From Chloroflexota bacterium (lineage in GTDB: Bacteria > Chloroflexota > Anaerolineae > Anaerolineales > Villigracilaceae), in NCBI GenBank assembly GCA_016191845.1, contig JACPVF010000012.1, positions 1 to 64,000 on the forward strand: a stretch of DNA of 64,000 bases. Direction: 5' to 3'. Under the pieces are notes generated by a model that saw nothing but the letters and a program-made list of their open reading frames with translations, was not told the origin of the DNA and did no database searches. Positions 1 through 64,000 of the stretch are shown here, piece after piece. Within the stretch, counting starts at the first letter, position 1, and the number at the start of each line of letters is the position of its first letter. Position numbers and translations under genes: made by a program.

Positions 1-3000
1 GGCCGAGCAGGTGGGAGCGGTGTCGAGCACGGCAGCGGTGTCGCCATCCACGAAGCCCGAGTAGCTGGGCGTGATGGACGGAGCTGCGTCCCCGTATGTG
101 ATCGTCGCGCTCGAGGCCGTCACCGTCAATACAGGCTTGGCTTGCACGGTGAAGACACCGGTGTGGTAAGCGATGGTGTAGTTCGAACCAGCGTTACCAC
201 CCGAGCAGGCGATGGTGTAGGTACCGACCGCAGTGTGTGCACCGCTGACCGAGCAGGTCGGGGCAGTGACGAACGTGTCGGGGTTGACGAAGCCGCTGGC
301 GGTGTAGTCGAAGGTGGGATCGGGGCTGCCGAAGGGGATGCTCTTGTCGTTGGCGGTCACGTCCAGGGTCTTTGCATTGACGGTCACGGAGCCGTTGACG
401 TAGCTGAAGTCGTACTTGTCGTCCATGCCGCCGGCACAAGTGGTGACGTACGGACTGCCGGTCACGGTGAAGGGACCCGGGCCAGCTGTACAGGTCGGGG
501 CGGTGTCGAGCACGGCGACGGTGTCGCCATCCACGAAGCCCGAGTAGCTGGGCGTGATGCTTGGGGTCGCACCATAGGTGATGGTCGGGCTGGAGGCTGT
601 TACCGTCAAGACGGGCTTGGCGGCAGTGACATTGAGCGTGACGGGCACGATCCGGTCACCGTAGGCGTATGGTGTGTCGCTGACGAAGCGCAAGTAGGCC
701 TGGTAGGTTCCTGCTGACAGGCTGGCCGCGTTCACGTTGACCGTGACGGGCGAAGAGCCACTGGCAGAAACGGAACCCGCAGTCGGCGTGGTGCTCAGCC
801 AGGACGATTGCCAGGAGCAAACGCCAGTCTCGCCCGAGTCGGCTACGAAAACCTTCTTGGCGGAGTAACTGGAGGCCCATAAATTGCCATTGCAGTCGAT
901 TTCCAAGGCAGACTGGCCGTTATTGGCGAAGGCTTCTACGCCGCCGCTCAACAGGTTGAAGCCGCCTACGACCGCATAATTGTTGGCTGTGTCCAATACG
1001 GTGACATCATAGTGCGTCGGGGTGGTGGTGCTGTCGGTATTGGAGAGCACGAACAGGTGTTTGGTGCTCGGGTTGTAAGCCAGGCCTGAGATGGACAGAC
1101 TGACCACCTTGGAGTCGAGGATGGTTCCATCGGGCGCAAAGTGGTTGATGACGTAATCGTTCCATGAGCCGGCGTAGTAGGTGTTGGTTACCGGGTCATA
1201 GGCCAGGCCGCGTTCGCTGGTTCCGAAGGCAGGGCAGATCTTGTTGCCTGTGGACACCATGGAAGCCGGGTCCATTTCATAGATGCAGTTATCGCCGCCG
1301 ACGTTGACCTGCCACAACTTGTTGGTGAACGGGTTGTAAGTCATGTCGGCCCCGAAGGTGGTAATCCACGAGGCGGTGATGGTGTTGCCCGTGTTAACTC
1401 CTGCGGTGGTGAAGCGATAGGCTTTGTTATCGCCGCCGCCTGCCACAATGTTGCCAAGCCATAGATCGTTGGCTTCAGTGTTGAAACCAAGACCCCAGGC
1501 TGCGGTCAGACCGGTGTTCCAGGAGGCAGTCACGTTGCCGGCTGCCAGAGGTGGCATGACGGGCACATCGGGCAGAATGCGCAAGGCCGAAGCATCCATA
1601 TCATTCAGATTCTTCGGACCAAGGTGACGGGTGTTATCGGCGAACGGTCCGGTGGGAGCGTAGCCGCCAAACGCGCCGGGGATGGCAAAGACCTCATAAT
1701 TGGCCACTGCACCGCCGGCGTTGGACAGAGTCACAGGCTGGGAGCCGGTGGGGGAACTGACCGAGACGTTGAAGGTCAGGCTGGTGGGCGCCGCGGAGAG
1801 TTTTCCTGCTGCCAGGTTGAAATTCTGGCGCACGATGCCGCCGCTCACCACGGTGGGAGACTGGGTGCCGTTGGCATAGTGGAAGGCGCTGGCCGTCAGG
1901 CTGACGGAGCCGGCCGGCGCACCGATGATGTACATCGGGTGCGGCTGGGAGGCATCCAGGGAATTGTCCACCCAGGTGGCGCTGCGGGCGCCGGCTGTCA
2001 CGCTGGCGTTGCTGATCGCCGCCGATGTGTTGGCGTCGTAGACTCCGCCGGTCACCAGGCCCGCATACGGGACGCACTGGTTGGCTGTGGCGATCTCCAT
2101 GTAATCCATATGGATATCGTTGCCGTATTGGCTGGTGGCATTGAAACCGGGACGGATATTGGTCATGCCCGCGCCGGTGTAGGCGTTGATGTTGACGGTG
2201 TGCTTCTTCCAGCCGGTGCTGCCATCATAACGATAGATGGGATCGCCGACGCTGTTCCAGGAAGTGCCGTTGGTGGAGACTTGCACCTGGATGGTATCAC
2301 CTTCAGTGAACCCAGTGTCGTGATAGACCCACAGGGAGATTTGGGCGCTGGACTGGCCGCTCAGGTCGTAACCGGCGGTCTTTGCCAGGCGGGCGGCGTT
2401 ACCGGCTGTAACGGTCCAGGAGTTGAAATAGGCCAGGCGGGTGCCTTCGTAGGGCGCAACGCCCGAGGGATGCACGGTGGCAGTGGATGTGGTCCAGGCC
2501 GTGTTGGTGGTGGTGCCGGCCGTGCGAGTGCTTGTCCAACCAGTAGGCAGCCCACTCGTCGGGTTGAAACCCTCCGTAAAGAGTACGCTGCCGGGCGTGA
2601 ACTGGTAGCCGGGCGCGGTGCAGGAGGCCAGGTCGGCGGTCAACGCGAAGTTCTGGGTGGCATTGGTCGAGACGGTCAGGCTGGCCGAGCCGGTGCTGTA
2701 GCCGCCGCCCAGGGCGGTGACGGTGAAGATGTACGGACCGCCATCCGCCAGCGAAACACTGTATGCGCCAGTGACCGGGTCGGTGAAGACCGGGCTGTTG
2801 GGATAGCCGCTGATGCTGATGCTGGCGTAGAGCGGCCAGCCGGTGACGGCATTGGTGACCACGCCGGAGATGGTGTGGGCGATGGCCGCGGTCAGGGTGA
2901 AGTTCTGGGTGGTATTGCCACCTGCGGTCACGACTACACCCGGGGCGTTGCTGGCGTTATAGCCGTATCTTGAAGCGGTCACACTATAGGTGCCGGCCGG

Positions 3001-4836
3001 CAGGTCGACCGAGTAATGACCAACTGCATCCGTCGAGGTCACATAGCCGTTGACAGTGATGGTCGCATCGGAGATTGGGTTGCTCCCGTCAGTGACGGTG
3101 CCATTCAGGTTGCCGGTTGGCAGGGCCGTGCAGGACGGGAAGCGGAAGGAACCGATGCGGGTCTTCCAGCTGGTGGCAGAGGTGGCTGAGTAATATTCCG
3201 ACGTGTACCAGAAGGTACAGCCATCCACGGGGTCGACTCCCATCATGGCGTAGTCGCCCCAGCGATAGGAGGTGCTGGTCTGTGAGCCGCTGCCCGCGAT
3301 GAGCGTGGATTCACCCTGAGGCAGGGTGCTGGCCGTATCGCTGGACAGGCGTCCCGTGTAACGGATGGACGGGTACATGCTGCTGCTCGAAACCGAGTAG
3401 CCCAGGCCCATGTTGCCGGCGTCATCCATGGCAATCGAGCCGAGCCAGCGGTGGAGCGAGTCGGCGGGAGCGTAGACGCTTTCCTGGTTGATGGCCCAGC
3501 CACTGCCGGAATTGCGCAGTTCGAACCAGTGGATGCCTGCGCGAGACGAGCCGGCGTCCACGGTGTGGGTGGTGACCAGGGTGGAGTACGAGCCAAAGTT
3601 GCGGTATTGCAGGCGGTACATCAGGCGGTCGGCCAGCGCGTCCACCTTGACGGTGGTGCCGGATTGCGGCACGCAGTTGCGCACGCCGTCGCACAGCACA
3701 GCCACGTTGGAGGTGGCCAGCTTATAGTTGGGTGTGTAACTGGCATCCGTGCCGAAGGTGGTGTTGGCCGTGTTGGCCCAGTCCACATGGAAGGCCCAGA
3801 TACGCAGGTTGTCGGTTGTGTCGCCGCTGATCCAGGTGCTGTCATCCCATTCCATGAAATAGTTGGGTGTGCCAGCTGCCGGGGCGGGACCGTCCAGGTC
3901 TGAGGGCAGCATGCCGCCGTAGTTGCTGTTGACTCCGCCGACGTTGATGTAGATCATACGTGCGGGCAGGCCTTGCAGCATCTGCGAGCGTTCGAAGGCG
4001 GCCACGCCGGCTCCGGCCCAGGCCTCTGTCGAACCATTGAACTGGTTGACCGACATGTAATACCCGTCAGGCCAGACGCCGAAATGCGGGTAGTCATTCA
4101 TGTTGACGGTGCTGGTCTGGAAGTCATACAGATACCAGGCCCCCGTCGGGTCGGCGGTGGCCGAGACAGCGATGCACTGGTGGAAGTTGTTCGGGAATTG
4201 CAGCGCGAACTGGCTCATCATCCAGCGATTGGCCAGGTGATCGTAGAGCGTAATCGGGTCGCCATCGTTGTTGGCGGCGCAGATCCCTCCCAGACTGCTA
4301 AACAGCGCATTGCCAGCCATGGGGCTGGCCAGTTTAGCCACCGGGGCGGCCGGGTTGGTCACGTCCCAGATCTGGAAGTACAGGTTCACCCACTGGACGT
4401 AGTATTTCTTGCCAGTGGCGGGATCATAACCAATGTCGCCCTGGGTATCGGGCGGCAGGACGCCGGCAATGTTGTTGACGCCGTCGAAATTGGCTTCGGT
4501 GGTGGGCATGTTGTTGCCAACCGGACGATCTTGCAGGATCGAGCGGTCGAACTCCCCATCACTCGCCGCATTGAGTGCTTTGGGAAGGGCCAGGCGCTCG
4601 GTGGCCTGTTTCAGGTAACTAGGGGCCTCGGCGGGATTGGCCGCTTCGAGAGCCAGTTCTCCCAGCGGACGGCTGACGCCGTGGCTGGATGCATCGATCA
4701 CTTGCATATTGGGCAGGGATTGGGTCTTGGGGCTTGGGCTGGCTGCGGCGTAGGCCGTGTTCGGCACGCCGACAGCGCCGACGAGCATTGCCAACAGCGT
4801 GATGAAGCTGGCAATGTTCCATAGTTTGGTTCGCAT
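1..4836 (-). CDS. Large exported multidomain protein with MBG repeats, C-terminus beyond the window
   Basis: The frame is open from the ATG at 4836 to base 1 (1,612 codons), so the C-terminus is missing. Residues 1-30 are a signal peptide (MRTKLWNI, hydrophobic core, AYA cleavage site). Residues about 70-570 resemble the N-terminal part of the next gene (5347-7623), sharing NDYPHFGVWPD and DRLMYRLQYRNFG. Then come two carboxypeptidase-regulatory-like sandwiches (about 570-735), an adhesin or MAM-like segment with FTEGFNP (735-920), a third regulatory-like sandwich (920-1000), a beta-propeller-like stretch (1070-1350) and MBG-type Ig-like modules (from about 1400; TITYG, SYSGFVDGDT). GAGGAG lies six bases before ATG. 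It probably acts at the cell surface as an adhesin or structural protein; the enzymatic role, if any, is unknown. Whether it ends in SLH modules like its neighbours cannot be seen. Confidence 0.85.
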   Translation of the reverse strand, partial: MRTKLWNIASFITLLAMLVGAVGVPNTAYAAASPSPKTQSLPNMQVIDASSHGVSRPLGELALEAANPAEAPSYLKQATERLALPKALNAASDGEFDRSILQDRPVGNNMPTTEANFDGVNNIAGVLPPDTQGDIGYDPATGKKYYVQWVNLYFQIWDVTNPAAPVAKLASPMAGNALFSSLGGICAANNDGDPITLYDHLANRWMMSQFALQFPNNFHQCIAVSATADPTGAWYLYDFQTSTVNMNDYPHFGVWPDGYYMSVNQFNGSTEAWAGAGVAAFERSQMLQGLPARMIYINVGGVNSNYGGMLPSDLDGPAPAAGTPNYFMEWDDSTWISGDTTDNLRIWAFHVDWANTANTTFGTDASYTPNYKLATSNVAVLCDGVRNCVPQSGTTVKVDALADRLMYRLQYRNFGSYSTLVTTHTVDAGSSRAGIHWFELRNSGSGWAINQESVYAPADSLHRWLGSIAMDDAGNMGLGYSVSSSSMYPSIRYTGRLSSDTASTLPQGESTLIAGSGSQTSTSYRWGDYAMMGVDPVDGCTFWYTSEYYSATSATSWKTRIGSFRFPSCTALPTGNLNGTVTDGSNPISDATITVNGYVTSTDAVGHYSVDLPAGTYSVTASRYGYNASNAPGVVVTAGGNTTQNFTLTAAIAHTISGVVTNAVTGWPLYASISISGYPNSPVFTDPVTGAYSVSLADGGPYIFTVTALGGGYSTGSASLTVSTNATQNFALTADLASCTAPGYQFTPGSVLFTEGFNPTSGLPTGWTSTRTAGTTTNTAWTTSTATVHPSGVAPYEGTRLAYFNSWTVTAGNAARLAKTAGYDLSGQSSAQISLWVYHDTGFTEGDTIQVQVSTNGTSWNSVGDPIYRYDGSTGWKKHTVNINAYTGAGMTNIRPGFNATSQYGNDIHMDYMEIATANQCVPYAGLVTGGVYDANTSAAISNASVTAGARSATWVDNSLDASQPHPMYIIGAPAGSVSLTASAFHYANGTQSPTVVSGGIVRQNFNLAAGKLSAAPTSLTFNVSVSSPTGSQPVTLSNAGGAVANYEVFAIPGAFGGYAPTGPFADNTRHLGPKNLNDMDASALRILPDVPVMPPLAAGNVTASWNTGLTAAWGLGFNTEANDLWLGNIVAGGGDNKAYRFTTAGVNTGNTITASWITTFGADMTYNPFTNKLWQVNVGGDNCIYEMDPASMVSTGNKICPAFGTSERGLAYDPVTNTYYAGSWNDYVINHFAPDGTILDSKVVSLSISGLAYNPSTKHLFVLSNTDSTTTPTHYDVTVLDTANNYAVVGGFNLLSGGVEAFANNGQSALEIDCNGNLWASSYSAKKVFVADSGETGVCSWQSSWLSTTPTAGSVSASGSSPVTVNVNAASLSAGTYQAYLRFVSDTPYAYGDRIVPVTLNVTAAKPVLTVTASSPTITYGATPSITPSYSGFVDGDTVAVLDTAPTCTAGPGPFTVTGSPYVTTCAGGMDDKYDFSYVNGSVTVNAKTLDVTANDKSIPFGSPDPTFDYTASGFVNPDTFVTAPTCSVSGAHTAVGTYTIACSGGNAGSNYTIAYHTGVFTVQAKPVLTVTASSATITYGDAAPSITPSYSGFVDGDTAAVLDTAPTCSA
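8..623 (-). repeat. Direct repeat inside the MBG-module region
   Basis: A stretch at 491-623 recurs at about 8-140, offset by 483 bases (161 codons). The first 69 bases of each copy differ at only a few positions and encode the SYSGFVDGDT part of an MBG module; a second, different MBG module separates the copies. The repeat probably continues beyond base 1. Confidence 0.7.
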
Positions 4837-5286
4837 TTTATTCTCCTCAGAATTTGGTACGTTTTGACGTGCGTGGGACTTGCGCTTGTATGTAATTGAG
4901 AGAAGTTTCTCCTCGAGTGAATTTCTTCCATGCTCACAAAATAAAACATACAACAGCATCGCTAAGATCGACGCGGAAGATCGTGGGAATAAACGTGTTT
5001 TTTAACAAATGGATATTCACGAGATTCCTTGCTGATATGCAACAAAAACCAATCAACTTTGTTGACTGGTCTTTGCTTTTTGCAGGCATCCGGGCAAAAG
5101 GGCAAATGGATTGCCCCGAGCGTACCGATAATATAAGACTGGATATTGTTTACCTGTAAAGACGTTTTCCACCCAAACTGCAGTTTTCTTAACGGGAGTA
5201 TAGCAGAGCGGATTTGCCCAAGAAGAAATTAATTTGGAAGTGAGCTTACAAAATTGATAACTCTAAAGAGGGGGCCAAAAACAAAT
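4837..5286. other. Long leader and promoter region of the large exported protein
   Basis: This is 450 bases without a credible gene. It must hold the minus-strand promoter of the gene starting at 4836; a weak candidate is TTTACA (5155-5160) with TATATT (5130-5135), whose 19-base spacer is long. A near-perfect inverted repeat lies at 5048-5070 (ten-base arms, one mismatch, three-base loop). A start-less GAGGAGAA lies at 4907-4914. Confidence 0.4.
4907..4914 (-). promoter_or_regulatory. Shine-Dalgarno-like leader motif without a start codon
   Basis: GAGGAGAA on the minus strand, about 70 bases before the start at 4836, with no start codon in reach. It is the weakest of four equivalently placed motifs in the leaders of the exported-protein genes. 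Confidence 0.3.
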
Positions 5287-5312
5287 CGAGGCGGAGGAAA
5301 ACCTCCGCCTCG
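5287..5312 (-). terminator. Rho-independent terminator
   Basis: Eleven-base perfect stem (CGAGGCGGAGG / CCTCCGCCTCG) with an AAAA loop, followed on the minus strand by a T-rich stretch. It ends the transcript of the gene with its stop at 5347. Confidence 0.85.
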
Positions 5313-5346
5313 AAAGACGTACTAGTAGTGAATCTATCCTGTCGTG

Positions 5347-7623
5347 TTACGGAAGCAGTTCGAACACGCGGATCAGGAAGACGGCCATTTCGGCGCGGGA
5401 GACGTTGGTGTCGGGGCAGAAGTTGCCACCGCCGCAGCCACCCGAGATGCCTTCAGTGGCGAACTGTTCGACCCAGTCCTTGGCCCAGTAGGTGCCGGGG
5501 ACGTCACCGAACATCGTGCCGGTGCCGGTCGGGGGTGTGTAAGCGGAACCGTGCTCGATGCGGAGCAGGAAGACCGCCATCTGCGCGCGGGTCACAGAAG
5601 CATCCGGGCAGAAGAGGCCGGTGCCGCAGCCGCCGGTGATGCCTTCAGAGGCCAGCTGTTCGATCCAGGCGGCCGCCCAGTGAGTGGTGGGCACGTCGGT
5701 GAACACGCCGGTCGCGGTGGGCGGAGTGTAGGCGGAGCCGTGCTCGAGGCGGAGCAGGAAGACGGCCATTTCAGCACGGGTCACGGTGCTGGTCGGGCAG
5801 TAGTTGCCAGCGCCGCAGCCACCGGTGATGCCCATGTCAGACAGACGGTACACGAACGGGGCATACCAGTCGAGGTCGGTTACATCCGCGAAGGGAGTGT
5901 GCGGCTTGCAGGTAGGATACGTGAAGGCGCCGATATAGGTGTACCACTCGGCCGAGGAGTTCACGCGGTTCCATTCCTGGGTGTACCAGAACTGGCAGTC
6001 GTCGGTGGGCGAGAGGGAGATCGAGCTATAGTCGCCCCAGCGGGCGGCGCTGTGGGTCTGGCTGCCGGTACCGGCGAGCATGACGCTCTCACCCTGAGGC
6101 AGGGTGTTGACCGGGTCGGTGGTCAGGCGGCCGGCGTAGCGGATGCCCGGGTAGATCGAGGTGCCGTCGGAGATGCTATAGCCGATGGCCAGGTTGCCGT
6201 TGCCATCGAGGGCGGCGGAACCCATCCAGCGATGCGCTGCATCGGGTGAGTAGGTGCCCTGCTGGTCCACGCCCCAGACGCCATTGACCTTGTGCAGTTC
6301 ATACCAGCGGATGCCAGCATGACCAGCGGGGTCGTTCACGTCCACGGTGTGGTTGGTGACCAGGGTCTGATAGGTGCCAAAGTTGCGGTATTGCAGGCGG
6401 TACATCAGGCGGTCGGCGATGGCATCCACGCCCTGAACGGTGCCGGGCTGCGGGATACAGTTGCGGGCATAGCCAGCGCAGACTTCGGAGTCGAAGGCCG
6501 CCACGGGCAGGGTGGCCACCTGGGTGAAGGTGCCGGTGCCAGCCGTCCAGTTGACGGCGAAGTCCCAGATCTGCACCTGGTCGGGCGAGTAGCCCCAGGC
6601 GTCATCGTCGAACTGCATGAAGTGGTTGGGTTCGCCAGCCGGTGGGACCGGGCCGTCGAGGTCGGAGGGCAGCATGCCGCCCAGGACGCACTCGGGCTCG
6701 GTGCTGGTGCAGGAAGCAGCAGTGTCGATGTAGACCATGCGGGCGTTGCCGCCGGTCAGCATCAGGCTGCGCTCATAGGCTACCACGCCCTGGCCAGCCC
6801 AGGAACCGCCGGAGAACTGGTTCATGGACATGTAGTAGGCATCCGGCCACACACCAAAGTGCGGGTAGTCGTTCATGACCGGGAACTGGTACTCATAGCG
6901 GTACCAGGCGCCCAGCGGGTCACTGGTGGCGGAGATGGCGATGCACTCGGAGAAGGGCGGGTTGGGGTAGTTCGGCAGGGCGAACTGCGAGACCAGCCAA
7001 CGCTTGGCCAGGTGGTCGTACTGCACGATCGGGTCGCCATCATCCCAGGTTTCGCAGGCGCCGCCGAAGCCAGCGAACAGCGTGCGGCTCATGGCGGCCG
7101 GGCCGAAGACGGTCAGGGGCAGGCCAGTGTTCGGGTTGACCTGGGTGATATCCCAAACGGTCCAGACGTTGTTGACGGTCTGGATGTAGTGGGTGTCGCT
7201 GACGTCACCGTTGGTATCGGGAGGCAGCACGCCGTAGCCCTGGACGGTGCGGTTGGTGCCCTGATTGGCGCCGTTCAAGCCGGTGTCGAGGTTGGGCATC
7301 GGGTCTTCGTAGTATTTCTTGTTGCCGGCGTTGGTCTGCAGGGCGCCATCCACCTTGCTGGTGTTGGTGTCCACGACCTTGCGGTTGCTATCGAAGGCCA
7401 GGGGGATACGGTCAGGCTTGGCCTCGGTGGCATTCAGCACCGGGACGTTGCGCATCTGGGGGGACATATCGTGGCGGACGGGGTACTTTGTCTCACCGGT
7501 CAAGGAACGCTGGGTGGGGGCGGCATTTGTGCGCGCATCCACGCCCATCGGGGCCACGGCCGCGAAGACCATTACGATCAAAGCAAGCAACGAAAGAGCG
7601 CGTTGCAGTTTCTGAGTTGACAT
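5347..7623 (-). CDS. Exported protein with three SLH-type modules, paralogue of the preceding gene's N-terminus
   Basis: 758 residues. Residues 1-30 are a signal peptide (MSTQKLQRAL, hydrophobic core, VDA site). Residues about 70-570 form a large domain of unknown function shared with the gene at 1-4836 (VLPPDTNGDV, NDYPHFGVWPD, DRLMYRLQYRNFG, LPQGES), rich in aromatic and WD-like strands and plausibly a beta-propeller. Residues about 575-758 are three SLH-type modules, each with a cysteine pair (GGCGAGNYCP, GGCGTGLFCP, GGCGGGNFCP) and an R-A-E/Q-M-A-V-F-L core, which would hold the protein at the cell wall or S-layer. AAAGGAGA precedes the ATG by seven bases. Monocistronic: own terminator and a long leader. 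No catalytic motif was recognised. Confidence 0.88.
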   Translation of the reverse strand: MSTQKLQRALSLLALIVMVFAAVAPMGVDARTNAAPTQRSLTGETKYPVRHDMSPQMRNVPVLNATEAKPDRIPLAFDSNRKVVDTNTSKVDGALQTNAGNKKYYEDPMPNLDTGLNGANQGTNRTVQGYGVLPPDTNGDVSDTHYIQTVNNVWTVWDITQVNPNTGLPLTVFGPAAMSRTLFAGFGGACETWDDGDPIVQYDHLAKRWLVSQFALPNYPNPPFSECIAISATSDPLGAWYRYEYQFPVMNDYPHFGVWPDAYYMSMNQFSGGSWAGQGVVAYERSLMLTGGNARMVYIDTAASCTSTEPECVLGGMLPSDLDGPVPPAGEPNHFMQFDDDAWGYSPDQVQIWDFAVNWTAGTGTFTQVATLPVAAFDSEVCAGYARNCIPQPGTVQGVDAIADRLMYRLQYRNFGTYQTLVTNHTVDVNDPAGHAGIRWYELHKVNGVWGVDQQGTYSPDAAHRWMGSAALDGNGNLAIGYSISDGTSIYPGIRYAGRLTTDPVNTLPQGESVMLAGTGSQTHSAARWGDYSSISLSPTDDCQFWYTQEWNRVNSSAEWYTYIGAFTYPTCKPHTPFADVTDLDWYAPFVYRLSDMGITGGCGAGNYCPTSTVTRAEMAVFLLRLEHGSAYTPPTATGVFTDVPTTHWAAAWIEQLASEGITGGCGTGLFCPDASVTRAQMAVFLLRIEHGSAYTPPTGTGTMFGDVPGTYWAKDWVEQFATEGISGGCGGGNFCPDTNVSRAEMAVFLIRVFELLP

Positions 7624-8084
7624 TATGCATTCTCCTTTTGGTATGTTGTGCTCAAAATGCGGACGAGCAATGCAGGAACCTGGTTGGCGACCACCTCCTT
7701 TCGGCGCAGATCCGATATTTGTGATGGAATGACTTTGCTCCTCATCGAACGGACCGGTAAATTAAATCAACCTTTCACGTCGCGACGAACGACTGGAAAG
7801 GTTCTTACCCTGTTTTGAGCGTTACTTTGGATAAAGGAATGCGGGATGTCCTGAGCACTGATTTGTCCATCAATTCGTGTTGAAAGAACTCACGTGCCGG
7901 CTGACTTAAAAAGTATATCACAGGCGTCAACCCTAAAATAGTACCAGCCAGCTTAAAATTTTGATGAGAAGTCATCTCAAAAATGGCTAAAATGCCTTAC
8001 ACTGCTGGATTACCCTCGTAAATTTGGGAGTTTTGCCCAGCAAGGGTATTTTTGAGACAAGTTCGAGTTTTCTGTGTCATAAAA
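7624..8084. other. Long leader and promoter region of the SLH paralogue
   Basis: About 460 bases without a credible gene. The best minus-strand promoter signal is an extended -10, TGATATACT, at 7912-7920, which would give a leader near 280 bases; no good -35 was found. An extended Shine-Dalgarno-like motif lies at 7691-7701. Confidence 0.35.
7691..7701 (-). promoter_or_regulatory. Extended Shine-Dalgarno-like leader motif without a start codon
   Basis: AAAGGAGGTGG on the minus strand, nearly the full complement of a 16S rRNA 3' end, 68 bases before the start at 7623. No start codon follows at usable spacing, and the real start has its own ribosome binding site. It may stabilise the mRNA or act as a ribosome standby site. 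Confidence 0.45.
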
Positions 8085-8117
8085 AAATCCCCCGGGCGAT
8101 GTTCACCCGGGGGATTT
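8085..8117 (-). terminator. Rho-independent terminator
   Basis: Twelve-base perfect stem (AAATCCCCCGGG / CCCGGGGGATTT), nine-base loop, followed by seven T on the minus strand. It ends the S8 protease transcript. Confidence 0.9.
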
Positions 8118-8131
8118 CGTATAGAAAGGAT

Positions 8132-11100
8132 TTATGGGAGGTTGAAAGCCTTGACCAGGAAGACGGCCATCTGGGCGCGGGTCACCGTGCCGTTCGGGCA
8201 GAAGTTCCCACCACCGCAGCCAGTGGTGATGCCTTGGTTCGCCAGATCTTCAATCCAGTCCGCTGCGAAGTCACCGGAGGCGACATCGGTGAATAGCGTT
8301 CCGGTAGCTGTCGGGGGAGTATAGGAGGAGCCATTGACAGCCCGCAACAAGAAGACGGCCATCTGAGCGCGGGTGATATTAGAATTCGGGCAGTAGTTTC
8401 CACCACCACAGCCACCCGTGATTCCTTCGGCGTATAACTGTTCAATCCAAGCGGCCGCGAAATCGCCGGCATCAACGTCGTTGAAGACGGTGCCAGTTGC
8501 AGCCGGGGGATTGTATGAAGGTCCATGCTCAGCACGTAGCAGGAAGATGGCCATTTCGGCGCGGGTCACATTGCTTTCCGGGCAGTACACAAGTGGGGAG
8601 ACGCCGCAGCCTGTGGTAATGCCATCATCGTATAGACGCTGGATGTAGCTCCAAGCCCAGTACGTACCAGGAACGTCAGCGAAGGTGACCGACTTGAGAA
8701 CGTTGTAGGTTTCGGAAGTAAAGTCGCCATTGCCGACACCAATGCCGCCCAGGCGGTTTCCGTCTGCGTCCTTGATGGAGTCATTGTCGGCCAATCGCAG
8801 GCTCAAAGTGCCATCGCCCGAGCCGGTGTCTACGGTAACGATGTACTTATCGGTATCGCCGCCCACGGAGACGATGGAAGCGCCTGACAAACCGGTCGAT
8901 TCAACGAAGAAGTCGGCCGCATCCACGCCGGTCACAGGAGTATTGAACTTAACCTGGAAGTCGACGGTCTGAGCGTTGGTCGGGTTCGGGTCATCACGCG
9001 AGATGTAGAGCACAGTGGGCGGGAGCAACAGAACCTGAGCCGAGTTGGCGGCGTTGTGCGTGCGCAGGAAGAGCAGACCCTTCGAGCCATTGGCGGCGAT
9101 GTTGGTCTTGTCATACCCGATGGTGAAGGTCGGCTGGGCACCTTGGACGTCATACCAGTACGGTTCGCCGGTGTAGTTCGGATCCAGCGGGCTGAAAGAT
9201 TCCGCCTGATAGTCGTAGTGGTAGGTCTCCGTGCTGTCGATTACACCCGAGCCATCACGGCTGAAGGTGCGGATGGTGAAGTCGAAGTCAGAGTTGGTGC
9301 CATCCAAACCGAGGGAGGCCGCATCGATGGGCAACACCATCACATTGTTATTGAAGAGATTGGTGTTGTAGTTGCCGCTCAACTGGTTGACATAATAATC
9401 AGCGTTACAGTTACTGGTAGCGAGATCACAGTAGGCGGTGAACATTACGTCATCGGTTGTGCCGGTGAAGAAGCCCTGGGTGGTATTGAAGATGACAAAA
9501 TCATCGGTGCCATCTTCATTGGTGTCCACATAGATGTCGAATTCCACAGCCTGGGAGGTGTCCCAGCGGCTGTATGTGGACAAGCCAAAGAACAAGGTTG
9601 GTGTAGAGGGATAGAAACCATAGTCCGACATTACACCGACATATTGCACGTCGGCAGCATCGGATCCACCCATGCTGGAGGTTTCATTGGCATCTTCACC
9701 CATGTACTCCAAGATATAGGCAAGGGAGCTATCGTCGGCTGTATCCACCGGAACACCGGAGAGTGTGAGGTCGAACGTGCCACTCGCAGCGTCGGGCAGA
9801 TTAATGCCGGTTTCGAGCACGCTCATGGCGGCTGCCGGGCGGGCGGCAATGTGAACCGGAACGCGCAGGGACGGCTCGCTACCGGTGGAGGTGAGGGTCA
9901 CATACCCGCCGCCTTCACTGAAACGCTGGCGGCTGCCGGTGACAATGGTCGGGTCGAAAGCTCCCACCAGGTTCGCAGGATTAACTGTGGCCTGTACCTT
10001 GATTTCGAGCGTGCCGTTGGCCGGGACAGTAATTGGGTTCGAGAGAGCCGCGCCGTTGCCGTCCAGCAGGGTGAATACCAAGCCGGCGTTAGCCTGATAG
10101 CGCGAGTCAAAGGTCACGTTATAAGATTGTGCCGAGGCGCTCTTGTTCGAGATAGTAATGCTCTTGGTGAAGGTTTGGGTGGTAACCACATCCACCGCAC
10201 CGAAGGCAACGCTGACTTGGCCGGGATCGTTCTTGTAATAGGCGATCACGTCCGACTGTACAGCACTGGCTACGCTGGCACGGCCAGCACCGACGCGCGT
10301 GGGTGAATACAGGTTGCCGGTGTGACCCAAGCCAGCATACACGTCATTGGTGGCGGTGTTCATCGCCAGAGCCTTGAGTTCAGCCACAGACCAAGTCGGG
10401 TGCTGTTCGCGCAACAGGGCCATGATACCAGCCACATGCGGTGAGGCCATGGAAGTTCCACCGTAGCTGATGCCTCGATTCCCAGTGCCGGTAGCAGTGG
10501 AATAGATCGAATCACCCGGGGCGGCGATATCAGGCTTGAGCAGCGTGCCGCCGCGGGCCGGGCCGCGTGAGCTAGAGGAAACCAGCGTATCTTCCACGGA
10601 GGAATCCGTCATCAGGAATTGGTCTCGATATTGCGAAGTCAGGCGGATGGTGACGGTGGCAGGAACGGCTAGTTGAGCTCTAATCGCGTTGCCGACTGCC
10701 AGAGTGGTCATCATCGAGGGAATGGTAATGGTGGCATCTGTGCCGCCCATAACGAACGGGAAGCCAGCCACGTTATTGGCTACGAGGACACCGATGGCGC
10801 CCTTGAGCTGGGCATTCTTGACCTTTACGGTGAAGTTACAGGTACCACGGTCAATCAATGCAATCTTGCCTGTCAGGTCTTCAGTGATGGCCGTACAGCC
10901 GTTGGCCGGGGTCGTGGTAGCTACATCGGCAGTGACGCCAGTTGTACCAGGGTCAGAGCCAAAGCCTGCTTCCACGGCTGGGTGGGTGCCAACCAATGCG
11001 GCGGGAGCGGTGGCTTCCAGGGCGCTGACGACGGCACCGGAATCAACCGAATTGGCAGTGCTGATAGCGTAGCGTGCCATGCCTGGGGCGCCAGTGATGT

Positions 11101-12295
11101 AGTACACATCACCGCTGTTGCCAGAGGAGGTCACCACGATGACGCCCGCCTGGGCTGCATTATTTGAGGCTGCAGCAGAGCTGTCATATTCCGAGCCGAA
11201 ATTGGAACCGAGCGACATATTGATCACATCGAGGTGATCGCTGAAGTCGCCGTCATTGTTCGGGTCGATGGCCCATTCGATGGCCTGTTCGGTCAGGTCG
11301 GTGGAACCATCGCAGCCAAAGACGCGCAGGGCATACAGGCTGGCTTTGGGAGCCACGCCTGGGCCGATGCGGAATTTGCTCTGATAGGCGGAGGCGCTCA
11401 GGGCTTCCAGGTTGGAGTAGGTGTCCGCGCCAGCCTCAACATAAGTAGAGCCATCCGGGAGGACGCCTAAACCAGCCGCCGAACCTGCTACGTGGCTGCC
11501 GTGTCCGTTGCAGTCCATTGGGTCGGGATCGGGGGACGGGATGGGGTTGTAACTTGAGGAATTGGGATCAGCGTTGTAATCATCACCCGCAAAGTCCCAG
11601 CCGCCCACCACTTTTGCGGTCGGGAACAGATTGCCAGGCTCGGTCAACTTGGTGAAATCCTGGCCGGTGTACACGCCAGGCCCGCCGAAGTTGGTGTGGA
11701 CATAATCGACACCAGTATCGATGATGCCGATTTTGACGTTCTCGCCGAGGATGCCAGCCAGGCCGCCCCACACTTGGGGTGCGCCCACCAAGGGAACACT
11801 GGTAGTGTGATCGAGGGTCTTGGGGATCATCGGGTGGATGGCTTTAACGCCAGACTGGGTGGCGATTTTTGCTAAGTCCTTGGAATCCACCTTGAGCCAG
11901 ATACCGTTGTATACCTTTTGGGTGCGGTATAACTCGGTGGCATGGATCCCCATGCTTCGCAGAGAACTCATGAAACTGGTTTGCTTGGATTGGATCAAGC
12001 TGACCTGGCTTTGAGCCAGAGCCGTCGACTGTGAGTTGCGTTGGGCATAAATCAATGCCGCAGGCGTTTCCTCGAATTCAACGACTACACCAATGTTTCC
12101 CTGCAAGTCGGAGAGGCGACCATAGTAGTTCTGGACTTCATCCAGATTAACTGCTGCAATTTGGACTTTTTCTTTGGTCGGGGGAAGAGGACCTTGAGCG
12201 CTGGCCTGGCCGACAAACTGGGAAAAGACCAGGACAAACACGATCAAGACTGCCACAAATCCTGTTAACTTTGTGGACTTGCTGTGATTACGCAT
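8132..12295 (-). CDS. Secreted S8 subtilisin-type serine protease with PA insert and three SLH-type modules
   Basis: 1,387 residues. Residues 1-34 are a signal peptide (ASA site), followed by an I9-like propeptide (about 40-155). The subtilisin triad is Asp193 (IIDTGVDYVH), His265 (CNGHGSHVAG) and Ser615 (GGTSMASPHVAG), with oxyanion Asn393 (SGNSG). A PA domain (about 440-550, IDRGTCNFTVKVKNA) sits between His and Ser as in lactocepin-like proteases. A long beta-rich region (about 690-1195) leads to three SLH-type modules (1200-1387; TTGCGVSPLVYCP, GGCGGGNYCP, TTGCGGGNFCP). The enzyme should hydrolyse extracellular protein while held at the cell surface. AGGAG is seven bases before ATG. It lies beside an M4 protease and two exported proteins, suggesting a surface proteolysis locus; the terminator at 8085 makes it monocistronic. 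Confidence 0.95.
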   Translation of the reverse strand: MRNHSKSTKLTGFVAVLIVFVLVFSQFVGQASAQGPLPPTKEKVQIAAVNLDEVQNYYGRLSDLQGNIGVVVEFEETPAALIYAQRNSQSTALAQSQVSLIQSKQTSFMSSLRSMGIHATELYRTQKVYNGIWLKVDSKDLAKIATQSGVKAIHPMIPKTLDHTTSVPLVGAPQVWGGLAGILGENVKIGIIDTGVDYVHTNFGGPGVYTGQDFTKLTEPGNLFPTAKVVGGWDFAGDDYNADPNSSSYNPIPSPDPDPMDCNGHGSHVAGSAAGLGVLPDGSTYVEAGADTYSNLEALSASAYQSKFRIGPGVAPKASLYALRVFGCDGSTDLTEQAIEWAIDPNNDGDFSDHLDVINMSLGSNFGSEYDSSAAASNNAAQAGVIVVTSSGNSGDVYYITGAPGMARYAISTANSVDSGAVVSALEATAPAALVGTHPAVEAGFGSDPGTTGVTADVATTTPANGCTAITEDLTGKIALIDRGTCNFTVKVKNAQLKGAIGVLVANNVAGFPFVMGGTDATITIPSMMTTLAVGNAIRAQLAVPATVTIRLTSQYRDQFLMTDSSVEDTLVSSSSRGPARGGTLLKPDIAAPGDSIYSTATGTGNRGISYGGTSMASPHVAGIMALLREQHPTWSVAELKALAMNTATNDVYAGLGHTGNLYSPTRVGAGRASVASAVQSDVIAYYKNDPGQVSVAFGAVDVVTTQTFTKSITISNKSASAQSYNVTFDSRYQANAGLVFTLLDGNGAALSNPITVPANGTLEIKVQATVNPANLVGAFDPTIVTGSRQRFSEGGGYVTLTSTGSEPSLRVPVHIAARPAAAMSVLETGINLPDAASGTFDLTLSGVPVDTADDSSLAYILEYMGEDANETSSMGGSDAADVQYVGVMSDYGFYPSTPTLFFGLSTYSRWDTSQAVEFDIYVDTNEDGTDDFVIFNTTQGFFTGTTDDVMFTAYCDLATSNCNADYYVNQLSGNYNTNLFNNNVMVLPIDAASLGLDGTNSDFDFTIRTFSRDGSGVIDSTETYHYDYQAESFSPLDPNYTGEPYWYDVQGAQPTFTIGYDKTNIAANGSKGLLFLRTHNAANSAQVLLLPPTVLYISRDDPNPTNAQTVDFQVKFNTPVTGVDAADFFVESTGLSGASIVSVGGDTDKYIVTVDTGSGDGTLSLRLADNDSIKDADGNRLGGIGVGNGDFTSETYNVLKSVTFADVPGTYWAWSYIQRLYDDGITTGCGVSPLVYCPESNVTRAEMAIFLLRAEHGPSYNPPAATGTVFNDVDAGDFAAAWIEQLYAEGITGGCGGGNYCPNSNITRAQMAVFLLRAVNGSSYTPPTATGTLFTDVASGDFAADWIEDLANQGITTGCGGGNFCPNGTVTRAQMAVFLVKAFNLP

Positions 12296-12376
12296 GTCAT
12301 TCTCCTATGATATTTTGACGAGTTGGTCTTATTTCTTGCTCTATGCCTTGAAAAATATGTGTTTATTTGTGGATAT

Positions 12377-12385
12377 TCACCTCCT
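12377..12385 (-). promoter_or_regulatory. Extended Shine-Dalgarno-like leader motif without a start codon
   Basis: AGGAGGTGA on the minus strand, about 82 bases before the protease start at 12295, with no start codon at usable spacing. It matches the placement of the motifs at 7691 and 15367. Confidence 0.45.
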
Positions 12386-12448
12386 GCTTTTTTGTTATTG
12401 ATGCTATCCCTCTTTTTATTTAGCAGGCTTTAATGCATTACTAATGAA

Positions 12449-12454
12449 ATTATA
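12449..12454 (-). promoter_or_regulatory. Candidate -10 box of the S8 protease gene
   Basis: Perfect TATAAT on the minus strand, about 155 bases before the start at 12295. No convincing -35 at 16-18 bases was found, so this rests on the -10 alone. Confidence 0.35.
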
Positions 12455-12519
12455 CTAGCGATTTGTCATGGCAAAAGGTGCTTCTTGATTTTTTAAATGA
12501 GACCAATTTGACCAAAAAG

Positions 12520-12552
12520 AAAAGGACAGGCAGGTATCCTGCCTGTCCTTTT
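12520..12552 (-). terminator. Rho-independent terminator
   Basis: Fifteen-base perfect stem (AAAAGGACAGGCAGG / CCTGCCTGTCCTTTT) with a three-base loop and a T-rich minus-strand tail. It ends the M4 protease transcript (stop at 12571). Confidence 0.9.
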
Positions 12553-12570
12553 GTATTACAGTAAGTGTGA

Positions 12571-15288
12571 TTATGGGAGACTGAACGCGCGGACCAGGAA
12601 GACGGCCATCTGGTCGCGGCTGACGGTGGTCGCGGGACAGTACATCGAGGCGGCGCATCCGCCGGTGATGCCTTCGGCCGCCAGTTGTTTGATCCAGGCG
12701 GCAGCCCAGTGATTGGTGGGCACATCATTGAAGCCGGTCCCGGCACCGACAGCGGGCGGGACATAAGCAGCACCATGCTCGCCGCGCAGCAGGAAGACGG
12801 CCATCTGGTCGCGGCTCACGAGCGTCTCGGGGCAGTACAGGCCTGTACCGCATCCGCCGGTGATACCTTCGTTATACAACTGCTCGATCCAGGCGGCGGC
12901 CCAATGGGTGGTGGGCACATCGGTGAAGATGCCGGTCGCGGCGGGCGGCGTATAAGCCGAACCGTGCTCAGCACGCAGCAGGAAGACGGCCATCTGGGCG
13001 CGGGTCACGCCCACGGTCGGGCAGTACAGACCGGTCCCGCAGCCGCCGGTGACGCCGTTGGCGGCCAGCTTCTCGATCCAGGAGTAGGCCCAGTGGTTGG
13101 TACCCACATCGCTGAAGCGGGTGCACTCGTAGACCTGGATGTCATCCAGCCACCAGCCCCATACGTAACCGCTGCTGTCCAGGCCCATGCGGAAGCGGAA
13201 CATCACGTTCTGTCCGGCCAGCGAGGAGAGGTTCAGGCGGGTGGAGATGTAGCCGTGGCTTATGCCGGTGAAGGCCGAGCGTCCGCCCAGCGGGTTGCTG
13301 AATCCGCTGGATAGCACCGCATCGTAACCGTTGCCGTCCATCAGCGAGCCGGCATCGGCCCAGGAGGAGCCGCCGTTGGTGCTATATTCCAGCACACCGC
13401 CGTCGAAGCCTGTTTCAAAGCCATAGGCATGGTTGAAGATCATATACCCATTCGCCGGGACGTTGGCCACACTGACCATGCGCAGGTATGTGTCAGTGGC
13501 GACAGCAGGGTAGTCGTCCGCATACAGGAAGTGCACGCCGGAATGGGAGAAGATGCCGTAGTCGGCGGTATAGGGCCAATCGTAATACCAGTGGTTGGCG
13601 CCAGTGAAGTAGCCTGAGGTCCAGTTGCCGGAACCGGCTTCAAGGTTATCGAAGAAGCGCGGGGCCGGGTACTTGCCAGCTGTGTCACAAGCCGCGGTGT
13701 CGGGGTTGTATCCCGCCACCGGCTGGAGGTTCATCTCCACCGCATCCACGGCGTCCTTGACTTCCTGGCAGTCGGCGGAGGTGATGCCGGCTGTGCCGAT
13801 CTGGGCAGCACAGGAGGTCTGCAGGGCGTTATACAGGTCGGCATAGTCCGAGCCGGAGACCAACAGGTTGGCCTGGGCGTAGTAGTAGATCTTGGCGGTC
13901 TTGGTGATGCCAATGCCGGTGACGGTATAGCCATTAAATCCGGCACCATCCACCATCAGGTAGGCAGCCTTGTTGTTCACGCCACTATTGAAGTGCACGC
14001 CGCCGTTGTCGCCCGTGCCGGTGTAGTAGTTCACGCTGGTGATCTTATCGGGATCGCCATAGATGGTCGGGTCGGCCATGTTGCGGATGACGCCGATGCT
14101 GGCGGGCAGGTCTTCTCCCATCTGCCAGCGGGTACCGGACGTGTCGGTGCCCTTGCCATTGGTCAGGTCCACGAACTCGCCCCACACATCCGAGAAGGAC
14201 TCGTTGATGGCGCCCGACTGCCAGAAGTAGAACAGCCGCGATTCGTTTTCCGTCACACCGTGGGTGAGTTCATGCCCCACCACATCGTCGGCACTGGCGA
14301 AGCCCGCGCCGTACACCATTTGAGCGCCATTCCAGAAGGCGTTCTCATAGTTGACGCCGTAATTGACCGAGGACTTGATGGCCATGCCCGCGCCGTTGAT
14401 GCTGTCGCGGCTGTGGTTGTTCCAGTAGAAGTCGTAGGTGTCGCCGGCGTAGGTATGAGCGAAATAAGCATCACCTGAACCGCCGCCGCAGTTGACAGTG
14501 CCTTCGTTACAAACCAGCGAGCCCGGCAGAGCGGTGGTGCCAGACAGGTTATAGGTGAGGCGGTTCTTGGCAGAGTCGATCTGGTTGAAGGTGAGGGCTG
14601 TGCCGCCGCGTTTGGCATCGATCAGAACCAGTTGGCGGATGGGATCGATCCCGTTCTTGGCGGTCACTTCCACGCGCCAGACGAGCGTGGTCGTGCCGTT
14701 ATAACCGGCCAACAGGGCCGGGTTGTATATCCAGAGTTCGGGCTGGCTGGCCTGCAGGGCGTCGACGTTCTCACCGCTGTATTTGGCGGTAAGTTCGAGG
14801 GCGGCCTGGGCGGCGGCAGACTCTTCGATGGTGGGGGTCACGTCCAGGTCCGTGATGGGCAGGACTTCGCCGTTGGCCGAGAGCACATCCTTGGCCGAGT
14901 CCATCTGGACGATCATTTCACCGGCCAGTACGGGGATGCCGCGATAGGTCTGCTGGAAGCGGACCGTGCTGGTGCCGATCTCCGTCTGGGTCTCGCGCAT
15001 GACCTTGAGGTCATTGTACGCGTCGCGCAGGCCAAAGGCCTCGCCATAGGTGGCGAGGAAGGAACGGGCGACCGTTTCGCCGCTTTGTTCGCGCTGGGCG
15101 GCCGTGGCTGTGTGAATGGGGCGCCCGTCGGCGGGCGAACCCATGTAACTGGCCAGACCAGTCAAGTTATGATAAGCAATGGTTGCTTGGGGGGGAAGGG
15201 GGGCAAGGGCCGAAGCGGGCACGTTCGGGACGACCAGAACTGCGATCATCAGGATGGCCAGCAGGGCTTGAATCCGTTTGCTAAGCAT
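12571..15288 (-). CDS. Secreted M4 thermolysin-type metalloprotease with three SLH-type modules
   Basis: 905 residues from the ATG at 15288, chosen over the longer frame because GGAGG sits six bases upstream and a signal peptide (MLSKRIQALL, ASA site) begins there. An FTP/PepSY propeptide (about 30-235) precedes the M4 catalytic domain. The zinc site is His339-Glu340-x-x-His343 (GHELTH) with third ligand Glu363 (AINESFSDVWGE); His432 in GGVHFNSGVNNKA is the transition-state histidine. Residues about 545-715 are a MAM-like or immune-inhibitor-like sandwich (FFDNLEAGSGNW), and about 720-905 are three SLH-type modules (GGCGTGLYCP twice, GGCAASMYCP). It should be an autoprocessed neutral protease held at the cell surface, working beside the S8 protease. 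The terminator at 12520 makes it monocistronic. Confidence 0.95.
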   Translation of the reverse strand: MLSKRIQALLAILMIAVLVVPNVPASALAPLPPQATIAYHNLTGLASYMGSPADGRPIHTATAAQREQSGETVARSFLATYGEAFGLRDAYNDLKVMRETQTEIGTSTVRFQQTYRGIPVLAGEMIVQMDSAKDVLSANGEVLPITDLDVTPTIEESAAAQAALELTAKYSGENVDALQASQPELWIYNPALLAGYNGTTTLVWRVEVTAKNGIDPIRQLVLIDAKRGGTALTFNQIDSAKNRLTYNLSGTTALPGSLVCNEGTVNCGGGSGDAYFAHTYAGDTYDFYWNNHSRDSINGAGMAIKSSVNYGVNYENAFWNGAQMVYGAGFASADDVVGHELTHGVTENESRLFYFWQSGAINESFSDVWGEFVDLTNGKGTDTSGTRWQMGEDLPASIGVIRNMADPTIYGDPDKITSVNYYTGTGDNGGVHFNSGVNNKAAYLMVDGAGFNGYTVTGIGITKTAKIYYYAQANLLVSGSDYADLYNALQTSCAAQIGTAGITSADCQEVKDAVDAVEMNLQPVAGYNPDTAACDTAGKYPAPRFFDNLEAGSGNWTSGYFTGANHWYYDWPYTADYGIFSHSGVHFLYADDYPAVATDTYLRMVSVANVPANGYMIFNHAYGFETGFDGGVLEYSTNGGSSWADAGSLMDGNGYDAVLSSGFSNPLGGRSAFTGISHGYISTRLNLSSLAGQNVMFRFRMGLDSSGYVWGWWLDDIQVYECTRFSDVGTNHWAYSWIEKLAANGVTGGCGTGLYCPTVGVTRAQMAVFLLRAEHGSAYTPPAATGIFTDVPTTHWAAAWIEQLYNEGITGGCGTGLYCPETLVSRDQMAVFLLRGEHGAAYVPPAVGAGTGFNDVPTNHWAAAWIKQLAAEGITGGCAASMYCPATTVSRDQMAVFLVRAFSLP

Positions 15289-15366
15289 TCTAACCTCCGA
15301 ATTGGGATGACAGAAAATATGATAGGCCATGGGTCTTGCAATCGGTATGTATTTATAAGGAAAACG

Positions 15367-15375
15367 CCACCTCCT
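15367..15375 (-). promoter_or_regulatory. Extended Shine-Dalgarno-like leader motif without a start codon
   Basis: AGGAGGTGG on the minus strand, 79 bases before the M4 protease start. A GTG overlaps the motif itself but its frame stops after a few codons. A perfect -10 (TATAAT) lies upstream at 15392-15397, so the motif is inside the transcript. Confidence 0.45.
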
Positions 15376-15391
15376 ATTTCGATATATGTTC

Positions 15392-15397
15392 ATTATA
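15392..15397 (-). promoter_or_regulatory. Candidate -10 box of the M4 protease gene
   Basis: TATAAT on the minus strand, about 105 bases before the start at 15288; no clear -35 element was found. Confidence 0.35.
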
Positions 15398-15572
15398 AAC
15401 GACAACGGAAGGGTCATATCCAGTACGCTTGTCCTGTTCTTTTCGGGTTTTGGGGCGAGGTGCGCCTTCAACCGGGATATAATAAGACGCTGGCTCGAGC
15501 CGCGGCCCGGGAGGGAAACCTTTTTGTCCGCTGCGGGTTAGGAACGATATCACATCAAGAGGAGTAGGTTTC

Positions 15573-16325
15573 ATGTTCAAACCGAAAGTATTTTTGGCCG
15601 AGTTCATCGGCACGTTTGCCCTGGTCTTCGTAGTCGTTGCAGCTGTGATCGTCTCCGGCGCGGGCGGTGGACCGGTCGCCAATGCGTTGGCGGCTGGCTT
15701 TGCCCTGACGGCCCTGACCGCCATCTTCGGTCACATCTCTGGTGGACATTTCAACCCGGCTGTCACCTTTGCCATGGCCCTGAATGGACGCGTGAAGTGG
15801 CTGGAGGCCCTGTTTTACTGGATTGCTCAGTTCGTGGGCGCGATCCTGGCGGCTCTCCTGCTCAATTACTTCGTCACCACTTTGGGCGGTTCGATGGACG
15901 GTGCCGCCTCCCTCGGTGCGCTGACCAATCCTGGGTCCGCCACCGTGCCGACCCGCATGATGGCCATGGGCTTCGAAGCCGTCCTGACTTTCCTGCTGGT
16001 CAGCGCCTACTTGCAGACCGTCATGCTCAACAAGGCTGACGGCGGCTGGGTCTATGGCGCGACGTACGCCTTCGCCGTCCTCGCGGGTGGACTGTTCACC
16101 GGTGCATCGCTCAACCCGGCCCGCACCTTTGCGGTGGCGATCTTCGCCGGCGCGACCCACAGCATCACCGACCCGTTCCTATACGTGGTCTACTTCATTG
16201 GCCCGCTGTTCGGCGCCACCCTGGCGGTTCTGGCCTATAACTACTTCAACGGCATCATGGATTTGGAGGATGACGAGGAAGAGGAAGAAGAGACCGAGGC
16301 GGTCGAGGCAAAATCCGCCGAGTAA
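15573..16325 (+). CDS. Aquaporin-family (MIP) channel with acidic C-terminal tail
   Basis: 250 residues, the usual MIP length, with six predicted membrane helices and two half-helices carrying NPA (HFNPAVTF at 60-67, SLNPARTF at 179-186). By ungapped comparison with AqpZ the selectivity-filter positions read Ala41, Val169, Ala178 and Arg184, lacking the Phe/His pair of strict water channels and recalling wider NIP-type filters; this alignment is by eye. The tail after residue 229 is almost wholly acidic ([11 protein letters not shown]). It lies directly upstream of a peroxiredoxin, rubrerythrin, OxyR and KatG, so transport of hydrogen peroxide is plausible but unproven; water or small neutral solutes are the alternatives. 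GAGGAG precedes ATG by nine bases. A TATAAT at 15478-15483 is a candidate -10, and a strong terminator follows. Confidence 0.92.
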
Positions 16326-16344
16326 ATTCAACGGTTGGAATTCT

Positions 16345-16368
16345 AAGTCCCCGCCTAGGCGGGGACTT
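16345..16368 (+). terminator. Rho-independent terminator
   Basis: Eleven-base perfect stem (AAGTCCCCGCC / GGCGGGGACTT), two-base loop, then a run of T. It separates the aquaporin gene from the peroxiredoxin promoter. Confidence 0.9.
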
Positions 16369-16369
16369 T

Positions 16370-16393
16370 TTTGTGACAATAATTTGTCACAAA
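16370..16393. promoter_or_regulatory. Palindromic operator candidate over the peroxiredoxin -35
   Basis: Perfect inverted repeat TTTGTGACA-N6-TGTCACAAA; its right arm overlaps the -35 hexamer at 16384-16389, and a partial third copy (GGTGACA) lies at 16396-16402 inside the spacer. The position suits a repressor. It does not fit the CRP box (the half sites are ten bases apart, not six), and the regulator is unknown. Confidence 0.55.
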
Positions 16394-16412
16394 TAGGTGA
16401 CAGGCTTATAAT
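16384..16412 (+). promoter_or_regulatory. Sigma-70-type promoter of the selenoprotein peroxiredoxin
   Basis: TTGTCA (16384-16389), 17-base spacer, TATAAT (16407-16412). Transcription would begin near 16419, just before the AGGAGG at 16433 and the ATG at 16441, which supports 16441 over the internal ATG at 16549. Confidence 0.75.
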
Positions 16413-16440
16413 AAAAATATACACCATCGAAGGAGGTCGT

Positions 16441-17157
16441 ATGGCAGATCAGCCGCAAGGATGTGCGCGCACGACCGGGGCCGTGGTCGGGGAGAAACCG
16501 TCCGTGGCTCCCACCCCTGAAATCACGACCATCAAAAAGGAGCCCACCATGACCGCTCGTGTTGGACAGAAAGCCCCCGATTTCGAAGCCCCTGCCTATT
16601 ACCGGGGCAAGTTCACGAATATCAAACTGTCGGACCACCTCGGCAAGTGGGTCCTGCTTTGCTTCTATCCCGGTGACTTCACCTTTGTCTGAGCGACCGA
16701 AGTGTCGGCGGTCGCCGGCAAATATCCCGAACTGCAAAAACTGGGGGTCGAGGTAATCTCTGTCAGCGTTGACAGTCACTTCGTCCACAAGATGTGGAAT
16801 GATCATGAATTGACCAAGATGGTGGAGGGTGGGGTGCCCTTCCACATGGCGTCAGACCAGGCAGGGAATGTGGGACGCGCCTACGGAGTCTGGGATGAGA
16901 ACCAGGGGATCGAATTGCGCGGGCGCTTCATCATCGACCCCGATGGCGTGATCCAGGCCATGGAGGTCTTGACTCCCCCGGTCGGCCGCCGCTTCGCCGA
17001 GACCGTTCGCCAGATCCAGGCGTTCCAGCATGTGCGCGCCAGCAAGGGGACTGAGGCCACACCCGCAGGCTGGATGCCCGGAGACCTGACCCTCAAGCCG
17101 GGGCCCGACCTGGTGGGCAACGTGTGGAAGGTCTGGAAGCCCGATATGGAGAAGTAG
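16441..17157 (+). CDS. Selenocysteine-containing peroxiredoxin (in-frame TGA at the peroxidatic position)
   Basis: The frame runs 16441-17157 with a single internal TGA at 16690-16692. Before it is the peroxiredoxin signature FYPGDFTFV, which in the AhpC/Prx1 family is followed by the peroxidatic Cys; after it come [14 protein letters not shown] and an intact family C-terminus ([22 protein letters not shown]). TGA therefore sits exactly on the catalytic residue and most simply encodes selenocysteine (residue 84 of 238), reducing hydrogen or organic peroxides. A SECIS-like hairpin follows (16704-16719). No Cys occurs downstream of the Sec; Cys8 in the N-terminal extension and the Cys just before FYP are the only others, so a resolving partner is unclear. 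Start 16441 is favoured by AGGAGG and the promoter at 16384; an internal in-frame ATG at 16549 with AAGGAG would omit the extension. Neighbours are all peroxide-defence genes. Confidence 0.9.
16704..16719 (+). promoter_or_regulatory. Candidate bacterial SECIS element
   Basis: GTCGGC, loop GGTC, GCCGGC: six pairs including one U-G wobble, with the loop starting 17 bases after the TGA. As I recall the E. coli fdhF element, it has a GGUC loop 18 bases after its UGA, so both loop and distance agree. The hairpin is coding and in frame. Confidence 0.7.
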
Positions 17158-17175
17158 TTTTTGCTACGGACTTCG

Positions 17176-17204
17176 AAGTGGTCCCCTGTGAGTGGGGACC
17201 ACTT
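17176..17204 (+). terminator. Rho-independent terminator
   Basis: Eleven-base perfect stem (AAGTGGTCCCC / GGGGACCACTT), seven-base loop and a T run; ends the peroxiredoxin transcript. Confidence 0.9.
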
Positions 17205-17235
17205 TTTTGTTTGCCTTGTTTCCCTGGTATGGGCG

Positions 17236-17241
17236 TATAAT
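17236..17241 (+). promoter_or_regulatory. Candidate -10 box of rubrerythrin
   Basis: TATAAT 57 bases before the rubrerythrin ATG, just after the upstream terminator. No strong -35 was found. Confidence 0.4.
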
Positions 17242-17298
17242 TGTGAAAAATAATTCAATATCTGCTTTGCAGTCCACATCCCACTTAGGAGAAATTCC

Positions 17299-17796
17299 AT
17301 GCCCACTACCTTGGAAAACATGAAAGACGCTTTTGCAGGTGAAAGCCAGGCCAATCAGAAGTATCGCGCGTTTGCAAAAAAGGCTGAACGCGAGGGGTTC
17401 CTGAATGTGGCCCGCCTGTTCCGCACTGCCGCCGAAGCGGAGCGCATCCACGCCGAAGGTCATCTCGGCGCGATGGAAGGAATCAAGTCGACGGCCGAGA
17501 ATCTGCAGGCCGCCATCAACGGCGAGACCTATGAGTACAAGGATATGTATCCGCCCATGTTCGAACAGGCCGCGGCGGAGGAGCACAAGGCCAGCCGCAT
17601 GTTCGGTTATGCCCTGGAGGCGGAGGCCGTCCACGCCAAGCTGTATGCCCTGGCGCTCGAGTCCGTCCAGCAGGGCAAGGACCTGACCCAGACGGATTTC
17701 TACCTCTGTCCGATCTGCGGCTACATTGAGTTTGGCAAGCCGAGCGGACCCTGTCCCGTGTGTGGCACCAAGCCCGAGAAGTTCGTGTTGGTGTAA
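17299..17796 (+). CDS. Rubrerythrin
   Basis: 165 residues. An N-terminal ferritin-like four-helix domain carries the diiron ligands: Glu15, E48-R-I-H51, the Glu94/Glu95 region and E109-A-V-H112. A C-terminal rubredoxin-like knuckle binds one iron through Cys137/Cys140 (CPICG) and Cys152/Cys155 (CPVCG). Rubrerythrins reduce hydrogen peroxide to water in the cytoplasm with electrons from rubredoxin or NAD(P)H-linked partners. AGGAG precedes the ATG by seven bases. It has its own promoter and shares a bidirectional terminator with the convergent oxyR. Its place between a selenoprotein peroxiredoxin and OxyR/KatG supports a role in peroxide defence. Confidence 0.95.
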   Translation: MPTTLENMKDAFAGESQANQKYRAFAKKAEREGFLNVARLFRTAAEAERIHAEGHLGAMEGIKSTAENLQAAINGETYEYKDMYPPMFEQAAAEEHKASRMFGYALEAEAVHAKLYALALESVQQGKDLTQTDFYLCPICGYIEFGKPSGPCPVCGTKPEKFVLV

Positions 17797-17810
17797 TTTG
17801 AATCTGAAGT

Positions 17811-17845
17811 AAAAGTAGCTCCCATCCAAAATGGGAGCTACTTTT
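17811..17845. terminator. Bidirectional terminator between rubrerythrin and oxyR
   Basis: Fifteen-base perfect stem (AAAAGTAGCTCCCAT and complement) with a five-base loop; A-rich on one side and T-rich on the other, so it can stop both convergent transcripts. Confidence 0.88.
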
Positions 17846-17848
17846 CGT

Positions 17849-18733
17849 TTAGGTTGGATATTCCTCGCGCACGATCTCGATGAATTTTTGTGCAAGGAAG
17901 GACTGTACTCGCTCTACGCGGGTGGCAGCGGCGATTTTTCGTTGAGGCGCGGCATCGTTCAACTCACGATAGGCGATCTGATCGGATTTATCGTTGATTG
18001 CAAGTGCCCTGGGGACAAGGGAGATCCCCAACCCGGCAGCAATGCAATTTTGTACGGTGGATAATTGAGTTGTGTTGCAGACGATCTTCAATTCCAGGTT
18101 TTGCTGGTAGCAGAAGGATTGTACCTGCTCGCCCAGGCAATGCATCTCATTGAGGACAATGAAGGGGAGATCATCCAACTCTTTGACCCCGATTTTGGCA
18201 CGGGTGATGATGTCGTTCGTTTTGGAGGAACCAACCAACAGTGGCTCGCTCAATAACTCCTGGGTGCGAATCAGCCTGTTGTGGATGGGCGTGCTGGTAA
18301 TGCCGACATCCAGTTTCCCATCCACCAGATCGCGGACGAGAACCTCTGTCAACCCTTCGTGGACGATCAGATGTGCTTGTGGAAAGTCGCGGCTGAAGCG
18401 TTTGATGACTCGCGGCAGGACGAAAGGTGCAATGGTGGGAATGAAGCCCACATTCAACAGACCGTGGCTGAAATCTGCGTCCTGTTGCATCGCGTGTTTG
18501 ATATCCTGTATTTCGGCGAGGATGCTGGTGGCGCGAGGGAGCAGGCTGCGCCCGGCGTCGGTCAGCACCACACGGCGGGGGAGACGGTCGAAGAGTGGCT
18601 CGCCCAACTCCTGTTCGAGTTTTTGAATTTGCTGACTGAGCGAAGGCTGGGCAACATTGCAACGTTCAGCGGCACGGCTGAAACTTCCCGTCTCCACGAC
18701 GGCGACAAAATAGGTCAGTTGGTGGATTTCCAT
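17849..18733 (-). CDS. oxyR: OxyR, LysR-family peroxide sensor
   Basis: 294 residues from the ATG at 18733. An upstream in-frame TTG at 18754 lacks a ribosome binding site, and the ATG numbering puts the two redox cysteines at Cys199 and Cys208 exactly as in E. coli OxyR (HCLGEQVQSFC). Residues 1-60 are the winged helix-turn-helix (SFSRAAERCNVAQPSLSQQI) and the rest is the periplasmic-binding-type sensor. Oxidation by peroxide should form the 199-208 disulfide and switch on transcription. The gene is divergent from katG, and the shared region holds an almost perfect tandem OxyR site (18766-18802), so it should activate katG and control itself. This is a strong assignment, combining residues, operator and neighbour. 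Confidence 0.95.
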   Translation of the reverse strand: MEIHQLTYFVAVVETGSFSRAAERCNVAQPSLSQQIQKLEQELGEPLFDRLPRRVVLTDAGRSLLPRATSILAEIQDIKHAMQQDADFSHGLLNVGFIPTIAPFVLPRVIKRFSRDFPQAHLIVHEGLTEVLVRDLVDGKLDVGITSTPIHNRLIRTQELLSEPLLVGSSKTNDIITRAKIGVKELDDLPFIVLNEMHCLGEQVQSFCYQQNLELKIVCNTTQLSTVQNCIAAGLGISLVPRALAINDKSDQIAYRELNDAAPQRKIAAATRVERVQSFLAQKFIEIVREEYPT

Positions 18734-18765
18734 TTTATTTTTTGTGGTGTCCAAATTGGTTGCGT

Positions 18766-18802
18766 ATAGTTTTTCCCTATAAATAATATAGGCAACATAT
18801 AT
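18766..18802. promoter_or_regulatory. Tandem OxyR operator
   Basis: ATAG-N7-CTAT-N7-ATAG-N7-ATAT. The E. coli OxyR tetramer site is four such quartets at the same spacing; 15 of the 16 key bases agree (last quartet ATAT instead of CTAT). It ends one base before the katG -35, the usual position for OxyR activation. Confidence 0.88.
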
Positions 18803-18831
18803 TTTACATCTATGCCATAAAATCGTACAAT
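18803..18831 (+). promoter_or_regulatory. katG promoter
   Basis: TTTACA (18803-18808), 17-base spacer, TACAAT (18826-18831). A six-base perfect inverted repeat, GTACAA-N5-TTGTAC (18825-18841), covers the -10 and start site and could be a second operator. Confidence 0.82.
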
Positions 18832-18885
18832 GAAGTTGTACAACATTGAATTCGCATCTTCACCTGATTCAAATTAGGAGAATAA

Positions 18886-21081
<2,196 letters not shown>

Positions 21082-21121
21082 CTTTGTGAAGGCGGCTGAA
21101 AAGAAGATGGGATAGTAGCCG

Positions 21122-21160
21122 AAAAATCGGGTTGGGAGTTTTCTTCCCAGCCCGATTTTT
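21122..21160 (+). terminator. Rho-independent terminator
   Basis: Sixteen-base stem with one wobble pair, seven-base loop and a T run; ends the katG transcript before glpK. Confidence 0.88.
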
Positions 21161-21200
21161 GTTTTACAATAAGGTGGAATCTTTACCGCGGAGGGCCTGC

Positions 21201-22679
21201 ATGCCCAAGTACGTTGTTGCCATTGACCAGGGGACCACCAGCACCCGTTGCATCTTGTTCGACCATGGGGGGAACGTGGTGGCGGTGGACCAGAAGGAAC
21301 ATGAACAGATCTATCCCAAACCAGGCTGGGTGGAGCATGATGCCTTGGAGATTTGGGAGCGCACGCAGCGCGTGATTCGGGGCGCGCTCGAAAAAGCCGG
21401 TTGCGAGGTCTCGGACGTGGCCGCCATTGGCATCACCAATCAGCGGGAGACGACCCTCGTCTGGGAAAAGGAAACAGGCCGCCCGATCTACAACGCCATC
21501 GTCTGGCAGGACACTCGCACCGACGAGATCTGCAACGAGCTGGCGAAAGATGGTGGACAGGACCGTTTGCGCACCAAGACCGGCCTGCCGCTGGCAACGT
21601 ATTTCTCTGGCCCGAAGATCAAGTGGATTCTGGATCGCGTCGAAGGTGCGCGCGAAAGGGCGGAACGCGGCGAGCTGCTCTTCGGCAACATGGATACCTG
21701 GATCATCTGGAACCTGACGGGGGCGCACGTCACGGATGTGACCAATGCTTCGCGCACGTTATTGATGAACCTAAACACGCTTGACTGGGACGATGAGCTT
21801 CTCAACCTGCTCGACGTCCCGCGCGCAGTGTTGCCTGAGATCAAGTCCTCTTCTGAAATTTATGGGACGGCCAAGGGTGCGTTGGGGGGAGTGCCCGTGG
21901 CGGGCGACTTGGGCGACCAGCAGGCTGCCTTGTTCGGCCAGACCTGCTACAGCCCGGGCGAGGCCAAGAATACCTATGGCACGGGTTGCTTCATGCTGCT
22001 CAACACCGGCGAGACACCCGTCCCGTCCAAGTCGGGGTTATTGACCACACTCGGCTACAAGATTGGGGATCAGAAAGCCGTCTACGCGCTGGAAGGTTCG
22101 ATCGCCATCTCGGGTGCGCTGGTGCAATGGCTGCGCGACAACCTCGGCTTGATCGAAAAATCGTCAGACGTGGAAACGCTCGCGCAAACGGTATCCGACA
22201 ACGGCGGCGTGTATTTCGTCCCCGCTTTTTCGGGGCTGTTCGCTCCCTACTGGCGCAGCGACGCGCGCGGCGCGATCGTCGGCATGACGCGCTACGTCAA
22301 CAAGGGACATATCGCGCGCGCCGCGCTCGAAGCGACCGCGTTCCAGACGCGCGAAGTACTCGACGCGATGGAGACCGACTCGGACGTGAAGTTGACCGCG
22401 CTCAAGGTGGATGGAGGCATGGTATTCAATGAACTGCTGATGCAATTCCAGGCCGACCTGTTGGACGTGCCCGTTATTCGCCCGAAGGTGGCCGAGACGA
22501 CCGCCCTGGGCGCTGCCTACGCAGCGGGGCTGGCCGTCGGCTTCTGGAAGGATTTCGATGAACTACGCGCCAACTGGGGCCGTGACCGTGAGTGGACTCC
22601 ACGCATGGAAGCGGACCAGCGCGATGGGCTGTATTCCAACTGGAAGAAAGCCGTAACTCGAACGTTCGATTGGATTTAA
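21201..22679 (+). CDS. glpK: Glycerol kinase
   Basis: 492 residues of the FGGY kinase family. The start at 21201 is chosen over upstream in-frame codons because family homology begins at [16 protein letters not shown] and GGAGGG lies just upstream. It contains the ATP-binding DQGTTSTRC motif, the glycerol-site region [12 protein letters not shown] with [10 protein letters not shown], and a C-terminal FGGY-type segment ([15 protein letters not shown]). It phosphorylates glycerol to sn-glycerol 3-phosphate with ATP in the cytoplasm. glpD starts two bases after its stop, so the pair forms a glycerol catabolism operon. A TACAAT at 21165-21170, just after the katG terminator, is a candidate -10. 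Confidence 0.97.
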
Positions 22680-22680
22680 T

Positions 22681-24372
22681 ATGAACCGAAATGAAATTCT
22701 CTCTGCCCTGAAAGCCAACCCGAATGTCTCCGTGCTGATCGTCGGCGCGGGCATCAACGGGATCGGCACCTTCCGTGACCTGGCCCTCAACGGTGTAGAC
22801 GTGTTGATGGTCGACCGCGGTGACTTTTGCTCGGGTGCTTCCGCTGCCTCTTCGCACATGGCGCACGGCGGCATCCGCTACCTGGAGAACGGTGAGTTCC
22901 GTCTCGTGCGTGAGGCCGTGAAGGAACGCAATCGCATGATCCAGAATGCGCCGCACCTGGTCAAGCCACTGCCGACCACGGTCCCGATGTTCAAGTATTT
23001 CTCGGGCATCTTCAACGCGCCGCTCAAATTCCTACGCCTGCTTGATAAACCCGCTGAGCGTGGTGCGATTATCATCAAGTTGGGCTTGATGATGTACGAC
23101 GCCTTCACAGGCAAGATGCGTACTGTACCGGCGCATACTTTCCGTAATCGTTCTCAATCGCTGGAAAAGTGGAAGGACTTGAATCCCCAAACGGTGGCCA
23201 CGGCCACCTACTACGACGGCGCGATCCTCAACCCCGAGCGCCTGGCGTTGGAGATCCTGCTGGATGCCGAGGCGGAAAATCCCAACGCGCGCGCGTTGAA
23301 CTACGTCAGCATGATCGGCGGCGGACAGGAGACCCTGATGCTCCGCGACGAGTTGACCGACGAGGTCTACGACGTGCGTCCGAAGCTGGTCATCAACGCG
23401 GCGGGACCCTGGATCGACATCGTCAACAAGAAGATCGGTCACGCCACCCGTTTCATCGGCGGGACCAAGGGTTCACACCTCATCCTCGATCACCCTGAAT
23501 TGCGCGCCGCCATCGGCGAGAACGAGTTCTTCTTCGAGAACAAGGATGGCCGCATCGTGCTGATCTTCCCGTTGTACGACCGTGTATTGATCGGCACCTC
23601 GGACCTGCCCGTGGACAACCCGGACGATGTGCGCTGCACGGACGCCGAAGTGGATTATTTCCTCGGCATGGTCGAGCGCGTCTTCCCGAACATCCAGATC
23701 TCGCGCGAGCAGATCGTCTTCAAATTCTCGGGCGTGCGCCCGCTCGAACATAGCGGTGCCAAGACCACGGGTCAGATCAGCCGTGACCACACCATTCAGG
23801 TCATCAGTGGCGACTGGACGGGGCTGACCTTCCCGATCTATTCGCTGGTCGGCGGTAAGTGGACTTCCTTCCGCGCCTTTGGTGAGCAGGTGACCGACAA
23901 GGCGCTGGCCTATCTCGGCCTGACCCGCCAGAAGGATACCCAATCCCTGCCCATCGGCGGCGGGCGCGGCTATCCACGCAACGACGAGGAGATGAAGCGT
24001 CGCATCGAAAGCCTGACCGCCTGGACGGGCTTGCCTGCGGAGCACATGTCCAAGTTGTTCACCCGCTACGGCACCCGCCTTGAAGCGATGGCCGACTATA
24101 TGCGCCGTGCGCCTGACCGCCCGCTCAAGACCCTGACAGAGACCACGCAGCGTGAGATCACTTTTATTGCCCTTAATGAAAAGGTCATCCACCTCGATGA
24201 CCTGCTCCTGCGTCGTTCGATGCTCGCCATGCTTGGCAGGCTCACCCGCGAAAGCGTGGATGAATTGGCCGATGTGGTGGGCGAGGCCCTTGGCTGGAGC
24301 GCGGAACAGAAAAAAGCTGAGGCGGTTCGCTCCCTGTCCATATTGGCGGACAGGCACGGAATCCAGTTGTAG
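22681..24372 (+). CDS. glpD: FAD-dependent glycerol-3-phosphate dehydrogenase
   Basis: 563 residues. The N-terminal dinucleotide fold LIVGAGINGIGTFRDLAL is followed by the DAO-family FAD-binding and catalytic core (SSHMAHGGIRYLENGEF) and a C-terminal helical DAO_C domain. It oxidises glycerol 3-phosphate to dihydroxyacetone phosphate and passes electrons to quinone at the inner face of the membrane. It begins one base after the glpK stop, so translation is probably coupled. A glycerol 3-phosphate oxidase is an alternative, since some relatives use oxygen directly and make hydrogen peroxide; that would fit the adjacent peroxide-defence genes but cannot be read from the sequence. Confidence 0.94.
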   Translation: MNRNEILSALKANPNVSVLIVGAGINGIGTFRDLALNGVDVLMVDRGDFCSGASAASSHMAHGGIRYLENGEFRLVREAVKERNRMIQNAPHLVKPLPTTVPMFKYFSGIFNAPLKFLRLLDKPAERGAIIIKLGLMMYDAFTGKMRTVPAHTFRNRSQSLEKWKDLNPQTVATATYYDGAILNPERLALEILLDAEAENPNARALNYVSMIGGGQETLMLRDELTDEVYDVRPKLVINAAGPWIDIVNKKIGHATRFIGGTKGSHLILDHPELRAAIGENEFFFENKDGRIVLIFPLYDRVLIGTSDLPVDNPDDVRCTDAEVDYFLGMVERVFPNIQISREQIVFKFSGVRPLEHSGAKTTGQISRDHTIQVISGDWTGLTFPIYSLVGGKWTSFRAFGEQVTDKALAYLGLTRQKDTQSLPIGGGRGYPRNDEEMKRRIESLTAWTGLPAEHMSKLFTRYGTRLEAMADYMRRAPDRPLKTLTETTQREITFIALNEKVIHLDDLLLRRSMLAMLGRLTRESVDELADVVGEALGWSAEQKKAEAVRSLSILADRHGIQL

Positions 24373-24395
24373 GCTTGTGGCTCAACTTGAAATTG

Positions 24396-24433
24396 ACGTC
24401 CCGAAGGCGGATGATTTCCCGCCTTCGGGACGT
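24396..24433 (+). terminator. Terminator-like hairpin after glpD
   Basis: Fifteen-base perfect stem (ACGTCCCGAAGGCGG and complement), eight-base loop. The following sequence is not a clear T run, so efficiency is uncertain. Confidence 0.6.
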
Positions 24434-24440
24434 TCCATTC

Positions 24441-24449
24441 TGATAAAAT
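24441..24449 (+). promoter_or_regulatory. Extended -10 giving a near-leaderless mRNA
   Basis: TGATAAAAT, an extended -10, ends seven bases before the ATG at 24457, so transcription should begin at or next to the start codon. No ribosome binding site precedes this ATG. Confidence 0.5.
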
Positions 24450-24456
24450 CCGCCCG

Positions 24457-25368
24457 ATGAATATTTCTGTGGTCGTCCCTGTCTACAAAGGTGCTGATAC
24501 GCTGGGTGCGCTTGTCCAGCGCGTGGGGGAGGTACTCCCAAAGGTCGCTGAACGCTTTGAGTTGATCCTGGTCAACGATGGCAGCCCCGACAATTCGTGG
24601 GAGGTCATCCAGCGCCTGTCGCAAGAGCACGAATGGGTGCGGGGTGTTCGCCTGCTGCGGAATTACGGCCAGCACAACGCCACGTTGTGCGGAATCCGTG
24701 CGGCGCGCTATGAAGTGACGGTCACGCTCGACGACGATTTGCAGAATCCGCCCGAAGAGATTCCTGTGCTGTTGGCAAAGTTGAACGAAGGCTACGATGT
24801 GGTCTACGGCGCGCCGCAACAGGTCCGTCAGAATTTGTGGCGTGCGCTGGCTTCACATGTCATCCGCCTGGTGCTGCGCAATGTGATGGGCAACCAGGTG
24901 GCCTGGCAGGTCAGTCCATTTCGCGCCTTCCGCACCTCGACGCGGGATGCCTTTGCGCACTACGCCAGCCCGTCCGTGTTCGTGGACGTGCTGCTGACTT
25001 GGGGTGCGGCCCGCTTTGCGGCGGTACCCGTCCGACAGGATGTTCGCGCGGCGGGGACTTCCACGTATACCTTCCGCAAACTGCTCAGCCTGGCGATGAA
25101 CATGCTGACGGGTTTCAGTACCCTGCCACTGCGTGCGGCCAGCACGGTGGGATTTTTCTTCACGTTATTTGGCCTGGGGGTGCTGGCCTACGTCATCGGC
25201 CGTTTCCTGATCCTCGGCTACAGCATCCCTGGTTTTCCGTTTTTAGCTTCGGTCATCGCCATCTTTTCGGGCGCAACCTTGTTCGCGCTTGGCATCATGG
25301 GCGAATATCTGGCGCGTATTTATATCCACTCGATGGGCCAACCACCCTACGTGATTCGGGAAGAATAA
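24457..25368 (+). CDS. Family 2 glycosyltransferase, polyprenol-phosphate type
   Basis: 303 residues. The GT-A fold begins at once (MNISVVVPVYKGADTL) with the nucleotide-sugar motifs VNDGSPDNSW and TLDDDLQNPPEE; two C-terminal membrane helices (about 230-285) follow. This layout matches dolichol-phosphate-mannose-synthase-like and ArnC-like enzymes, which load a sugar from a nucleotide donor onto undecaprenyl phosphate at the membrane. Its stop overlaps the next start by one base (TAATG), so it belongs with the WecD/WecE-like pair and may load the amino sugar they make. The sugar is not known. Confidence 0.88.
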   Translation: MNISVVVPVYKGADTLGALVQRVGEVLPKVAERFELILVNDGSPDNSWEVIQRLSQEHEWVRGVRLLRNYGQHNATLCGIRAARYEVTVTLDDDLQNPPEEIPVLLAKLNEGYDVVYGAPQQVRQNLWRALASHVIRLVLRNVMGNQVAWQVSPFRAFRTSTRDAFAHYASPSVFVDVLLTWGAARFAAVPVRQDVRAAGTSTYTFRKLLSLAMNMLTGFSTLPLRAASTVGFFFTLFGLGVLAYVIGRFLILGYSIPGFPFLASVIAIFSGATLFALGIMGEYLARIYIHSMGQPPYVIREE

Positions 25369-26372
25369 TGAGTTCCTTCGAGATTTCCAACCTGAAGGCA
25401 GACGACCTGCCCATGCTCCAACCTTTGCTGACTGGGAGCGCCTTCCAGCCAATGCGTTATTTGGCAAAGGAACTGGGCGCGGACCTGACCGACTTCTGGT
25501 CCCGTTCCATCGCGGACCTGGCGGCGGGTTCCGCTTCACGGGCGTTTTTCGTCACCCGAAGCGGGTCGCCGCTGGGACTGTTGATCTACGCCGACAATCC
25601 GTGGGAGACCGACCTGTTTGGCAGGAAGGCTGCCACCATCAACACCTTTGTCGTGGACGGTTCTGCGCCCGATAAGTTGTCTATGGCACAATCCATTCTC
25701 GATCACGCCATTCAAGATGCCACTTCTCGCGGAGCGCAATTCCTGCTCGGCAAAACCTACACCGACGACCTGACCTGCATCCACGCGCTCGAGTCGCGTG
25801 GCTTTCAACTCATGGATACGATTGTGGATTGTGTCTACGATGTTCGACGTACGCCGCTGGCTTCCATTCAAAGGCCCGCATTGCCCGAGGGAGTCAGCTT
25901 GCGATTGGCTGCGCCGTCCGACCGCGAGGAACTGGTCGCTGTGGCGGGAGCATCCTTCCGCGAACACTTCGGCCGTTACCACGCGGACGAACGTCTCGGC
26001 CGCGACCTGGCCACGAAAGCCTACGAACAATGGATGCGCTCTTCGCTGGATGGCTACGCCGATTGGATTCACCTTGCCATAGCGGCGGATAAGATCGTCG
26101 GCTTCTCGGTATGGAAACGCCCCTCGAAAGCCGAGAGCCAGCTCAAGGTCCGTGTGGGACATTACAGCATCGCGGGCATCCATCCCGATTTCCACGGCAA
26201 AGGCCTGTTCACCGCGTTGACCTATGCGGGCATGCAGTCCCTCGAAGGCATCGCGGACGTCATCGAAGGCCCCACACACATCAACAATTACGGCGTGCAA
26301 TTCGGGTATGCCAAAATGGGCTGGCGCGTGTTGAGCGATGCCCGCCACTCTTTCCATAAATGGATCGACTGA
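25368..26372 (+). CDS. GNAT-family acetyltransferase, WecD-like
   Basis: 334 residues from the ATG that overlaps the previous stop by one base. The N-terminal half (1-150) is a degenerate GNAT-like domain and the C-terminal half (about 165-334) a clearer one, with an acetyl-CoA loop region GIHPDFHGKGLFTALTY and the NNYGVQFGYAKMGW segment typical of the fold's end. It is immediately followed, again with a one-base overlap (TGATG), by a WecE-like sugar aminotransferase, so by analogy with E. coli WecD/WecE it probably N-acetylates a 4-amino-4,6-dideoxyhexose nucleotide. The substrate assignment rests on context; another amine acceptor is possible. Confidence 0.78.
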   Translation: MSSFEISNLKADDLPMLQPLLTGSAFQPMRYLAKELGADLTDFWSRSIADLAAGSASRAFFVTRSGSPLGLLIYADNPWETDLFGRKAATINTFVVDGSAPDKLSMAQSILDHAIQDATSRGAQFLLGKTYTDDLTCIHALESRGFQLMDTIVDCVYDVRRTPLASIQRPALPEGVSLRLAAPSDREELVAVAGASFREHFGRYHADERLGRDLATKAYEQWMRSSLDGYADWIHLAIAADKIVGFSVWKRPSKAESQLKVRVGHYSIAGIHPDFHGKGLFTALTYAGMQSLEGIADVIEGPTHINNYGVQFGYAKMGWRVLSDARHSFHKWID

Positions 26373-27508
26373 TGCCAGATTTCATTCCCTTCAACCGGCC
26401 CATCCTCGTGGGCAACGAGATGGAATATATGCGCCAGGCCATCGAGAGCGGACATATCTCGGGCGATGGCGCGTTCACTAAAAAGTGCCATGCCTTTCTT
26501 GAAAAAGAGTTGGGCCTGGCAAAGGCTTTGCTGACCACCTCGGGCACGCACGCGCTGGAGATGATGGCGCTGCTGCTTGATATCCAGCCAGGCGATGAGG
26601 TCATCATCCCCGACTTTACCTTCGTCTCGACCGTCAACGCCTTCGTGTTGCGCGGCGCGAACCCCATCTTCGTGGATGTGCGGCCTGATACGCTCAACCT
26701 GGATGAGTCTAAGCTTGAAGCCGCCATCACGCCACGGACCCGCGCCGTGGTCCCTGTGCATTATGCGGGCGTCGGCTGTGAGATGGACGCCATTCTTGAG
26801 ATCGCGGATCGTCATAATCTGGCAGTTGTTGAAGATAATGCGCACGGGCTGTTCGGCAAATACAAAGGGAAATATCTCGGCACCTTCGGCAAGCTGGCGG
26901 CGCAGAGTTTCCACGAGACCAAGAACTTCACCAGCGGCGAGGGTGGGGCGCTGCTGATCAACGACGCGGAACTGGCCGAGCGCGCCGAGATCCTGCGCGA
27001 AAAAGGGACGAACCGTTCGCGTTTCTTCCGCGGCCAGGTGGACAAGTACACCTGGGTCGATCTCGGCTCCTCCTACCTGCCCTCGGACCTGCTGGCGGCC
27101 TTCCTGTACGCGCAGTTCGAACAGCGCGAGCGCATCCAGTCGCACCGCAAGAACGTGTGGGATTTTTATCATCAGTACCTGGGCGAGTGGGCCGCGAAGA
27201 ACGGCGTGCAGATGCCGACCATTCCTGCCCACACTGAGCAGGCCTATCACATGTTCTACCTGCTGCTGCCCGACCTCGACACGCGTCAGCGCTTCATCAT
27301 GTACCTGCGCGAGCAGGACATTTATAGTGTCTTCCACTATCTTCCTTTGCATCTCTCAGACATGGGACGCAAGTTCGGCGGTGTGGAAGGGGATTGCCCC
27401 GTCACCGAGCGGGTCAGCGACCAGCTCGTGCGCCTGCCGTTCTACAACAACCTGGGCGGCGCCGATCTCGAACGCATCGTGGATGCGATCCTGCAATTCA
27501 ATTTTTGA
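26372..27508 (+). CDS. wecE: dTDP-4-amino-4,6-dideoxyhexose transaminase, WecE-like
   Basis: 378 residues from the ATG overlapping the upstream stop; an in-frame ATG twelve bases earlier is possible, but family proteins begin close to IPFN. It is a PLP-dependent DegT/DnrJ/EryC1 aminotransferase with the catalytic lysine in SFHETKNFTSGEGG and close agreement with E. coli WecE segments (LLDIQPGDEVI, PVHYAGVGCEMD, REKGTNRS, FRGQVDKYTW). It should transfer an amino group from glutamate to dTDP-4-keto-6-deoxyglucose, giving the amino sugar for a surface polysaccharide. The acetyltransferase upstream and polyprenol glycosyltransferases on both sides support this. Confidence 0.9.
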   Translation: MPDFIPFNRPILVGNEMEYMRQAIESGHISGDGAFTKKCHAFLEKELGLAKALLTTSGTHALEMMALLLDIQPGDEVIIPDFTFVSTVNAFVLRGANPIFVDVRPDTLNLDESKLEAAITPRTRAVVPVHYAGVGCEMDAILEIADRHNLAVVEDNAHGLFGKYKGKYLGTFGKLAAQSFHETKNFTSGEGGALLINDAELAERAEILREKGTNRSRFFRGQVDKYTWVDLGSSYLPSDLLAAFLYAQFEQRERIQSHRKNVWDFYHQYLGEWAAKNGVQMPTIPAHTEQAYHMFYLLLPDLDTRQRFIMYLREQDIYSVFHYLPLHLSDMGRKFGGVEGDCPVTERVSDQLVRLPFYNNLGGADLERIVDAILQFNF

Positions 27509-27520
27509 ACCGCCAAGCAC

Positions 27521-27549
27521 GCTACCCTGGCGGACGGTGCCAGGGTAGC
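27521..27549 (+). terminator. Terminator-like hairpin
   Basis: Eleven-base perfect stem (GCTACCCTGGC / GCCAGGGTAGC), seven-base loop, weak T content after it; lies in the gap between wecE and the next glycosyltransferase. Confidence 0.55.
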
Positions 27550-27638
27550 AGCTTTCGCAGTAAATTTTCGGCGAGGCAAACCAAGCCAATTTTCCAGCGG
27601 GTCCGCGTGGTACAATTTTTCTCCATCGGAGAAAAAGC

Positions 27639-28589
27639 GTGTTTTCCAAGAAAAAAACGACCGTTGACCTGGTCATCCCTGTCTATAACGAGGCGGGCGT
27701 GGTGGAACAGACCCACGCCCGCATTTCCGCCGCGCTTGAAGGCCTCCCCTACGATTTCCATTTCATCTACGTGAACGACGGCTCCCGCGATGGGACGGCG
27801 GATTCCCTTTCCGCGCTGACGGCGCGCGACCCGCGCGTGACCCCGCTCTCGCTCAGCCGTAACTTTGGTCATCAGGCCGCCCTCACCGCTGGGCTGGACG
27901 CCTCCACCGCCGACGTGGTCATCACCATGGACGGCGACGGGCAGCATCCGCCCGAGATGATCCCCGAGATGTTGCGCCTGGTCGCCCAGGGCTACGACAT
28001 CGTCCAGACCCAGCGCATGGACGAGGCCCAGCCCGCCTCCTTCAAAAAGTGGACCTCGGGTCTGTTCTACCGCCTGATCAACTCGATCAGCAGGACGCAG
28101 GTGCTGGCGGGCGCTGCCGATTTCCGCGCGCTTACCCGTCAGGCCGTGGAAGCGCTCAAGGCCATGCCCGAATATCACCGCTTCCTGCGCGGCATGGTGG
28201 CCTGGATCGGTTACCCGACCGTCATCCTGCCCTATCAGCCCGCCGAACGCATCAGCGGTCAATCCAAGTATTCCACGCGGAAGATGTTCCGCCTGGCAAT
28301 GGACGCCATCTTCTCGTTCTCGCTCGTGCCGCTCTACATCGGCCTGAGCATGGGCGGATTGTTCCTCTTCATGGCCTTTGCCGAAGCGGTGTACGTGCTC
28401 TCGTTCTGGGTGACAGGCCGCACGTCGGGACTGGCCCCAGGTTGGAGTTCACTGATGTTCATGCTCCTGATCGTGGGCGGCATTCTGATGATCTTGATGG
28501 GCTTCATCGGCGTATACATTGGCTACATCTTCCAGGAAGTGAAGCACCGCCCCGTGTATCTTCTCAAAAAGGACCCGCCGCATGACTGA
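27639..28589 (+). CDS. Family 2 glycosyltransferase, polyprenol-phosphate type
   Basis: 316 residues with a GTG start (GGAG about seven bases upstream; TACAAT at 27611-27616 as candidate -10). The GT-A domain carries VNDGSRDGT, MDGDGQHPPE and the acceptor-side RFLRGMVAWIG; two or more C-terminal membrane helices (about 230-305) follow. It is close in plan to ArnC and dolichol-phosphate glucose or mannose synthases, so it should transfer a sugar to undecaprenyl phosphate in the inner membrane. Although homologous in type to the enzyme at 24457-25368, the two differ widely in sequence and so probably use different sugars. It overlaps the next gene by eight bases. Confidence 0.88.
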   Translation: MFSKKKTTVDLVIPVYNEAGVVEQTHARISAALEGLPYDFHFIYVNDGSRDGTADSLSALTARDPRVTPLSLSRNFGHQAALTAGLDASTADVVITMDGDGQHPPEMIPEMLRLVAQGYDIVQTQRMDEAQPASFKKWTSGLFYRLINSISRTQVLAGAADFRALTRQAVEALKAMPEYHRFLRGMVAWIGYPTVILPYQPAERISGQSKYSTRKMFRLAMDAIFSFSLVPLYIGLSMGGLFLFMAFAEAVYVLSFWVTGRTSGLAPGWSSLMFMLLIVGGILMILMGFIGVYIGYIFQEVKHRPVYLLKKDPPHD

Positions 28590-29226
28590 TGCCCGTCCTC
28601 GTTTCACCATCACCCTGTTGCGTCATGGAGAGTCGGTGGGCAATGCCGAGGCCCGTTGGCAGGGGCAGGCCGATTTCACACTCAATGATACGGGACGTGC
28701 CCAGGCACGTGCGCTGGCTGAACGCTGGAAATCCGAAGGCGTGACCTTTGACCGCATCTTCGCCAGTCCCTTGCTGCGCGCGAAGGAGACGGCCGAGATC
28801 ATTGCGGCGGCGATTCCTGCGCCCATCGAGTTGGTCCCTACTTTGATGGAACGCGCCATCGGTGAGTACTCAGGCCTGACAGGCGAGGAGGTGCGCCAGT
28901 TTTCCCGTCCCGATTTCATCAATCCGTATGACGCGGTCGGCGGCAGCGGGGAAGGGGACTGGGAACTCTTCCTGCGCGCAGGCCAGGCCTTGCATCAATT
29001 GCTGCGCCAGCCCGTTGGCAAATATCTGGTCGTGTCGCATGGCGGCCTGCTTAACCAATTCATGCACGCGGTCATGGGCATCGCACCGCATGCCAATAGC
29101 GGAGGTCCGCGTTTTCGGTTTGGAAATACTGCTTTTTCGCGTTTGATCTATTATCCAGGCCAGCATCGTTGGGAGATCGACACGCACAACGATCACACCC
29201 ATTGGAACGGCGACATGCCGTATTAG
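28582..29226 (+). CDS. Histidine phosphatase family protein (phosphoglycerate-mutase-like)
   Basis: 214 residues. The catalytic RHG motif is in LLRHGESVGNAEARW, the second arginine in SPLLRAKETAEI, the acid in MERAIGEYSGL and the second histidine in VVSHGGLLNQF, the full set for the branch-1 histidine phosphatase superfamily. It removes phosphate from a small cytoplasmic substrate through a phosphohistidine intermediate; the substrate cannot be told from sequence (family members act on phosphoglycerate, alpha-ribazole phosphate, sugar phosphates and others). It overlaps the upstream glycosyltransferase by eight bases, suggesting a shared transcript and perhaps a sugar-phosphate substrate. Confidence 0.9.
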   Translation: MTDARPRFTITLLRHGESVGNAEARWQGQADFTLNDTGRAQARALAERWKSEGVTFDRIFASPLLRAKETAEIIAAAIPAPIELVPTLMERAIGEYSGLTGEEVRQFSRPDFINPYDAVGGSGEGDWELFLRAGQALHQLLRQPVGKYLVVSHGGLLNQFMHAVMGIAPHANSGGPRFRFGNTAFSRLIYYPGQHRWEIDTHNDHTHWNGDMPY

Positions 29227-29256
29227 CTTTCAACTTTTATACCTTCAACCTTAATC

Positions 29257-30327
29257 ATGCAACCTTCCTCTTCTCAATCTCTGAAAATCCTCTCCTTTGG
29301 CGCAGGCGCCATCGGAACCTACATCGGCGGGAGCCTTGCGCTGGCGGGACACCAGGTGGTGTTCGTCGAACGTCCCGACATCGCCGAGGACCTGCACGCG
29401 CGCGGACTGCGCCTCGACCTGACGCTCGACAAACGCCGCGAGACCCGCGACGCTTTCACGCTCGACTCGCGTTCCTTCGTGATGGCTTCCTCGCTGGAGG
29501 ATGCGCTCAAGTTTGGCCCCTTCGACGTGGGCCTGTTCGCCCTTAAATCGTTTGATACCGCCCCCGCGCTCGAACAGATGAAGCCTTACGCCGACAAACT
29601 GCCGCCGCTGTTGTGTCTCTCCAACGGCGTGGACAACGAGCCCGCCATTGCTGCTGCGCTGGGTGCGGACAAGGTCATCTACGGCACGGTCACCTCGGCC
29701 ATCGGTCGGCGCGGACCTGGCGACATCATCCTCGAAAAACTGCGCGGCGTGGGAGTCGCGGCGGGGCATCCGTTCTCTGAGCGGCTGGTCGCTGCCTTGA
29801 ACGGGGCCTACCTCAATTGTCAGTTGTTCAGCGATGCAGCCGCCATGAAATGGTCGAAGATGCTGACCAACCTGATCGCCAACCCTGCGTCGGCCATCCT
29901 CGATATGACCGCCGCTGAGATCTTTGTCAATCGCAAGCTGTACAAACTCGAGATCGACATGCTGCGCGAATGCCTGGCCGTGATGAAGGCCCAGAACATC
30001 GAGGTTGTGGACCTGCCTGGAACGCCCGTCAAGGCCCTGGCGTTTGCCACTACTCTGCCGCTGTGGCTTTCGAAGCCGCTGCTCGGTCGCGCCGCAGGGA
30101 GCGGGCGCGGCGGCAAGATGCCGTCTTTCCACATCGACCTGCACTCGGGCCGCAGTAAAAGTGAAGTGGACTTCCTGCACGGTGCGGTTGTGCGCGCAGG
30201 CGGGAAGACGCACGTGCCTACGCCCGTCAATAAGGTGCTGACCGAGACGCTGTTGAAGTTGACGAACAAGGAAATTCCGCTCGAAGAGTTTGCGCATCAG
30301 CCAGAGAAACTGCTGGCACTTCTGTAG
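29257..30327 (+). CDS. Ketopantoate-reductase-family protein (ApbA/PanE-like)
   Basis: 356 residues. An N-terminal Rossmann fold (ILSFGAGAIGTYIGGSLALAG) is followed by the ApbA family middle segment (LKSFDTAPALEQM, LSNGVDNEP) and the C-terminal helical ApbA_C domain with KMLTNLIANPASAI and GRGGKMPSFHIDL. Family members reduce 2-oxo acids such as ketopantoate with NADPH, a step to pantothenate and CoA. At about 50 residues longer than E. coli PanE and with no other pan gene nearby, the substrate is uncertain and another 2-oxo acid is possible. It lies 30 bases after the phosphatase gene and probably shares its transcript. Confidence 0.83.
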   Translation: MQPSSSQSLKILSFGAGAIGTYIGGSLALAGHQVVFVERPDIAEDLHARGLRLDLTLDKRRETRDAFTLDSRSFVMASSLEDALKFGPFDVGLFALKSFDTAPALEQMKPYADKLPPLLCLSNGVDNEPAIAAALGADKVIYGTVTSAIGRRGPGDIILEKLRGVGVAAGHPFSERLVAALNGAYLNCQLFSDAAAMKWSKMLTNLIANPASAILDMTAAEIFVNRKLYKLEIDMLRECLAVMKAQNIEVVDLPGTPVKALAFATTLPLWLSKPLLGRAAGSGRGGKMPSFHIDLHSGRSKSEVDFLHGAVVRAGGKTHVPTPVNKVLTETLLKLTNKEIPLEEFAHQPEKLLALL

Positions 30328-30359
30328 GAGTCCAAGGTCTCTGACTTTGGAGAACGATC

Positions 30360-32069
30360 ATGAAAAGCACGACATCCATTCAAATGCTTCCCCCGCGCCC
30401 GACGATCGAGGTTCAACTATCGGACGGGCGCATTCTCACAGGTCCGCGCGGGGCCACGGTGGCGCAATTCCTGCATGCTGCCGAAAAGCCAGGGGATGCC
30501 CCGCTGGTGGCGGCCATTGTCAACGATGAACTGCGCGAGTTGACCTACTTCCTCGACATGGACGCGCGCATCCAGCCCATCACGCTCGGCGACACCGACG
30601 GCTCGCGCATCTATCGCCGCTCCCTGACCTTCCTGCTGGAGATGGCCTTCTCGGACCTGTTCCCCAACGCCAAGTTGACCATCGACCATTCGGTGGCCTT
30701 TGGCGGTTACTACTGTCAGGTCAGCGGGCGCGGGCCACTCTCGCAGGCCGAACTCGACAGGCTCAGCCATCATCTGCAAGAGTTCATCGATGCCGACCTG
30801 CCCTTCGAACGCAAGGAAGTGCCGCTGGCTGAGGTCATCGAATACTTCCGTTCGCGCGGCTACGAGGACAAGGTCCATCTCTTTGCCTATCGCAAGAAGC
30901 CCTATGTCACGCTCTACCGCCTCGGGGAACGCATGGATTACCACCACGGCTACATGGTCCCGTCCACGGGCTACCTGCGCTGGTATGACTTGTACCTGAC
31001 CAATGGCGGCTTCACGCTGCGCTTTCCGCGCCACGACGCACCCACCGAGTTGCTGCCCGTCCCCGAATATCCGAAGCTGCTCAAGGCCTTCCGTCAGTAC
31101 GGCGACTGGCTCGAACGCCTCGGCATCGACAACGTCGGCTCGCTCAACGACGCCATTCAGGCGGGACGCGGCAGCGAGATCATCCTGGTCTCCGAAGCCT
31201 TCCACGAGCAGAATCTCTCCGACATTGCCCGTCAGATCTCCGAACGCCGCGACCAGATCCGCCTGGTGCTCATCTCGGGGCCGTCCTCCTCGGGCAAGAC
31301 CACCTTCTCGCGCCGCCTCACGGTCCAAATGCTGGCGTTGGGCATCTCGCCCTTTCCGCTCGAACTCGACAACTACTTCCTCGACCGTGACAAGACGCCG
31401 CTTGGCCCCGACGGCAAACCGAATTTCGAGGCGGTCGAGGCCCTCAACCTCGACCTGCTCGCCACCGATCTGAAAGCCCTGGTGCGCGGCGAGGAAGTCC
31501 AACTCCCGCACTACAATTTCAAAACGGGGATGCGCGAACCTGGCGACGTGATCCAGCTCAAGCACGGGCAGATGATCATCCTGGAAGGCATCCACGGCAT
31601 GAACCCGCGCCTGATCCCCGACGTTCTGGCTGGTTCCGTTTACAGAATCTACGTTTCCGCCCTGACCCAGCTCAACCTCGACCGCCACAACCGTGTCTCG
31701 ACCACCGACACGCGCCTGATCCGCCGCATCGTCCGCGATGCGCGCGAACGCGGTTATAACGCCGCCCAGACCATCAGCCGCTGGGAATCGGTGCGCGAAG
31801 GCGAGAAGAATTACATTTTCCCCTACCAGGAGAACGCCAACGCCACTTTCAACTCGGCGCTGGTCTATGAGATGGCCGCCCTCAAGCCGCTGGCTGAGCC
31901 CTTGTTGCGGCAGGTCCCCTACGGCACGCCCGAATATATCGAAGCCAAGCGCCTGCTGGCCTTCCTCGAATGGTTCCTGCCCGTCGAAATCGACCTGATC
32001 CCCGAAACCTCCATTGTGCGCGAATTCCTCGGCGGCTCGATCCTCAAGGATTTCAAGATCTGGAAGTAA
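30360..32069 (+). CDS. TGS and tRNA-SAD-like domains fused to a uridine-kinase-type nucleoside kinase
   Basis: 569 residues. Residues about 15-75 are a TGS-like beta-grasp domain; about 80-250 resemble the second additional (editing-type) domain of threonyl-tRNA synthetase (FSDLFPNAKL, GGYYCQVSG); from about 295 there is a P-loop kinase with Walker A GPSSSGKTT (306-314), LDNYFLDRD and EGIHGMNP, as in uridine/cytidine kinase and phosphoribulokinase. The whole fusion is a known bacterial nucleoside-kinase architecture, probably phosphorylating uridine or cytidine, though the role of the ThrRS-like part is unknown. GGAG precedes ATG by about eight bases. It is last before a strong array of hairpins. 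Confidence 0.88.
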   Translation: MKSTTSIQMLPPRPTIEVQLSDGRILTGPRGATVAQFLHAAEKPGDAPLVAAIVNDELRELTYFLDMDARIQPITLGDTDGSRIYRRSLTFLLEMAFSDLFPNAKLTIDHSVAFGGYYCQVSGRGPLSQAELDRLSHHLQEFIDADLPFERKEVPLAEVIEYFRSRGYEDKVHLFAYRKKPYVTLYRLGERMDYHHGYMVPSTGYLRWYDLYLTNGGFTLRFPRHDAPTELLPVPEYPKLLKAFRQYGDWLERLGIDNVGSLNDAIQAGRGSEIILVSEAFHEQNLSDIARQISERRDQIRLVLISGPSSSGKTTFSRRLTVQMLALGISPFPLELDNYFLDRDKTPLGPDGKPNFEAVEALNLDLLATDLKALVRGEEVQLPHYNFKTGMREPGDVIQLKHGQMIILEGIHGMNPRLIPDVLAGSVYRIYVSALTQLNLDRHNRVSTTDTRLIRRIVRDARERGYNAAQTISRWESVREGEKNYIFPYQENANATFNSALVYEMAALKPLAEPLLRQVPYGTPEYIEAKRLLAFLEWFLPVEIDLIPETSIVREFLGGSILKDFKIWK

Positions 32070-32073
32070 ACGG

Positions 32074-32172
32074 CGTCATTGCGAGGGCGGCGGTTTTCCG
32101 CCCGAAGCAATCTCCTGTCGTATGATGTATTTCTGGAATTGGTAGGTTGCTTCGCTCCCGCTCGCAACGACA
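32074..32172. repeat. Dispersed palindromic intergenic repeat, copy 1
   Basis: Begins CGTCATTGCGAGG and ends with its near complement CTCGCAACGACA, with GAAGCAATCTC and GGTTGCTTC inside. The same element occurs at 43679-43767. Confidence 0.75.
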
Positions 32173-32176
32173 TGGC

Positions 32177-32276
32177 AAAAAGCTAACCTGGCGTTTCAAA
32201 ATGCCAGGTTAGCTTTTTAAATTCCCAGGTTAGCTTTTGAATTTGTCAGGTTAGCTTTTCCAAAAGCTAACCTGAC
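32177..32276. terminator. Nested hairpin array between convergent genes
   Basis: Five copies of the core AGGTTAGCTTTT or its complement. Two perfect hairpins result: 32177-32218 (16-base arms) and 32245-32276 (15-base arms, two-base loop), with a lone arm at 32225-32238 between. T runs follow on both strands, so it should stop both the nucleoside kinase and the acetyltransferase transcripts. Confidence 0.8.
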
Positions 32277-32285
32277 TTTTTGAAT

Positions 32286-32765
32286 TCAGACGCTTGTATT
32301 ATCCAGCGGCTTGACGTATTTCACCACTTCCTGCTGAAAGCCGAATTTCTCGTACATTTGCCTGGCGCGGACGTTGCTGGCAAATACGTTCAAGGCCAGG
32401 TGCGGATATCCCTGTTCGCGGGCCCAGGCTTCAGCGGCTTCCATCAAGAGTCGACCCACGCCCTGGCCTTCATAGGCCTTGTCCACAGCCAGATCGGAGA
32501 GGTAGCCGACTTGCTGCCCGTTGAAGAAATCGGTTTGAGCGTGCAGATAAATGAAGCCTGCAGGTCGACCTGCCTCATTTTCTGCCAGCAACAGCACGGA
32601 TTCGGGTTCGGGTGCTTCGAGCGCCTTTTTCAAAGCAACCTGATTGGCAGTGTCCAGCTCAGTGGTGGAACGCCAGGCAGGTAGCTCAAAATCGGAGAAA
32701 CGCTCGGCCAGAGAGAGCACGAACTCCTGATCAGCGGACGTGTAGCGGCAGATGCGAAAGGGCAC
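32286..32765 (-). CDS. GNAT-family N-acetyltransferase
   Basis: 159 residues from a GTG at 32765, just after the stop of the upstream sulfotransferase gene; an ATG at 32858 would extend the protein by 31 residues but overlap that gene by 88 bases with an unconvincing sequence. It has the GNAT core: VGYLSDLAVDKAYEGQGVG (acetyl-CoA pyrophosphate loop) and LNVFASNVRARQMYEKFGF near the end. It transfers an acetyl group from acetyl-CoA to an unidentified amine. Translation is probably coupled to the sulfotransferase-like gene. Confidence 0.85.
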   Translation of the reverse strand: MPFRICRYTSADQEFVLSLAERFSDFELPAWRSTTELDTANQVALKKALEAPEPESVLLLAENEAGRPAGFIYLHAQTDFFNGQQVGYLSDLAVDKAYEGQGVGRLLMEAAEAWAREQGYPHLALNVFASNVRARQMYEKFGFQQEVVKYVKPLDNTSV

Positions 32766-32770
32766 TCTGG

Positions 32771-33619
32771 TTAGAACCCTTCGTATAAATTCGTCTCGAA
32801 AGGCAAGGTGCCGTGGCGGATGGCTTCCACCTGTTCCCCAGTCAGTGACTTGCGCCACTTGTCGGCCTGTTTGCTGGAATCGCGCTGAACCGCATAATAT
32901 CCTCCATCTTTTGTGGTCCGCTGTTCGATTTCTGCTGCGATTTCCTCCGACCAGGACAAATCCAATTGCTCATATAAAATGTGCAATTCCTTGAGCGGAT
33001 TAGTCGTCAGGGTCTCAAGAAAGACCCAATGCCAGCTCGGGTGTTTTTTGAACAAAGCCTGAACTCTGTGTTGAGTCTGCCCCCAGTCCCTGCCCAATTC
33101 TTCCAGGGCTGCAAGGGAAATCTCCTGGATGTTCTGGTCATGATAAGCCTGACGCAGGATACTCTCGCTGCGGCCTGCGGGGTGACGACAGATGTAGACT
33201 ACTTCAGCCTGGGCCAGGGCTTCATAAGTTTCCTGCATTACGTCGATCAAGGCAATGGGCTTGATAACAATGGTCTTTACATCGCGTGCCGCCTTGAGTG
33301 CTGCAAGCATGGCGATACAAACCAAGCTATGAACCTTGAATTCCCGCTGTTCTTCTGAATGGACGAAATCCCAGAAGATCTGCTGGGTGAAGAAACGGTC
33401 TTTTCCGAAACGCTCTCTCAGCAATTCCACTTCAGGTTCGTGCATCAAAACAACTGCAGGTCCCAATGCCAGAAACTTGCTGAGCATGCTGGTTCCGCTG
33501 CGACTCATGCCGAAGACCAGCAAAATTCGCTTGCGGCTTAGAAAAATGATTCCCCGTGCTAGGTGAGCGATCAACCACCTGAGCGGATAGGTGGCGGCGA
33601 TGAAGGCATAGGATCTCAT
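32771..33619 (-). CDS. Sulfotransferase-family protein
   Basis: 282 residues. The N-terminal P-loop-like 5'-phosphosulfate site is LVFGMSRSGTSMLSKFL (residues about 34-50) and the 3'-phosphate site is YICRHPAGRSESIL, the two motifs that bind PAPS in this superfamily. It should transfer a sulfo group to a carbohydrate or other hydroxyl acceptor; the acceptor is unknown. An N-terminal hydrophobic stretch (residues 10-30) may anchor it. A perfect TATAAT ends six bases before its ATG, so the mRNA should be leaderless. It is followed at once by a GNAT gene. Confidence 0.8.
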   Translation of the reverse strand: MRSYAFIAATYPLRWLIAHLARGIIFLSRKRILLVFGMSRSGTSMLSKFLALGPAVVLMHEPEVELLRERFGKDRFFTQQIFWDFVHSEEQREFKVHSLVCIAMLAALKAARDVKTIVIKPIALIDVMQETYEALAQAEVVYICRHPAGRSESILRQAYHDQNIQEISLAALEELGRDWGQTQHRVQALFKKHPSWHWVFLETLTTNPLKELHILYEQLDLSWSEEIAAEIEQRTTKDGGYYAVQRDSSKQADKWRKSLTGEQVEAIRHGTLPFETNLYEGF

Positions 33620-33625
33620 GACTCA

Positions 33626-33631
33626 ATTATA
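33626..33631 (-). promoter_or_regulatory. -10 box giving a leaderless mRNA
   Basis: TATAAT on the minus strand with six bases to the ATG at 33619, so the transcript should start at the A of ATG. It overlaps the last codon region of the upstream gene. Confidence 0.5.
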
Positions 33632-34958
33632 CGTCAGGCATGCGCGCTTCTTGTGATAGCTTTTTCCACGCGGAGCGATGCAGGGCAGCGGCGGATTTGT
33701 GAATGGACATGGATCGGACTTTTTTCAGCCAGCCCACCTCGGCTTCGTCTGCCCGCTCGAAGCATTGGGCCGAAATCTGCCTCCGTTTCGACGGCGCGTC
33801 GCGCCTCTCCTGCAGCGCCATGGAGACGAACTCGGCTTCCAGCGCGTCACGTTCGGCGCGATAAGCCGCCATACGGACGGGGTAATCCTCCAGTATGGCG
33901 CGGTGTAGTTCCTCGTGCCGCCAGAACAGGGTATCGGCGGCATAGTGCTGACCTGGCTCGGGGCCGAGGTCGGGCAGGTCCGCGTCCAGCCAGAATGGCT
34001 TGAAGAGGCTCGTGCAGGGTGCAGACGTGCCTGTAGCGAAGAAGGTCGGGCGCTCAGGGTCGAGGACCGCCGCCAGCGATGCGGTGGATTGGCTGATACG
34101 GATCGGCCCCCAGCCCGCATGCGAGCAGACCGCTGCGCCCGTCAGCCCGCGGTCAGGACACCAGTCCGCATCCGCATCACCATGATCGCGCAGGTTGGCG
34201 AGGATGTGCTCCACGGTCAGGCTGCCCCGATGGGCGGTGAGGTTGCGCAGCGAGCAGGAGCGACGCGAACGGCTGTCGCTGAAGGAGGTGTAGAGGAAGT
34301 CGGAGTAACAGCGCGAGAAGTCGAAATCGTCACGGCCTTTGCACCAGCCCTGATCCACGGCATGCGAGACCAGGTTCGGCGAGGACAAGTCGAAGTCATT
34401 GCCAAGGGTCAGAACATTCGAGATGGCGTACACGCCCTGCACACGTTTGGCTGCCCAGTGACGGTCCACGGTTTCGAGTACCCAGGCCTCGCGCGGATCG
34501 GCAATCAGGAAACTGTTGTGGTAGTAGACGGGGTGAAAGAAGGAACAACCGCCGCCCTGGCCATATTGCTCCAGCAGCGAAGTGATGACCTCCACGGCCT
34601 CGCGAGCGGTGACGGCGCGTTCGAGGGCCAGTCGCAGCAGGTCCATGCCGAGCAGGGCGGGTTCCTTTTGCGCGGGGACCTTCGAGAAGATGGCTTCGTT
34701 GCCGATGGTCAGGCCGTGCTCATTCGCACCGATCTCCGCGCCCCACATCCAGAACGGACGCGAGAGCAGCACGGCATGGGTCCGCTCGGCTTGGGGGATC
34801 TCGATATAGGTGCATTTGACGGCCGCACCTGCTGCGTGCGTCTGCGCAGGGATGAACTCCAGCAGTTGTGATTCGTTCGGGTCGCGATCCGAGTTCTTAC
34901 CGAACAGCATCAAGCCGTCGCGGGTGACTTCAGGGGTGGCGATGACGGTGTCGCACAT
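33627..34958 (-). CDS. Peptidase C69 / secernin-family hydrolase
   Basis: 443 residues from the ATG at 34958, chosen because AGGAGGG lies just upstream and because C69 enzymes become active by exposing Cys2 as the N-terminal nucleophile (MCDTVIATPEV; here Met-Cys). It carries the family segments LFGKNSDRDPNE and GANEHGLTIGNEA. C69 members are dipeptidases or related amidohydrolases of the Ntn fold. It lacks a signal peptide and should be cytoplasmic. It starts eight bases after the cyclase-family gene upstream, so the two form an operon. The substrate, peptide or amide, is not evident. Confidence 0.9.
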   Translation of the reverse strand: MCDTVIATPEVTRDGLMLFGKNSDRDPNESQLLEFIPAQTHAAGAAVKCTYIEIPQAERTHAVLLSRPFWMWGAEIGANEHGLTIGNEAIFSKVPAQKEPALLGMDLLRLALERAVTAREAVEVITSLLEQYGQGGGCSFFHPVYYHNSFLIADPREAWVLETVDRHWAAKRVQGVYAISNVLTLGNDFDLSSPNLVSHAVDQGWCKGRDDFDFSRCYSDFLYTSFSDSRSRRSCSLRNLTAHRGSLTVEHILANLRDHGDADADWCPDRGLTGAAVCSHAGWGPIRISQSTASLAAVLDPERPTFFATGTSAPCTSLFKPFWLDADLPDLGPEPGQHYAADTLFWRHEELHRAILEDYPVRMAAYRAERDALEAEFVSMALQERRDAPSKRRQISAQCFERADEAEVGWLKKVRSMSIHKSAAALHRSAWKKLSQEARMPDV

Positions 34959-34966
34959 GCTCCCTC

Positions 34967-35662
34967 CTAGGAGTCGAAGACGGCCACAGCACGAACAGGC
35001 GAGCCCGTCCCGCCGCGGATCTTGAGCGGCAGGCCGATAAAACGGAAACGTCCGCGCCCGACCAGTTGGTGCAGGTTGATCAGGTTCTCGTAATGTGTGA
35101 AGCCCATCTCGCCACAAATCTGGTGGACCTGTTTGTTGGAGACGTGACGCACGCCCGGGGCGGGGGACTCTACGCCGAAGGCTGCGATGCCATGACCTCC
35201 CAGCCAGCGGGCCGCCTCGACGGTCAGCCCTGGCCCCTCCTGCCAGTCGGCGGTGCCGAAGGCGCGGCGGTAGTGGTCGGTGTAGAGCAGCGCGGTATCG
35301 CCCGGGCGGAGGGTCAGGCCTGTTTGGGCGAGTGCCTGCTCCAGGTCCGCGACTTCGATGCGTTCACGCGGACCCTTGTGCGAGAGGTCGAGGCACAAGC
35401 CCTCGGTGTAGAACATCGTCAGCGGCATGGTGTCGATGGACTGGCCGCGATATGGACGCGCCATGTGGTTGATGGCGTCCACGTGGGTGCCCGTGTGTTC
35501 GCCCATCATCAGGCGATGCACGGCGGGCGAAACCACATCACTTTCGGTGATGCCATCCCATTCCTCGTGCGAGGCGTGGACGGTCATCTCTACTTCGGGC
35601 AGGCCCGAGAAGATGGGCATGCCCGGGTAGATGTCCTGGCTCAGGTCGATGATCTCAAACAT
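34967..35662 (-). CDS. Cyclase-family metal-dependent hydrolase (kynurenine-formamidase-like)
   Basis: 231 residues. The metal-binding signature HxGTHxDxxxH is seen in GEHTGTHVDAINHM, and the usual start IIDLSQDIYPGMP is present. The family includes KynB, isatin hydrolase and uncharacterised cyclases that act on cyclic imides or formamides with zinc or manganese. No other tryptophan-degradation gene is near, so a kynurenine role is only a guess. It is followed eight bases later by the C69 amidohydrolase, suggesting that the two act on the same class of amide compound. Confidence 0.88.
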   Translation of the reverse strand: MFEIIDLSQDIYPGMPIFSGLPEVEMTVHASHEEWDGITESDVVSPAVHRLMMGEHTGTHVDAINHMARPYRGQSIDTMPLTMFYTEGLCLDLSHKGPRERIEVADLEQALAQTGLTLRPGDTALLYTDHYRRAFGTADWQEGPGLTVEAARWLGGHGIAAFGVESPAPGVRHVSNKQVHQICGEMGFTHYENLINLHQLVGRGRFRFIGLPLKIRGGTGSPVRAVAVFDS

Positions 35663-35686
35663 GGATGGGAATGTCGCTTTCGGGAA

Positions 35687-36073
35687 TCACTTCTTGGATT
35701 TCTTCGCCTTGGCGTTTTGTAACTGGTCGGCGACCCTGAACTGGACGATCCTGCGGACCAGGTCCAGCGGCAGAGGCTGGTCGAGCGGGAAGCGGACCGA
35801 GCCTTTGGCGCCCTCGTAGGCGGCCAGCTCATCCTTGAATGCTTCGATGCCGCGCGGCGCGGGATAGAAGCCGATATGGGTCTTGAAAGCTGCAAAGTGG
35901 ACCAGGTTGCCATGCAGGAAGAAGGTGGGCATCTGGTAACTGATCTTTTCCTGCGCTTCGGGCGCCGCCTCGCGGATGACGGCTCGCATCTGCCGCAGAC
36001 GTTCCTGAACGTCCGCAGGGAAGGCCGCGATGTATTCGTCGACGCTGGTGAAACCTGTCTTCTGCTTTTCCAT
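35687..36073 (-). CDS. DUF1801 / YdhG-like small protein
   Basis: 128 residues from the ATG at 36073 (AGGAG seven bases upstream; the longer frame begins in the terminator region). It has the family core VDEYIAAFPADVQERL, then EKISYQMPTFFLHGNLVHFAAFKTHIGFYP and a lysine-rich tail (KAKKSKK). This DUF1801 family includes proteins proposed as intracellular iron chaperones, but no activity is firmly established. It ends 24 bases before the cyclase gene and may lead that operon. Confidence 0.85.
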   Translation of the reverse strand: MEKQKTGFTSVDEYIAAFPADVQERLRQMRAVIREAAPEAQEKISYQMPTFFLHGNLVHFAAFKTHIGFYPAPRGIEAFKDELAAYEGAKGSVRFPLDQPLPLDLVRRIVQFRVADQLQNAKAKKSKK

Positions 36074-36120
36074 GGTAGCTCCTAAAGTCACGATTTCGTC
36101 GGAGTATAAACCAAAACGAA

Positions 36121-36147
36121 CCTCCGAAGTTGATGAGACTTCGGAGG
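36121..36147 (-). terminator. Rho-independent terminator
   Basis: Ten-base perfect stem (CCTCCGAAGT / ACTTCGGAGG), seven-base loop, T-rich minus-strand tail. It ends the methyltransferase transcript (stop at 36228) and resembles the hairpin at 37282. Confidence 0.8.
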
Positions 36148-36227
36148 CCTGCGACAAGATTCTTTTGTCTGTTTTTCGTGGTGTTGCAACTTATTGGCAG
36201 ATGCTGGCTGTAGCGGCCCAACTGGCT

Positions 36228-37142
36228 TTAGAACACTACAGCTTTTGCATAATGGAAGTGTTCAACCGCATGATAGCGATCTGAACGGCCGTGGAAATAG
36301 CGGGCCTCAATATCTGTGGGCGCAAGATTTTCTTCAAGACGCACCCCGATCTTTTCGAGGTCAGCGGGTAGCGTTGACGGGTCGAAACCAGCCTTCATGG
36401 GCTCTCCAAGTTGAGCGGCCATCCACTGCATTTGCTGGACGCGCTTGGAGACCTTTTCTGGGACGAACGCATCTGCATCCAGATAATCTAAAACGATCAA
36501 GCTGCCTTGTGCGGTGTTGGAACTCATCTCTCGCAGCGTATCGAATACAACCTCGCGAGGTAGGTAATAACTGACACCCAGCCAGCTGAAAAAACTCAAT
36601 TGGGTCGGATCATATGGCGAACGTTTGAGCGCACTTGAAAGACTCTCCTTTGTAAAATCGACGGGTACATCATGCAGATTCGAAGGATGTTCCCAGCCAG
36701 CCCTGGCAACACGTTCCTGTTTCATGGCCTGTGTGGCAGGATGATCGAGCTCGAAAATTTGTAGTCGATCGGATAAGTCTGGGCGCCGATAAGCAAATGT
36801 ATCCAGGCCAGATCCCAAAATGATGTATTGACGTACGCCCTCTCGAATGGCCATCTCCAAACCATCTTCCGCATACCGCGAACGGGGAAGGGTGATCGGT
36901 CCGTTTGTGAGTTGTACCACCCATGCCAGCGCGGTCATGGGATCTGGGTTGGTTGCAGCCAATTCGGGAGCTACGTATTGGAGCATGTTCGCCCAATCCC
37001 GATTGGTTTGCGCACGCTCTTCAGGCGTAAACAGGGCATCAGCAAGGAAATCGTCGAAGATTTTGTGCGGTTCATGTGTCGCATGGTAGGCGCGCGAATA
37101 TGCCATGGCAATTGCGGTAAGCCCAGATTGTTTTTCGGCCAT
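36228..37142 (-). CDS. SAM-dependent methyltransferase, leucine-carboxyl-methyltransferase-like
   Basis: 304 residues. The SAM-binding motif is YIILGSGLDTFAYR, followed by ELDHPATQAMKQER and FSWLGVSYYLPREVV, which mark the PPM1/LCMT-related O-methyltransferase family found widely in bacteria. It would methylate a carboxyl or hydroxyl on an unknown substrate. GGAG precedes ATG by about ten bases. It stands alone between two similar hairpins (36121 and 37282), both terminators on its strand. Base composition is slightly less GC-rich than its neighbours. Confidence 0.85.
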   Translation of the reverse strand: MAEKQSGLTAIAMAYSRAYHATHEPHKIFDDFLADALFTPEERAQTNRDWANMLQYVAPELAATNPDPMTALAWVVQLTNGPITLPRSRYAEDGLEMAIREGVRQYIILGSGLDTFAYRRPDLSDRLQIFELDHPATQAMKQERVARAGWEHPSNLHDVPVDFTKESLSSALKRSPYDPTQLSFFSWLGVSYYLPREVVFDTLREMSSNTAQGSLIVLDYLDADAFVPEKVSKRVQQMQWMAAQLGEPMKAGFDPSTLPADLEKIGVRLEENLAPTDIEARYFHGRSDRYHAVEHFHYAKAVVF

Positions 37143-37281
37143 TTTCGGTTTTCTCCATTTCCAAGGCGAATGATTTGACCCGCATTTTATATTGTTCCTC
37201 CAGCCAATACATCGCCTTTAATTGCCATTGCAATTCCCATGGTAATCTCCTATAATGTAAACAACAAACCAGTTGAACAAA

Positions 37282-37311
37282 AAACTTCCGAAGTCTTGAC
37301 TTCGGAAGTTT
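37282..37311 (-). terminator. Rho-independent terminator
   Basis: Thirteen-base perfect stem (AAACTTCCGAAGT and complement), four-base loop, T-rich on the minus strand; ends the DUF92 transcript. Its core CCGAAGT...ACTTCGG also occurs at 36121. Confidence 0.85.
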
Positions 37312-37342
37312 CGTTTAAGTAGTTATGTTGGAATGATACCTT

Positions 37343-38146
37343 TTATACTAATATCATTCCCGCCAATGCTACGATCACCCCCGCCGCGCCGCAGGCAAAG
37401 TTAACCCAGTCATTATCCAGCCAGCGCCAGCCGCGGACTTGTTCGGTCCGCGTGCCGCAGGTGTGCAGGGGGTGACGCTCGGTCTCCTTCTGGCAGGCGG
37501 GGCAGTAGTAAATGGCCTGGGTCGTCGCGCCAAGCAGGGAGTCGAACAGCGAACCCGCCAGACCCGCAAAGCTGATCAGGAGGAAGGTCCCCGCGCCGAG
37601 CGAGAATCCGCCCGAGAGCAGGACGGCAGGCAGGGCAATGACGGCGGCGCCCAACAGCGCGGCGCCCGTTCCCCATAACGAGACCCCGCCCGAGGTTCCT
37701 TTTTCGACGGGCTTGCGCAAGTCCGTCAGCAGGCGCGGGGCAGATGGGTTGAGCACGCCCAACTCTGTGGCCCACGTGTCCGCATTGACGGCGGCCAGCG
37801 CGGCGGCGAATCCGATCCACGGCCAGAGGGCCTCGGGGTAAAGTCCGTGCAGGGCGGCAAAGAGTGTGGCGACGCCGCCGTTGCCAAAGACTTGACCCGC
37901 GTCGCGTTCGTGGCCCTTCGAGAACTTTTCGTTCAGGCCCGCCTTGCGCCGTTTGAAGGCGCGGCTCAATGCAGACGAGGTGATGAAGAAGATCAGCAGC
38001 AGAATCGCCCATGACAGGCCGCCCACCCCGAAGATGACCGTGCCGACGATGGTCGCGGCAACTGCACCGCTGCGGTCCAGACTGTGGGCGCGATGGGCCA
38101 GGAAGGCAATGAGGATGGCGAAGAAGAAACCAAGAAGGATTTGCAT
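37343..38146 (-). CDS. DUF92-family membrane protein
   Basis: 267 residues from the ATG at 38146; the longer frame adds a hydrophilic stretch that belongs to a repeat-like intergenic sequence. Hydrophobic throughout, with about six to seven membrane helices and the family segments SLDRSGAVAATIVG, NADTWATELG and TSGGVSLWGTGAALLG. A loop near the C-terminus carries a CPAC...HPLHTC group. Plant and cyanobacterial members (VTE6) phosphorylate phytyl phosphate; bacterial members are mostly unassigned, so a lipid-phosphate kinase role is an analogy only. Confidence 0.82.
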   Translation of the reverse strand: MQILLGFFFAILIAFLAHRAHSLDRSGAVAATIVGTVIFGVGGLSWAILLLIFFITSSALSRAFKRRKAGLNEKFSKGHERDAGQVFGNGGVATLFAALHGLYPEALWPWIGFAAALAAVNADTWATELGVLNPSAPRLLTDLRKPVEKGTSGGVSLWGTGAALLGAAVIALPAVLLSGGFSLGAGTFLLISFAGLAGSLFDSLLGATTQAIYYCPACQKETERHPLHTCGTRTEQVRGWRWLDNDWVNFACGAAGVIVALAGMILV

Positions 38147-38151
38147 GATAG

Positions 38152-38257
38152 TTGTTTCCGCGCTCCCGAAGGGCATCGGGACGATGTGAGCGGAGGGGCA
38201 ATGTTCTTTTGCCCCGTAGTCGAAGCGCACTCGGGCTTCCGCTCAACGCGAATTAAT
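38152..38257. repeat. Degenerate dispersed intergenic repeat
   Basis: The gap between the DUF92 gene and the next upstream gene holds CCCGAAGGGCATCGGGA and GTAGTCGAAGCGCACTCGGG, fragments of a family also seen near 40868-40925 and 55680-55838. No gene is seen in it. Confidence 0.4.
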
Positions 38258-39163
38258 TTACACAGGCCTCGAAATGATGAACAACACCGCGATCAGAAAC
38301 GCCAGGCTGGAGAGCGTGCCCGAGATCCAGACCACGAAGGCCAGCGGACGTTGTTTCTCCCAGCGGTAAAACGATAATCCTGCCAGCCAGCCGCTGACGC
38401 CCAGCAGGGCACTGGCCAGCGGTAATAGGATCAACTGCGTGGACGGCACCGCCTGGGCTGCGCCGCCCGCGTTGACATCCAGCATGACCTGCGGCATCGT
38501 CGGGATCAGCACGCCGACCCAGGCCAGCAGGCCGAGGTTGAGAAACAGCGCCGTCAGCCACAGATAGCGCGCCAGCGGACTATCCCAGGCGCGGGCCACG
38601 ATGAAGGTTGGGTACACGGACTGGGCCTCGGTGGGCGTCAGGCTGCCCATCTCCACCGCGCGGGCAAAGGTCCGCACAAAACCCTGGGCATCCAGTGGTG
38701 AGATGGCGAACACGCGTCGTGAGGTGGCCACCAGCAGCAGGGCCTGCGACTCGGAGGCGATGAATTCCACCAGGCCGATGTCGGGATGGCGGCGCAGGCC
38801 GAGCACCGCGCCAGGCAGGGACGGGAACGGCAACCCGAGCGGATGGGTCAAGTCGTCGGCGGGGCGCACCCACTCGATGTCCGAGAGCGGGATGTCTTCG
38901 GCGCGCAGGCCCCAGCGGATGGACAGGCTGTCACGGCCCAGGTGGTAGTCGGCGCGTGAGAGCGAGTAGGCGCGGTAGACCAGCAGCGGCAGCGGAACGA
39001 AGGTCACGATGGCGGCCAGCAGGTAGGCCACGAAGAGCGGTCCCACCGCCGCCTGCGACAGGCTGATGAAGGCCGCCGTGCTGAGCAAAGCCAGCAGCGC
39101 GATGAGCGTGATATGGACGATCATCCCGCGGCGGCGGGCAGGGGGAAAGGAGTCGAGGTTCAC
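38258..39163 (-). CDS. Membrane protein with PH-like domain
   Basis: 301 residues from a GTG at 39163 that overlaps the upstream stop (GTGA) and has GGAGG seven bases before it; an internal ATG lies about 16 residues later. Two helices at residues about 17-70 are followed by a PH-like beta domain (SLSIRWGLRAEDIPLSDIEWV, GLVEFIASESQALLLVATSRRVFAISP) and two pairs of C-terminal helices. This layout resembles bacterial PH-domain membrane proteins of unknown function. It is the last gene of a three-gene operon with a DegT aminotransferase and a SET protein; no enzyme activity is predicted. Confidence 0.72.
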   Translation of the reverse strand: MNLDSFPPARRRGMIVHITLIALLALLSTAAFISLSQAAVGPLFVAYLLAAIVTFVPLPLLVYRAYSLSRADYHLGRDSLSIRWGLRAEDIPLSDIEWVRPADDLTHPLGLPFPSLPGAVLGLRRHPDIGLVEFIASESQALLLVATSRRVFAISPLDAQGFVRTFARAVEMGSLTPTEAQSVYPTFIVARAWDSPLARYLWLTALFLNLGLLAWVGVLIPTMPQVMLDVNAGGAAQAVPSTQLILLPLASALLGVSGWLAGLSFYRWEKQRPLAFVVWISGTLSSLAFLIAVLFIISRPV

Positions 39164-39684
39164 GAGCCAACCTCCAGCCGCGCGATGCGGGCCGCCAACA
39201 GCGGAGTGAAATGACCCTGATAACGTGTCTGCAATTCGGGCAGGTGCCAGTCCGCGCCCGTCACACGCTGGCGGCAGATGCGCGAACCACAGGCGCAGGC
39301 CTCGGTCACGATCCAGTCGTCGATATCGTAAAAGGTGGCGTAATCCAAAGTCAACTCTTCGCCTGCCTGGATGTCGCGTCGCGCGACCACGGTGGCGGCA
39401 TCCACCAGCCACAGGTTCGGCTCACAACTGTGATTGACGAAGTCATCGGGCAGATCGCCCAGCGACGGGCGCTTGCCGAGATACACGTTCTCCTCGATGG
39501 CCGAACACGAGCGCGAAGTGATGACGCCCGCGCGATACTCTTCGGGCGTGGCGCGCTGTCCGCCCCAGATGAAGACTGTCTCGCCTGCGCGCAGCTGGGC
39601 GAGGGCAAAGACACCCTGTCCGCCGATGGGCGAAGGGCGGACCTCCACCTGCGGGTGAGTCCAAGAAGTCGGGCGAACGTTCAT
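39160..39684 (-). CDS. SET-domain protein
   Basis: 174 residues from the ATG that overlaps the upstream stop by four bases (ATGA). The SET fold is shown by PIGGQGVFALAQLRAGE near the start, the SAM-pocket motif FVNHSCEPNLWL, GEELTLDYA, and a cysteine-rich post-SET-like group EACACGSRICRQ. SET proteins are usually lysine methyltransferases; bacterial targets are mostly unknown, and histone-like or ribosomal proteins are candidates. Translational coupling on both sides ties it to a sugar aminotransferase and a membrane PH-like protein, an unexpected grouping. Confidence 0.88.
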   Translation of the reverse strand: MNVRPTSWTHPQVEVRPSPIGGQGVFALAQLRAGETVFIWGGQRATPEEYRAGVITSRSCSAIEENVYLGKRPSLGDLPDDFVNHSCEPNLWLVDAATVVARRDIQAGEELTLDYATFYDIDDWIVTEACACGSRICRQRVTGADWHLPELQTRYQGHFTPLLAARIARLEVGS

Positions 39685-40844
39685 GCCTGGCTGACAACCT
39701 CGCGGATGGCCTGGCACACCGTCTCGACCTGCTCCTCGGTCATCACGCTGCTGAATGGCACGGCCAAGCCACGGCGGCCCAGGTCTTCGGTCACGGGGAA
39801 GTCCCCTTCGCGCCAGCCGAAGCGCTCGGCCATGTAGGGCTGCAAGTGAATCGGCAGGAAGTACGGCCGCACGGGAATGCCCATCGCATCGAGCCGTTTG
39901 GCGATCTCATCCCGGTTGAGCTTGGCATCGAAGCGGATGACGTACACGAACCACGACATGCGCGTGGTGGACGGTTCGACGAACGGGACCTCCACACCTG
40001 GGATTTCGGCCAGTCGCGACTCATACCAGGCCGCCACTTGTTCCCGTTTATCGATCAGTTCATCCAGCCTCGACATTTGCGTGCGCCCCAGCGCCGCCGA
40101 CATCTCGTCGATGCGGTAGTTGTAGCCAAGGTGGGTGTGCTGGAGCCAGGTGTCGCCCGGGGCACGTCCCTGATTGCGCAGAGCACGCATGAAGGCTGCG
40201 GCCTTGTCGTCATTCGTGACGATGACTCCACCCTCGCCCGTGGTGATGACCTTGTTCGGATAAAAGGCGAAGACACCGAAATCACCCAGCGTGCCTGCCT
40301 GCCTGCCTTTGTAGGTTGCGCCGAGCGCCTCGCACGAATCCTCAATGACAGTCAGGTCATGCTGCTTGGCGACGGCGTTGATCGCGTCCATGTCGGCGGG
40401 CTGGCCGAACACGTCCACGGGCAGAATGGCTCGTAGGGGCGACTGGCTAGTCGCCCCTGCACGAGGCAAATATTTCTCAATGTTGTTGGCCGCATCTGCG
40501 ACCAGAAAGGGATCGATGTTGCCCGTCTTCGCGTCGATGTCCACGAAGATGGGGATTGCGTTCTCGAACAGCAGCACATTCGACGAGGCTACGAACGAGA
40601 ACGGCGTGGTGATGACCAGGTCACCCGGGCCGATGCCCGCCGCGCGGACGCACAGGTGCAATCCCGCCGTGCCCGAGTTGACGGCAATCGCGTGCTTTGC
40701 GCCTGTCAGGTCACAGAAGGCCTGCTCGAAGGCGGGCGTATGCTGACCCATGCTCAAGATGGGCGTATTGAGGACATCCAAAACAGCCTGACGATCTGCA
40801 TCGGTCAGGTCAGGGGAGGACATGGGAACTTTGGGTTGAGTCAT
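39681..40844 (-). CDS. DegT/DnrJ/EryC1-family PLP aminotransferase with a palindrome-coded insert
   Basis: 387 residues. The PLP lysine is in FAFYPNKVITTGEGG, with family motifs NSGTAGLHLCVRA, TPFSFVASSNVL and EDSCEALGATYKG. These enzymes aminate keto-sugars on nucleotide carriers for surface glycans. Between IEKYL and RAILPVDVFGQPADMD, where relatives have a short loop, it carries about ten extra residues (RAGATSQSPLR) coded by a perfect hairpin at 40435-40458 that resembles intergenic repeats. TGGTAGAAT, an extended -10, ends seven bases before the ATG, so the mRNA should be leaderless. It is first in an operon with the SET protein and PH-like protein. Confidence 0.92.
   Translation of the reverse strand: MTQPKVPMSSPDLTDADRQAVLDVLNTPILSMGQHTPAFEQAFCDLTGAKHAIAVNSGTAGLHLCVRAAGIGPGDLVITTPFSFVASSNVLLFENAIPIFVDIDAKTGNIDPFLVADAANNIEKYLPRAGATSQSPLRAILPVDVFGQPADMDAINAVAKQHDLTVIEDSCEALGATYKGRQAGTLGDFGVFAFYPNKVITTGEGGVIVTNDDKAAAFMRALRNQGRAPGDTWLQHTHLGYNYRIDEMSAALGRTQMSRLDELIDKREQVAAWYESRLAEIPGVEVPFVEPSTTRMSWFVYVIRFDAKLNRDEIAKRLDAMGIPVRPYFLPIHLQPYMAERFGWREGDFPVTEDLGRRGLAVPFSSVMTEEQVETVCQAIREVVSQA
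40435..40458. repeat. Palindromic repeat inserted in frame in a coding region
   Basis: AGGGGCGACT, loop GGCT, AGTCGCCCCT: ten-base perfect arms flanked by GT and GC. The sequence resembles intergenic GTAGGGGCGA-type repeats and is translated within the aminotransferase. Confidence 0.6.
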
Positions 40845-40851
40845 GGCAAAT

Positions 40852-40860
40852 ATTCTACCA
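40852..40860 (-). promoter_or_regulatory. Extended -10 giving a leaderless mRNA
   Basis: TGGTAGAAT on the minus strand, seven bases before the ATG at 40844; no ribosome binding site precedes this ATG. Confidence 0.5.
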
Positions 40861-40933
40861 TTTTCCCCTACACCTTCACCCCGAGCGGAGCCGTGTGTTC
40901 TTCGCGGCGCAGTCGAGGGGGCGGATATTCAGA

Positions 40934-42139
40934 TTACCCCTGCCTTGTGATTAACTGTTTTACTGCCGTAACAATCTCTTCAATCATTACCAGCTCCGCC
41001 TGAGACGCCGTCCGCGCCTTGACCTCCAGTTTGCCTTCCTTCAATCCGCGCTCGCCCACCGTGATTCTCACGGGGCAGCCGATCAGGTCTGCGCCGTTGA
41101 ACTTGACACCCGCACGCTCATCACGGTCATCGAACAGGACGGGAACACTGGCGTCTTGCAGAGTCGTGTAAATTTCCTCGGCCTTGGCGCGTGTGTCCAA
41201 TTCCTTGCCAGGCACGTGCATGAGATAGACATGGAACGGTGCAGCCGAGGCAGGCAGGGTCAGACCCTTGTCGTCGTGATGGGTTTCCGCCAGGGCCAAC
41301 AGGATTTCCTCGAGATTGAATTTGTTGCGGGTAGCCAGTATCTCGGCGCGTTGAATGCTCAATGGATTACCACATTGCGGACAGGCTGCGCCTACCTCCG
41401 CTAGCACCAAGTCCGCGACGAGCTCGGGCGTGTAATCGCGTCCGCAATTGGTGTGGAGCAGGTGATAACCCGCTTCGTTGGCGCCGGCCACCAGATTGGG
41501 CGACTGCGGGATCAGGTCATCCACCACGATGAGCGCATCCGTCAAGCCGACAGGGGAGGCATATCCCGCCGCCGCGCCCGAGCGTGCGACCTCTTCGGGC
41601 GTAGCCATGCGCACCTCGCCGACCAGTTGCTTGAGCTTGGCCTCGCTGAGCGTCATGTCGCCGCGTACCACCACAAACACGAACCTGCCGTCTGCGACGC
41701 GGGTGAACATCAGAGCCTTGGCCGTCTTCTCTTTGGGGACGTTCAGGAAATTGGCCAGCGCCTCGATGGTGGGACATTCAGGCGTCAGGACCTTTTCTAT
41801 TGGTAACGGCGCTTCCTGCGAAAAGGGAGTCTTTTTAAAAACGGCGACTTCCCTGCGCGCGACGAAATCGCAAACGGTGCAATTCGCAATCTCTGTCTCG
41901 CCTGCGGAAACTGGAAAGTAGGTTTCGTCTGTGTTGGAGAGGAGGGGAATGGCAAGGTGCGAGAGGAAGGACTGTTCACTAGAGCCTGCGCGTAGGTGAT
42001 TGGTGGTTTGCTCGCCCAGTGGCAGGAGTTGATTTTCACGCGTCAGGTAGCCCGCGCGCACGAGCCAGCCGAATCCCTGGGTGCGGGCGTTGTTGGGAAA
42101 TTCACGTTGCGTTTGGATGGAGAGATCGCGGTAGCGCAT
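40934..42139 (-). CDS. ProRS-derived protein lacking the catalytic core, with editing and anticodon-binding domains
   Basis: 401 residues from the ATG at 42139 (AAGGA six bases upstream; the longer frame reads through a hairpin repeat). The first 45 residues match the start of bacterial prolyl-tRNA synthetase (GFGWLVRAGYLTRE, LPLGE), then about 130-150 residues holding class II motifs 1 and 2 are absent; TEIANCTVCDFVARREVA rejoins the family just before the INS editing domain. The INS/YbaK domain (about 115-245) is intact, including Lys141 in KEKTAKALMF, equivalent to the essential lysine of ProRS editing sites. Motif 3 is missing, and the anticodon-binding domain (about 295-401; LFDDRDERAGVKFNGADLIG) is complete. 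It cannot make prolyl-tRNA but could deacylate mischarged tRNA in trans or have a new role. Confidence 0.88.
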   Translation of the reverse strand: MRYRDLSIQTQREFPNNARTQGFGWLVRAGYLTRENQLLPLGEQTTNHLRAGSSEQSFLSHLAIPLLSNTDETYFPVSAGETEIANCTVCDFVARREVAVFKKTPFSQEAPLPIEKVLTPECPTIEALANFLNVPKEKTAKALMFTRVADGRFVFVVVRGDMTLSEAKLKQLVGEVRMATPEEVARSGAAAGYASPVGLTDALIVVDDLIPQSPNLVAGANEAGYHLLHTNCGRDYTPELVADLVLAEVGAACPQCGNPLSIQRAEILATRNKFNLEEILLALAETHHDDKGLTLPASAAPFHVYLMHVPGKELDTRAKAEEIYTTLQDASVPVLFDDRDERAGVKFNGADLIGCPVRITVGERGLKEGKLEVKARTASQAELVMIEEIVTAVKQLITRQG

Positions 42140-42154
42140 ATTTTCCTTAAGCCA

Positions 42155-42178
42155 CCCCCTCTCCATTTGGAGAGGGGG
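42155..42178. repeat. Perfect palindrome, dispersed-repeat type
   Basis: CCCCCTCTCC, loop ATTT, GGAGAGGGGG in the gap between bactofilin and the ProRS-like gene. It lacks a T run on the minus strand, so it looks more like a mobile palindrome than a terminator. Confidence 0.55.
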
Positions 42179-42192
42179 AAAGGGGAGGTCGA

Positions 42193-42732
42193 TTACTTTT
42201 TCTTTTTGACAAACGTCGCTGCCGTGGCGGAAGTGGCTTCCACGGGGATGGGAGCAGGTGTGGGTGGCGGCGGGACGATGATCGGCGTCTGGGCGGCGGA
42301 TTCGGCCTGGGCGGCCTCCGAAGGCGTGGAGTCGGGAGCAGGACCGAGGTCCAGATCGACGGTTTCCTCCATGCGGATCTGTCCGCGCAGGAAGGCGCCC
42401 TCTTCGGTCACGAAGGCGGTGGTGACCACATCGCCCCACACGCGGCCCGTGGCGCGGATCTCCAGCTTTTGGGTGGTGATGTTTCCGCGCACCGCGCCCG
42501 CTACGATGACGGTGTTGGCGCGCACGTTCTGACAGGTGACGCGGCCCGTCTCTCCGACGACGAGCATGCCGCGCAGGGCGATCTCGCCCTCGAAGGCGCC
42601 CTCGATGCGGACGCCGCCGCTGCCGTTGATGGCGCCGTGCCAGACGATGCCTGGCCCGAGCACGGAAGTAATTCGTTCGACAGCCTGGATCGGCTGGGTG
42701 GTTTCGGTGGGAGTGGAATTTCGCTTGAACAT
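42193..42732 (-). CDS. Bactofilin
   Basis: 179 residues. The central part (about 25-125) is the right-handed beta-helix of bactofilins (TSVLGPGIVWHGAINGSGG, VRIEGAFEGEI, GNITTQKLEIRATGRVWGDV), flanked by a short disordered N-terminus and a proline- and alanine-rich tail ending in KKKK. Bactofilins polymerise without nucleotide into filaments that organise cell-envelope enzymes and shape. It is probably cytoplasmic at the membrane face. TACAAT ends nine bases before the ATG, giving a near-leaderless mRNA. It may share a transcript with the ProRS-like gene downstream. Confidence 0.93.
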   Translation of the reverse strand: MFKRNSTPTETTQPIQAVERITSVLGPGIVWHGAINGSGGVRIEGAFEGEIALRGMLVVGETGRVTCQNVRANTVIVAGAVRGNITTQKLEIRATGRVWGDVVTTAFVTEEGAFLRGQIRMEETVDLDLGPAPDSTPSEAAQAESAAQTPIIVPPPPTPAPIPVEATSATAATFVKKKK

Positions 42733-42741
42733 GATGAATTA

Positions 42742-42747
42742 ATTGTA
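42742..42747 (-). promoter_or_regulatory. -10 box giving a near-leaderless bactofilin mRNA
   Basis: TACAAT on the minus strand, nine bases before the ATG at 42732; predicted leader two to three bases. No ribosome binding site is present. Confidence 0.5.
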
Positions 42748-42838
42748 CCGTAGAAACGGCGGGAGCGTTGTTTTTCTTACCCCGTACTGGTTAAAAACGC
42801 GAAAAAAACTGTGATTTCGCGTTATTTTGAATAAAAAA

Positions 42839-42858
42839 GGCGGACCGTGTGGTCCGCC
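42839..42858 (-). terminator. Rho-independent terminator
   Basis: Eight-base perfect stem (GGCGGACC / GGTCCGCC), four-base loop, then six T on the minus strand; ends the fabI transcript. A second inverted repeat lies at 42796-42823. Confidence 0.85.
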
Positions 42859-42865
42859 CAATGGC

Positions 42866-43660
42866 TTACTGGTTTTCTTCTTTGTCTGTCATCTGCACGC
42901 CGACCGTGTTGAATCCCGAGTCCACGTACAGCACCTCGCCCGTGATGCGGGCCGAGAGGTCCGAGGCGAGGAAGACGGCCGAGTTGCCGACATCCTCGAT
43001 GGTGACGTTCTCGCGCATGGGCGACATGTCGGCGAAATGTTTGTACATATCGCGGAAGCCGCCCACGCCCGCCGCTGCCAGCGTACGGATCGGCCCTGCC
43101 GAGATGGCGTTGACACGGATCTTTTGCGGGCCGAGGTCGTAGGCCAGGTAGCGCGTGGACGATTCCAATGCGGCCTTGGCCACGCCCATCACGTTGTAGT
43201 GCGGCGCGACCTTGACCGAGCCATAATAGGTGAGGCACATGACCGATGCGCCCGGGTTGAGCAGCGGCAGGAAGGCATTGGTCAGCGCAATGAACGAGAA
43301 CACGCTGATGTCCATGGCGGTCTTGAAGCCTTCACGGCTGGTCTGGTAGTACGGCTTGCTCAGTTCGTCGCGGCCCGCATAGGCGATGGAATGCACCAGC
43401 ACGTCGATCTTGCCGAAGTGCTTCGCAGCCTTCTCGGCTGTCACCGCGATCTGCTCGTCACTGGTGACGTCACATTCCTCGACCCACTGGCAGCCTACCT
43501 GCTCGGCCAGCGGCTTGACACGGCGCGCCAGCATCTCACCCGCGTAGCTGATGCCCAGGTTGGCACCCTCGCGTTTGAAAGCCTGCGTAATACCCCAGGC
43601 GATCGAGCGTTCGTTGGCGAGCCCAAAAATTAAAGCGTTCTTTCCTTCGAGTAAACCCAT
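42866..43660 (-). CDS. fabI: Enoyl-ACP reductase, FabI type
   Basis: 264 residues from the ATG at 43660 (GGAGGAGC just upstream). It is a short-chain dehydrogenase-reductase with the FabI-specific opening [19 protein letters not shown], and the catalytic Tyr-x6-Lys in [13 protein letters not shown] plus the preceding TYYGS tyrosine. It reduces the trans-2-enoyl-ACP double bond with NAD(P)H in the last step of the fatty acid elongation cycle. C-terminal segments [13 protein letters not shown] agree with the family. It stands downstream of an alkyladenine glycosylase gene, separated by a dispersed repeat. Confidence 0.96.
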
Positions 43661-43678
43661 TGCTCCTCCGTTGGTGGA

Positions 43679-43767
43679 TGTCATAGCGAGGGCAAAGCCC
43701 GAAGCAATCTCATGGATTTAGAAAACAGGAGATTGCTTCGTCGGCCTTCGGCCTCCTCGCAATGACA
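43679..43767. repeat. Dispersed palindromic intergenic repeat, copy 2
   Basis: Begins TGTCATAGCGAGG and ends CCTCGCAATGACA, with GAAGCAATCTC and GAGATTGCTTC as inner arms, so it can fold into one long hairpin. It ends exactly at the stop codon of the glycosylase gene. Copy 1 is at 32074-32172. Confidence 0.8.
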
Positions 43768-44340
43768 TCAGATCTTCCAGCCTTTGACTAGGAATCGCCA
43801 CGGCTTGGACAGCCACGGCTCTGGCGTATTATTTAAACCCACTCTCGGGCCAATCGTCACGGCCGAATCTGGGACAGTTTCCCCCGCCTCGATCCACAGG
43901 CCCGCGCCTGTCTCCGTTAAATCGACTGTATTCAGCGCCTTGTCGATGCCCAGCGCCTGACACAGCTTCCCAGGCCCGAAGGTGTCGCGCCCGTCCCTGC
44001 GCGCAGACATGACTTCCACGCCCTCGACGGGCCAGATGGCGCGGATCAGCACCGCCGCGGGGAAGCCCTCGCGCTCGGTGACGGCGTTCAGCATCCAGTG
44101 GTTGCCATAGGTGAAATAGACGTAGGCATGTCCAGGCGGACCGTACATCGGCGCAGTGCGCGGCGTGAGTCCTGCCTTGGCATGACAGGCCAGGTCCTCC
44201 TCGCCGATATAGCCCTCCGTCTCGGTGATCAGGCCGACGAGTTTCTGCCCGTCCAGAGTCCGCACCAGCCGCGCGCCGATCAACTTGCGGGCAACGGTCA
44301 GGGTGGGGCGGTTGTAAAAAGATTGAGGGAGAGGTGGCAT
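43768..44340 (-). CDS. DNA-3-methyladenine glycosylase (AAG/MPG family)
   Basis: 190 residues. It has the AAG family core: VARKLIGARLVR, the catalytic region ITETEGYIGEEDLACHA, PMYGPPGHAYVYFTYGNHWMLNAVTE and the C-terminal FGPGKLCQALGID. The enzyme flips out and removes alkylated or deaminated purines (3-methyladenine, hypoxanthine) to begin base-excision repair. Length is normal for bacterial members. No ribosome binding site is clear before the ATG, and the gene stands alone on its strand apart from fabI downstream. Confidence 0.94.
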   Translation of the reverse strand: MPPLPQSFYNRPTLTVARKLIGARLVRTLDGQKLVGLITETEGYIGEEDLACHAKAGLTPRTAPMYGPPGHAYVYFTYGNHWMLNAVTEREGFPAAVLIRAIWPVEGVEVMSARRDGRDTFGPGKLCQALGIDKALNTVDLTETGAGLWIEAGETVPDSAVTIGPRVGLNNTPEPWLSKPWRFLVKGWKI

Positions 44341-44400
44341 CAGTTTGAAGGTTCTCAGGTTGAAAGGTTTGAACGGTCAACTTGTCAGCCTGCCAACTTG

Positions 44401-45324
44401 TTAACGAAAGCGTGAATCCCGTTGTAACGTCAATCTCAACCCTTCTTCCAGCTTGATCGACGGCTGGAAGCGCAATTTTTCCTGAGCCAGGCGCAGGTCG
44501 GCGCACATGCGCGAGACACCAGCCGAGGTCTGAGTATTGTAGACCACATTGGATTTGCTACCTGTCACGTTCAATACCTGCTTGATCAGGTCGTTGATGC
44601 TGGTCTCGTTCCCCGAGCCGACGTTGATGACCAGCCCGTTGATGCTGGGCGCGGTCGAGGCGGCGATCATCGCGCTGACCACGTCGTCCACATAGATGTA
44701 ATCGCGGGTCTGGGCTCCATCACCGTGGGCGACCAGGGTCCCGCCACGCAGAGCCTGGCGCAGGTAATGCGGCACTACGGGCGGATGTGAGGCGGGCAAG
44801 TGTTGCCCGGGCCCGTAGGCGTTGAAAATGCGCAGGCTGACGGTCTCGATGTTCCACAGGTTGCCGATGGTGCGGACGTAATATTCCGCTGCCAGCTTCG
44901 AAACGGCATACGGCGAGCGCGGGTAGGGGGTGACAGTCTCGTTGAGTGGCTGCTCGCCCAGATCACCATAGACAGCGCCCGAAGAGGCCAGCACCACACG
45001 GCGCACGCCCACGTCGCGCATGGCTTCCATCAGGGCCACGGTCCCACTCACGTTCGAAGCGTTGTAATCGCGCGGGTACAGGACCGACTCGGGGACCGAA
45101 ACGCGCGCCGCCAGGTGATAGACCACGTCCACGTCCTGGAGCAGGGTCCACAGCTTGGGGCGGTCGCTCACATCCCCGCGCGTGAAGTGGATGTCGGGCG
45201 AGAGCGCTTGAGGGTTGCCCGTCGAAAGGTCGTCCAATCCACGGACCTGGTGTCCCTCGCGGGCGAGTTGGTTGGCAAGCGAAGAGCCGAGGAATCCCGC
45301 GGCTCCGGTAATAAGGAAATTCAT
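44401..45324 (-). CDS. NAD-dependent epimerase/dehydratase (UDP-glucose 4-epimerase-like)
   Basis: 307 residues of the extended short-chain dehydrogenase family. It has the Rossmann motif ITGAAGFLGSSLA, LDDLSTGNP, YHLAARVSVPESV, the catalytic SSGAVYG and Tyr-x3-Lys (PYAVSKLAAEYY), and the substrate region RIFNAYGPGQ. It probably interconverts or dehydrates a nucleotide sugar for surface glycans, fitting the aminotransferases and glycosyltransferases elsewhere in the window. UDP-glucose 4-epimerase is the closest guess. TATAAT ends nine bases before the ATG, so the mRNA should be near-leaderless. Confidence 0.9.
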   Translation of the reverse strand: MNFLITGAAGFLGSSLANQLAREGHQVRGLDDLSTGNPQALSPDIHFTRGDVSDRPKLWTLLQDVDVVYHLAARVSVPESVLYPRDYNASNVSGTVALMEAMRDVGVRRVVLASSGAVYGDLGEQPLNETVTPYPRSPYAVSKLAAEYYVRTIGNLWNIETVSLRIFNAYGPGQHLPASHPPVVPHYLRQALRGGTLVAHGDGAQTRDYIYVDDVVSAMIAASTAPSINGLVINVGSGNETSINDLIKQVLNVTGSKSNVVYNTQTSAGVSRMCADLRLAQEKLRFQPSIKLEEGLRLTLQRDSRFR

Positions 45325-45333
45325 GGTGACAGG

Positions 45334-45339
45334 ATTATA
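45334..45339 (-). promoter_or_regulatory. -10 box of the epimerase gene, near-leaderless
   Basis: TATAAT on the minus strand, nine bases before the ATG at 45324. No -35 of good quality was found. Confidence 0.5.
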
Positions 45340-45374
45340 GCATTAAGGAGAATGTCCTTTGATTTATGGATCTG

Positions 45375-45386
45375 GACTGTACAGTC
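45375..45386. promoter_or_regulatory. Perfect 12-base palindrome between divergent genes
   Basis: GACTGTACAGTC lies in the region between the epimerase gene and the divergent heptaheme cytochrome gene, followed by a T run. It could be an operator or a small hairpin. Confidence 0.35.
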
Positions 45387-45475
45387 TTTTTGGGTGCCGC
45401 GTAACTTTTTTTAGATTCCAGCGACTTTTATGAAAAGGACATTAATTTGTCCAAATAGTCAGGAAAGGAGAATGC

Positions 45476-47233
45476 ATGAAGATTCGAAAGGTTCTGTTTC
45501 GCATTGGACTGTTCCTCGCCGCGACCCTCTTGATCGGCGGTGGGGCTGGGATCGCGGCCAAGCCCGCCGACGCGGCGGCTGGCACGTATAAGATCCTGGC
45601 CTGGAACGACCTGGGGATGCACTGCTACAACCGCGACTTTGCCGACCTGGCCGTCCTGCCGCCCTACAATACGCTCTGGGTGCAGGTGGTCAAGTCGGGG
45701 AATCCGCCGCAGTTGGTCACCAGCGGGATCACGGTCCAGTATTCCTATGCCGATAATACCTACTCGGTCGGCAAGACCAATTTCTGGACCTACTCCAAGG
45801 CCTTGTTTGGAGCCGATCTGGCCCCGAACGTGGGTTTGAAGGGGAAGGGCCTGTCTGGGATGATGGACCTGGCGGGCGATCATTACGTAGCTGAAGGCAT
45901 CCCCGTCACCGAGTTTAGCGACAGCGCCCCCACCGTCAGCCAGCCCTATCAACTGGCCACGGTGGTCGTCAAGGACTCCGCTACGGGGGCCACCCTCGCC
46001 ACCACCCAGGTGGTGACTCCTGTTTCGTCTGAGATGCGCTGCGATAATTGCCATGGCGATACGGGCGAGGCTCGTCCCAATCACCCCACGGGTAAGGTCG
46101 AGACCAATATCCTCCAATTGCATGACGAGGAGGAGGGGACCCATCTGATGACCAGCCGTCCTGTGCTGTGCGCCAATTGTCATGGCTCGAACGCCCTCGG
46201 CATGACGGGCAACCCGAACCTGCCCAATTTGTCCAAGGCCATGCATTCGAAGCACAATGGCGAGGTCAGTAACACCCTGGATGGCTGCTACAACTGCCAC
46301 CCCGGCCCGCAGACCAAATGCCTGCGCGATACCATGTCGGCCAAGGGCATGACCTGTATCAGCTGCCACGGCGGTATGTCCACGGTTAAAAACAATCCCA
46401 ACCCGTGGTTGAACGAGCCGCGCTGCGACACCTGTCACAACTCGGGTCAATACAACCAGAACCACGCCTTGTATCGGTTCTCCACCGAGCATGCAGGCTT
46501 ATACTGCGAAGCCTGTCACGACAGCACCCATGCCGTGGCTCCCAGCCGCGAGACGAATGACAGTCTTAAGTTCATCGCCTTGCAGGGCAAGAATGGCCCC
46601 GTGGACCAGTGCACGGTCTGCCACACCACTGTCCCTACGGGAGCGGGTCCGCACGGGATGACCTCCTCTGGACCTACGCCCATTTTCGCAGATGTGGGTG
46701 CCACCTATTGGGCACGGGACTGGATCGAGCGCCTGTACCTGGCTGGCATCACGGGCGGGTGCTCCACTACGCCGCTGCTATACTGCCCGGAGACCCTGGT
46801 CACCCGTTCGCAGATGGCCGTCTTCATCGAACGCGGCCTGCATGGCGCCACCTATGCCCCGCCGACCAATGTGACGATCACCTTTGGGGATATTCAAACC
46901 CATCCAATGCGTTACTGGATCCAGGCCTTTGCGGCGGATGGGATCACTGGAGGGTGCGGAAGCGGGAACTTCTGCCCCGAGGGTGTCGTCTCGCGTGCCC
47001 AGATGGCGGTCTTCCTCCTGCGTGCTGAACATGGCGCCGCATATGTTCCGCCTGCTGCCAAGGGCACGATCTTTACCGATGTACCCAAGACACATTGGGC
47101 CGCGGCATGGATCGAGCAATTGGCTGCTGAAGGCGTCACCACGGGCTGTGGGGGTGGACTGTTCTGCCCCGACACCTCGGTCAACCGCGCCCAGATGGCC
47201 GTGTTCTTCGTGAAGGTCTTTGCGATACCTTAA
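45476..47233 (+). CDS. Exported heptaheme cytochrome c with three SLH-type modules
   Basis: 585 residues. Residues 1-34 are a signal peptide ([16 protein letters not shown] site). Residues about 38-180 contain [17 protein letters not shown], a segment seen in other multihaem proteins. Seven CxxCH haem sites follow between Cys189 and about residue 383: CDNCH, CANCH, CYNCH, CISCH, CDTCH, CEACH, CTVCH. Residues about 400-585 are three SLH-type modules with cysteine pairs ([33 protein letters not shown]). The protein should carry electrons outside the membrane while anchored at the cell surface; the partner and direction are unknown. AAAGGAGA precedes ATG by about six bases. It is monocistronic, with a hairpin after the stop. 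Confidence 0.93.
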
Positions 47234-47242
47234 AAATGTGAA

Positions 47243-47279
47243 TGTAGGAGGGCCCGATGGACACTTGGGCCCTCCTACA
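47243..47279 (+). terminator. Terminator-like hairpin
   Basis: Thirteen-base perfect stem (TGTAGGAGGGCCC and complement), eleven-base loop; the tail is only weakly T-rich. It follows the cytochrome gene. Confidence 0.65.
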
Positions 47280-47280
47280 A

Positions 47281-47309
47281 TTGACCATTCCCAATATGTG
47301 TGTTATTCT
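47281..47309 (+). promoter_or_regulatory. Candidate promoter of the cold-shock gene
   Basis: TTGACC (47281-47286), 17-base spacer, TATTCT (47304-47309). The transcript would have a leader of about 130 bases, in keeping with the long structured leaders of cold-shock genes. Confidence 0.5.
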
Positions 47310-47444
47310 ATGCCGCACAGGATAACAGGAAGTTACGTTGGTACGGATGACCGCGGTTCATGTTACGTCCATGAGCCGTTTTGTTTTTCCTCCGATGGAA
47401 CCAAACCGAATATCTACCAATTTCTATTGCCTAAGGAGGCAAAA

Positions 47445-47657
47445 ATGTCTGATCGTATCATCGGCACCGTCAAGTGGTTCAATGGCGACAAGGGCTACGG
47501 CTTCATCGCTCGCGAGGGTGGCGCGGACGTGTTCGTTCACTTCTCCGCCATCCAGGGCAGCGGTTTCCGCAGCCTGCAGGAAGGCCAGAAGGTCGAGTTC
47601 GTCGTCGAGAAGGGCCCCAAGGGTCCGCAGGCGGCCAACGTCACTGTCTTGAGCTAA
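47445..47657 (+). CDS. Cold-shock domain protein
   Basis: 70 residues, the normal size of a single cold-shock domain. It has both nucleic-acid-binding motifs, RNP1 (KGYGFI) and RNP2 (VFVHF), within [20 protein letters not shown]. It binds single-stranded RNA and DNA and probably acts as an RNA chaperone or antiterminator. The ATG at 47445 is fixed by AAGGAGG seven bases upstream; an upstream open frame in the leader is not credible as protein. Terminators lie on both sides, so it is monocistronic. Confidence 0.96.
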
Positions 47658-47663
47658 TCGACA

Positions 47664-47695
47664 AAAAGAGCCTGGCGCATGCGCCAGGCTCTTTT
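47664..47695 (+). terminator. Rho-independent terminator
   Basis: Complete 32-base palindrome with 16-base arms (AAAAGAGCCTGGCGCA and complement), ending in TTTT; ends the cold-shock transcript. Confidence 0.88.
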
Positions 47696-47709
47696 GATTC
47701 CATGATGAC

Positions 47710-48468
47710 TTAGAATGTTATGTTTACATTGCCCTCTGAAAATTCATAACTCGGTTTCTTTAATTCGTATTGGAATTCACTAGTATCATCTGATGTTGAT
47801 TTTCCAACAAACATAGGAACAAGGTAGCCATCGGTGTAACTCACTATGGACTGAGCTGGCCACTTGTCCATAAACTTAGTTCTATAAGCGAACCAAATTA
47901 CTGTGTGATGCCTTAATGCAATATCTCCAAAGCCCCCTTCGGGAGGAATAGTTTCTAAATCATCAATTTGAAAACTTCCTTGAAGATTGATGTGTTTTAT
48001 GCCTAATACACTAGGAATTGCAAATAAAACCATGCAAAACGGTTTTAAGGGTTTGTCATTATTTAAGAAAAAATCGCTTTTCCTAGTGACAAGCGTTGAA
48101 ATTGGTATACATTCTGGCTCATCCATAAATATAGTTAATAGGTGTCTCATCCCTGCTTTAGAATCTTTGCGATTAAGTAAATAATTTCCCCTTATCAATA
48201 ATTTGTGTTCTCCTTGAGTAGAGTGTGCCTTAAAACCAGTTTGACCAGAGGCGTGTATGCTTAATTTTCCTTGATCTTGAACTGAGTCCATAAGCTGGAT
48301 AATCAATTCATTATTGTTTTCTGCTGCACCAATCCACTTAATATTTGGAAAATTTCGAAAACTAACATAGATACTTCCATCATTAAAATTTTGATTTATG
48401 CTGAAAAGTTTATAATAATTTCCATTTGCTAGTAAAAATATGCGTCGACTTGAGAAATCTTTTGTCAT
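47710..48468 (-). CDS. AT-rich orphan gene of unknown function
   Basis: 252 residues from an ATG with GGAGG seven bases upstream. I do not recognise the family. The protein is soluble, with no signal peptide or clear membrane helix, rich in Asn, Phe and Ile, and has a hydrophobic centre (FCMVLFAIPSVLG) and a basic N-terminus (MTKDFSSRRIF). Its bases and codons are strikingly AT-rich compared with all neighbours, which suggests recent transfer. It lies between the cold-shock and amidase-like genes and converges with the former. Confidence 0.72.
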   Translation of the reverse strand: MTKDFSSRRIFLLANGNYYKLFSINQNFNDGSIYVSFRNFPNIKWIGAAENNNELIIQLMDSVQDQGKLSIHASGQTGFKAHSTQGEHKLLIRGNYLLNRKDSKAGMRHLLTIFMDEPECIPISTLVTRKSDFFLNNDKPLKPFCMVLFAIPSVLGIKHINLQGSFQIDDLETIPPEGGFGDIALRHHTVIWFAYRTKFMDKWPAQSIVSYTDGYLVPMFVGKSTSDDTSEFQYELKKPSYEFSEGNVNITF

Positions 48469-48565
48469 TCTTTTCCTCCAATAATCAGACTCTTAAGTAA
48501 TTATAGACTCGCTTTGATCAGGTTTACATTTTTGACTTATAGATATTAGTAAGCACATATTTTCG

Positions 48566-48604
48566 ATTACAACCATCCTCGGCGATAGGGATGATGGTTG
48601 TAAT
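48566..48604 (-). terminator. Terminator-like hairpin
   Basis: Twelve-base perfect stem (ATTACAACCATC / GATGGTTGTAAT), 15-base loop, 43 bases after the stop at 48648 on the minus strand. It lacks a good T run. Confidence 0.45.
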
Positions 48605-48647
48605 GATAGGTCGTAAAACTCATATTGATTATCTGTTTAGGTAAATC

Positions 48648-49277
48648 TCATAACGATGGGTCAGGGACCTGCGGCTGACTCTGCGCCCGCGATTCCTCCA
48701 ACCTGCGGCCTGCCTCCGCCAACCGATGCGGACAGCCTTCCCAGATCTCCTGCGGGTAGACGATCTCGTTCGTGCCAGGTAGTTGTTCCATGGCCAGGCC
48801 CGTGTTGAGGTTGATGCCGACCTGTTGATAGGCTTTGTAGATCAACTGACTGCAATAAAAAGACTGGTCCGTTTCGGCATTGAGGAAATTCAGGTTGTAG
48901 AATTTTCCGACCTGCGCCAGCGCATACTCTGTGACAGCATGCCGCAAACGTTCCTCTTCTTCCGCGGATAGTTCCAAGCCGTCCAGCGGAGAGGCCACGC
49001 CGTAGAACGTGTCAAAGAGCAGGCCGCGCTCGCGCGCCATGCGCTCGGTGTCCCAGTGTTCGCCCGGGACCTCGAAGGTAATCACGCCACGCGAACCTGC
49101 TTCCACGCAACGGCCACCTGGACCAACGTACATCACTACGTGGTCCACGTCGCCAGGCACGAGCCGCCCGACCAGCCGCCAGAATTCGCCTGGCAGGATG
49201 TCGGGTTTGCCGTTCATGGTGCAGATGACGTCGCCTGTCTGCACGGTCAGGCCTTCGATCTGATAGGTATGGATCAT
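48648..49277 (-). CDS. YiiX-like permuted papain-fold amidase or peptidase
   Basis: 209 residues. The order of catalytic residues is permuted relative to ordinary NlpC/P60 enzymes: His in GDVDHVVMYVGPGG near the N-terminus, Cys in FYCSQLIYKAYQQVG near residue 150. This is the YiiX/YebB-like group, thought to act on peptidoglycan-type amides or on acyl groups; the substrate is unknown. No signal peptide is evident, and the tail is charged and probably disordered. TATAAT lies 15 bases before the ATG (49293-49298), giving a very short leader without a ribosome binding site. Confidence 0.85.
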   Translation of the reverse strand: MIHTYQIEGLTVQTGDVICTMNGKPDILPGEFWRLVGRLVPGDVDHVVMYVGPGGRCVEAGSRGVITFEVPGEHWDTERMARERGLLFDTFYGVASPLDGLELSAEEEERLRHAVTEYALAQVGKFYNLNFLNAETDQSFYCSQLIYKAYQQVGINLNTGLAMEQLPGTNEIVYPQEIWEGCPHRLAEAGRRLEESRAQSQPQVPDPSL

Positions 49278-49336
49278 ACGTTTACTGTATTCATTATACG
49301 GATAAATCCACGATTTGTTTCATCCAGGTTCTAAAA

Positions 49337-49364
49337 AAGACCCGTCTCATGCGAGACGGGTCTT
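49337..49364 (-). terminator. Rho-independent terminator
   Basis: Twelve-base perfect stem (AAGACCCGTCTC / GAGACGGGTCTT), four-base loop, T run on the minus strand; ends the helicase transcript (stop at 49368). Confidence 0.88.
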
Positions 49365-49367
49365 CGG

Positions 49368-50618
49368 TTACTTTTTACGCCTTGGCGCGAGTCCGTTGCG
49401 GGAATGGTGAGTCGCAGTCGGCGCGGGGGTGGGGGTGTGATGGGCCATGGGCTTGTGCCGATTGTGGATGGCGGGTTCCACCTTCGGCGGGGCAGGCACG
49501 GTGTAATCGAAGTCTTCGAGCGTGGCGCGCGGCAGCGGCTTGCCCATGATCTTTTCCAGCGTGCGGATCATGTCGGCATCGTCGGGCGTGACCAGGGTGA
49601 AGGCGTCGCCCGTTTTTTCGGCGCGGCCCGTGCGGCCGATGCGATGGATGTAGGCGTCGGCGGTGTCGGGCATGTCATAGTTGATGACGTGCGAAATGCT
49701 CTCCACGTCCAGGCCGCGCGCGGCGATATCGGTGGCGACCATGATCTGGTATTTGCCCGATTTGAATCCGCTAAGCGCCGCCTGGCGCTGTCCCTGTGAA
49801 CGGTCGCTGTGCAGGCTGGTGACGCGGTAGCCTGCCTTGTGCACCTGACGATCGACCTTTTCGGCACGGTGACGAGTGCGGGTGAAGATCAGCACTGAGT
49901 CGGTTTCGGTGCGCTTGAGCAGTTCGAGCAGCAGCTGCGACTTGAGGTGCGGCGGTACAGGGTATAGCGCGTGTGTCACAGTGTGCGCAGGGCGGCTGAT
50001 TCCCACCGCGATGCGTTTCGGGCGGGACAGCGTTTGCGCGGCTAACTGCTCGACCTCGGGCGGGAAGGTGGCTGAGAAGAGCAACGTCTGTCGCTTGGCA
50101 GGCACGGCCTTGATGATGCGGCGCACGTCGGGTAGGAAGCCCATGTCGAACATGCGGTCGGCCTCGTCCAGCACCAGCACTTCAATCTTTTCCATGCGGG
50201 CGTGGCCCTGCGCGATCAAGTCGAGCAGGCGACCCGGGCAGGCCACCAGAATTTCCACGCCCTGACGAAGGGCCTGGATCTGCGGGTTGGCACCCACGCC
50301 GCCGTAGACGGTGACGCTGCGGATCTTGGTGCCTGCCGCCAGCGTGCGGATGACATCGTTGATCTGGTCGGCCAGCTCGCGCGTGGGCGTGACGATCAGC
50401 GCGCGCGGCGCACCGCGCGGCCCGTCGAGCAGACGGTTGAGGATCGGCAGGACAAACGCGGCGGTCTTGCCCGTGCCCGTTTGCGCGGTGCCGATCAGGT
50501 CCTGGCCCTGTAAAGCGGCAGGGATGGCCGCCTCCTGGATGGGAGTGGGGGTCTCATAGCCCGCCTTGAGGATTCCCTGTTTCAGGCGGGAATCCAAATT
50601 GAATTGTTCGAAGTTCAC
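49368..50618 (-). CDS. rhlE: DEAD-box RNA helicase, RhlE type
   Basis: 416 residues with a GTG start. All helicase motifs are visible: Q-motif FNLDSRLKQGILKAGYETPT, Walker A AQTGTGKT, PTRELA, DEAD, SAT, then in the second domain ATDIAARGLD and HRIGRTGR. The tail after residue 370 is basic and histidine/proline-rich (HHTPTPAPTATHH, PRRKK), as in RhlE, and likely binds RNA. It unwinds RNA with ATP, typically in ribosome assembly or RNA decay, and is often useful in the cold; a cold-shock gene lies about 1.7 kb away. AAGG precedes the GTG by eight bases. Confidence 0.93.
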   Translation of the reverse strand: MNFEQFNLDSRLKQGILKAGYETPTPIQEAAIPAALQGQDLIGTAQTGTGKTAAFVLPILNRLLDGPRGAPRALIVTPTRELADQINDVIRTLAAGTKIRSVTVYGGVGANPQIQALRQGVEILVACPGRLLDLIAQGHARMEKIEVLVLDEADRMFDMGFLPDVRRIIKAVPAKRQTLLFSATFPPEVEQLAAQTLSRPKRIAVGISRPAHTVTHALYPVPPHLKSQLLLELLKRTETDSVLIFTRTRHRAEKVDRQVHKAGYRVTSLHSDRSQGQRQAALSGFKSGKYQIMVATDIAARGLDVESISHVINYDMPDTADAYIHRIGRTGRAEKTGDAFTLVTPDDADMIRTLEKIMGKPLPRATLEDFDYTVPAPPKVEPAIHNRHKPMAHHTPTPAPTATHHSRNGLAPRRKK

Positions 50619-50722
50619 GAATTTACCTTTTCTTCAGAAGTCCAACCTTGTTGGGGAGTGAGCGGAAGCTCAAGAGAACAGCGGAGACTGCTGATGTCGT
50701 TTTGATTGAAAATCATTATAAC

Positions 50723-51601
50723 CTATGGCTGCACCAAAAAGTCCATCTGATGGGCGATGTAGACCAGTTCACCGCGTTCGACCTGCGCGCGCCGCTCGGC
50801 CAGCCAGGCCGAAAACGCGGCGGGGTCCAGCTCAGGGTGACCGCTTAACGACTCTTCGAAGAAGTGCAGGATGAATTGCAGGAAGTAAGCCTCGTCAGCA
50901 GGATAGGACCCGTTTACGGGATGCACGACCCAGTCGGAGGCGCCTGCCGACAGCAGGTCCGCGCCCACAGCCCGCAGGTGCGAGAACAGGTGCCGCCCGC
51001 ACTGGCTGTCCCCGCCCGACGGGCGCGCGTCCATGCTGCGGTGGTAGAGCCGTTCGATTTCCGAATCCAGCTCGGGGCCGAGGATGGGTTCGAGGCTGGT
51101 CAGGCCGTCGAAATTGACCGTCAGCCAGGCCAGGTTTTTCGTCAGCGAAAATAGCGGCGGCAGGGATGCGGGCAGGGGCAACAGGTCCAGGACGGCGTGG
51201 GCGATCAGTAGGTCGGCAGGAGCGGGCTGGGAGCGGATAAAGTCGAAGACATCGGCCCGCACCAGACTGACGCGGATCTCATGGCTGGGGTCGAACAGGC
51301 GCAGGCGGTCGGCCCCGTCTCTTTCGACGCTCAGGCCTGTTTCCGTTCCCCAGCGCGAAAGCCAATCAGCGGCGTAGGCGATGTTCTCGGTCATCTCGTC
51401 CACCAGCACGTAGTCAGCCTGTTTCAACCAGCCCCAGCGGACCAGGCGCGCCAGCATGGTGCCGATGCCCGCGCCGACCTCGATGATGCGCAGCGGCTGG
51501 ACGGGCAGGCTGGCGGTCATCTGCTCGTACACGGGGCGGTTGAGGGCGCGGTCATCCACGCTTTGTTTGGCAAGTAGGTAATGCTGAAAGGAATAGTCCA
51601 T
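50723..51601 (-). CDS. Class I SAM-dependent methyltransferase
   Basis: 292 residues. The SAM motif I is IIEVGAGIGTMLARLVRWGW, followed by an acidic second strand (VLVDEMTENI), ADVFDF and AHAVLDLLPLP. It overlaps the stop of the glycosyltransferase gene by one base (TGATG) and ends a six-gene operon that includes a pterin-synthase-like protein, so its likely substrate is a small glycosylated or pterin-type compound. This last step is inference; no substrate-specific motif was recognised. Confidence 0.85.
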   Translation of the reverse strand: MDYSFQHYLLAKQSVDDRALNRPVYEQMTASLPVQPLRIIEVGAGIGTMLARLVRWGWLKQADYVLVDEMTENIAYAADWLSRWGTETGLSVERDGADRLRLFDPSHEIRVSLVRADVFDFIRSQPAPADLLIAHAVLDLLPLPASLPPLFSLTKNLAWLTVNFDGLTSLEPILGPELDSEIERLYHRSMDARPSGGDSQCGRHLFSHLRAVGADLLSAGASDWVVHPVNGSYPADEAYFLQFILHFFEESLSGHPELDPAAFSAWLAERRAQVERGELVYIAHQMDFLVQP

Positions 51602-52650
51602 CAGGCTTCGACCTGTTCGAGCAGGAATTTGCGAATGGCATGCGCGGTCTGGTCCCAGGTGGGCTGGGCGCGGAAGCGGCGCAGGGCATTGTGCGAAAGA
51701 CGCACCAGCAATCCGCGTTGGCTCGCCAGCGCAGACAGGCGCTCGGCCAAAACAGCCGAATCCCCGGGCGGGATCAGGTAGCCTGTCTCGCCTTCGTGGA
51801 TGACCTCGCCCGCTGCGCCCGCCGTCGTGCCGATGGCGGGCAGGCCGAAGCCCATCCCTTCGAGGTAGACGATGCCAAAGCCTTCGTAGCTGGATGGGAC
51901 GACCAGCACATGGGCAGCCTTGAGCTTTTCGATGAGCGGTTCGTTATCGAGCGGGCCGTGAAAGTGGACGGTGGACGATACGCCGTGGACCGCCGCTTTG
52001 TCCCGCATGGCTTGTGCATAGCCAGGCTCGGTGGTCAGCGAGCCGATCACATCCACCTGAACCTTGGATTTCAATCCCCTGACGGCATCGATTAAGGTGT
52101 GCAGTCCCTTGCGGAACATGACGTTGCCCAGAAATACGATGCGCAGTTCGGGTGCGACCGCGCGCTCGATGATCTCCTCTTCGGTGACGCGCGCTCCGAA
52201 ACGGTCAGTAGGCGGATAAGCCACCACGGACGGCTTGGGCGGGACGAGTCCGCTTACCACGCCTGCAGTGGTCTTCGAGTTGAAGATGAAGCCGTCCACG
52301 CTGCGCAGGTATTGTCGCTCGACGAGCCGATAGAAGGCATTCTGCCATTTTTGGCGCAACTCCGAGCAGCGCAAGTGATGGACCAGACTCACCACGGGGT
52401 AGAGGTGTGGCCCAAGGTTGGCGGCCAGCAGCGAGGGATGATTCAGTTCATCCTGGATGAGGATGTCGAGGTTGGGCGGCAGGCGGAAGGTCAGGTTATC
52501 GGTCAGGTGGGCGGCATAATTCCGCCACGGCAGGCTGATCACTTCGACCGTGTCGCCCTGGGCGCGTAAGTAATCCACCAGCTTGCGGTCGTAAAGGTAG
52601 CCGCCGCTGAGCGTGTCGAGCGAGCCGTAGATGACGAGGCCGATCTTCAT
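51601..52650 (-). CDS. Family 4 glycosyltransferase
   Basis: 349 residues from the ATG at 52650, where MKIGLVIYGSLDTLSGGYLY starts the usual GT-B fold; the longer frame overlaps the upstream gene. The donor-binding half contains VFLGNVMFRKGLHTLIDAV and VVPSSYEGFGIVYLEGM, the EX7E-type motif of GT4 enzymes. It should transfer a sugar from a nucleotide donor, retaining its configuration. It starts two bases after the pterin-synthase-like gene and overlaps the methyltransferase gene, so it probably decorates the product of this operon. Confidence 0.88.
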   Translation of the reverse strand: MKIGLVIYGSLDTLSGGYLYDRKLVDYLRAQGDTVEVISLPWRNYAAHLTDNLTFRLPPNLDILIQDELNHPSLLAANLGPHLYPVVSLVHHLRCSELRQKWQNAFYRLVERQYLRSVDGFIFNSKTTAGVVSGLVPPKPSVVAYPPTDRFGARVTEEEIIERAVAPELRIVFLGNVMFRKGLHTLIDAVRGLKSKVQVDVIGSLTTEPGYAQAMRDKAAVHGVSSTVHFHGPLDNEPLIEKLKAAHVLVVPSSYEGFGIVYLEGMGFGLPAIGTTAGAAGEVIHEGETGYLIPPGDSAVLAERLSALASQRGLLVRLSHNALRRFRAQPTWDQTAHAIRKFLLEQVEA

Positions 52651-52652
52651 GA

Positions 52653-53030
52653 CTAACGTTCGACGCGATAGGCCGCCCAGGCGTTGGCATGTTCCCACAG
52701 CACCACCTTGAGCGCAGTGATGTTGGCGGCCTGGATGCGCTCGCTCAGTGAAGTTGCCAGGATGCGCGAGAAGTGCTCGATGGACGGGTTCAGGCCTGCG
52801 AACTCGGGCTTGTCGTTGAGCATTTGTTCCTTGTAGTAACCGACGATCTCGTCGAGGTGCTTTTCCACGTCCACAATGTCGACCAGGTAGCCATGCTGGT
52901 CCAGATCATGGCCTTCGAGTTGCAATTCGAGGATGTAGTGGTGCGAGTTGGGGAAATTCTCGGGACCCCAATCGCCCCCGATCAGAAAGTGGCGGGCGAT
53001 GAATTCACGGCGGACGGCGAGGGTGTACAT
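52653..53030 (-). CDS. Pterin-synthase-like protein (QueD/PTPS family) with Glu in place of the catalytic Cys
   Basis: 125 residues with the PTPS/QueD fold: FIARHFLIGGDWG, SHHYILELQLEGHD, YLVDIVDVEKHLDEIV, NPSIEHFSRILA and VLWEHANAWAAYR. The protein has no cysteine at all. Comparing with the usual CxxxHGH motif, the Cys position holds Glu24 and the first zinc histidine is Asn28, with His30 retained; His14 is also present. Replacement of Cys by Glu is known in PTPS-III enzymes, which make a folate precursor from dihydroneopterin triphosphate, so a reaction other than queuosine synthesis is likely. The alignment was made by eye. It lies in the middle of a six-gene operon. Confidence 0.82.
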   Translation of the reverse strand: MYTLAVRREFIARHFLIGGDWGPENFPNSHHYILELQLEGHDLDQHGYLVDIVDVEKHLDEIVGYYKEQMLNDKPEFAGLNPSIEHFSRILATSLSERIQAANITALKVVLWEHANAWAAYRVER

Positions 53031-53057
53031 GAGTGCTCCTGTGAAAAAAAAGTCGGG

Positions 53058-53744
53058 TCAGGGACGGATGGCGCGCATGACGAAGCGGCCATCCTCCCTG
53101 GCGATGGGCATGGCAAAGTCGAAGCGGTCCAGCTCGGTGCAAAGGTCGATATCTGAGGCTGGGAAGAGGGTCTGATTTGGGATGAAGTGCTGTTGGGCAT
53201 CGCGCGAACGGCGGACGCGCTCGAGGTAGGGTGCTGCGTCTGTTGACTGGCCGCGCAGGCAGGCTTCGAGGTATTCGGCACAGGCCAGGTCTTCCTCTCC
53301 GCCTGTGGAGAAGGTCTGCCCCGTGATCACGAAACTGACGGTTTCAGGCGCGAGCTGCCGCACATGGCAGATGGTTGCACCTGCCACGACAAAGCTGGCG
53401 GCCAACATCTGCTCTGCGCGGACGCTGCGCGTCACGCCCTGGGTGCCTGCGCTGGTGCGCTGCAGGATGGTCCTGCCGCGCAGGTCGAGGAGTTGGGTCT
53501 GGGTGGGGGAATTGCCGAAGTCGAAGCCTTCGGGTGGGAGTCCGCCCACCTCGCCGCAGGCCAACGCATTGGGGAGTTGACGCTTCAGGGCCAGCGCCTC
53601 GTCCACGCTGCTGACAGGCAGGATGCGTTCCGCGCCCTGGCCAAAGGCGAAGGCGGCATTGGTGAAGGCGCGGATCACGTCGATGACGATGACCGGTCCC
53701 GTGGCTTCATGGCAGGTTTCGAGATTCGTGTAATGAAATTTCAT
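53058..53744 (-). CDS. ComB-family (2-phosphosulfolactate phosphatase-like) protein
   Basis: 228 residues with the ComB family segments VIVIDVIRAFTNAAFAFGQG, ACGEVGGLPPEGFDFGNSPT and LQRTSAGTQGV. ComB is a magnesium-dependent acid phosphatase in coenzyme M synthesis of methanogens, but many bacteria without coenzyme M carry relatives with unknown substrates. Here it lies 27 bases before a pterin-synthase-like gene and 30 bases after a dehydrogenase gene; removing phosphate from a pterin or sugar intermediate would suit the operon but is inference. Confidence 0.85.
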   Translation of the reverse strand: MKFHYTNLETCHEATGPVIVIDVIRAFTNAAFAFGQGAERILPVSSVDEALALKRQLPNALACGEVGGLPPEGFDFGNSPTQTQLLDLRGRTILQRTSAGTQGVTRSVRAEQMLAASFVVAGATICHVRQLAPETVSFVITGQTFSTGGEEDLACAEYLEACLRGQSTDAAPYLERVRRSRDAQQHFIPNQTLFPASDIDLCTELDRFDFAMPIAREDGRFVMRAIRP

Positions 53745-53774
53745 AAATCTTGGATTGGCCGACGATATAAATCG

Positions 53775-54764
53775 CTAGTAATCGAACATCACCTGGATCG
53801 TCTCGTGTGGACGTTCGTCCAGCAGGCGATAGGCTTCGGCGGCCCGCTCCAGCGCGAAGCGCTGCGTGATCCAGCGTTCGGGGTGGATGCGCGTCAGGGC
53901 CTGCCATGCGACCTCGAATCGGCGGGCCTTGTCCCAACGGGCGCTCAATTCAGGGGCAATGCTGCTGACCTGTGAGGAGATCAACTGGATGCGCGAGCGG
54001 TGGAAGGCTCCGCCCAGGTCGAGTGCGGCGCGCTTCTCGCCATACCACGAACCGATCACGATGCGGCCCGAAAAGCGTGTCAACGCGATGGCGTCGTCCA
54101 GCGCGGAGGGTGCGCCGCTGACCTCCAGGGTCAGGTCCGCGCCATCGGGCAGGCAGGTCCTGACCTGGTCGCGGAAGTCGGGCTGGCTCGAGTCGAAGGA
54201 GTGCAGGCCGAGCGCCTTGCACCGTACGTCGAAGTGGTCGGCGGTGGCGAGACTGTCGAGCGGGAATTCGGTCAGCAGGGAGGCCGTCAGCAAGCCGATC
54301 ACGCCCTGGCCGAGCACCAGCACGCGTTCCCCAAGGATGGGCGCGGCGTCCTGCACCAGGTTGACGGCCGTCTCCATGTTGGGCAGGAAGCAGGCCGCCT
54401 CGGGGGCGAGTCCCTCGGGGACGGGAAATAACGCTTCGGGGCGGGCGATGAAATGAGTCGTGTGGGGCTGGAAGGAAAACACGAAACGGCCGACCCATTC
54501 AGGGTCCACGCAGGGGCCTGTTTCGATCACACGTCCCACGCAGGCATAGCCATAAGCCAGCGGATAGTTCAATCCGCTGCTGAGGGCATCGTGCGAGTCA
54601 GCCAGTTCCCTGGGAAATTGTCCGCGATAGATGAGCAGTTCGCTGCCCGCGCTGATGGCCGAGCAGACGGTTTGCACGAGCACATCCTCCGCGCCGAGCG
54701 GGGGCAGCGGCTCCTCGCGGATTTCCACCTGGCGCGGTGCGATGAAGGTCAGGGTGCGTCTCAC
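53775..54764 (-). CDS. Medium-chain dehydrogenase/reductase, BchC-like subgroup
   Basis: 329 residues with a GTG start that overlaps the upstream stop (GTGA). The GroES-like half has CSAISAGSELLIYRGQFP, resembling the subgroup that includes bacteriochlorophyllide dehydrogenase BchC, and the cofactor half has VLVLGQGVIGLLTASLL. The usual catalytic-zinc cysteine/histidine set is not obvious. It would oxidise or reduce an alcohol or aldehyde with NAD(P). No bacteriochlorophyll gene is near, and its operon partners (pterin-like synthase, glycosyltransferase, methyltransferase) point to a different small molecule. Confidence 0.85.
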   Translation of the reverse strand: MRRTLTFIAPRQVEIREEPLPPLGAEDVLVQTVCSAISAGSELLIYRGQFPRELADSHDALSSGLNYPLAYGYACVGRVIETGPCVDPEWVGRFVFSFQPHTTHFIARPEALFPVPEGLAPEAACFLPNMETAVNLVQDAAPILGERVLVLGQGVIGLLTASLLTEFPLDSLATADHFDVRCKALGLHSFDSSQPDFRDQVRTCLPDGADLTLEVSGAPSALDDAIALTRFSGRIVIGSWYGEKRAALDLGGAFHRSRIQLISSQVSSIAPELSARWDKARRFEVAWQALTRIHPERWITQRFALERAAEAYRLLDERPHETIQVMFDY

Positions 54765-55663
54765 GCGGGTATTTTACCCTGCCCGAGCAGCGGGATTCCA
54801 TCCCCCGTAGGTGGATTCTGGATGAGGTGACGCATCTCGGTCAGGACCGCCTGGTGGATGACCGTTGTCTCAGCGGATCCCAACTCCCGTACCCGGATCG
54901 GGCGTCCGATCTGCACTTGAACGTGGACATCCCTCTGGCGAAAGGCAACGTGTGCCAATAGTTGCAGGGCGGCGGCCAGTCTCTCGCGGTCTTCGCGATC
55001 CTTTTTGAGCTTGGCCAGCCAATGCCTTGCTGTCCGCTCCCAGATGACGCCGCGCACGAGGACGGGCACCACCGCCGTCTCGGGCGCCATGCGGACGAAG
55101 ACGCCCACGCTGTCGGTCCAGTCGTTCAGCGACTCGAGCGCACCGGGGTACACGTTTGGGTCGGGCTCGATGTGGCCCGCGGGAAAGGTCAGCGCTGCGC
55201 CGCCGTTCTTGAGGTGCGCGCTCACCTGGCGGACCAGGCTCATGCGCGCGGCTGAATCGTCGCGCACGTAGAAGAGCTGTTTGCTCATCTCGGGCAGGGC
55301 GGTGAGGAAGGGACGGTCGAGGGCGATGATCTTCAGGTCGGGACGGTGCAGCGCCAGGAAGAGCGAGAGCGTGTCGGTCATGCCCGGGTGATTGGAGAGG
55401 GCTAAAAAAGCGGAATCAGGCAAAAGGTCAGCACCGTAGACGGTAACCTGGCGCGCGTACTGGCACTGCAATCCGCGTGCCGCCTCGACCAATCCCTGGC
55501 GGGCGACGGCGGCGTCGAAGTCCACCATCTGTTGGGCGAAGGTCCGCGCGGGCGAGCGGAAGAGGGTCCGCAGCAGGCGCGCCAGCATGGGACGGTCCCG
55601 CCAGCCGAAGGAACTGACCAGGTCGTCGAGGTTGATCTGGGTAAGGGTGTCGAGTGGATTCAA
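54761..55663 (-). CDS. 1-acylglycerol-3-phosphate acyltransferase-like protein
   Basis: 300 residues from a TTG at 55663 with GGAG eight bases upstream; an upstream in-frame ATG at 55756 would read through a repeat-like sequence. The acyltransferase motif I is NHPGMTDTLSLF (NHxxxxD) and motif III is FPAGHIEPD, and there is no strong membrane helix beyond a short hydrophobic patch. It may transfer an acyl chain to a lysophospholipid or another alcohol. It overlaps the start of the dehydrogenase gene by four bases and so leads the six-gene operon, which could make a lipid-linked compound. Confidence 0.8.
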   Translation of the reverse strand: MNPLDTLTQINLDDLVSSFGWRDRPMLARLLRTLFRSPARTFAQQMVDFDAAVARQGLVEAARGLQCQYARQVTVYGADLLPDSAFLALSNHPGMTDTLSLFLALHRPDLKIIALDRPFLTALPEMSKQLFYVRDDSAARMSLVRQVSAHLKNGGAALTFPAGHIEPDPNVYPGALESLNDWTDSVGVFVRMAPETAVVPVLVRGVIWERTARHWLAKLKKDREDRERLAAALQLLAHVAFRQRDVHVQVQIGRPIRVRELGSAETTVIHQAVLTEMRHLIQNPPTGDGIPLLGQGKIPA

Positions 55664-55679
55664 TGGATTATCTCCGCCC

Positions 55680-55838
55680 TGCCTGCTCAGGACAACAGGC
55701 ACACGTGAGCGCAGTCGAAGGACATATTTGGCAAGATACCCGCGCTTCGGCTTCACTCCCTGCTGGGTCTCGATACGGTCGGAAGAGCACCGACCTACTC
55801 GACCATCAGCAGGTCGCTCCGCTCAGCGCGAAATACTT
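55680..55838. repeat. Mosaic of dispersed intergenic repeats
   Basis: Contains GTGAGCGCAGTCGAAGGAC, TCTCGATACGGTCGG with ACCGACCTACTCGACCATC, and CGCTCCGCTCAGCGCG. Related fragments occur at 40868-40925 and 38152-38257. No gene is seen in this gap. Confidence 0.45.
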
Positions 55839-56663
55839 TTAGCGCGAATACAGGTTGGAAAGTTGTCCCAACTCTGACGCACTGAGTTCGAGATTCATTG
55901 CCTCCAGATTTTCCTTTTGGTGCGCGGGGTCGAACGACATGGGGATGGTGATGACGCGCGGCTGGGCGATCAGCCAGGCCAACGCCACCTGGTAGGACGT
56001 GGCCCCGTGCGCCGCCGCGATGGACTTCAACGTGGCATTGACGTTCAGGTTGCGGAACTTGACGGGTGAGTAGGCCGTGACCAGGATATCGTTCTGCTGG
56101 CAGTAGGCGATCACGCCGTTTTCGACGTAGGTCTTTTCGGGCAGGCTATAGGGAATCTGGTTTGTCAGCAGGGGCGTCTCGCTGAGCGCAACCGACTCCT
56201 TGAGCATCTTGAGCTTGAAATTGCTCACGCCGAGATGCCTGACCTTCCCCTCGCGGACGAGCCGGTTGAGGGCGCGAAAGGACTCTCCCAGTTTGATGCG
56301 TGGGTTGGGCCAGTGGATCAGATACAGGTCTACGAAATCGACGCCGAGGCGGCGCAGACTGCGGTCACATGCACGCAGTACATCGTCGGGGTGGAGGTGT
56401 TCGGGTGAGACCTTGGTGGTCAGGAACAGGTCCTCGCGACGGATACCCATCTCGCGGATTTCCTGCCCGAGCAGTTCCTCGGCGTGACCGTCCGCGTAGT
56501 ATTCGGCGGTGTCGAAGTGGGTGTAGCCCAGTTCCAGCGCGGAGCGCAGGGCCGTCCGTGAAACGGAGTCCAGCTTGGGGTCGGGAGACGATTGGCCGCC
56601 GATGGACCAGGTGCCGAATCCCACCTTGGGGATGTGCAGTCCGCGCACGGTTTCAAATTTCAT
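55839..56663 (-). CDS. Aldo/keto reductase
   Basis: 274 residues from the ATG at 56663 (GAGG just upstream), overlapping the end of the antiporter gene by eleven bases. The catalytic tetrad is visible: Asp and Tyr in FDTAEYYADG, Lys in TTKVSPEH and His in LIHWPNPR. The C-terminal NADPH-binding region is also present (TIPMSFDPAHQKENLEA). It reduces aldehydes and ketones, possibly toxic ones such as methylglyoxal. Coupling to a Kef-type antiporter gene suggests a joint response to electrophiles. Confidence 0.92.
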   Translation of the reverse strand: MKFETVRGLHIPKVGFGTWSIGGQSSPDPKLDSVSRTALRSALELGYTHFDTAEYYADGHAEELLGQEIREMGIRREDLFLTTKVSPEHLHPDDVLRACDRSLRRLGVDFVDLYLIHWPNPRIKLGESFRALNRLVREGKVRHLGVSNFKLKMLKESVALSETPLLTNQIPYSLPEKTYVENGVIAYCQQNDILVTAYSPVKFRNLNVNATLKSIAAAHGATSYQVALAWLIAQPRVITIPMSFDPAHQKENLEAMNLELSASELGQLSNLYSR

Positions 56664-58674
56664 GGGGAGCCTCTTTGGAAGCAATGGATTCATGGATGAC
56701 CTGCTCGAACGCCCGTACCTGCTCCGGGCTGCCGATGACACCCAGCCGATCCTCAGCTTCGAAGGCTGTGTGCGACTTCGGGTTGGCGGTGACCTGTCCA
56801 TCGCGCAGGACCGCCACCACCGAAGCGCCCGTCCGCGCGCGCAGGTCCGCCTCGGCCAGAGTCTGTCCCACCAGCGGACTCTCCGCTGACAGCCGCAGCC
56901 AGGTGATCTCGATGTTGCCGACGGCGCTCATCAGTTCGTCCAGGGAACGATGCTCGTCTTTGGTGTTGATCTGTATGTCATAATGGTCGCGGCGCACGGC
57001 GTCCATGTAGTGCATGATCTCCTGCACAGGGAAATTTAGCTGCAACAGCGTGTGCCGTACGATCTCCAGCCCGCCTTCGAGCTCGGGATGGATGACATTC
57101 TGTGCGCCCAGGTCCGCCAGGTGACGGATGCCTTCCTCGGTGGTGGCGCGGGCGATGATCGGCAGTTTGGGCGCGAGGTCGCGAGCGGAAGCCACCACCA
57201 GTTCGCTGGCCGATTCATCGGGGCCAGCCACCACCAGCGCGCGCGCATGTTCCAGTTCGGCGTGCGTCAGCACCTCGGAGTTGGATGCGTCTCCGTACAG
57301 GCTGGGGATGCCGCGGCGGTTGAGTTCCTCGATGCGTTCGGCGTTCGAGTCGATCACCAGATGCGGGATGGACATCCTGCCGAGCAGGTTGCTGATATGC
57401 CGTCCGACCCTGCCATAGCCGACGATGACGACGTGCGCCTCCCGTCCGCTTTCCAGCGGAACAGGCATGGGGTTGTGACGGTCGAGTAGATCCCAAAGCG
57501 ACGAACGTCCGCGCAGCCATTTTTCGAGCGGCGCAATCGAGCGAAACATGAGCGGGTTGACCGTGATCGAAAGCAGCGCTCCCGCCAGAATCAGCGAATA
57601 CTGGTCCTGGCTCAGCAGCCCCAGGTAGATGCCTGCCTGCCCGAGGATGAACGAGAACTCGCCGATCTGGCTGAGGCCCGCAGCGACGATCAACGCGGTG
57701 CGCGCCTGCCACGGGAAGACCAGCCCCAGCAGCAGTGTGACCAGGAATTTCCCGAGCACGATCAACAGGGTCAGGCTCAACACCTGCCCGATATTATTGA
57801 AAAGGTAGACGGGATTGACCAGCATGCCGATCGAGACGAAGAACAGCACGGCGAATGCCTCGCGGAAGGGGAACACGTCCGCGCCGACCTGATGGCTGAG
57901 CGGCGACTCGCTGACGACCACCCCCGCGATGAATGCGCCCAGCGCGAACGACACGCCAAATAACTCCGCTGCACCAAGCGCTGTCCCAAGCGTGATCGCC
58001 AGGATAGCCAGGATGAACAGCTCGCGCGAGCGGGTGTGAGCGATGCGCAATAGAATCCACGGGATCAGGCGTTTGCCGAGGAAGAGCAGCAATGCCACAA
58101 AAGCGCCTGCCTTGGCGAGCGTCCAGATCAGGCCCTGCCAATCGAAGGAGCCGGTTGTATTGGTCAGGATCGGCAAGAAGACCAGGATCAGGACCGTCGC
58201 CAGGTCTTCCAGCACCAGCCAGCCGACGGCGGCCTGTCCGTGCGGCGTGTTGAGCAGGCCGTTGTCGATCAGCCCGCGCAGCAGCACAACCGTACTGGCG
58301 ATGGAGACGGCCAACCCGAGCACGATCCCCGCCGAAAGCGACCAGCCCCACAGTTGACTGAGTCCGAAGGCCAGCAGGGTGGTCAGGGTCATCTGCCCGA
58401 TCGCGCCAGGGACGGCAACCGTGCGGACCTTCCACAGATCGTTGAGCGAAAAATGCAGGCCGACGCCGAACATCAGGAAGATGACGCCTAACTCGGCCAA
58501 TTGGCTGATGGTTTCGGTATCCCCCACAAACCCGGGCGTGAACGGACCAATGGCGATCCCCGCCAGCAAATACCCGACGATGGTGGGCAGTCCCAATCGG
58601 CGGGCGACCACGCCGCCGAGGAAGGCCACCACCAGGGCGACCACGATGTTGATTAACAGGGTGATCTCGTGCAT
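56653..58674 (-). CDS. Kef/CPA2-type monovalent cation:proton antiporter with RCK domains
   Basis: 673 residues. Residues about 1-390 are twelve or so membrane helices of the CPA2 family (GYLLAGIAIGP, SIASTVVLLRGL, GLSQIGEFSFILGQ). An RCK-N (TrkA-N) domain begins near 410 with the NAD-binding motif VVIVGYGRVGRHISNLL, and an RCK-C domain covers about 590-665. It should exchange potassium or sodium for protons across the inner membrane under control of bound nucleotide or another ligand, as in E. coli KefB/KefC/YbaL. It overlaps the aldo/keto reductase gene. A TAAAAT at 58718-58723 is a candidate -10. Confidence 0.93.
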   Translation of the reverse strand: MHEITLLINIVVALVVAFLGGVVARRLGLPTIVGYLLAGIAIGPFTPGFVGDTETISQLAELGVIFLMFGVGLHFSLNDLWKVRTVAVPGAIGQMTLTTLLAFGLSQLWGWSLSAGIVLGLAVSIASTVVLLRGLIDNGLLNTPHGQAAVGWLVLEDLATVLILVFLPILTNTTGSFDWQGLIWTLAKAGAFVALLLFLGKRLIPWILLRIAHTRSRELFILAILAITLGTALGAAELFGVSFALGAFIAGVVVSESPLSHQVGADVFPFREAFAVLFFVSIGMLVNPVYLFNNIGQVLSLTLLIVLGKFLVTLLLGLVFPWQARTALIVAAGLSQIGEFSFILGQAGIYLGLLSQDQYSLILAGALLSITVNPLMFRSIAPLEKWLRGRSSLWDLLDRHNPMPVPLESGREAHVVIVGYGRVGRHISNLLGRMSIPHLVIDSNAERIEELNRRGIPSLYGDASNSEVLTHAELEHARALVVAGPDESASELVVASARDLAPKLPIIARATTEEGIRHLADLGAQNVIHPELEGGLEIVRHTLLQLNFPVQEIMHYMDAVRRDHYDIQINTKDEHRSLDELMSAVGNIEITWLRLSAESPLVGQTLAEADLRARTGASVVAVLRDGQVTANPKSHTAFEAEDRLGVIGSPEQVRAFEQVIHESIASKEAPHEI

Positions 58675-58733
58675 CTAGACTCCAATCTTTACATGTATCC
58701 CTCGATTACTGGACTCTATTTTACACAAGAAAA

Positions 58734-58753
58734 ATCCCGTCGTGCGGCGGGAT
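58734..58753 (-). terminator. Rho-independent terminator, module 1 of 3
   Basis: Nine-pair stem (ATCCCGTCG / CGGCGGGAT, one wobble), two-base loop, followed on the minus strand by a T run and then TGTAAAAT. It ends the clpS transcript; two similar modules follow upstream. Confidence 0.8.
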
Positions 58754-58781
58754 GGATAATAGTTTGATTAGGATTTTGACG

Positions 58782-59087
58782 TTATTCGGGCTCCGTCGAA
58801 AAGGTCAGCGGGAAACCCAGCATGGCCGCCGCCAAATGCGCCTGCTGGATGCGCTTCTCCGCCTCGCTGCGCGGCAGGGTCTGGACGTAGGCCGAGCCCT
58901 TGAAATGTGCCGTGTACATGATATCCATCGCGCGGTCCACGCCCAGCATGAAGATTTGCTCCAGCACGTTGACGACGACGTTCATCGGCGTGACATCGTC
59001 ATTGTGGATGATGACGCGGTAGAGCGACTCGAGCTCACTCTCTTGCTCGGTGATGATCTGGATCTCGGGAAGGGCGGCGGTCTGCAT
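58782..59087 (-). CDS. clpS: ClpS adaptor protein
   Basis: 101 residues from the ATG at 59087; longer in-frame starts lie in the preceding terminator. The ClpS core is YRVIIHNDDVTPMNVVVNVL, with the N-end-rule binding residues in NDD and VVVNVLEQI and the helix DIMYTAHFKGSAYVQTLP. It delivers proteins with destabilising N-terminal residues to the ClpAP or ClpCP protease. TACAAT ends six bases before the ATG and no ribosome binding site is present, so the mRNA should be leaderless. No clpA is adjacent. Confidence 0.95.
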   Translation of the reverse strand: MQTAALPEIQIITEQESELESLYRVIIHNDDVTPMNVVVNVLEQIFMLGVDRAMDIMYTAHFKGSAYVQTLPRSEAEKRIQQAHLAAAMLGFPLTFSTEPE

Positions 59088-59093
59088 ACAGCT

Positions 59094-59099
59094 ATTGTA
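59094..59099 (-). promoter_or_regulatory. -10 box giving a leaderless clpS mRNA
   Basis: TACAAT on the minus strand, six bases before the ATG, starting about ten bases after the previous terminator's stem. No -35 was recognised. Confidence 0.5.
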
Positions 59100-59109
59100 C
59101 ACAAGAAAA

Positions 59110-59132
59110 ATCCTGCCTGCGAGAGGCGGGAT
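59110..59132 (-). terminator. Rho-independent terminator, module 2 of 3
   Basis: Nine-pair stem (ATCCTGCCT / AGGCGGGAT, one wobble), five-base loop, T run on the minus strand, then GTGTACAAT. It ends the transcript of the gene with its stop at 59144. Confidence 0.8.
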
Positions 59133-59143
59133 AGAGTTTGAAG

Positions 59144-59776
59144 TTAGATACGAGGTGAGATGATTTTCCCCGTTTCTGGATCCAAGAAGACAGACACACA
59201 AGACCTACTGAAAGCGGTTAGCTGTCCTTCCTGCCATTCAACGTTTGTGTAAACATCATCTACTCCTGGCAGATCAGCTTGCCAGATGATCGAACCGTCG
59301 AGTCTGCACCGCAGGATATTTTTAAAAGAACCTGTGTATTTAAGCATGACAATTTGCTCATCTCGTTTGGGGGCAGGAAGAACTTTTGCAATTTCGTAAC
59401 TAGGAAGTCCGTCCTCCAAATGCAAGCGCAATTTTTCGCTAAAGCTTGGTTCGCCTTTTTGCACAGGCTTCAGGAGATCCAATTCGAAGGGGTCGGCCCA
59501 GAAGATATCATCATCGGATGCGAACAAAGGAAAGCGTACCTTGCATCGAGTCGTCTTTTGGAGTCCGCTTTGCGATAAATATTTCACATTGAAAGTCAGG
59601 GTATCTCTGTCCCAATCGAATACCTGATGGATTTCAATTTCAGTGGACCCAGCAGCGAGGAGAAATTCTCGAACCTTCTTTGTCGCCTTTTCCATAAAAT
59701 AGTGATAGAAAGCCTTAATGACGTGTACGCCAGTCGCGAGAAGTGCTATCAAAATAATAGGATCGTAATTGTTCAT
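59144..59776 (-). CDS. Membrane-anchored protein of unknown function
   Basis: 210 residues from the ATG at 59776 (AGGG just upstream); the longer frame belongs to the opposite-frame shadow of the MoaD-like gene. One N-terminal membrane helix (IILIALLATGVHVIKAF) is followed by a soluble part: a short charged helix (EKATKKVREFLLAAGSTE), beta-strands (DTLTFNVKYLSQSG) and a C-terminal stretch NILRCRLDGSIIWQADLPG ... FLDPETGKIIS that looks like one or two propeller-type strands. I do not recognise the family. It sits between two copies of a terminator module and is less GC-rich than its neighbours. Confidence 0.68.
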   Translation of the reverse strand: MNNYDPIILIALLATGVHVIKAFYHYFMEKATKKVREFLLAAGSTEIEIHQVFDWDRDTLTFNVKYLSQSGLQKTTRCKVRFPLFASDDDIFWADPFELDLLKPVQKGEPSFSEKLRLHLEDGLPSYEIAKVLPAPKRDEQIVMLKYTGSFKNILRCRLDGSIIWQADLPGVDDVYTNVEWQEGQLTAFSRSCVSVFLDPETGKIISPRI

Positions 59777-59821
59777 TTTCCCTGTCCGTAAAACGTTTAT
59801 TCCAATAATTGTACACAAATA

Positions 59822-59844
59822 ATCCCGCCTGTGAGAGGCGGGAT
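59822..59844 (-). terminator. Rho-independent terminator, module 3 of 3
   Basis: Nine-pair perfect stem (ATCCCGCCT / AGGCGGGAT), five-base loop, T-rich tail, then GTGTACAAT (59808-59813), the likely -10 of the next gene. It ends the MoaD-like transcript. Confidence 0.8.
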
Positions 59845-59894
59845 CATATTGTTTCATTCCCAGAAATGAACGGCGGTGAACAGGGATTTTATCT

Positions 59895-60191
59895 CTATCC
59901 CCCTGCCATTGCGCCGACGATGCGGAACGGCTCCCTGCCCGCGACGACCGCCTCGGGCAGGGGAGTCTCGTACGCTTCGAGGGACCAGTCCTGGCCGCAG
60001 GCGAAGAAGCGGATAAAGTCACGCCGCCGCCCGCTGACCTGGTCACGGACGGTGCCGCGCAGCATGGGGTAGGCCGTCTCCAATGCCTCCAGCACGGACC
60101 CGATGGTGGGCTCCGCTTCGACGGACAGTTCCACCTCCCGTCCCACCCGTGCCAGCGTCTGCAGGTGATACGGCAACTGCACGCGGATCAT
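59895..60191 (-). CDS. MoaD/ThiS-like beta-grasp protein
   Basis: 98 residues. It has the beta-grasp pattern of sulfur-carrier proteins ([34 protein letters not shown]) and ends in GG (AMAGG), the terminus that is adenylated and thiocarboxylated in MoaD, ThiS and related carriers. A longer loop than usual ([18 protein letters not shown]) lies in the middle. It overlaps the upstream BNR-propeller gene by four bases (ATGA), so the two are coupled; no molybdopterin or thiamine gene is near. Its role as a sulfur carrier or protein tag is unproven. Confidence 0.85.
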
Positions 60192-61303
60192 GGCAGGGTC
60201 TGGACCTCGACCGAGAGCACGGCGGGCAGGTTGCTGGCGATGGCCGACCAGTTGTCGCCCGAATCAGCCGAGGCATAGACTTGTCCGCCCGTGGTGCCGA
60301 AATAGATTCCACACTTATCGAGCGTGTCCACCGCCATTGCACTGCGCAGGATGTTGACGTAACAATCGCTTTGCGGCAGCCCCTTCGTCAGCGGTTCCCA
60401 ATCGTTACCGCCTGTGCGACTGCGATAGACGCGCAGCTTGCCCTCGGGCGGATAGTGTTCCGAGTCGCTTTTGATCGGGACGACGTAGATGGTCTCGGGC
60501 TCGTGGGCGTGGACGGCGATGGGGAAGCCAAAGTCGCTCGGCAGGTTGCCGCTCACTTCTCGCCACGAGGAGCCCGAGTCATCGCTGCGCATCACATCCC
60601 AATGTTTCTGCATGAACAACACATTCGGGTTTGAAGGGTGCATGGCGATGTTATGCACACAGTGGCCGACTTCCGCGCCTGGGTCGGGCAATTCGCCGCC
60701 CGAGTGGAGTCCCTGGTTAATGGGCTGCCAGCTTTGGCCGCCATCCTCGCTGCGGAAGGCGCCTGCCGCCGAGATGGCCACAAAGATGCGGTTGGAATCT
60801 GCGGGGTCGAGCAGGATGGTATGCAGGCACATCCCGCCCGCGCCCGGCTGCCAGAGGTGACCCTTCACCTCGCGCAAGCCAGGCAGCTCGGTCCAGGTCT
60901 GGCCGCCGTCGGTGGAGCGAAACAGGGCGGCGTCTTCCGCGCCCGCGTAGACGGTATCAGGCTCGGTCGGCGAAGGTTCCAGCCGCCAGATGCGCTTGAA
61001 CTCCCAGGGACGCTGGCTGCCGTCGTAGAACAGGTGCATGCCAGGGTCGCCCTCATATCCGAACTGATTGCCCACGGGTTGCCAGGTCTGCCCGCCGTCG
61101 TCCGAGCGCTGGATGATCTGCCCGAACCAGCCCGAGGTCTGCGAGGCGTACAGACGGTCGGGGTTCACAGGCGAGCCGTGCATATGATAAACGTCCCAGC
61201 CCGCGAAGTGCGGACCGCTGATGTCCCACTTCTGGCGCTTGCCGTCCGAGGTGAGGATGAATGCGCCCTTGTGGGTGCCGACCAAAACGCGAACTTTGCT
61301 CAT
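60188..61303 (-). CDS. BNR/sialidase-like beta-propeller protein
   Basis: 371 residues from the ATG at 61303 (AAGGA about eight bases upstream). It carries at least five Asp-box repeats: [40 protein letters not shown], typical of BNR propellers such as sialidases and photosystem II assembly factor Ycf48. The start [18 protein letters not shown] has no signal peptide, so it is probably cytoplasmic. The catalytic arginine triad of true sialidases was not recognised. It is coupled to the MoaD-like gene, a pairing that suggests a common process of unknown nature. Confidence 0.87.
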
Positions 61304-61316
61304 GTCTCGATCCTTT

Positions 61317-61544
61317 CTAAAGTTGGTTGGGATTCGCGAACGACAGGCCATTTTCAGTAAGCGCGCGGCGCAAGGCCTCCAGCGCGTTGGGGCCGATGCC
61401 GTGCAGTTTCTTCACGTCCGCTTCGCTACACTTGGTCAGTTGTGCAAGGCTGTGGATGCCCGCATTGGATAATGCGCGTTGAGCGGGTGCTGCTAATTTT
61501 GGAAGATCGTTTGTGGAGGAGGGGGACATTGGCTCGCTTTCCAT
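61317..61544 (-). CDS. Small helix-hairpin-helix protein
   Basis: 75 residues from the ATG at 61544, or 70 from a second ATG at 61529 that has GGAAAG upstream. The C-terminal two-thirds ([42 protein letters not shown]) form a helix-hairpin-helix unit like the C-terminal domain of the RNA polymerase alpha subunit. It may bind DNA or another protein; function unknown. It ends 13 bases before the BNR-propeller gene and could belong to the same transcript. Confidence 0.75.
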
Positions 61545-61557
61545 TACAAATAAAAAA

Positions 61558-61585
61558 GGTGGGCAAAACGAGCGTTCTGCCCACC
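61558..61585 (-). terminator. Rho-independent terminator
   Basis: Thirteen-base stem with one mismatch (GGTGGGCAAAACG against CGTTCTGCCCACC), two-base loop, T run on the minus strand; ends the ABC permease transcript (stop at 61639). Confidence 0.8.
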
Positions 61586-61638
61586 CACCCGATAAAAAAG
61601 ATTTTAGAACAAATATTCTGATACGTCAAGTCCGAATT

Positions 61639-62838
61639 TTACTTCTCTTCGGACGCGTACAGCCTCCACACAGCCAGGGAGAAAAACAGCAGCGCGTACC
61701 CGAGCAGTGCCGCGGACGGCAGCAGCACGGACTCGAATCCCAACCCGCGCGCGACGATGTTCTCGAAGCCGTCCATGCCCCAGGCCACGGGTGAGACGTG
61801 CCCGATGGCGTGGAAGGTGGCCCCCGTCACCTCCAGCGGCACCCAGGCTCCGCCCAGGCCCGAGAACACGAACATGGGGATCAGCGAAAAAGTGATGGCC
61901 TGTTCCTCGCTCTGGGCCGCAAAACCGATCAACAATCCCAAGGCCGAGATGCACAGCGCGGCGCTGACCGCCACCAGGACGGTGGCCTCGGGCACGCGGA
62001 AATAGTCCACTTTGAGGATGACCTGGCCGAAGACGATCAGGATCGCGAACTGGGTGAAGAGCAGCAGGAAGATGGCCAGGAAGTGACCGAGCGCCACGTC
62101 GATGCGGCGCGTGGACGTGGTCAGCAGGCGCTGCAGGGTGCGCGTCTTGCGCTCGGTGACGATGATCTGGGCAGCCGTCAATAGGCCTGCAATGGCGAAC
62201 TGGAGGATCATGCCGGGGGCGGTGTGCGCCAGCGCCGCGCCCGAGTCGCTGACCTTGGCCACGGCGGGACTCTTCGTCTCGGTCACGGCGATGGGCGGGT
62301 CGTTCCAGGCATCCAGAGTCTTCTCGAAGGCATAATGGAAGGGCATGCGCTCCGAGTCGATGCGCTCGATGATGGTGGCCGTGCGCACTGCGCCGTCCAG
62401 ACGGCTGGTGATGCGCAGCAGCTCCGCCTCGACGCTGGTCCAGGCCGTGGAGCTGGTGTCGGCGATGACGATCAGCCGTAAGTCTGTGCGGTTCTTGAGC
62501 ACGTCACGTCCGTACCCGTGCGGGACGATGATCGCGGCGGCCAGATCCCCGTTGGCCACCTGCTGCTCCAGGTCGGCGGGGGAGAGGAAGACGTTCTCGC
62601 GCAGAGAGATCAGGTCCGATTCGGAGAACAGGTCGTGCAGCGAGTCGGTCACCCAGTGGTTATCCTGCGAGAGGTAACCCACGGGCAGGCGCGAGTCGGA
62701 GTTCCCGCCGAAGCCGCCGAAGGCGTAGCCGAACAGGAAGGTGAACAGGATCGGCATGAGCAGCAGGAACATGAAGGTCTTGAAGTCCCGCATGAGCTGA
62801 AGGAGGTCTTTGAAGGCAATGTCGAGGATGCGGATCAT
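61639..62838 (-). CDS. ABC-2-type transporter permease
   Basis: 399 residues. It has the ABC-2 layout: one N-terminal membrane helix (FMFLLLMPILFTFLFGYAF), a large extracytoplasmic domain (about 45-215) and a bundle of five to six helices (about 215-395). A cytoplasmic loop carries TERKTRTLQRLLTTSTRR, matching the family's ERxxGTLexLLtTP region that contacts the ATPase. It should export a drug, lipid or polymer with an ABC ATPase encoded beyond the window. AGGAG lies before the ATG, nine bases after the stop of the upstream permease gene. Confidence 0.92.
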   Translation of the reverse strand: MIRILDIAFKDLLQLMRDFKTFMFLLLMPILFTFLFGYAFGGFGGNSDSRLPVGYLSQDNHWVTDSLHDLFSESDLISLRENVFLSPADLEQQVANGDLAAAIIVPHGYGRDVLKNRTDLRLIVIADTSSTAWTSVEAELLRITSRLDGAVRTATIIERIDSERMPFHYAFEKTLDAWNDPPIAVTETKSPAVAKVSDSGAALAHTAPGMILQFAIAGLLTAAQIIVTERKTRTLQRLLTTSTRRIDVALGHFLAIFLLLFTQFAILIVFGQVILKVDYFRVPEATVLVAVSAALCISALGLLIGFAAQSEEQAITFSLIPMFVFSGLGGAWVPLEVTGATFHAIGHVSPVAWGMDGFENIVARGLGFESVLLPSAALLGYALLFFSLAVWRLYASEEK

Positions 62839-62847
62839 GACCTGCTC

Positions 62848-64000
62848 CTATACGTAGCGCCGGTTGAAGCGCAGCACGCCGACGATGAAGAAGGCCGCGC
62901 TCCAGGCCAGTGCGATCAGGACCGTGAACAGCACCGCGCCGAACGGCTCACCCTGCATGGCCTGCATCAGCCCGCGGATGGCCCAACCCTGCGGCACCAA
63001 CAGCGAAACCGTGTCGCCCATCGTTTTGGCGATGGCCGAATTCATGGCGAAGATCTTGATCATGCCCATCATGCCTGTCACGGTCAGCACGCCGCCGAAG
63101 ACCACGCCGCCCTGTTTGGTATCTTTCAGGAAGGAGTTGACGAACACGCCGAACGAGGATGCGGTCAGGATGATCCCCACCGCCGCCAGCGCCACCGCTC
63201 CAAGATCGCCCCATTGGATACCGAACATAAGGTGTGCAGCCAACAGCAAGACGGTCACCTGTACCAGCACGGTCAGGAAGACCGACAGCAGTTTGCCCGT
63301 CAGGATGGTGGCTTGGGAGGTGGGCGTGGTGAACAGGCGCGGCAGGGTGCGTTCTTCCTCTTCCTTGAGGATGCTTTGCGCCACGGACGTGCCCGTGTAG
63401 AAGGCGTAGAAGACCAGCATCCCGCCCATGATGGGGCCGATGATGGTGAGCAGGATGTTCTGTTTCTCCTCCGCCTGACTCTGCTTCGCGCTGACAGGTG
63501 TGCGCACGTCCAGCAGTTCGGCTTCCACGTCGTCGCTTTGGGCCAGCGATTCGTCCAGGTATTGCTGGACGAGGATGCCCGTCTGGGCGTAGTCTTCCGT
63601 CGAGGCGTCGTCGAGGAATACGTTGACCGCGATCTTGACGCCGCTCATGCCGTCCATGAAGCGTTCGAGGATCGAGCGCATGATGGCAGGACCAATCGTC
63701 AGCGTGGGATCCTGGTAGAACTCGATGACGGCCTTGCCCTTTTCGATGTCGGCGAATTGCTCGGAGAAATCGGGCGGGATGATCAGCGCCACCTGCGCCT
63801 GCTGGCTGTCCACTGCGGCGCGGGCCGAGACGGCGTCGGCGGCGAAGCGGACCTCGATCAGGTCGGCCATCTCATCACTTTGCAGGATGTTGACCACCAG
63901 GTCGCCCATCGTCTTGGCGGCGCGTCCGCCTGGGATGTTCTTCGGGTTGACCTGGAACTCGGGGCCGCCCTCGTCCAGGTTCGCGATAACGACGGCCGTC
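62848..64000 (-). CDS. ABC-2-type transporter permease, N-terminus beyond the right edge
   Basis: 384 codons are visible, and the frame is open to the window edge. The first visible residues, AVVIANLDEGGPEF, match the start of the extracytoplasmic domain of ABC-2 permeases, so only the first helix is missing; an internal ATG at 63909 is not the start. The six-helix C-terminal part (about residue 190 onward) contains EEEERTLPRLFTTPTSQAT, the ATPase-contacting loop. With the gene at 61639-62838 it forms a two-permease exporter; the ATPase is probably just upstream, outside the window. Confidence 0.9.
   Translation of the reverse strand, partial: TAVVIANLDEGGPEFQVNPKNIPGGRAAKTMGDLVVNILQSDEMADLIEVRFAADAVSARAAVDSQQAQVALIIPPDFSEQFADIEKGKAVIEFYQDPTLTIGPAIMRSILERFMDGMSGVKIAVNVFLDDASTEDYAQTGILVQQYLDESLAQSDDVEAELLDVRTPVSAKQSQAEEKQNILLTIIGPIMGGMLVFYAFYTGTSVAQSILKEEEERTLPRLFTTPTSQATILTGKLLSVFLTVLVQVTVLLLAAHLMFGIQWGDLGAVALAAVGIILTASSFGVFVNSFLKDTKQGGVVFGGVLTVTGMMGMIKIFAMNSAIAKTMGDTVSLLVPQGWAIRGLMQAMQGEPFGAVLFTVLIALAWSAAFFIVGVLRFNRRYV

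Follow-up and report, generated by a model that had tools for sequence, protein, structure and literature searches.

An SLH-tailed heptahaem cytochrome of a Chloroflexota bacterium, probably a wall-held electron carrier built on a core with exchangeable tails

Electron passage across a thick cell wall, without a porin-bearing outer membrane, is a long-standing question, for which there are few experimental cases (Thermincola, Carboxydothermus, Ardenticatena). The question is raised anew by a gene in a stretch of 64,000 nucleotides, referred to below as the window (positions 1 to 64,000 of contig JACPVF010000012.1, assembly GCA_016191845.1, Chloroflexota, family Villigracilaceae). Its predicted product combines seven haem-binding motifs with three SLH-type modules, and the questions are whether this protein conducts electrons at the cell surface, and what holds it there. 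The best explanation, which we consider probable, is a secreted, wall-held heptahaem cytochrome that would link the respiratory chain in the membrane, by relaying electrons, to an extracellular acceptor or donor.

The open reading frame described for this locus in an earlier, sequence-only reading is present (Table 1), and its product reads, from the N-terminus on, as a signal peptide, a beta domain, a region with seven CxxCH motifs and, at the C-terminus, three SLH modules. An antisense frame at 45428-46492 was rejected as an overlap artefact, homologues conserving the frame on the plus strand. According to sequence and hydropathy, the N-terminus starts with positive charge, followed by a hydrophobic stretch (the best 19-residue window begins at residue 10, mean 1.99) and an Ala-rich, cleavage-like region at approximately residues 28-35. 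No further hydrophobic segment was found by hydropathy in the 585 residues, and the sequence contains no lipobox, the first Cys being residue 50. Export, claimed in the same reading, is predicted from this Sec-like N-terminus, from the SLH tail and from export tails on homologous cores (e.g. T9SS, see below).

Table 1. Positions of the cytochrome gene, its domains and motifs, and the other SLH-tailed genes of the window
Feature	Residues	Position in window	Strand	Basis or remark
SLH-anchored heptahaem cytochrome gene	585 aa	45476..47233	+	ATG start; syntenic orthologue of same architecture in L036/G308
Signal peptide, Sec type (predicted)	1-34	45476..45577	+	sequence and hydropathy
N-terminal beta domain	36-185	45581..46030	+	AlphaFold2 pLDDT 93; opens with conserved WNDLGMHC, H49 and C50 invariant
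Heptahaem domain	186-395	46031..46660	+	Pfam Cytochrome_C7 and Cytochrom_c3_2 above cut-off (excised core)
Haem site 1, CDNCH	189-193	46040..46054	+	invariant in 75 sequences
Haem site 2, CANCH	232-236	46169..46183	+	motif search; 75-sequence alignment
Haem site 3, CYNCH	271-275	46286..46300	+	first Cys in 74/75
Haem site 4, CISCH	294-298	46355..46369	+	motif search; 75-sequence alignment
Haem site 5, CDTCH	317-321	46424..46438	+	CX4CH in some relatives
Haem site 6, CEACH	344-348	46505..46519	+	motif search; 75-sequence alignment
Haem site 7, CTVCH	379-383	46610..46624	+	motif search; 75-sequence alignment
SLH module 1, divergent	~405-455	46688..46840	+	below Pfam cut-off; SLH signature, aligns with paralogous tails
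SLH module 2		46883..47008	+	Pfam, above cut-off alone
SLH module 3		47072..47200	+	Pfam, above cut-off alone
Protein of unknown function, same three-SLH tail		5347..7623	-	no Pfam domain besides SLH
Subtilase (S8, PA domain), same SLH tail		8132..12295	-	Pfam
Thermolysin-like M4 metalloprotease, same SLH tail		12571..15471	-	Pfam

The CxxCH count, exactly seven as reported earlier, is far from chance: when its residues were shuffled 20,000 times, the mean was 0.029 motifs and the maximum 2. All sites are intact across 75 aligned sequences, except for the single absence of the first Cys of site 3. Given that PF14522 and PF14537 score above their cut-offs, that the seven motifs are conserved and that export is predicted, the protein is predicted to belong to the multihaem c-type cytochromes. 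Six His residues outside the motifs (49, 216, 257, 260, 339 and 352) are invariant in the 75 sequences, and H393 occurs in each of the 68 that align as far as that position. There are thus seven candidate distal ligands for seven haems, so that complete bis-His ligation could be possible, which would suit electron transfer better than catalysis. Still, a sufficient number of His residues does not guarantee such ligation: OcwA has enough of them for all nine of its haems, yet retains open sites and a Met ligand (PMC6703420). In the protein considered here, the distal ligands are assigned from conservation.

Two cysteines outside the haem motifs, C50 and C282, are also invariant in the 75 sequences, possibly forming a disulfide or serving as haem ligands; in a distant relative (L027), the aligned residues are Glu and His. 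These cysteines, lying beside the haem domain, could be taken as a trace of an enzyme, in which one or several open-site haems reduce or oxidise a soluble substrate (a nitrogen or sulfur oxyanion, or peroxide), the tail displaying a catalyst and not a wire. Multihaem reductases and electron-transfer cytochromes are indeed evolutionarily mixed, as seen in OcwA (PMC6703420), but no NrfA, OTR, HAO or MccA model matches the protein, CxxCK sites are absent, the number of invariant non-motif His equals that of haems, and the match of the profile to NrfA chains is short and no better than E 0.0024. A surface-held enzyme therefore seems unlikely, and electron transfer remains the preferred function.

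The C-terminal 185 residues are made up of the three SLH modules of the earlier description, although the first of them is recognised on other grounds than the second and third (Table 1); for the whole protein, the Pfam SLH model (PF00395) yields 53.8 bits against the cut-off of 20.8 (E 1.9e-14). SLH modules bind pyruvylated wall polysaccharide, and in SpaA of Paenibacillus alvei the binding is defined by essential Gly29 and Arg43 and by stacking Trp13 (PMC6081394). As read from the sequence, equivalents of Gly29 and Arg43 (the latter in TRAE-type context) occur in all three modules here, and that of Trp13 in two of them. Moreover, CsaB is encoded at C3:52829-55552, with 227.7 bits for the TIGR03609 equivalog model (cut-off 213.1). 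Since Gly and Arg are kept in every module and CsaB is encoded, the chemistry for SLH docking on a pyruvylated wall polymer is likely present in this genome. Electron transfer was initially placed through or at the S-layer; for the reasons just given, the wall is the better supported attachment site, and no lattice-forming S-layer protein has been identified in this analysis.

A further feature of these modules is a pair of cysteines in constant positions (GGC...[FY]CP), observed in 60 of 62 SLH modules gathered across the genome; in the cytochrome the pairs are C429/C437, C494/C500 and C558/C564 (window 46688-47200). A disulfide inside each module is likely. To our knowledge, such a pair is not known in the modules of Sap or SpaA.

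The tail is by no means specific to the cytochrome. Two surface proteases and a protein of unknown function in the window had been proposed to share it, and all three reading frames do carry it; in the whole genome (4.63 Mb, 18 contigs) it is found in about 40 genes, at 47-74% identity, so that the idea of one anchoring tail for very different surface proteins extends beyond the four cases visible in the window. Several contig ends (C5, C8, C12, C14, C16, C17) fall inside SLH tails; hence the assembly seems to be broken by the repeated module, and the gene count is a minimum. Among 61 sampled genomes of the family, tail matches at E 1e-10 or better were found in six (G000, G308, G302, G333, G332, G213) and in none of the others, five of the six having 12 to 82 matches and one a single match; presence differs even within one genus code. 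We propose that the SLH tail is a local retention device, put by this lineage on many surface proteins.

In the cytochrome part, residues 36-395 form a separate, conserved unit. It recurs, at 44-88% identity, in records that bear the labels of 18 phyla; these labels rest on the best 80 of 567 relatives in a collection of named genomes, most of which are metagenome bins, so that some phylum labels may be wrong. Bacteroidota, Nitrospirota, Desulfobulbales and Acidobacteriota are among the labels of these 80, and one 'Acidobacteria' bin (L048) falls inside the Chloroflexota clade. No match to the cytochrome was found in the plasmid collection. The core occurs in 19 of 298 genomes of the class and in 5 of 150 of the family, and hence is an accessory trait. 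In one relative (G260 C12:18759-19953; L024, L032) the cytochrome is encoded in two overlapping pieces, due to a frameshift or an assembly error. The heptahaem family appears to be widespread and unnamed, with no dedicated Pfam or NCBIfam model in the libraries searched. Given a name and a tested function, it would help to predict from genome data which bacteria have extracellular redox capacity, for which commonly just CxxCH counts are used.

What follows the core varies between its carriers. It was first suspected that the core is SLH-linked everywhere, but this was dropped, as homologous cores bear other tails or none. SLH modules follow it in the window protein, in L036/G308 and in G417; in L036/G308, a syntenic congener, the core is 88% identical and the SLH part 71%. 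In G431, FN3-like repeats stand behind a core 82% identical to that of the window, and in G317 the core has no tail. T9SS sorting domains follow the core in Bacteroidota-type genomes. Lipobox-like N-termini are seen in two genomes of 2.1 Mb (G652 and G664) from the phylum of the organism studied here. Tail classes were assigned by pattern on the alignment and are approximate: of 89 rows, 19 have a YLPxxxK/R tail (mostly Chloroflexota) and 17 T9SS-like tails, the T9SS type A sorting domain being above cut-off in seven of the eight tested, while the remaining classes comprise dockerin-like repeats (a label without model confirmation), extra haems and short ends. The tree cannot be explained with fewer than 23 switches between tail classes. 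As independent export or retention signals are attached to one core, its extracytoplasmic location is supported, and the core likely works outside the cytoplasmic membrane, in this organism as well.

One of these tails deserves separate mention. Many homologues from Chloroflexota (L010, L011, L016, L038, L042, L044, L053 and others), and also one from Desulfogranum (L047), terminate in a short [FYI]LPxxx[KR] sequence. No NCBIfam model matched the one such tail searched (L042), and in the genome studied here YLP-type tails gave one pattern match, which is the control level. This tail may represent a signal for sorting or anchoring that has so far escaped recognition.

Together these data allow a broader, more tentative interpretation, which we regard as possible but somewhat doubtful: the core would be an old heptahaem unit that acts outside the cell, differs from MtrC, OcwA, OmcS and similar cytochromes, has been transferred widely, and has repeatedly been re-equipped by recipient lineages with a tail of their own (SLH, T9SS, lipobox, YLPxxxK, dockerin-like, FN3-like). 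If true, bacteria with one membrane and with two would have in it a portable surface-electron module of general use.

The AlphaFold2 model of the core, built on the 75-row alignment, is of high confidence (pLDDT 93, pTM 0.90). Structural searches with Foldseek and VIA-align gave weak Ig-like matches, all to the beta domain (core residues 1-152; Z up to 5.2, not discriminating), and no multihaem match in the PDB, which is no sign of a new fold in the haem domain. In sequence comparisons the similarity points to MtrC/MtrF. In particular, the model of their domain II/IV (PF22113) scores 30.9 bits with the core alone and 28.7 with the whole protein, borderline relative to the cut-off of 30, and is matched by 14 of 17 homologues at E up to 1; the 75-row profile, compared with PDB chains, places MtrC (9eov) first (E 5e-5). 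This similarity may be generic, because PF22113 also gives a score to a further multihaem protein encoded in the genome. Membership in the OmcA/MtrC decahaem family was considered and ruled out by the seven haems, the single beta domain and the score on TIGR03507 (cut-off 209), which at E up to 1 does not match the window protein and gives a homologue 18.1 bits.

In its genome the cytochrome gene stands alone, flanked by divergent or unrelated housekeeping genes. CxxCH-like codon patterns number 441, compared to 168 for reversed-pattern controls, which indicates a cytochrome-rich genome, and CcmF and CcmH are encoded. A search for partner cytochromes, as advised in the sequence-only reading, reveals multihaem and b561 modules, but none adjoins the cytochrome gene here: nine- to fifteen-haem proteins accompany b561-type cytochromes at C4:74623-79115, C5:118290-121433 and C15:353000-355729. 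The C5 operon, located on another contig than the cytochrome, encodes an FAD oxidoreductase, a b561-like protein and a 15-haem protein. In L041, homologues of all three, 48-54% identical, adjoin the core, and those of the FAD and multihaem (18 or 20 haems) proteins do so in G214/L184 and L192/L069, which amounts to three of about 35 Chloroflexota neighbourhoods inspected; in about 30 of the 35 no partner cytochrome is found near the core, which, like the isolated gene here and the rarity of the core in the family, counts against the relay. The C5 operon is thus the best lead to an electron partner, as far as gene neighbourhoods can suggest one. Relatives of its 15-haem protein, as noted at L192 (G105) and L184 (G214), vary in length by haem-unit repeats, with 11, 15, 18 and 20 CxxCH motifs, which suggests growth by internal duplication.

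No conserved operon partner was found across all 80 named loci; what recurs is limited to two-component and ABC genes of a generic kind and to synteny within single clades. The two-component genes, located near the core in several relatives, may be thought to reflect redox sensing at the wall, or the protein may capture or store haem or iron there, in either case for signalling or nutrition and not for respiration; a haem-binding SLH protein does exist in Bacillus anthracis, as cited in PMC6199725. Yet these neighbours differ in orientation and identity, CxxCH binds haem covalently and is unsuited to delivery, and every site and ligand is conserved, as in an electron-transfer chain, all of which makes such functions very improbable.

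The direction of electron flow is a separate matter. Alternative Complex III-like genes are located at C11:143862-149795, and a long frame of the window (18889-21081), named from its sequence, reads as a KatG-type catalase-peroxidase, suggesting exposure to oxygen. The organism plausibly respires oxygen, and the cytochrome might supply the respiratory chain with electrons drawn from partner cells or reduced minerals, with oxygen or nitrate as the final acceptor, instead of discharging them; for one isolate of the Chloroflexota, transfer in both directions has been proposed (PMC5808234). Direction is not readable from sequence, however, and uptake has no independent support; as a distinct function we consider it quite unlikely.

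The preferred explanation, a wall-held relay, may then work as follows. The protein would be exported by Sec, and its haems attached outside the membrane by the Ccm system. The SLH trimer would dock on the pyruvylated wall polysaccharide made with CsaB. Electrons would arrive from quinol-linked b561/multihaem modules, the C5 operon being the best candidate, and the seven closely spaced, putatively bis-His haems would pass them, in either direction, to a mineral, a humic substance, a neighbouring cell or another partner. The cytochrome core would be the old, mobile module of this arrangement, and the SLH tail its local means of retention. The electron transfer suggested in the earlier reading is inferred here from the haem number, the possible ligation and the genomic context.

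The nearest experimental parallel, set beside the window protein by description alone, is ARMA_0580 of Ardenticatena maritima (Chloroflexota), a protein of 430 residues and seven haems that gave a positive haem stain and was recognised by antibody on whole cells of a bacterium making anodic and cathodic current (PMC5808234). Both proteins have seven CxxCH motifs, a signal peptide and a presumably monoderm Chloroflexota host, and ARMA_0580 is about as large as the core. The differences are that no SLH tail is reported for ARMA_0580 and that its best match in that paper is a Desulfosporosinus protein (PMC5808234); no Ardenticatena record is among the best 80 of 567 core relatives. In the literature searched, mostly without subscription journals, we found no SLH-fused multihaem cytochrome in Chloroflexota.

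Other systems share single features with the window protein. In MtrC and MtrF, too, a multihaem domain comes after a beta domain, and there is the borderline, possibly generic similarity in domain II/IV, but they contain ten haems in two beta/haem pairs and are attached as lipoproteins or by a porin, compared to seven haems, one pair and SLH modules here. OcwA of Thermincola potens is also a multihaem cytochrome of the surface, the proposed terminal reductase of a Gram-positive, porin-free cell, though with nine haems, mixed ligation and a fold related to NrfA and c554 (PMC6703420); the 75-row profile compared with PDB chains found no match to it. MHC-A and MHC-B of ANME join a multihaem cytochrome and a surface-layer module in one protein, and have been proposed to route electrons through the outer protein layer; these are archaeal, with at least 20 haems, an S-layer lattice domain of the DUF1608 type and a membrane helix (PMC9012536), and the window protein, having seven haems and no such Pfam lattice domain, stands outside this group.

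The anchor itself resembles that of the Gram-positive SLH proteins SpaA and Sap, with three modules, the ligand-binding Gly and Arg and, in this genome, CsaB (PMC6081394), whereas the passenger here is a cytochrome and the modules of this genome have the Cys pair described above. With the redox unit and the wall anchor joined in one chain, anchoring becomes directly testable by removal of the tail.
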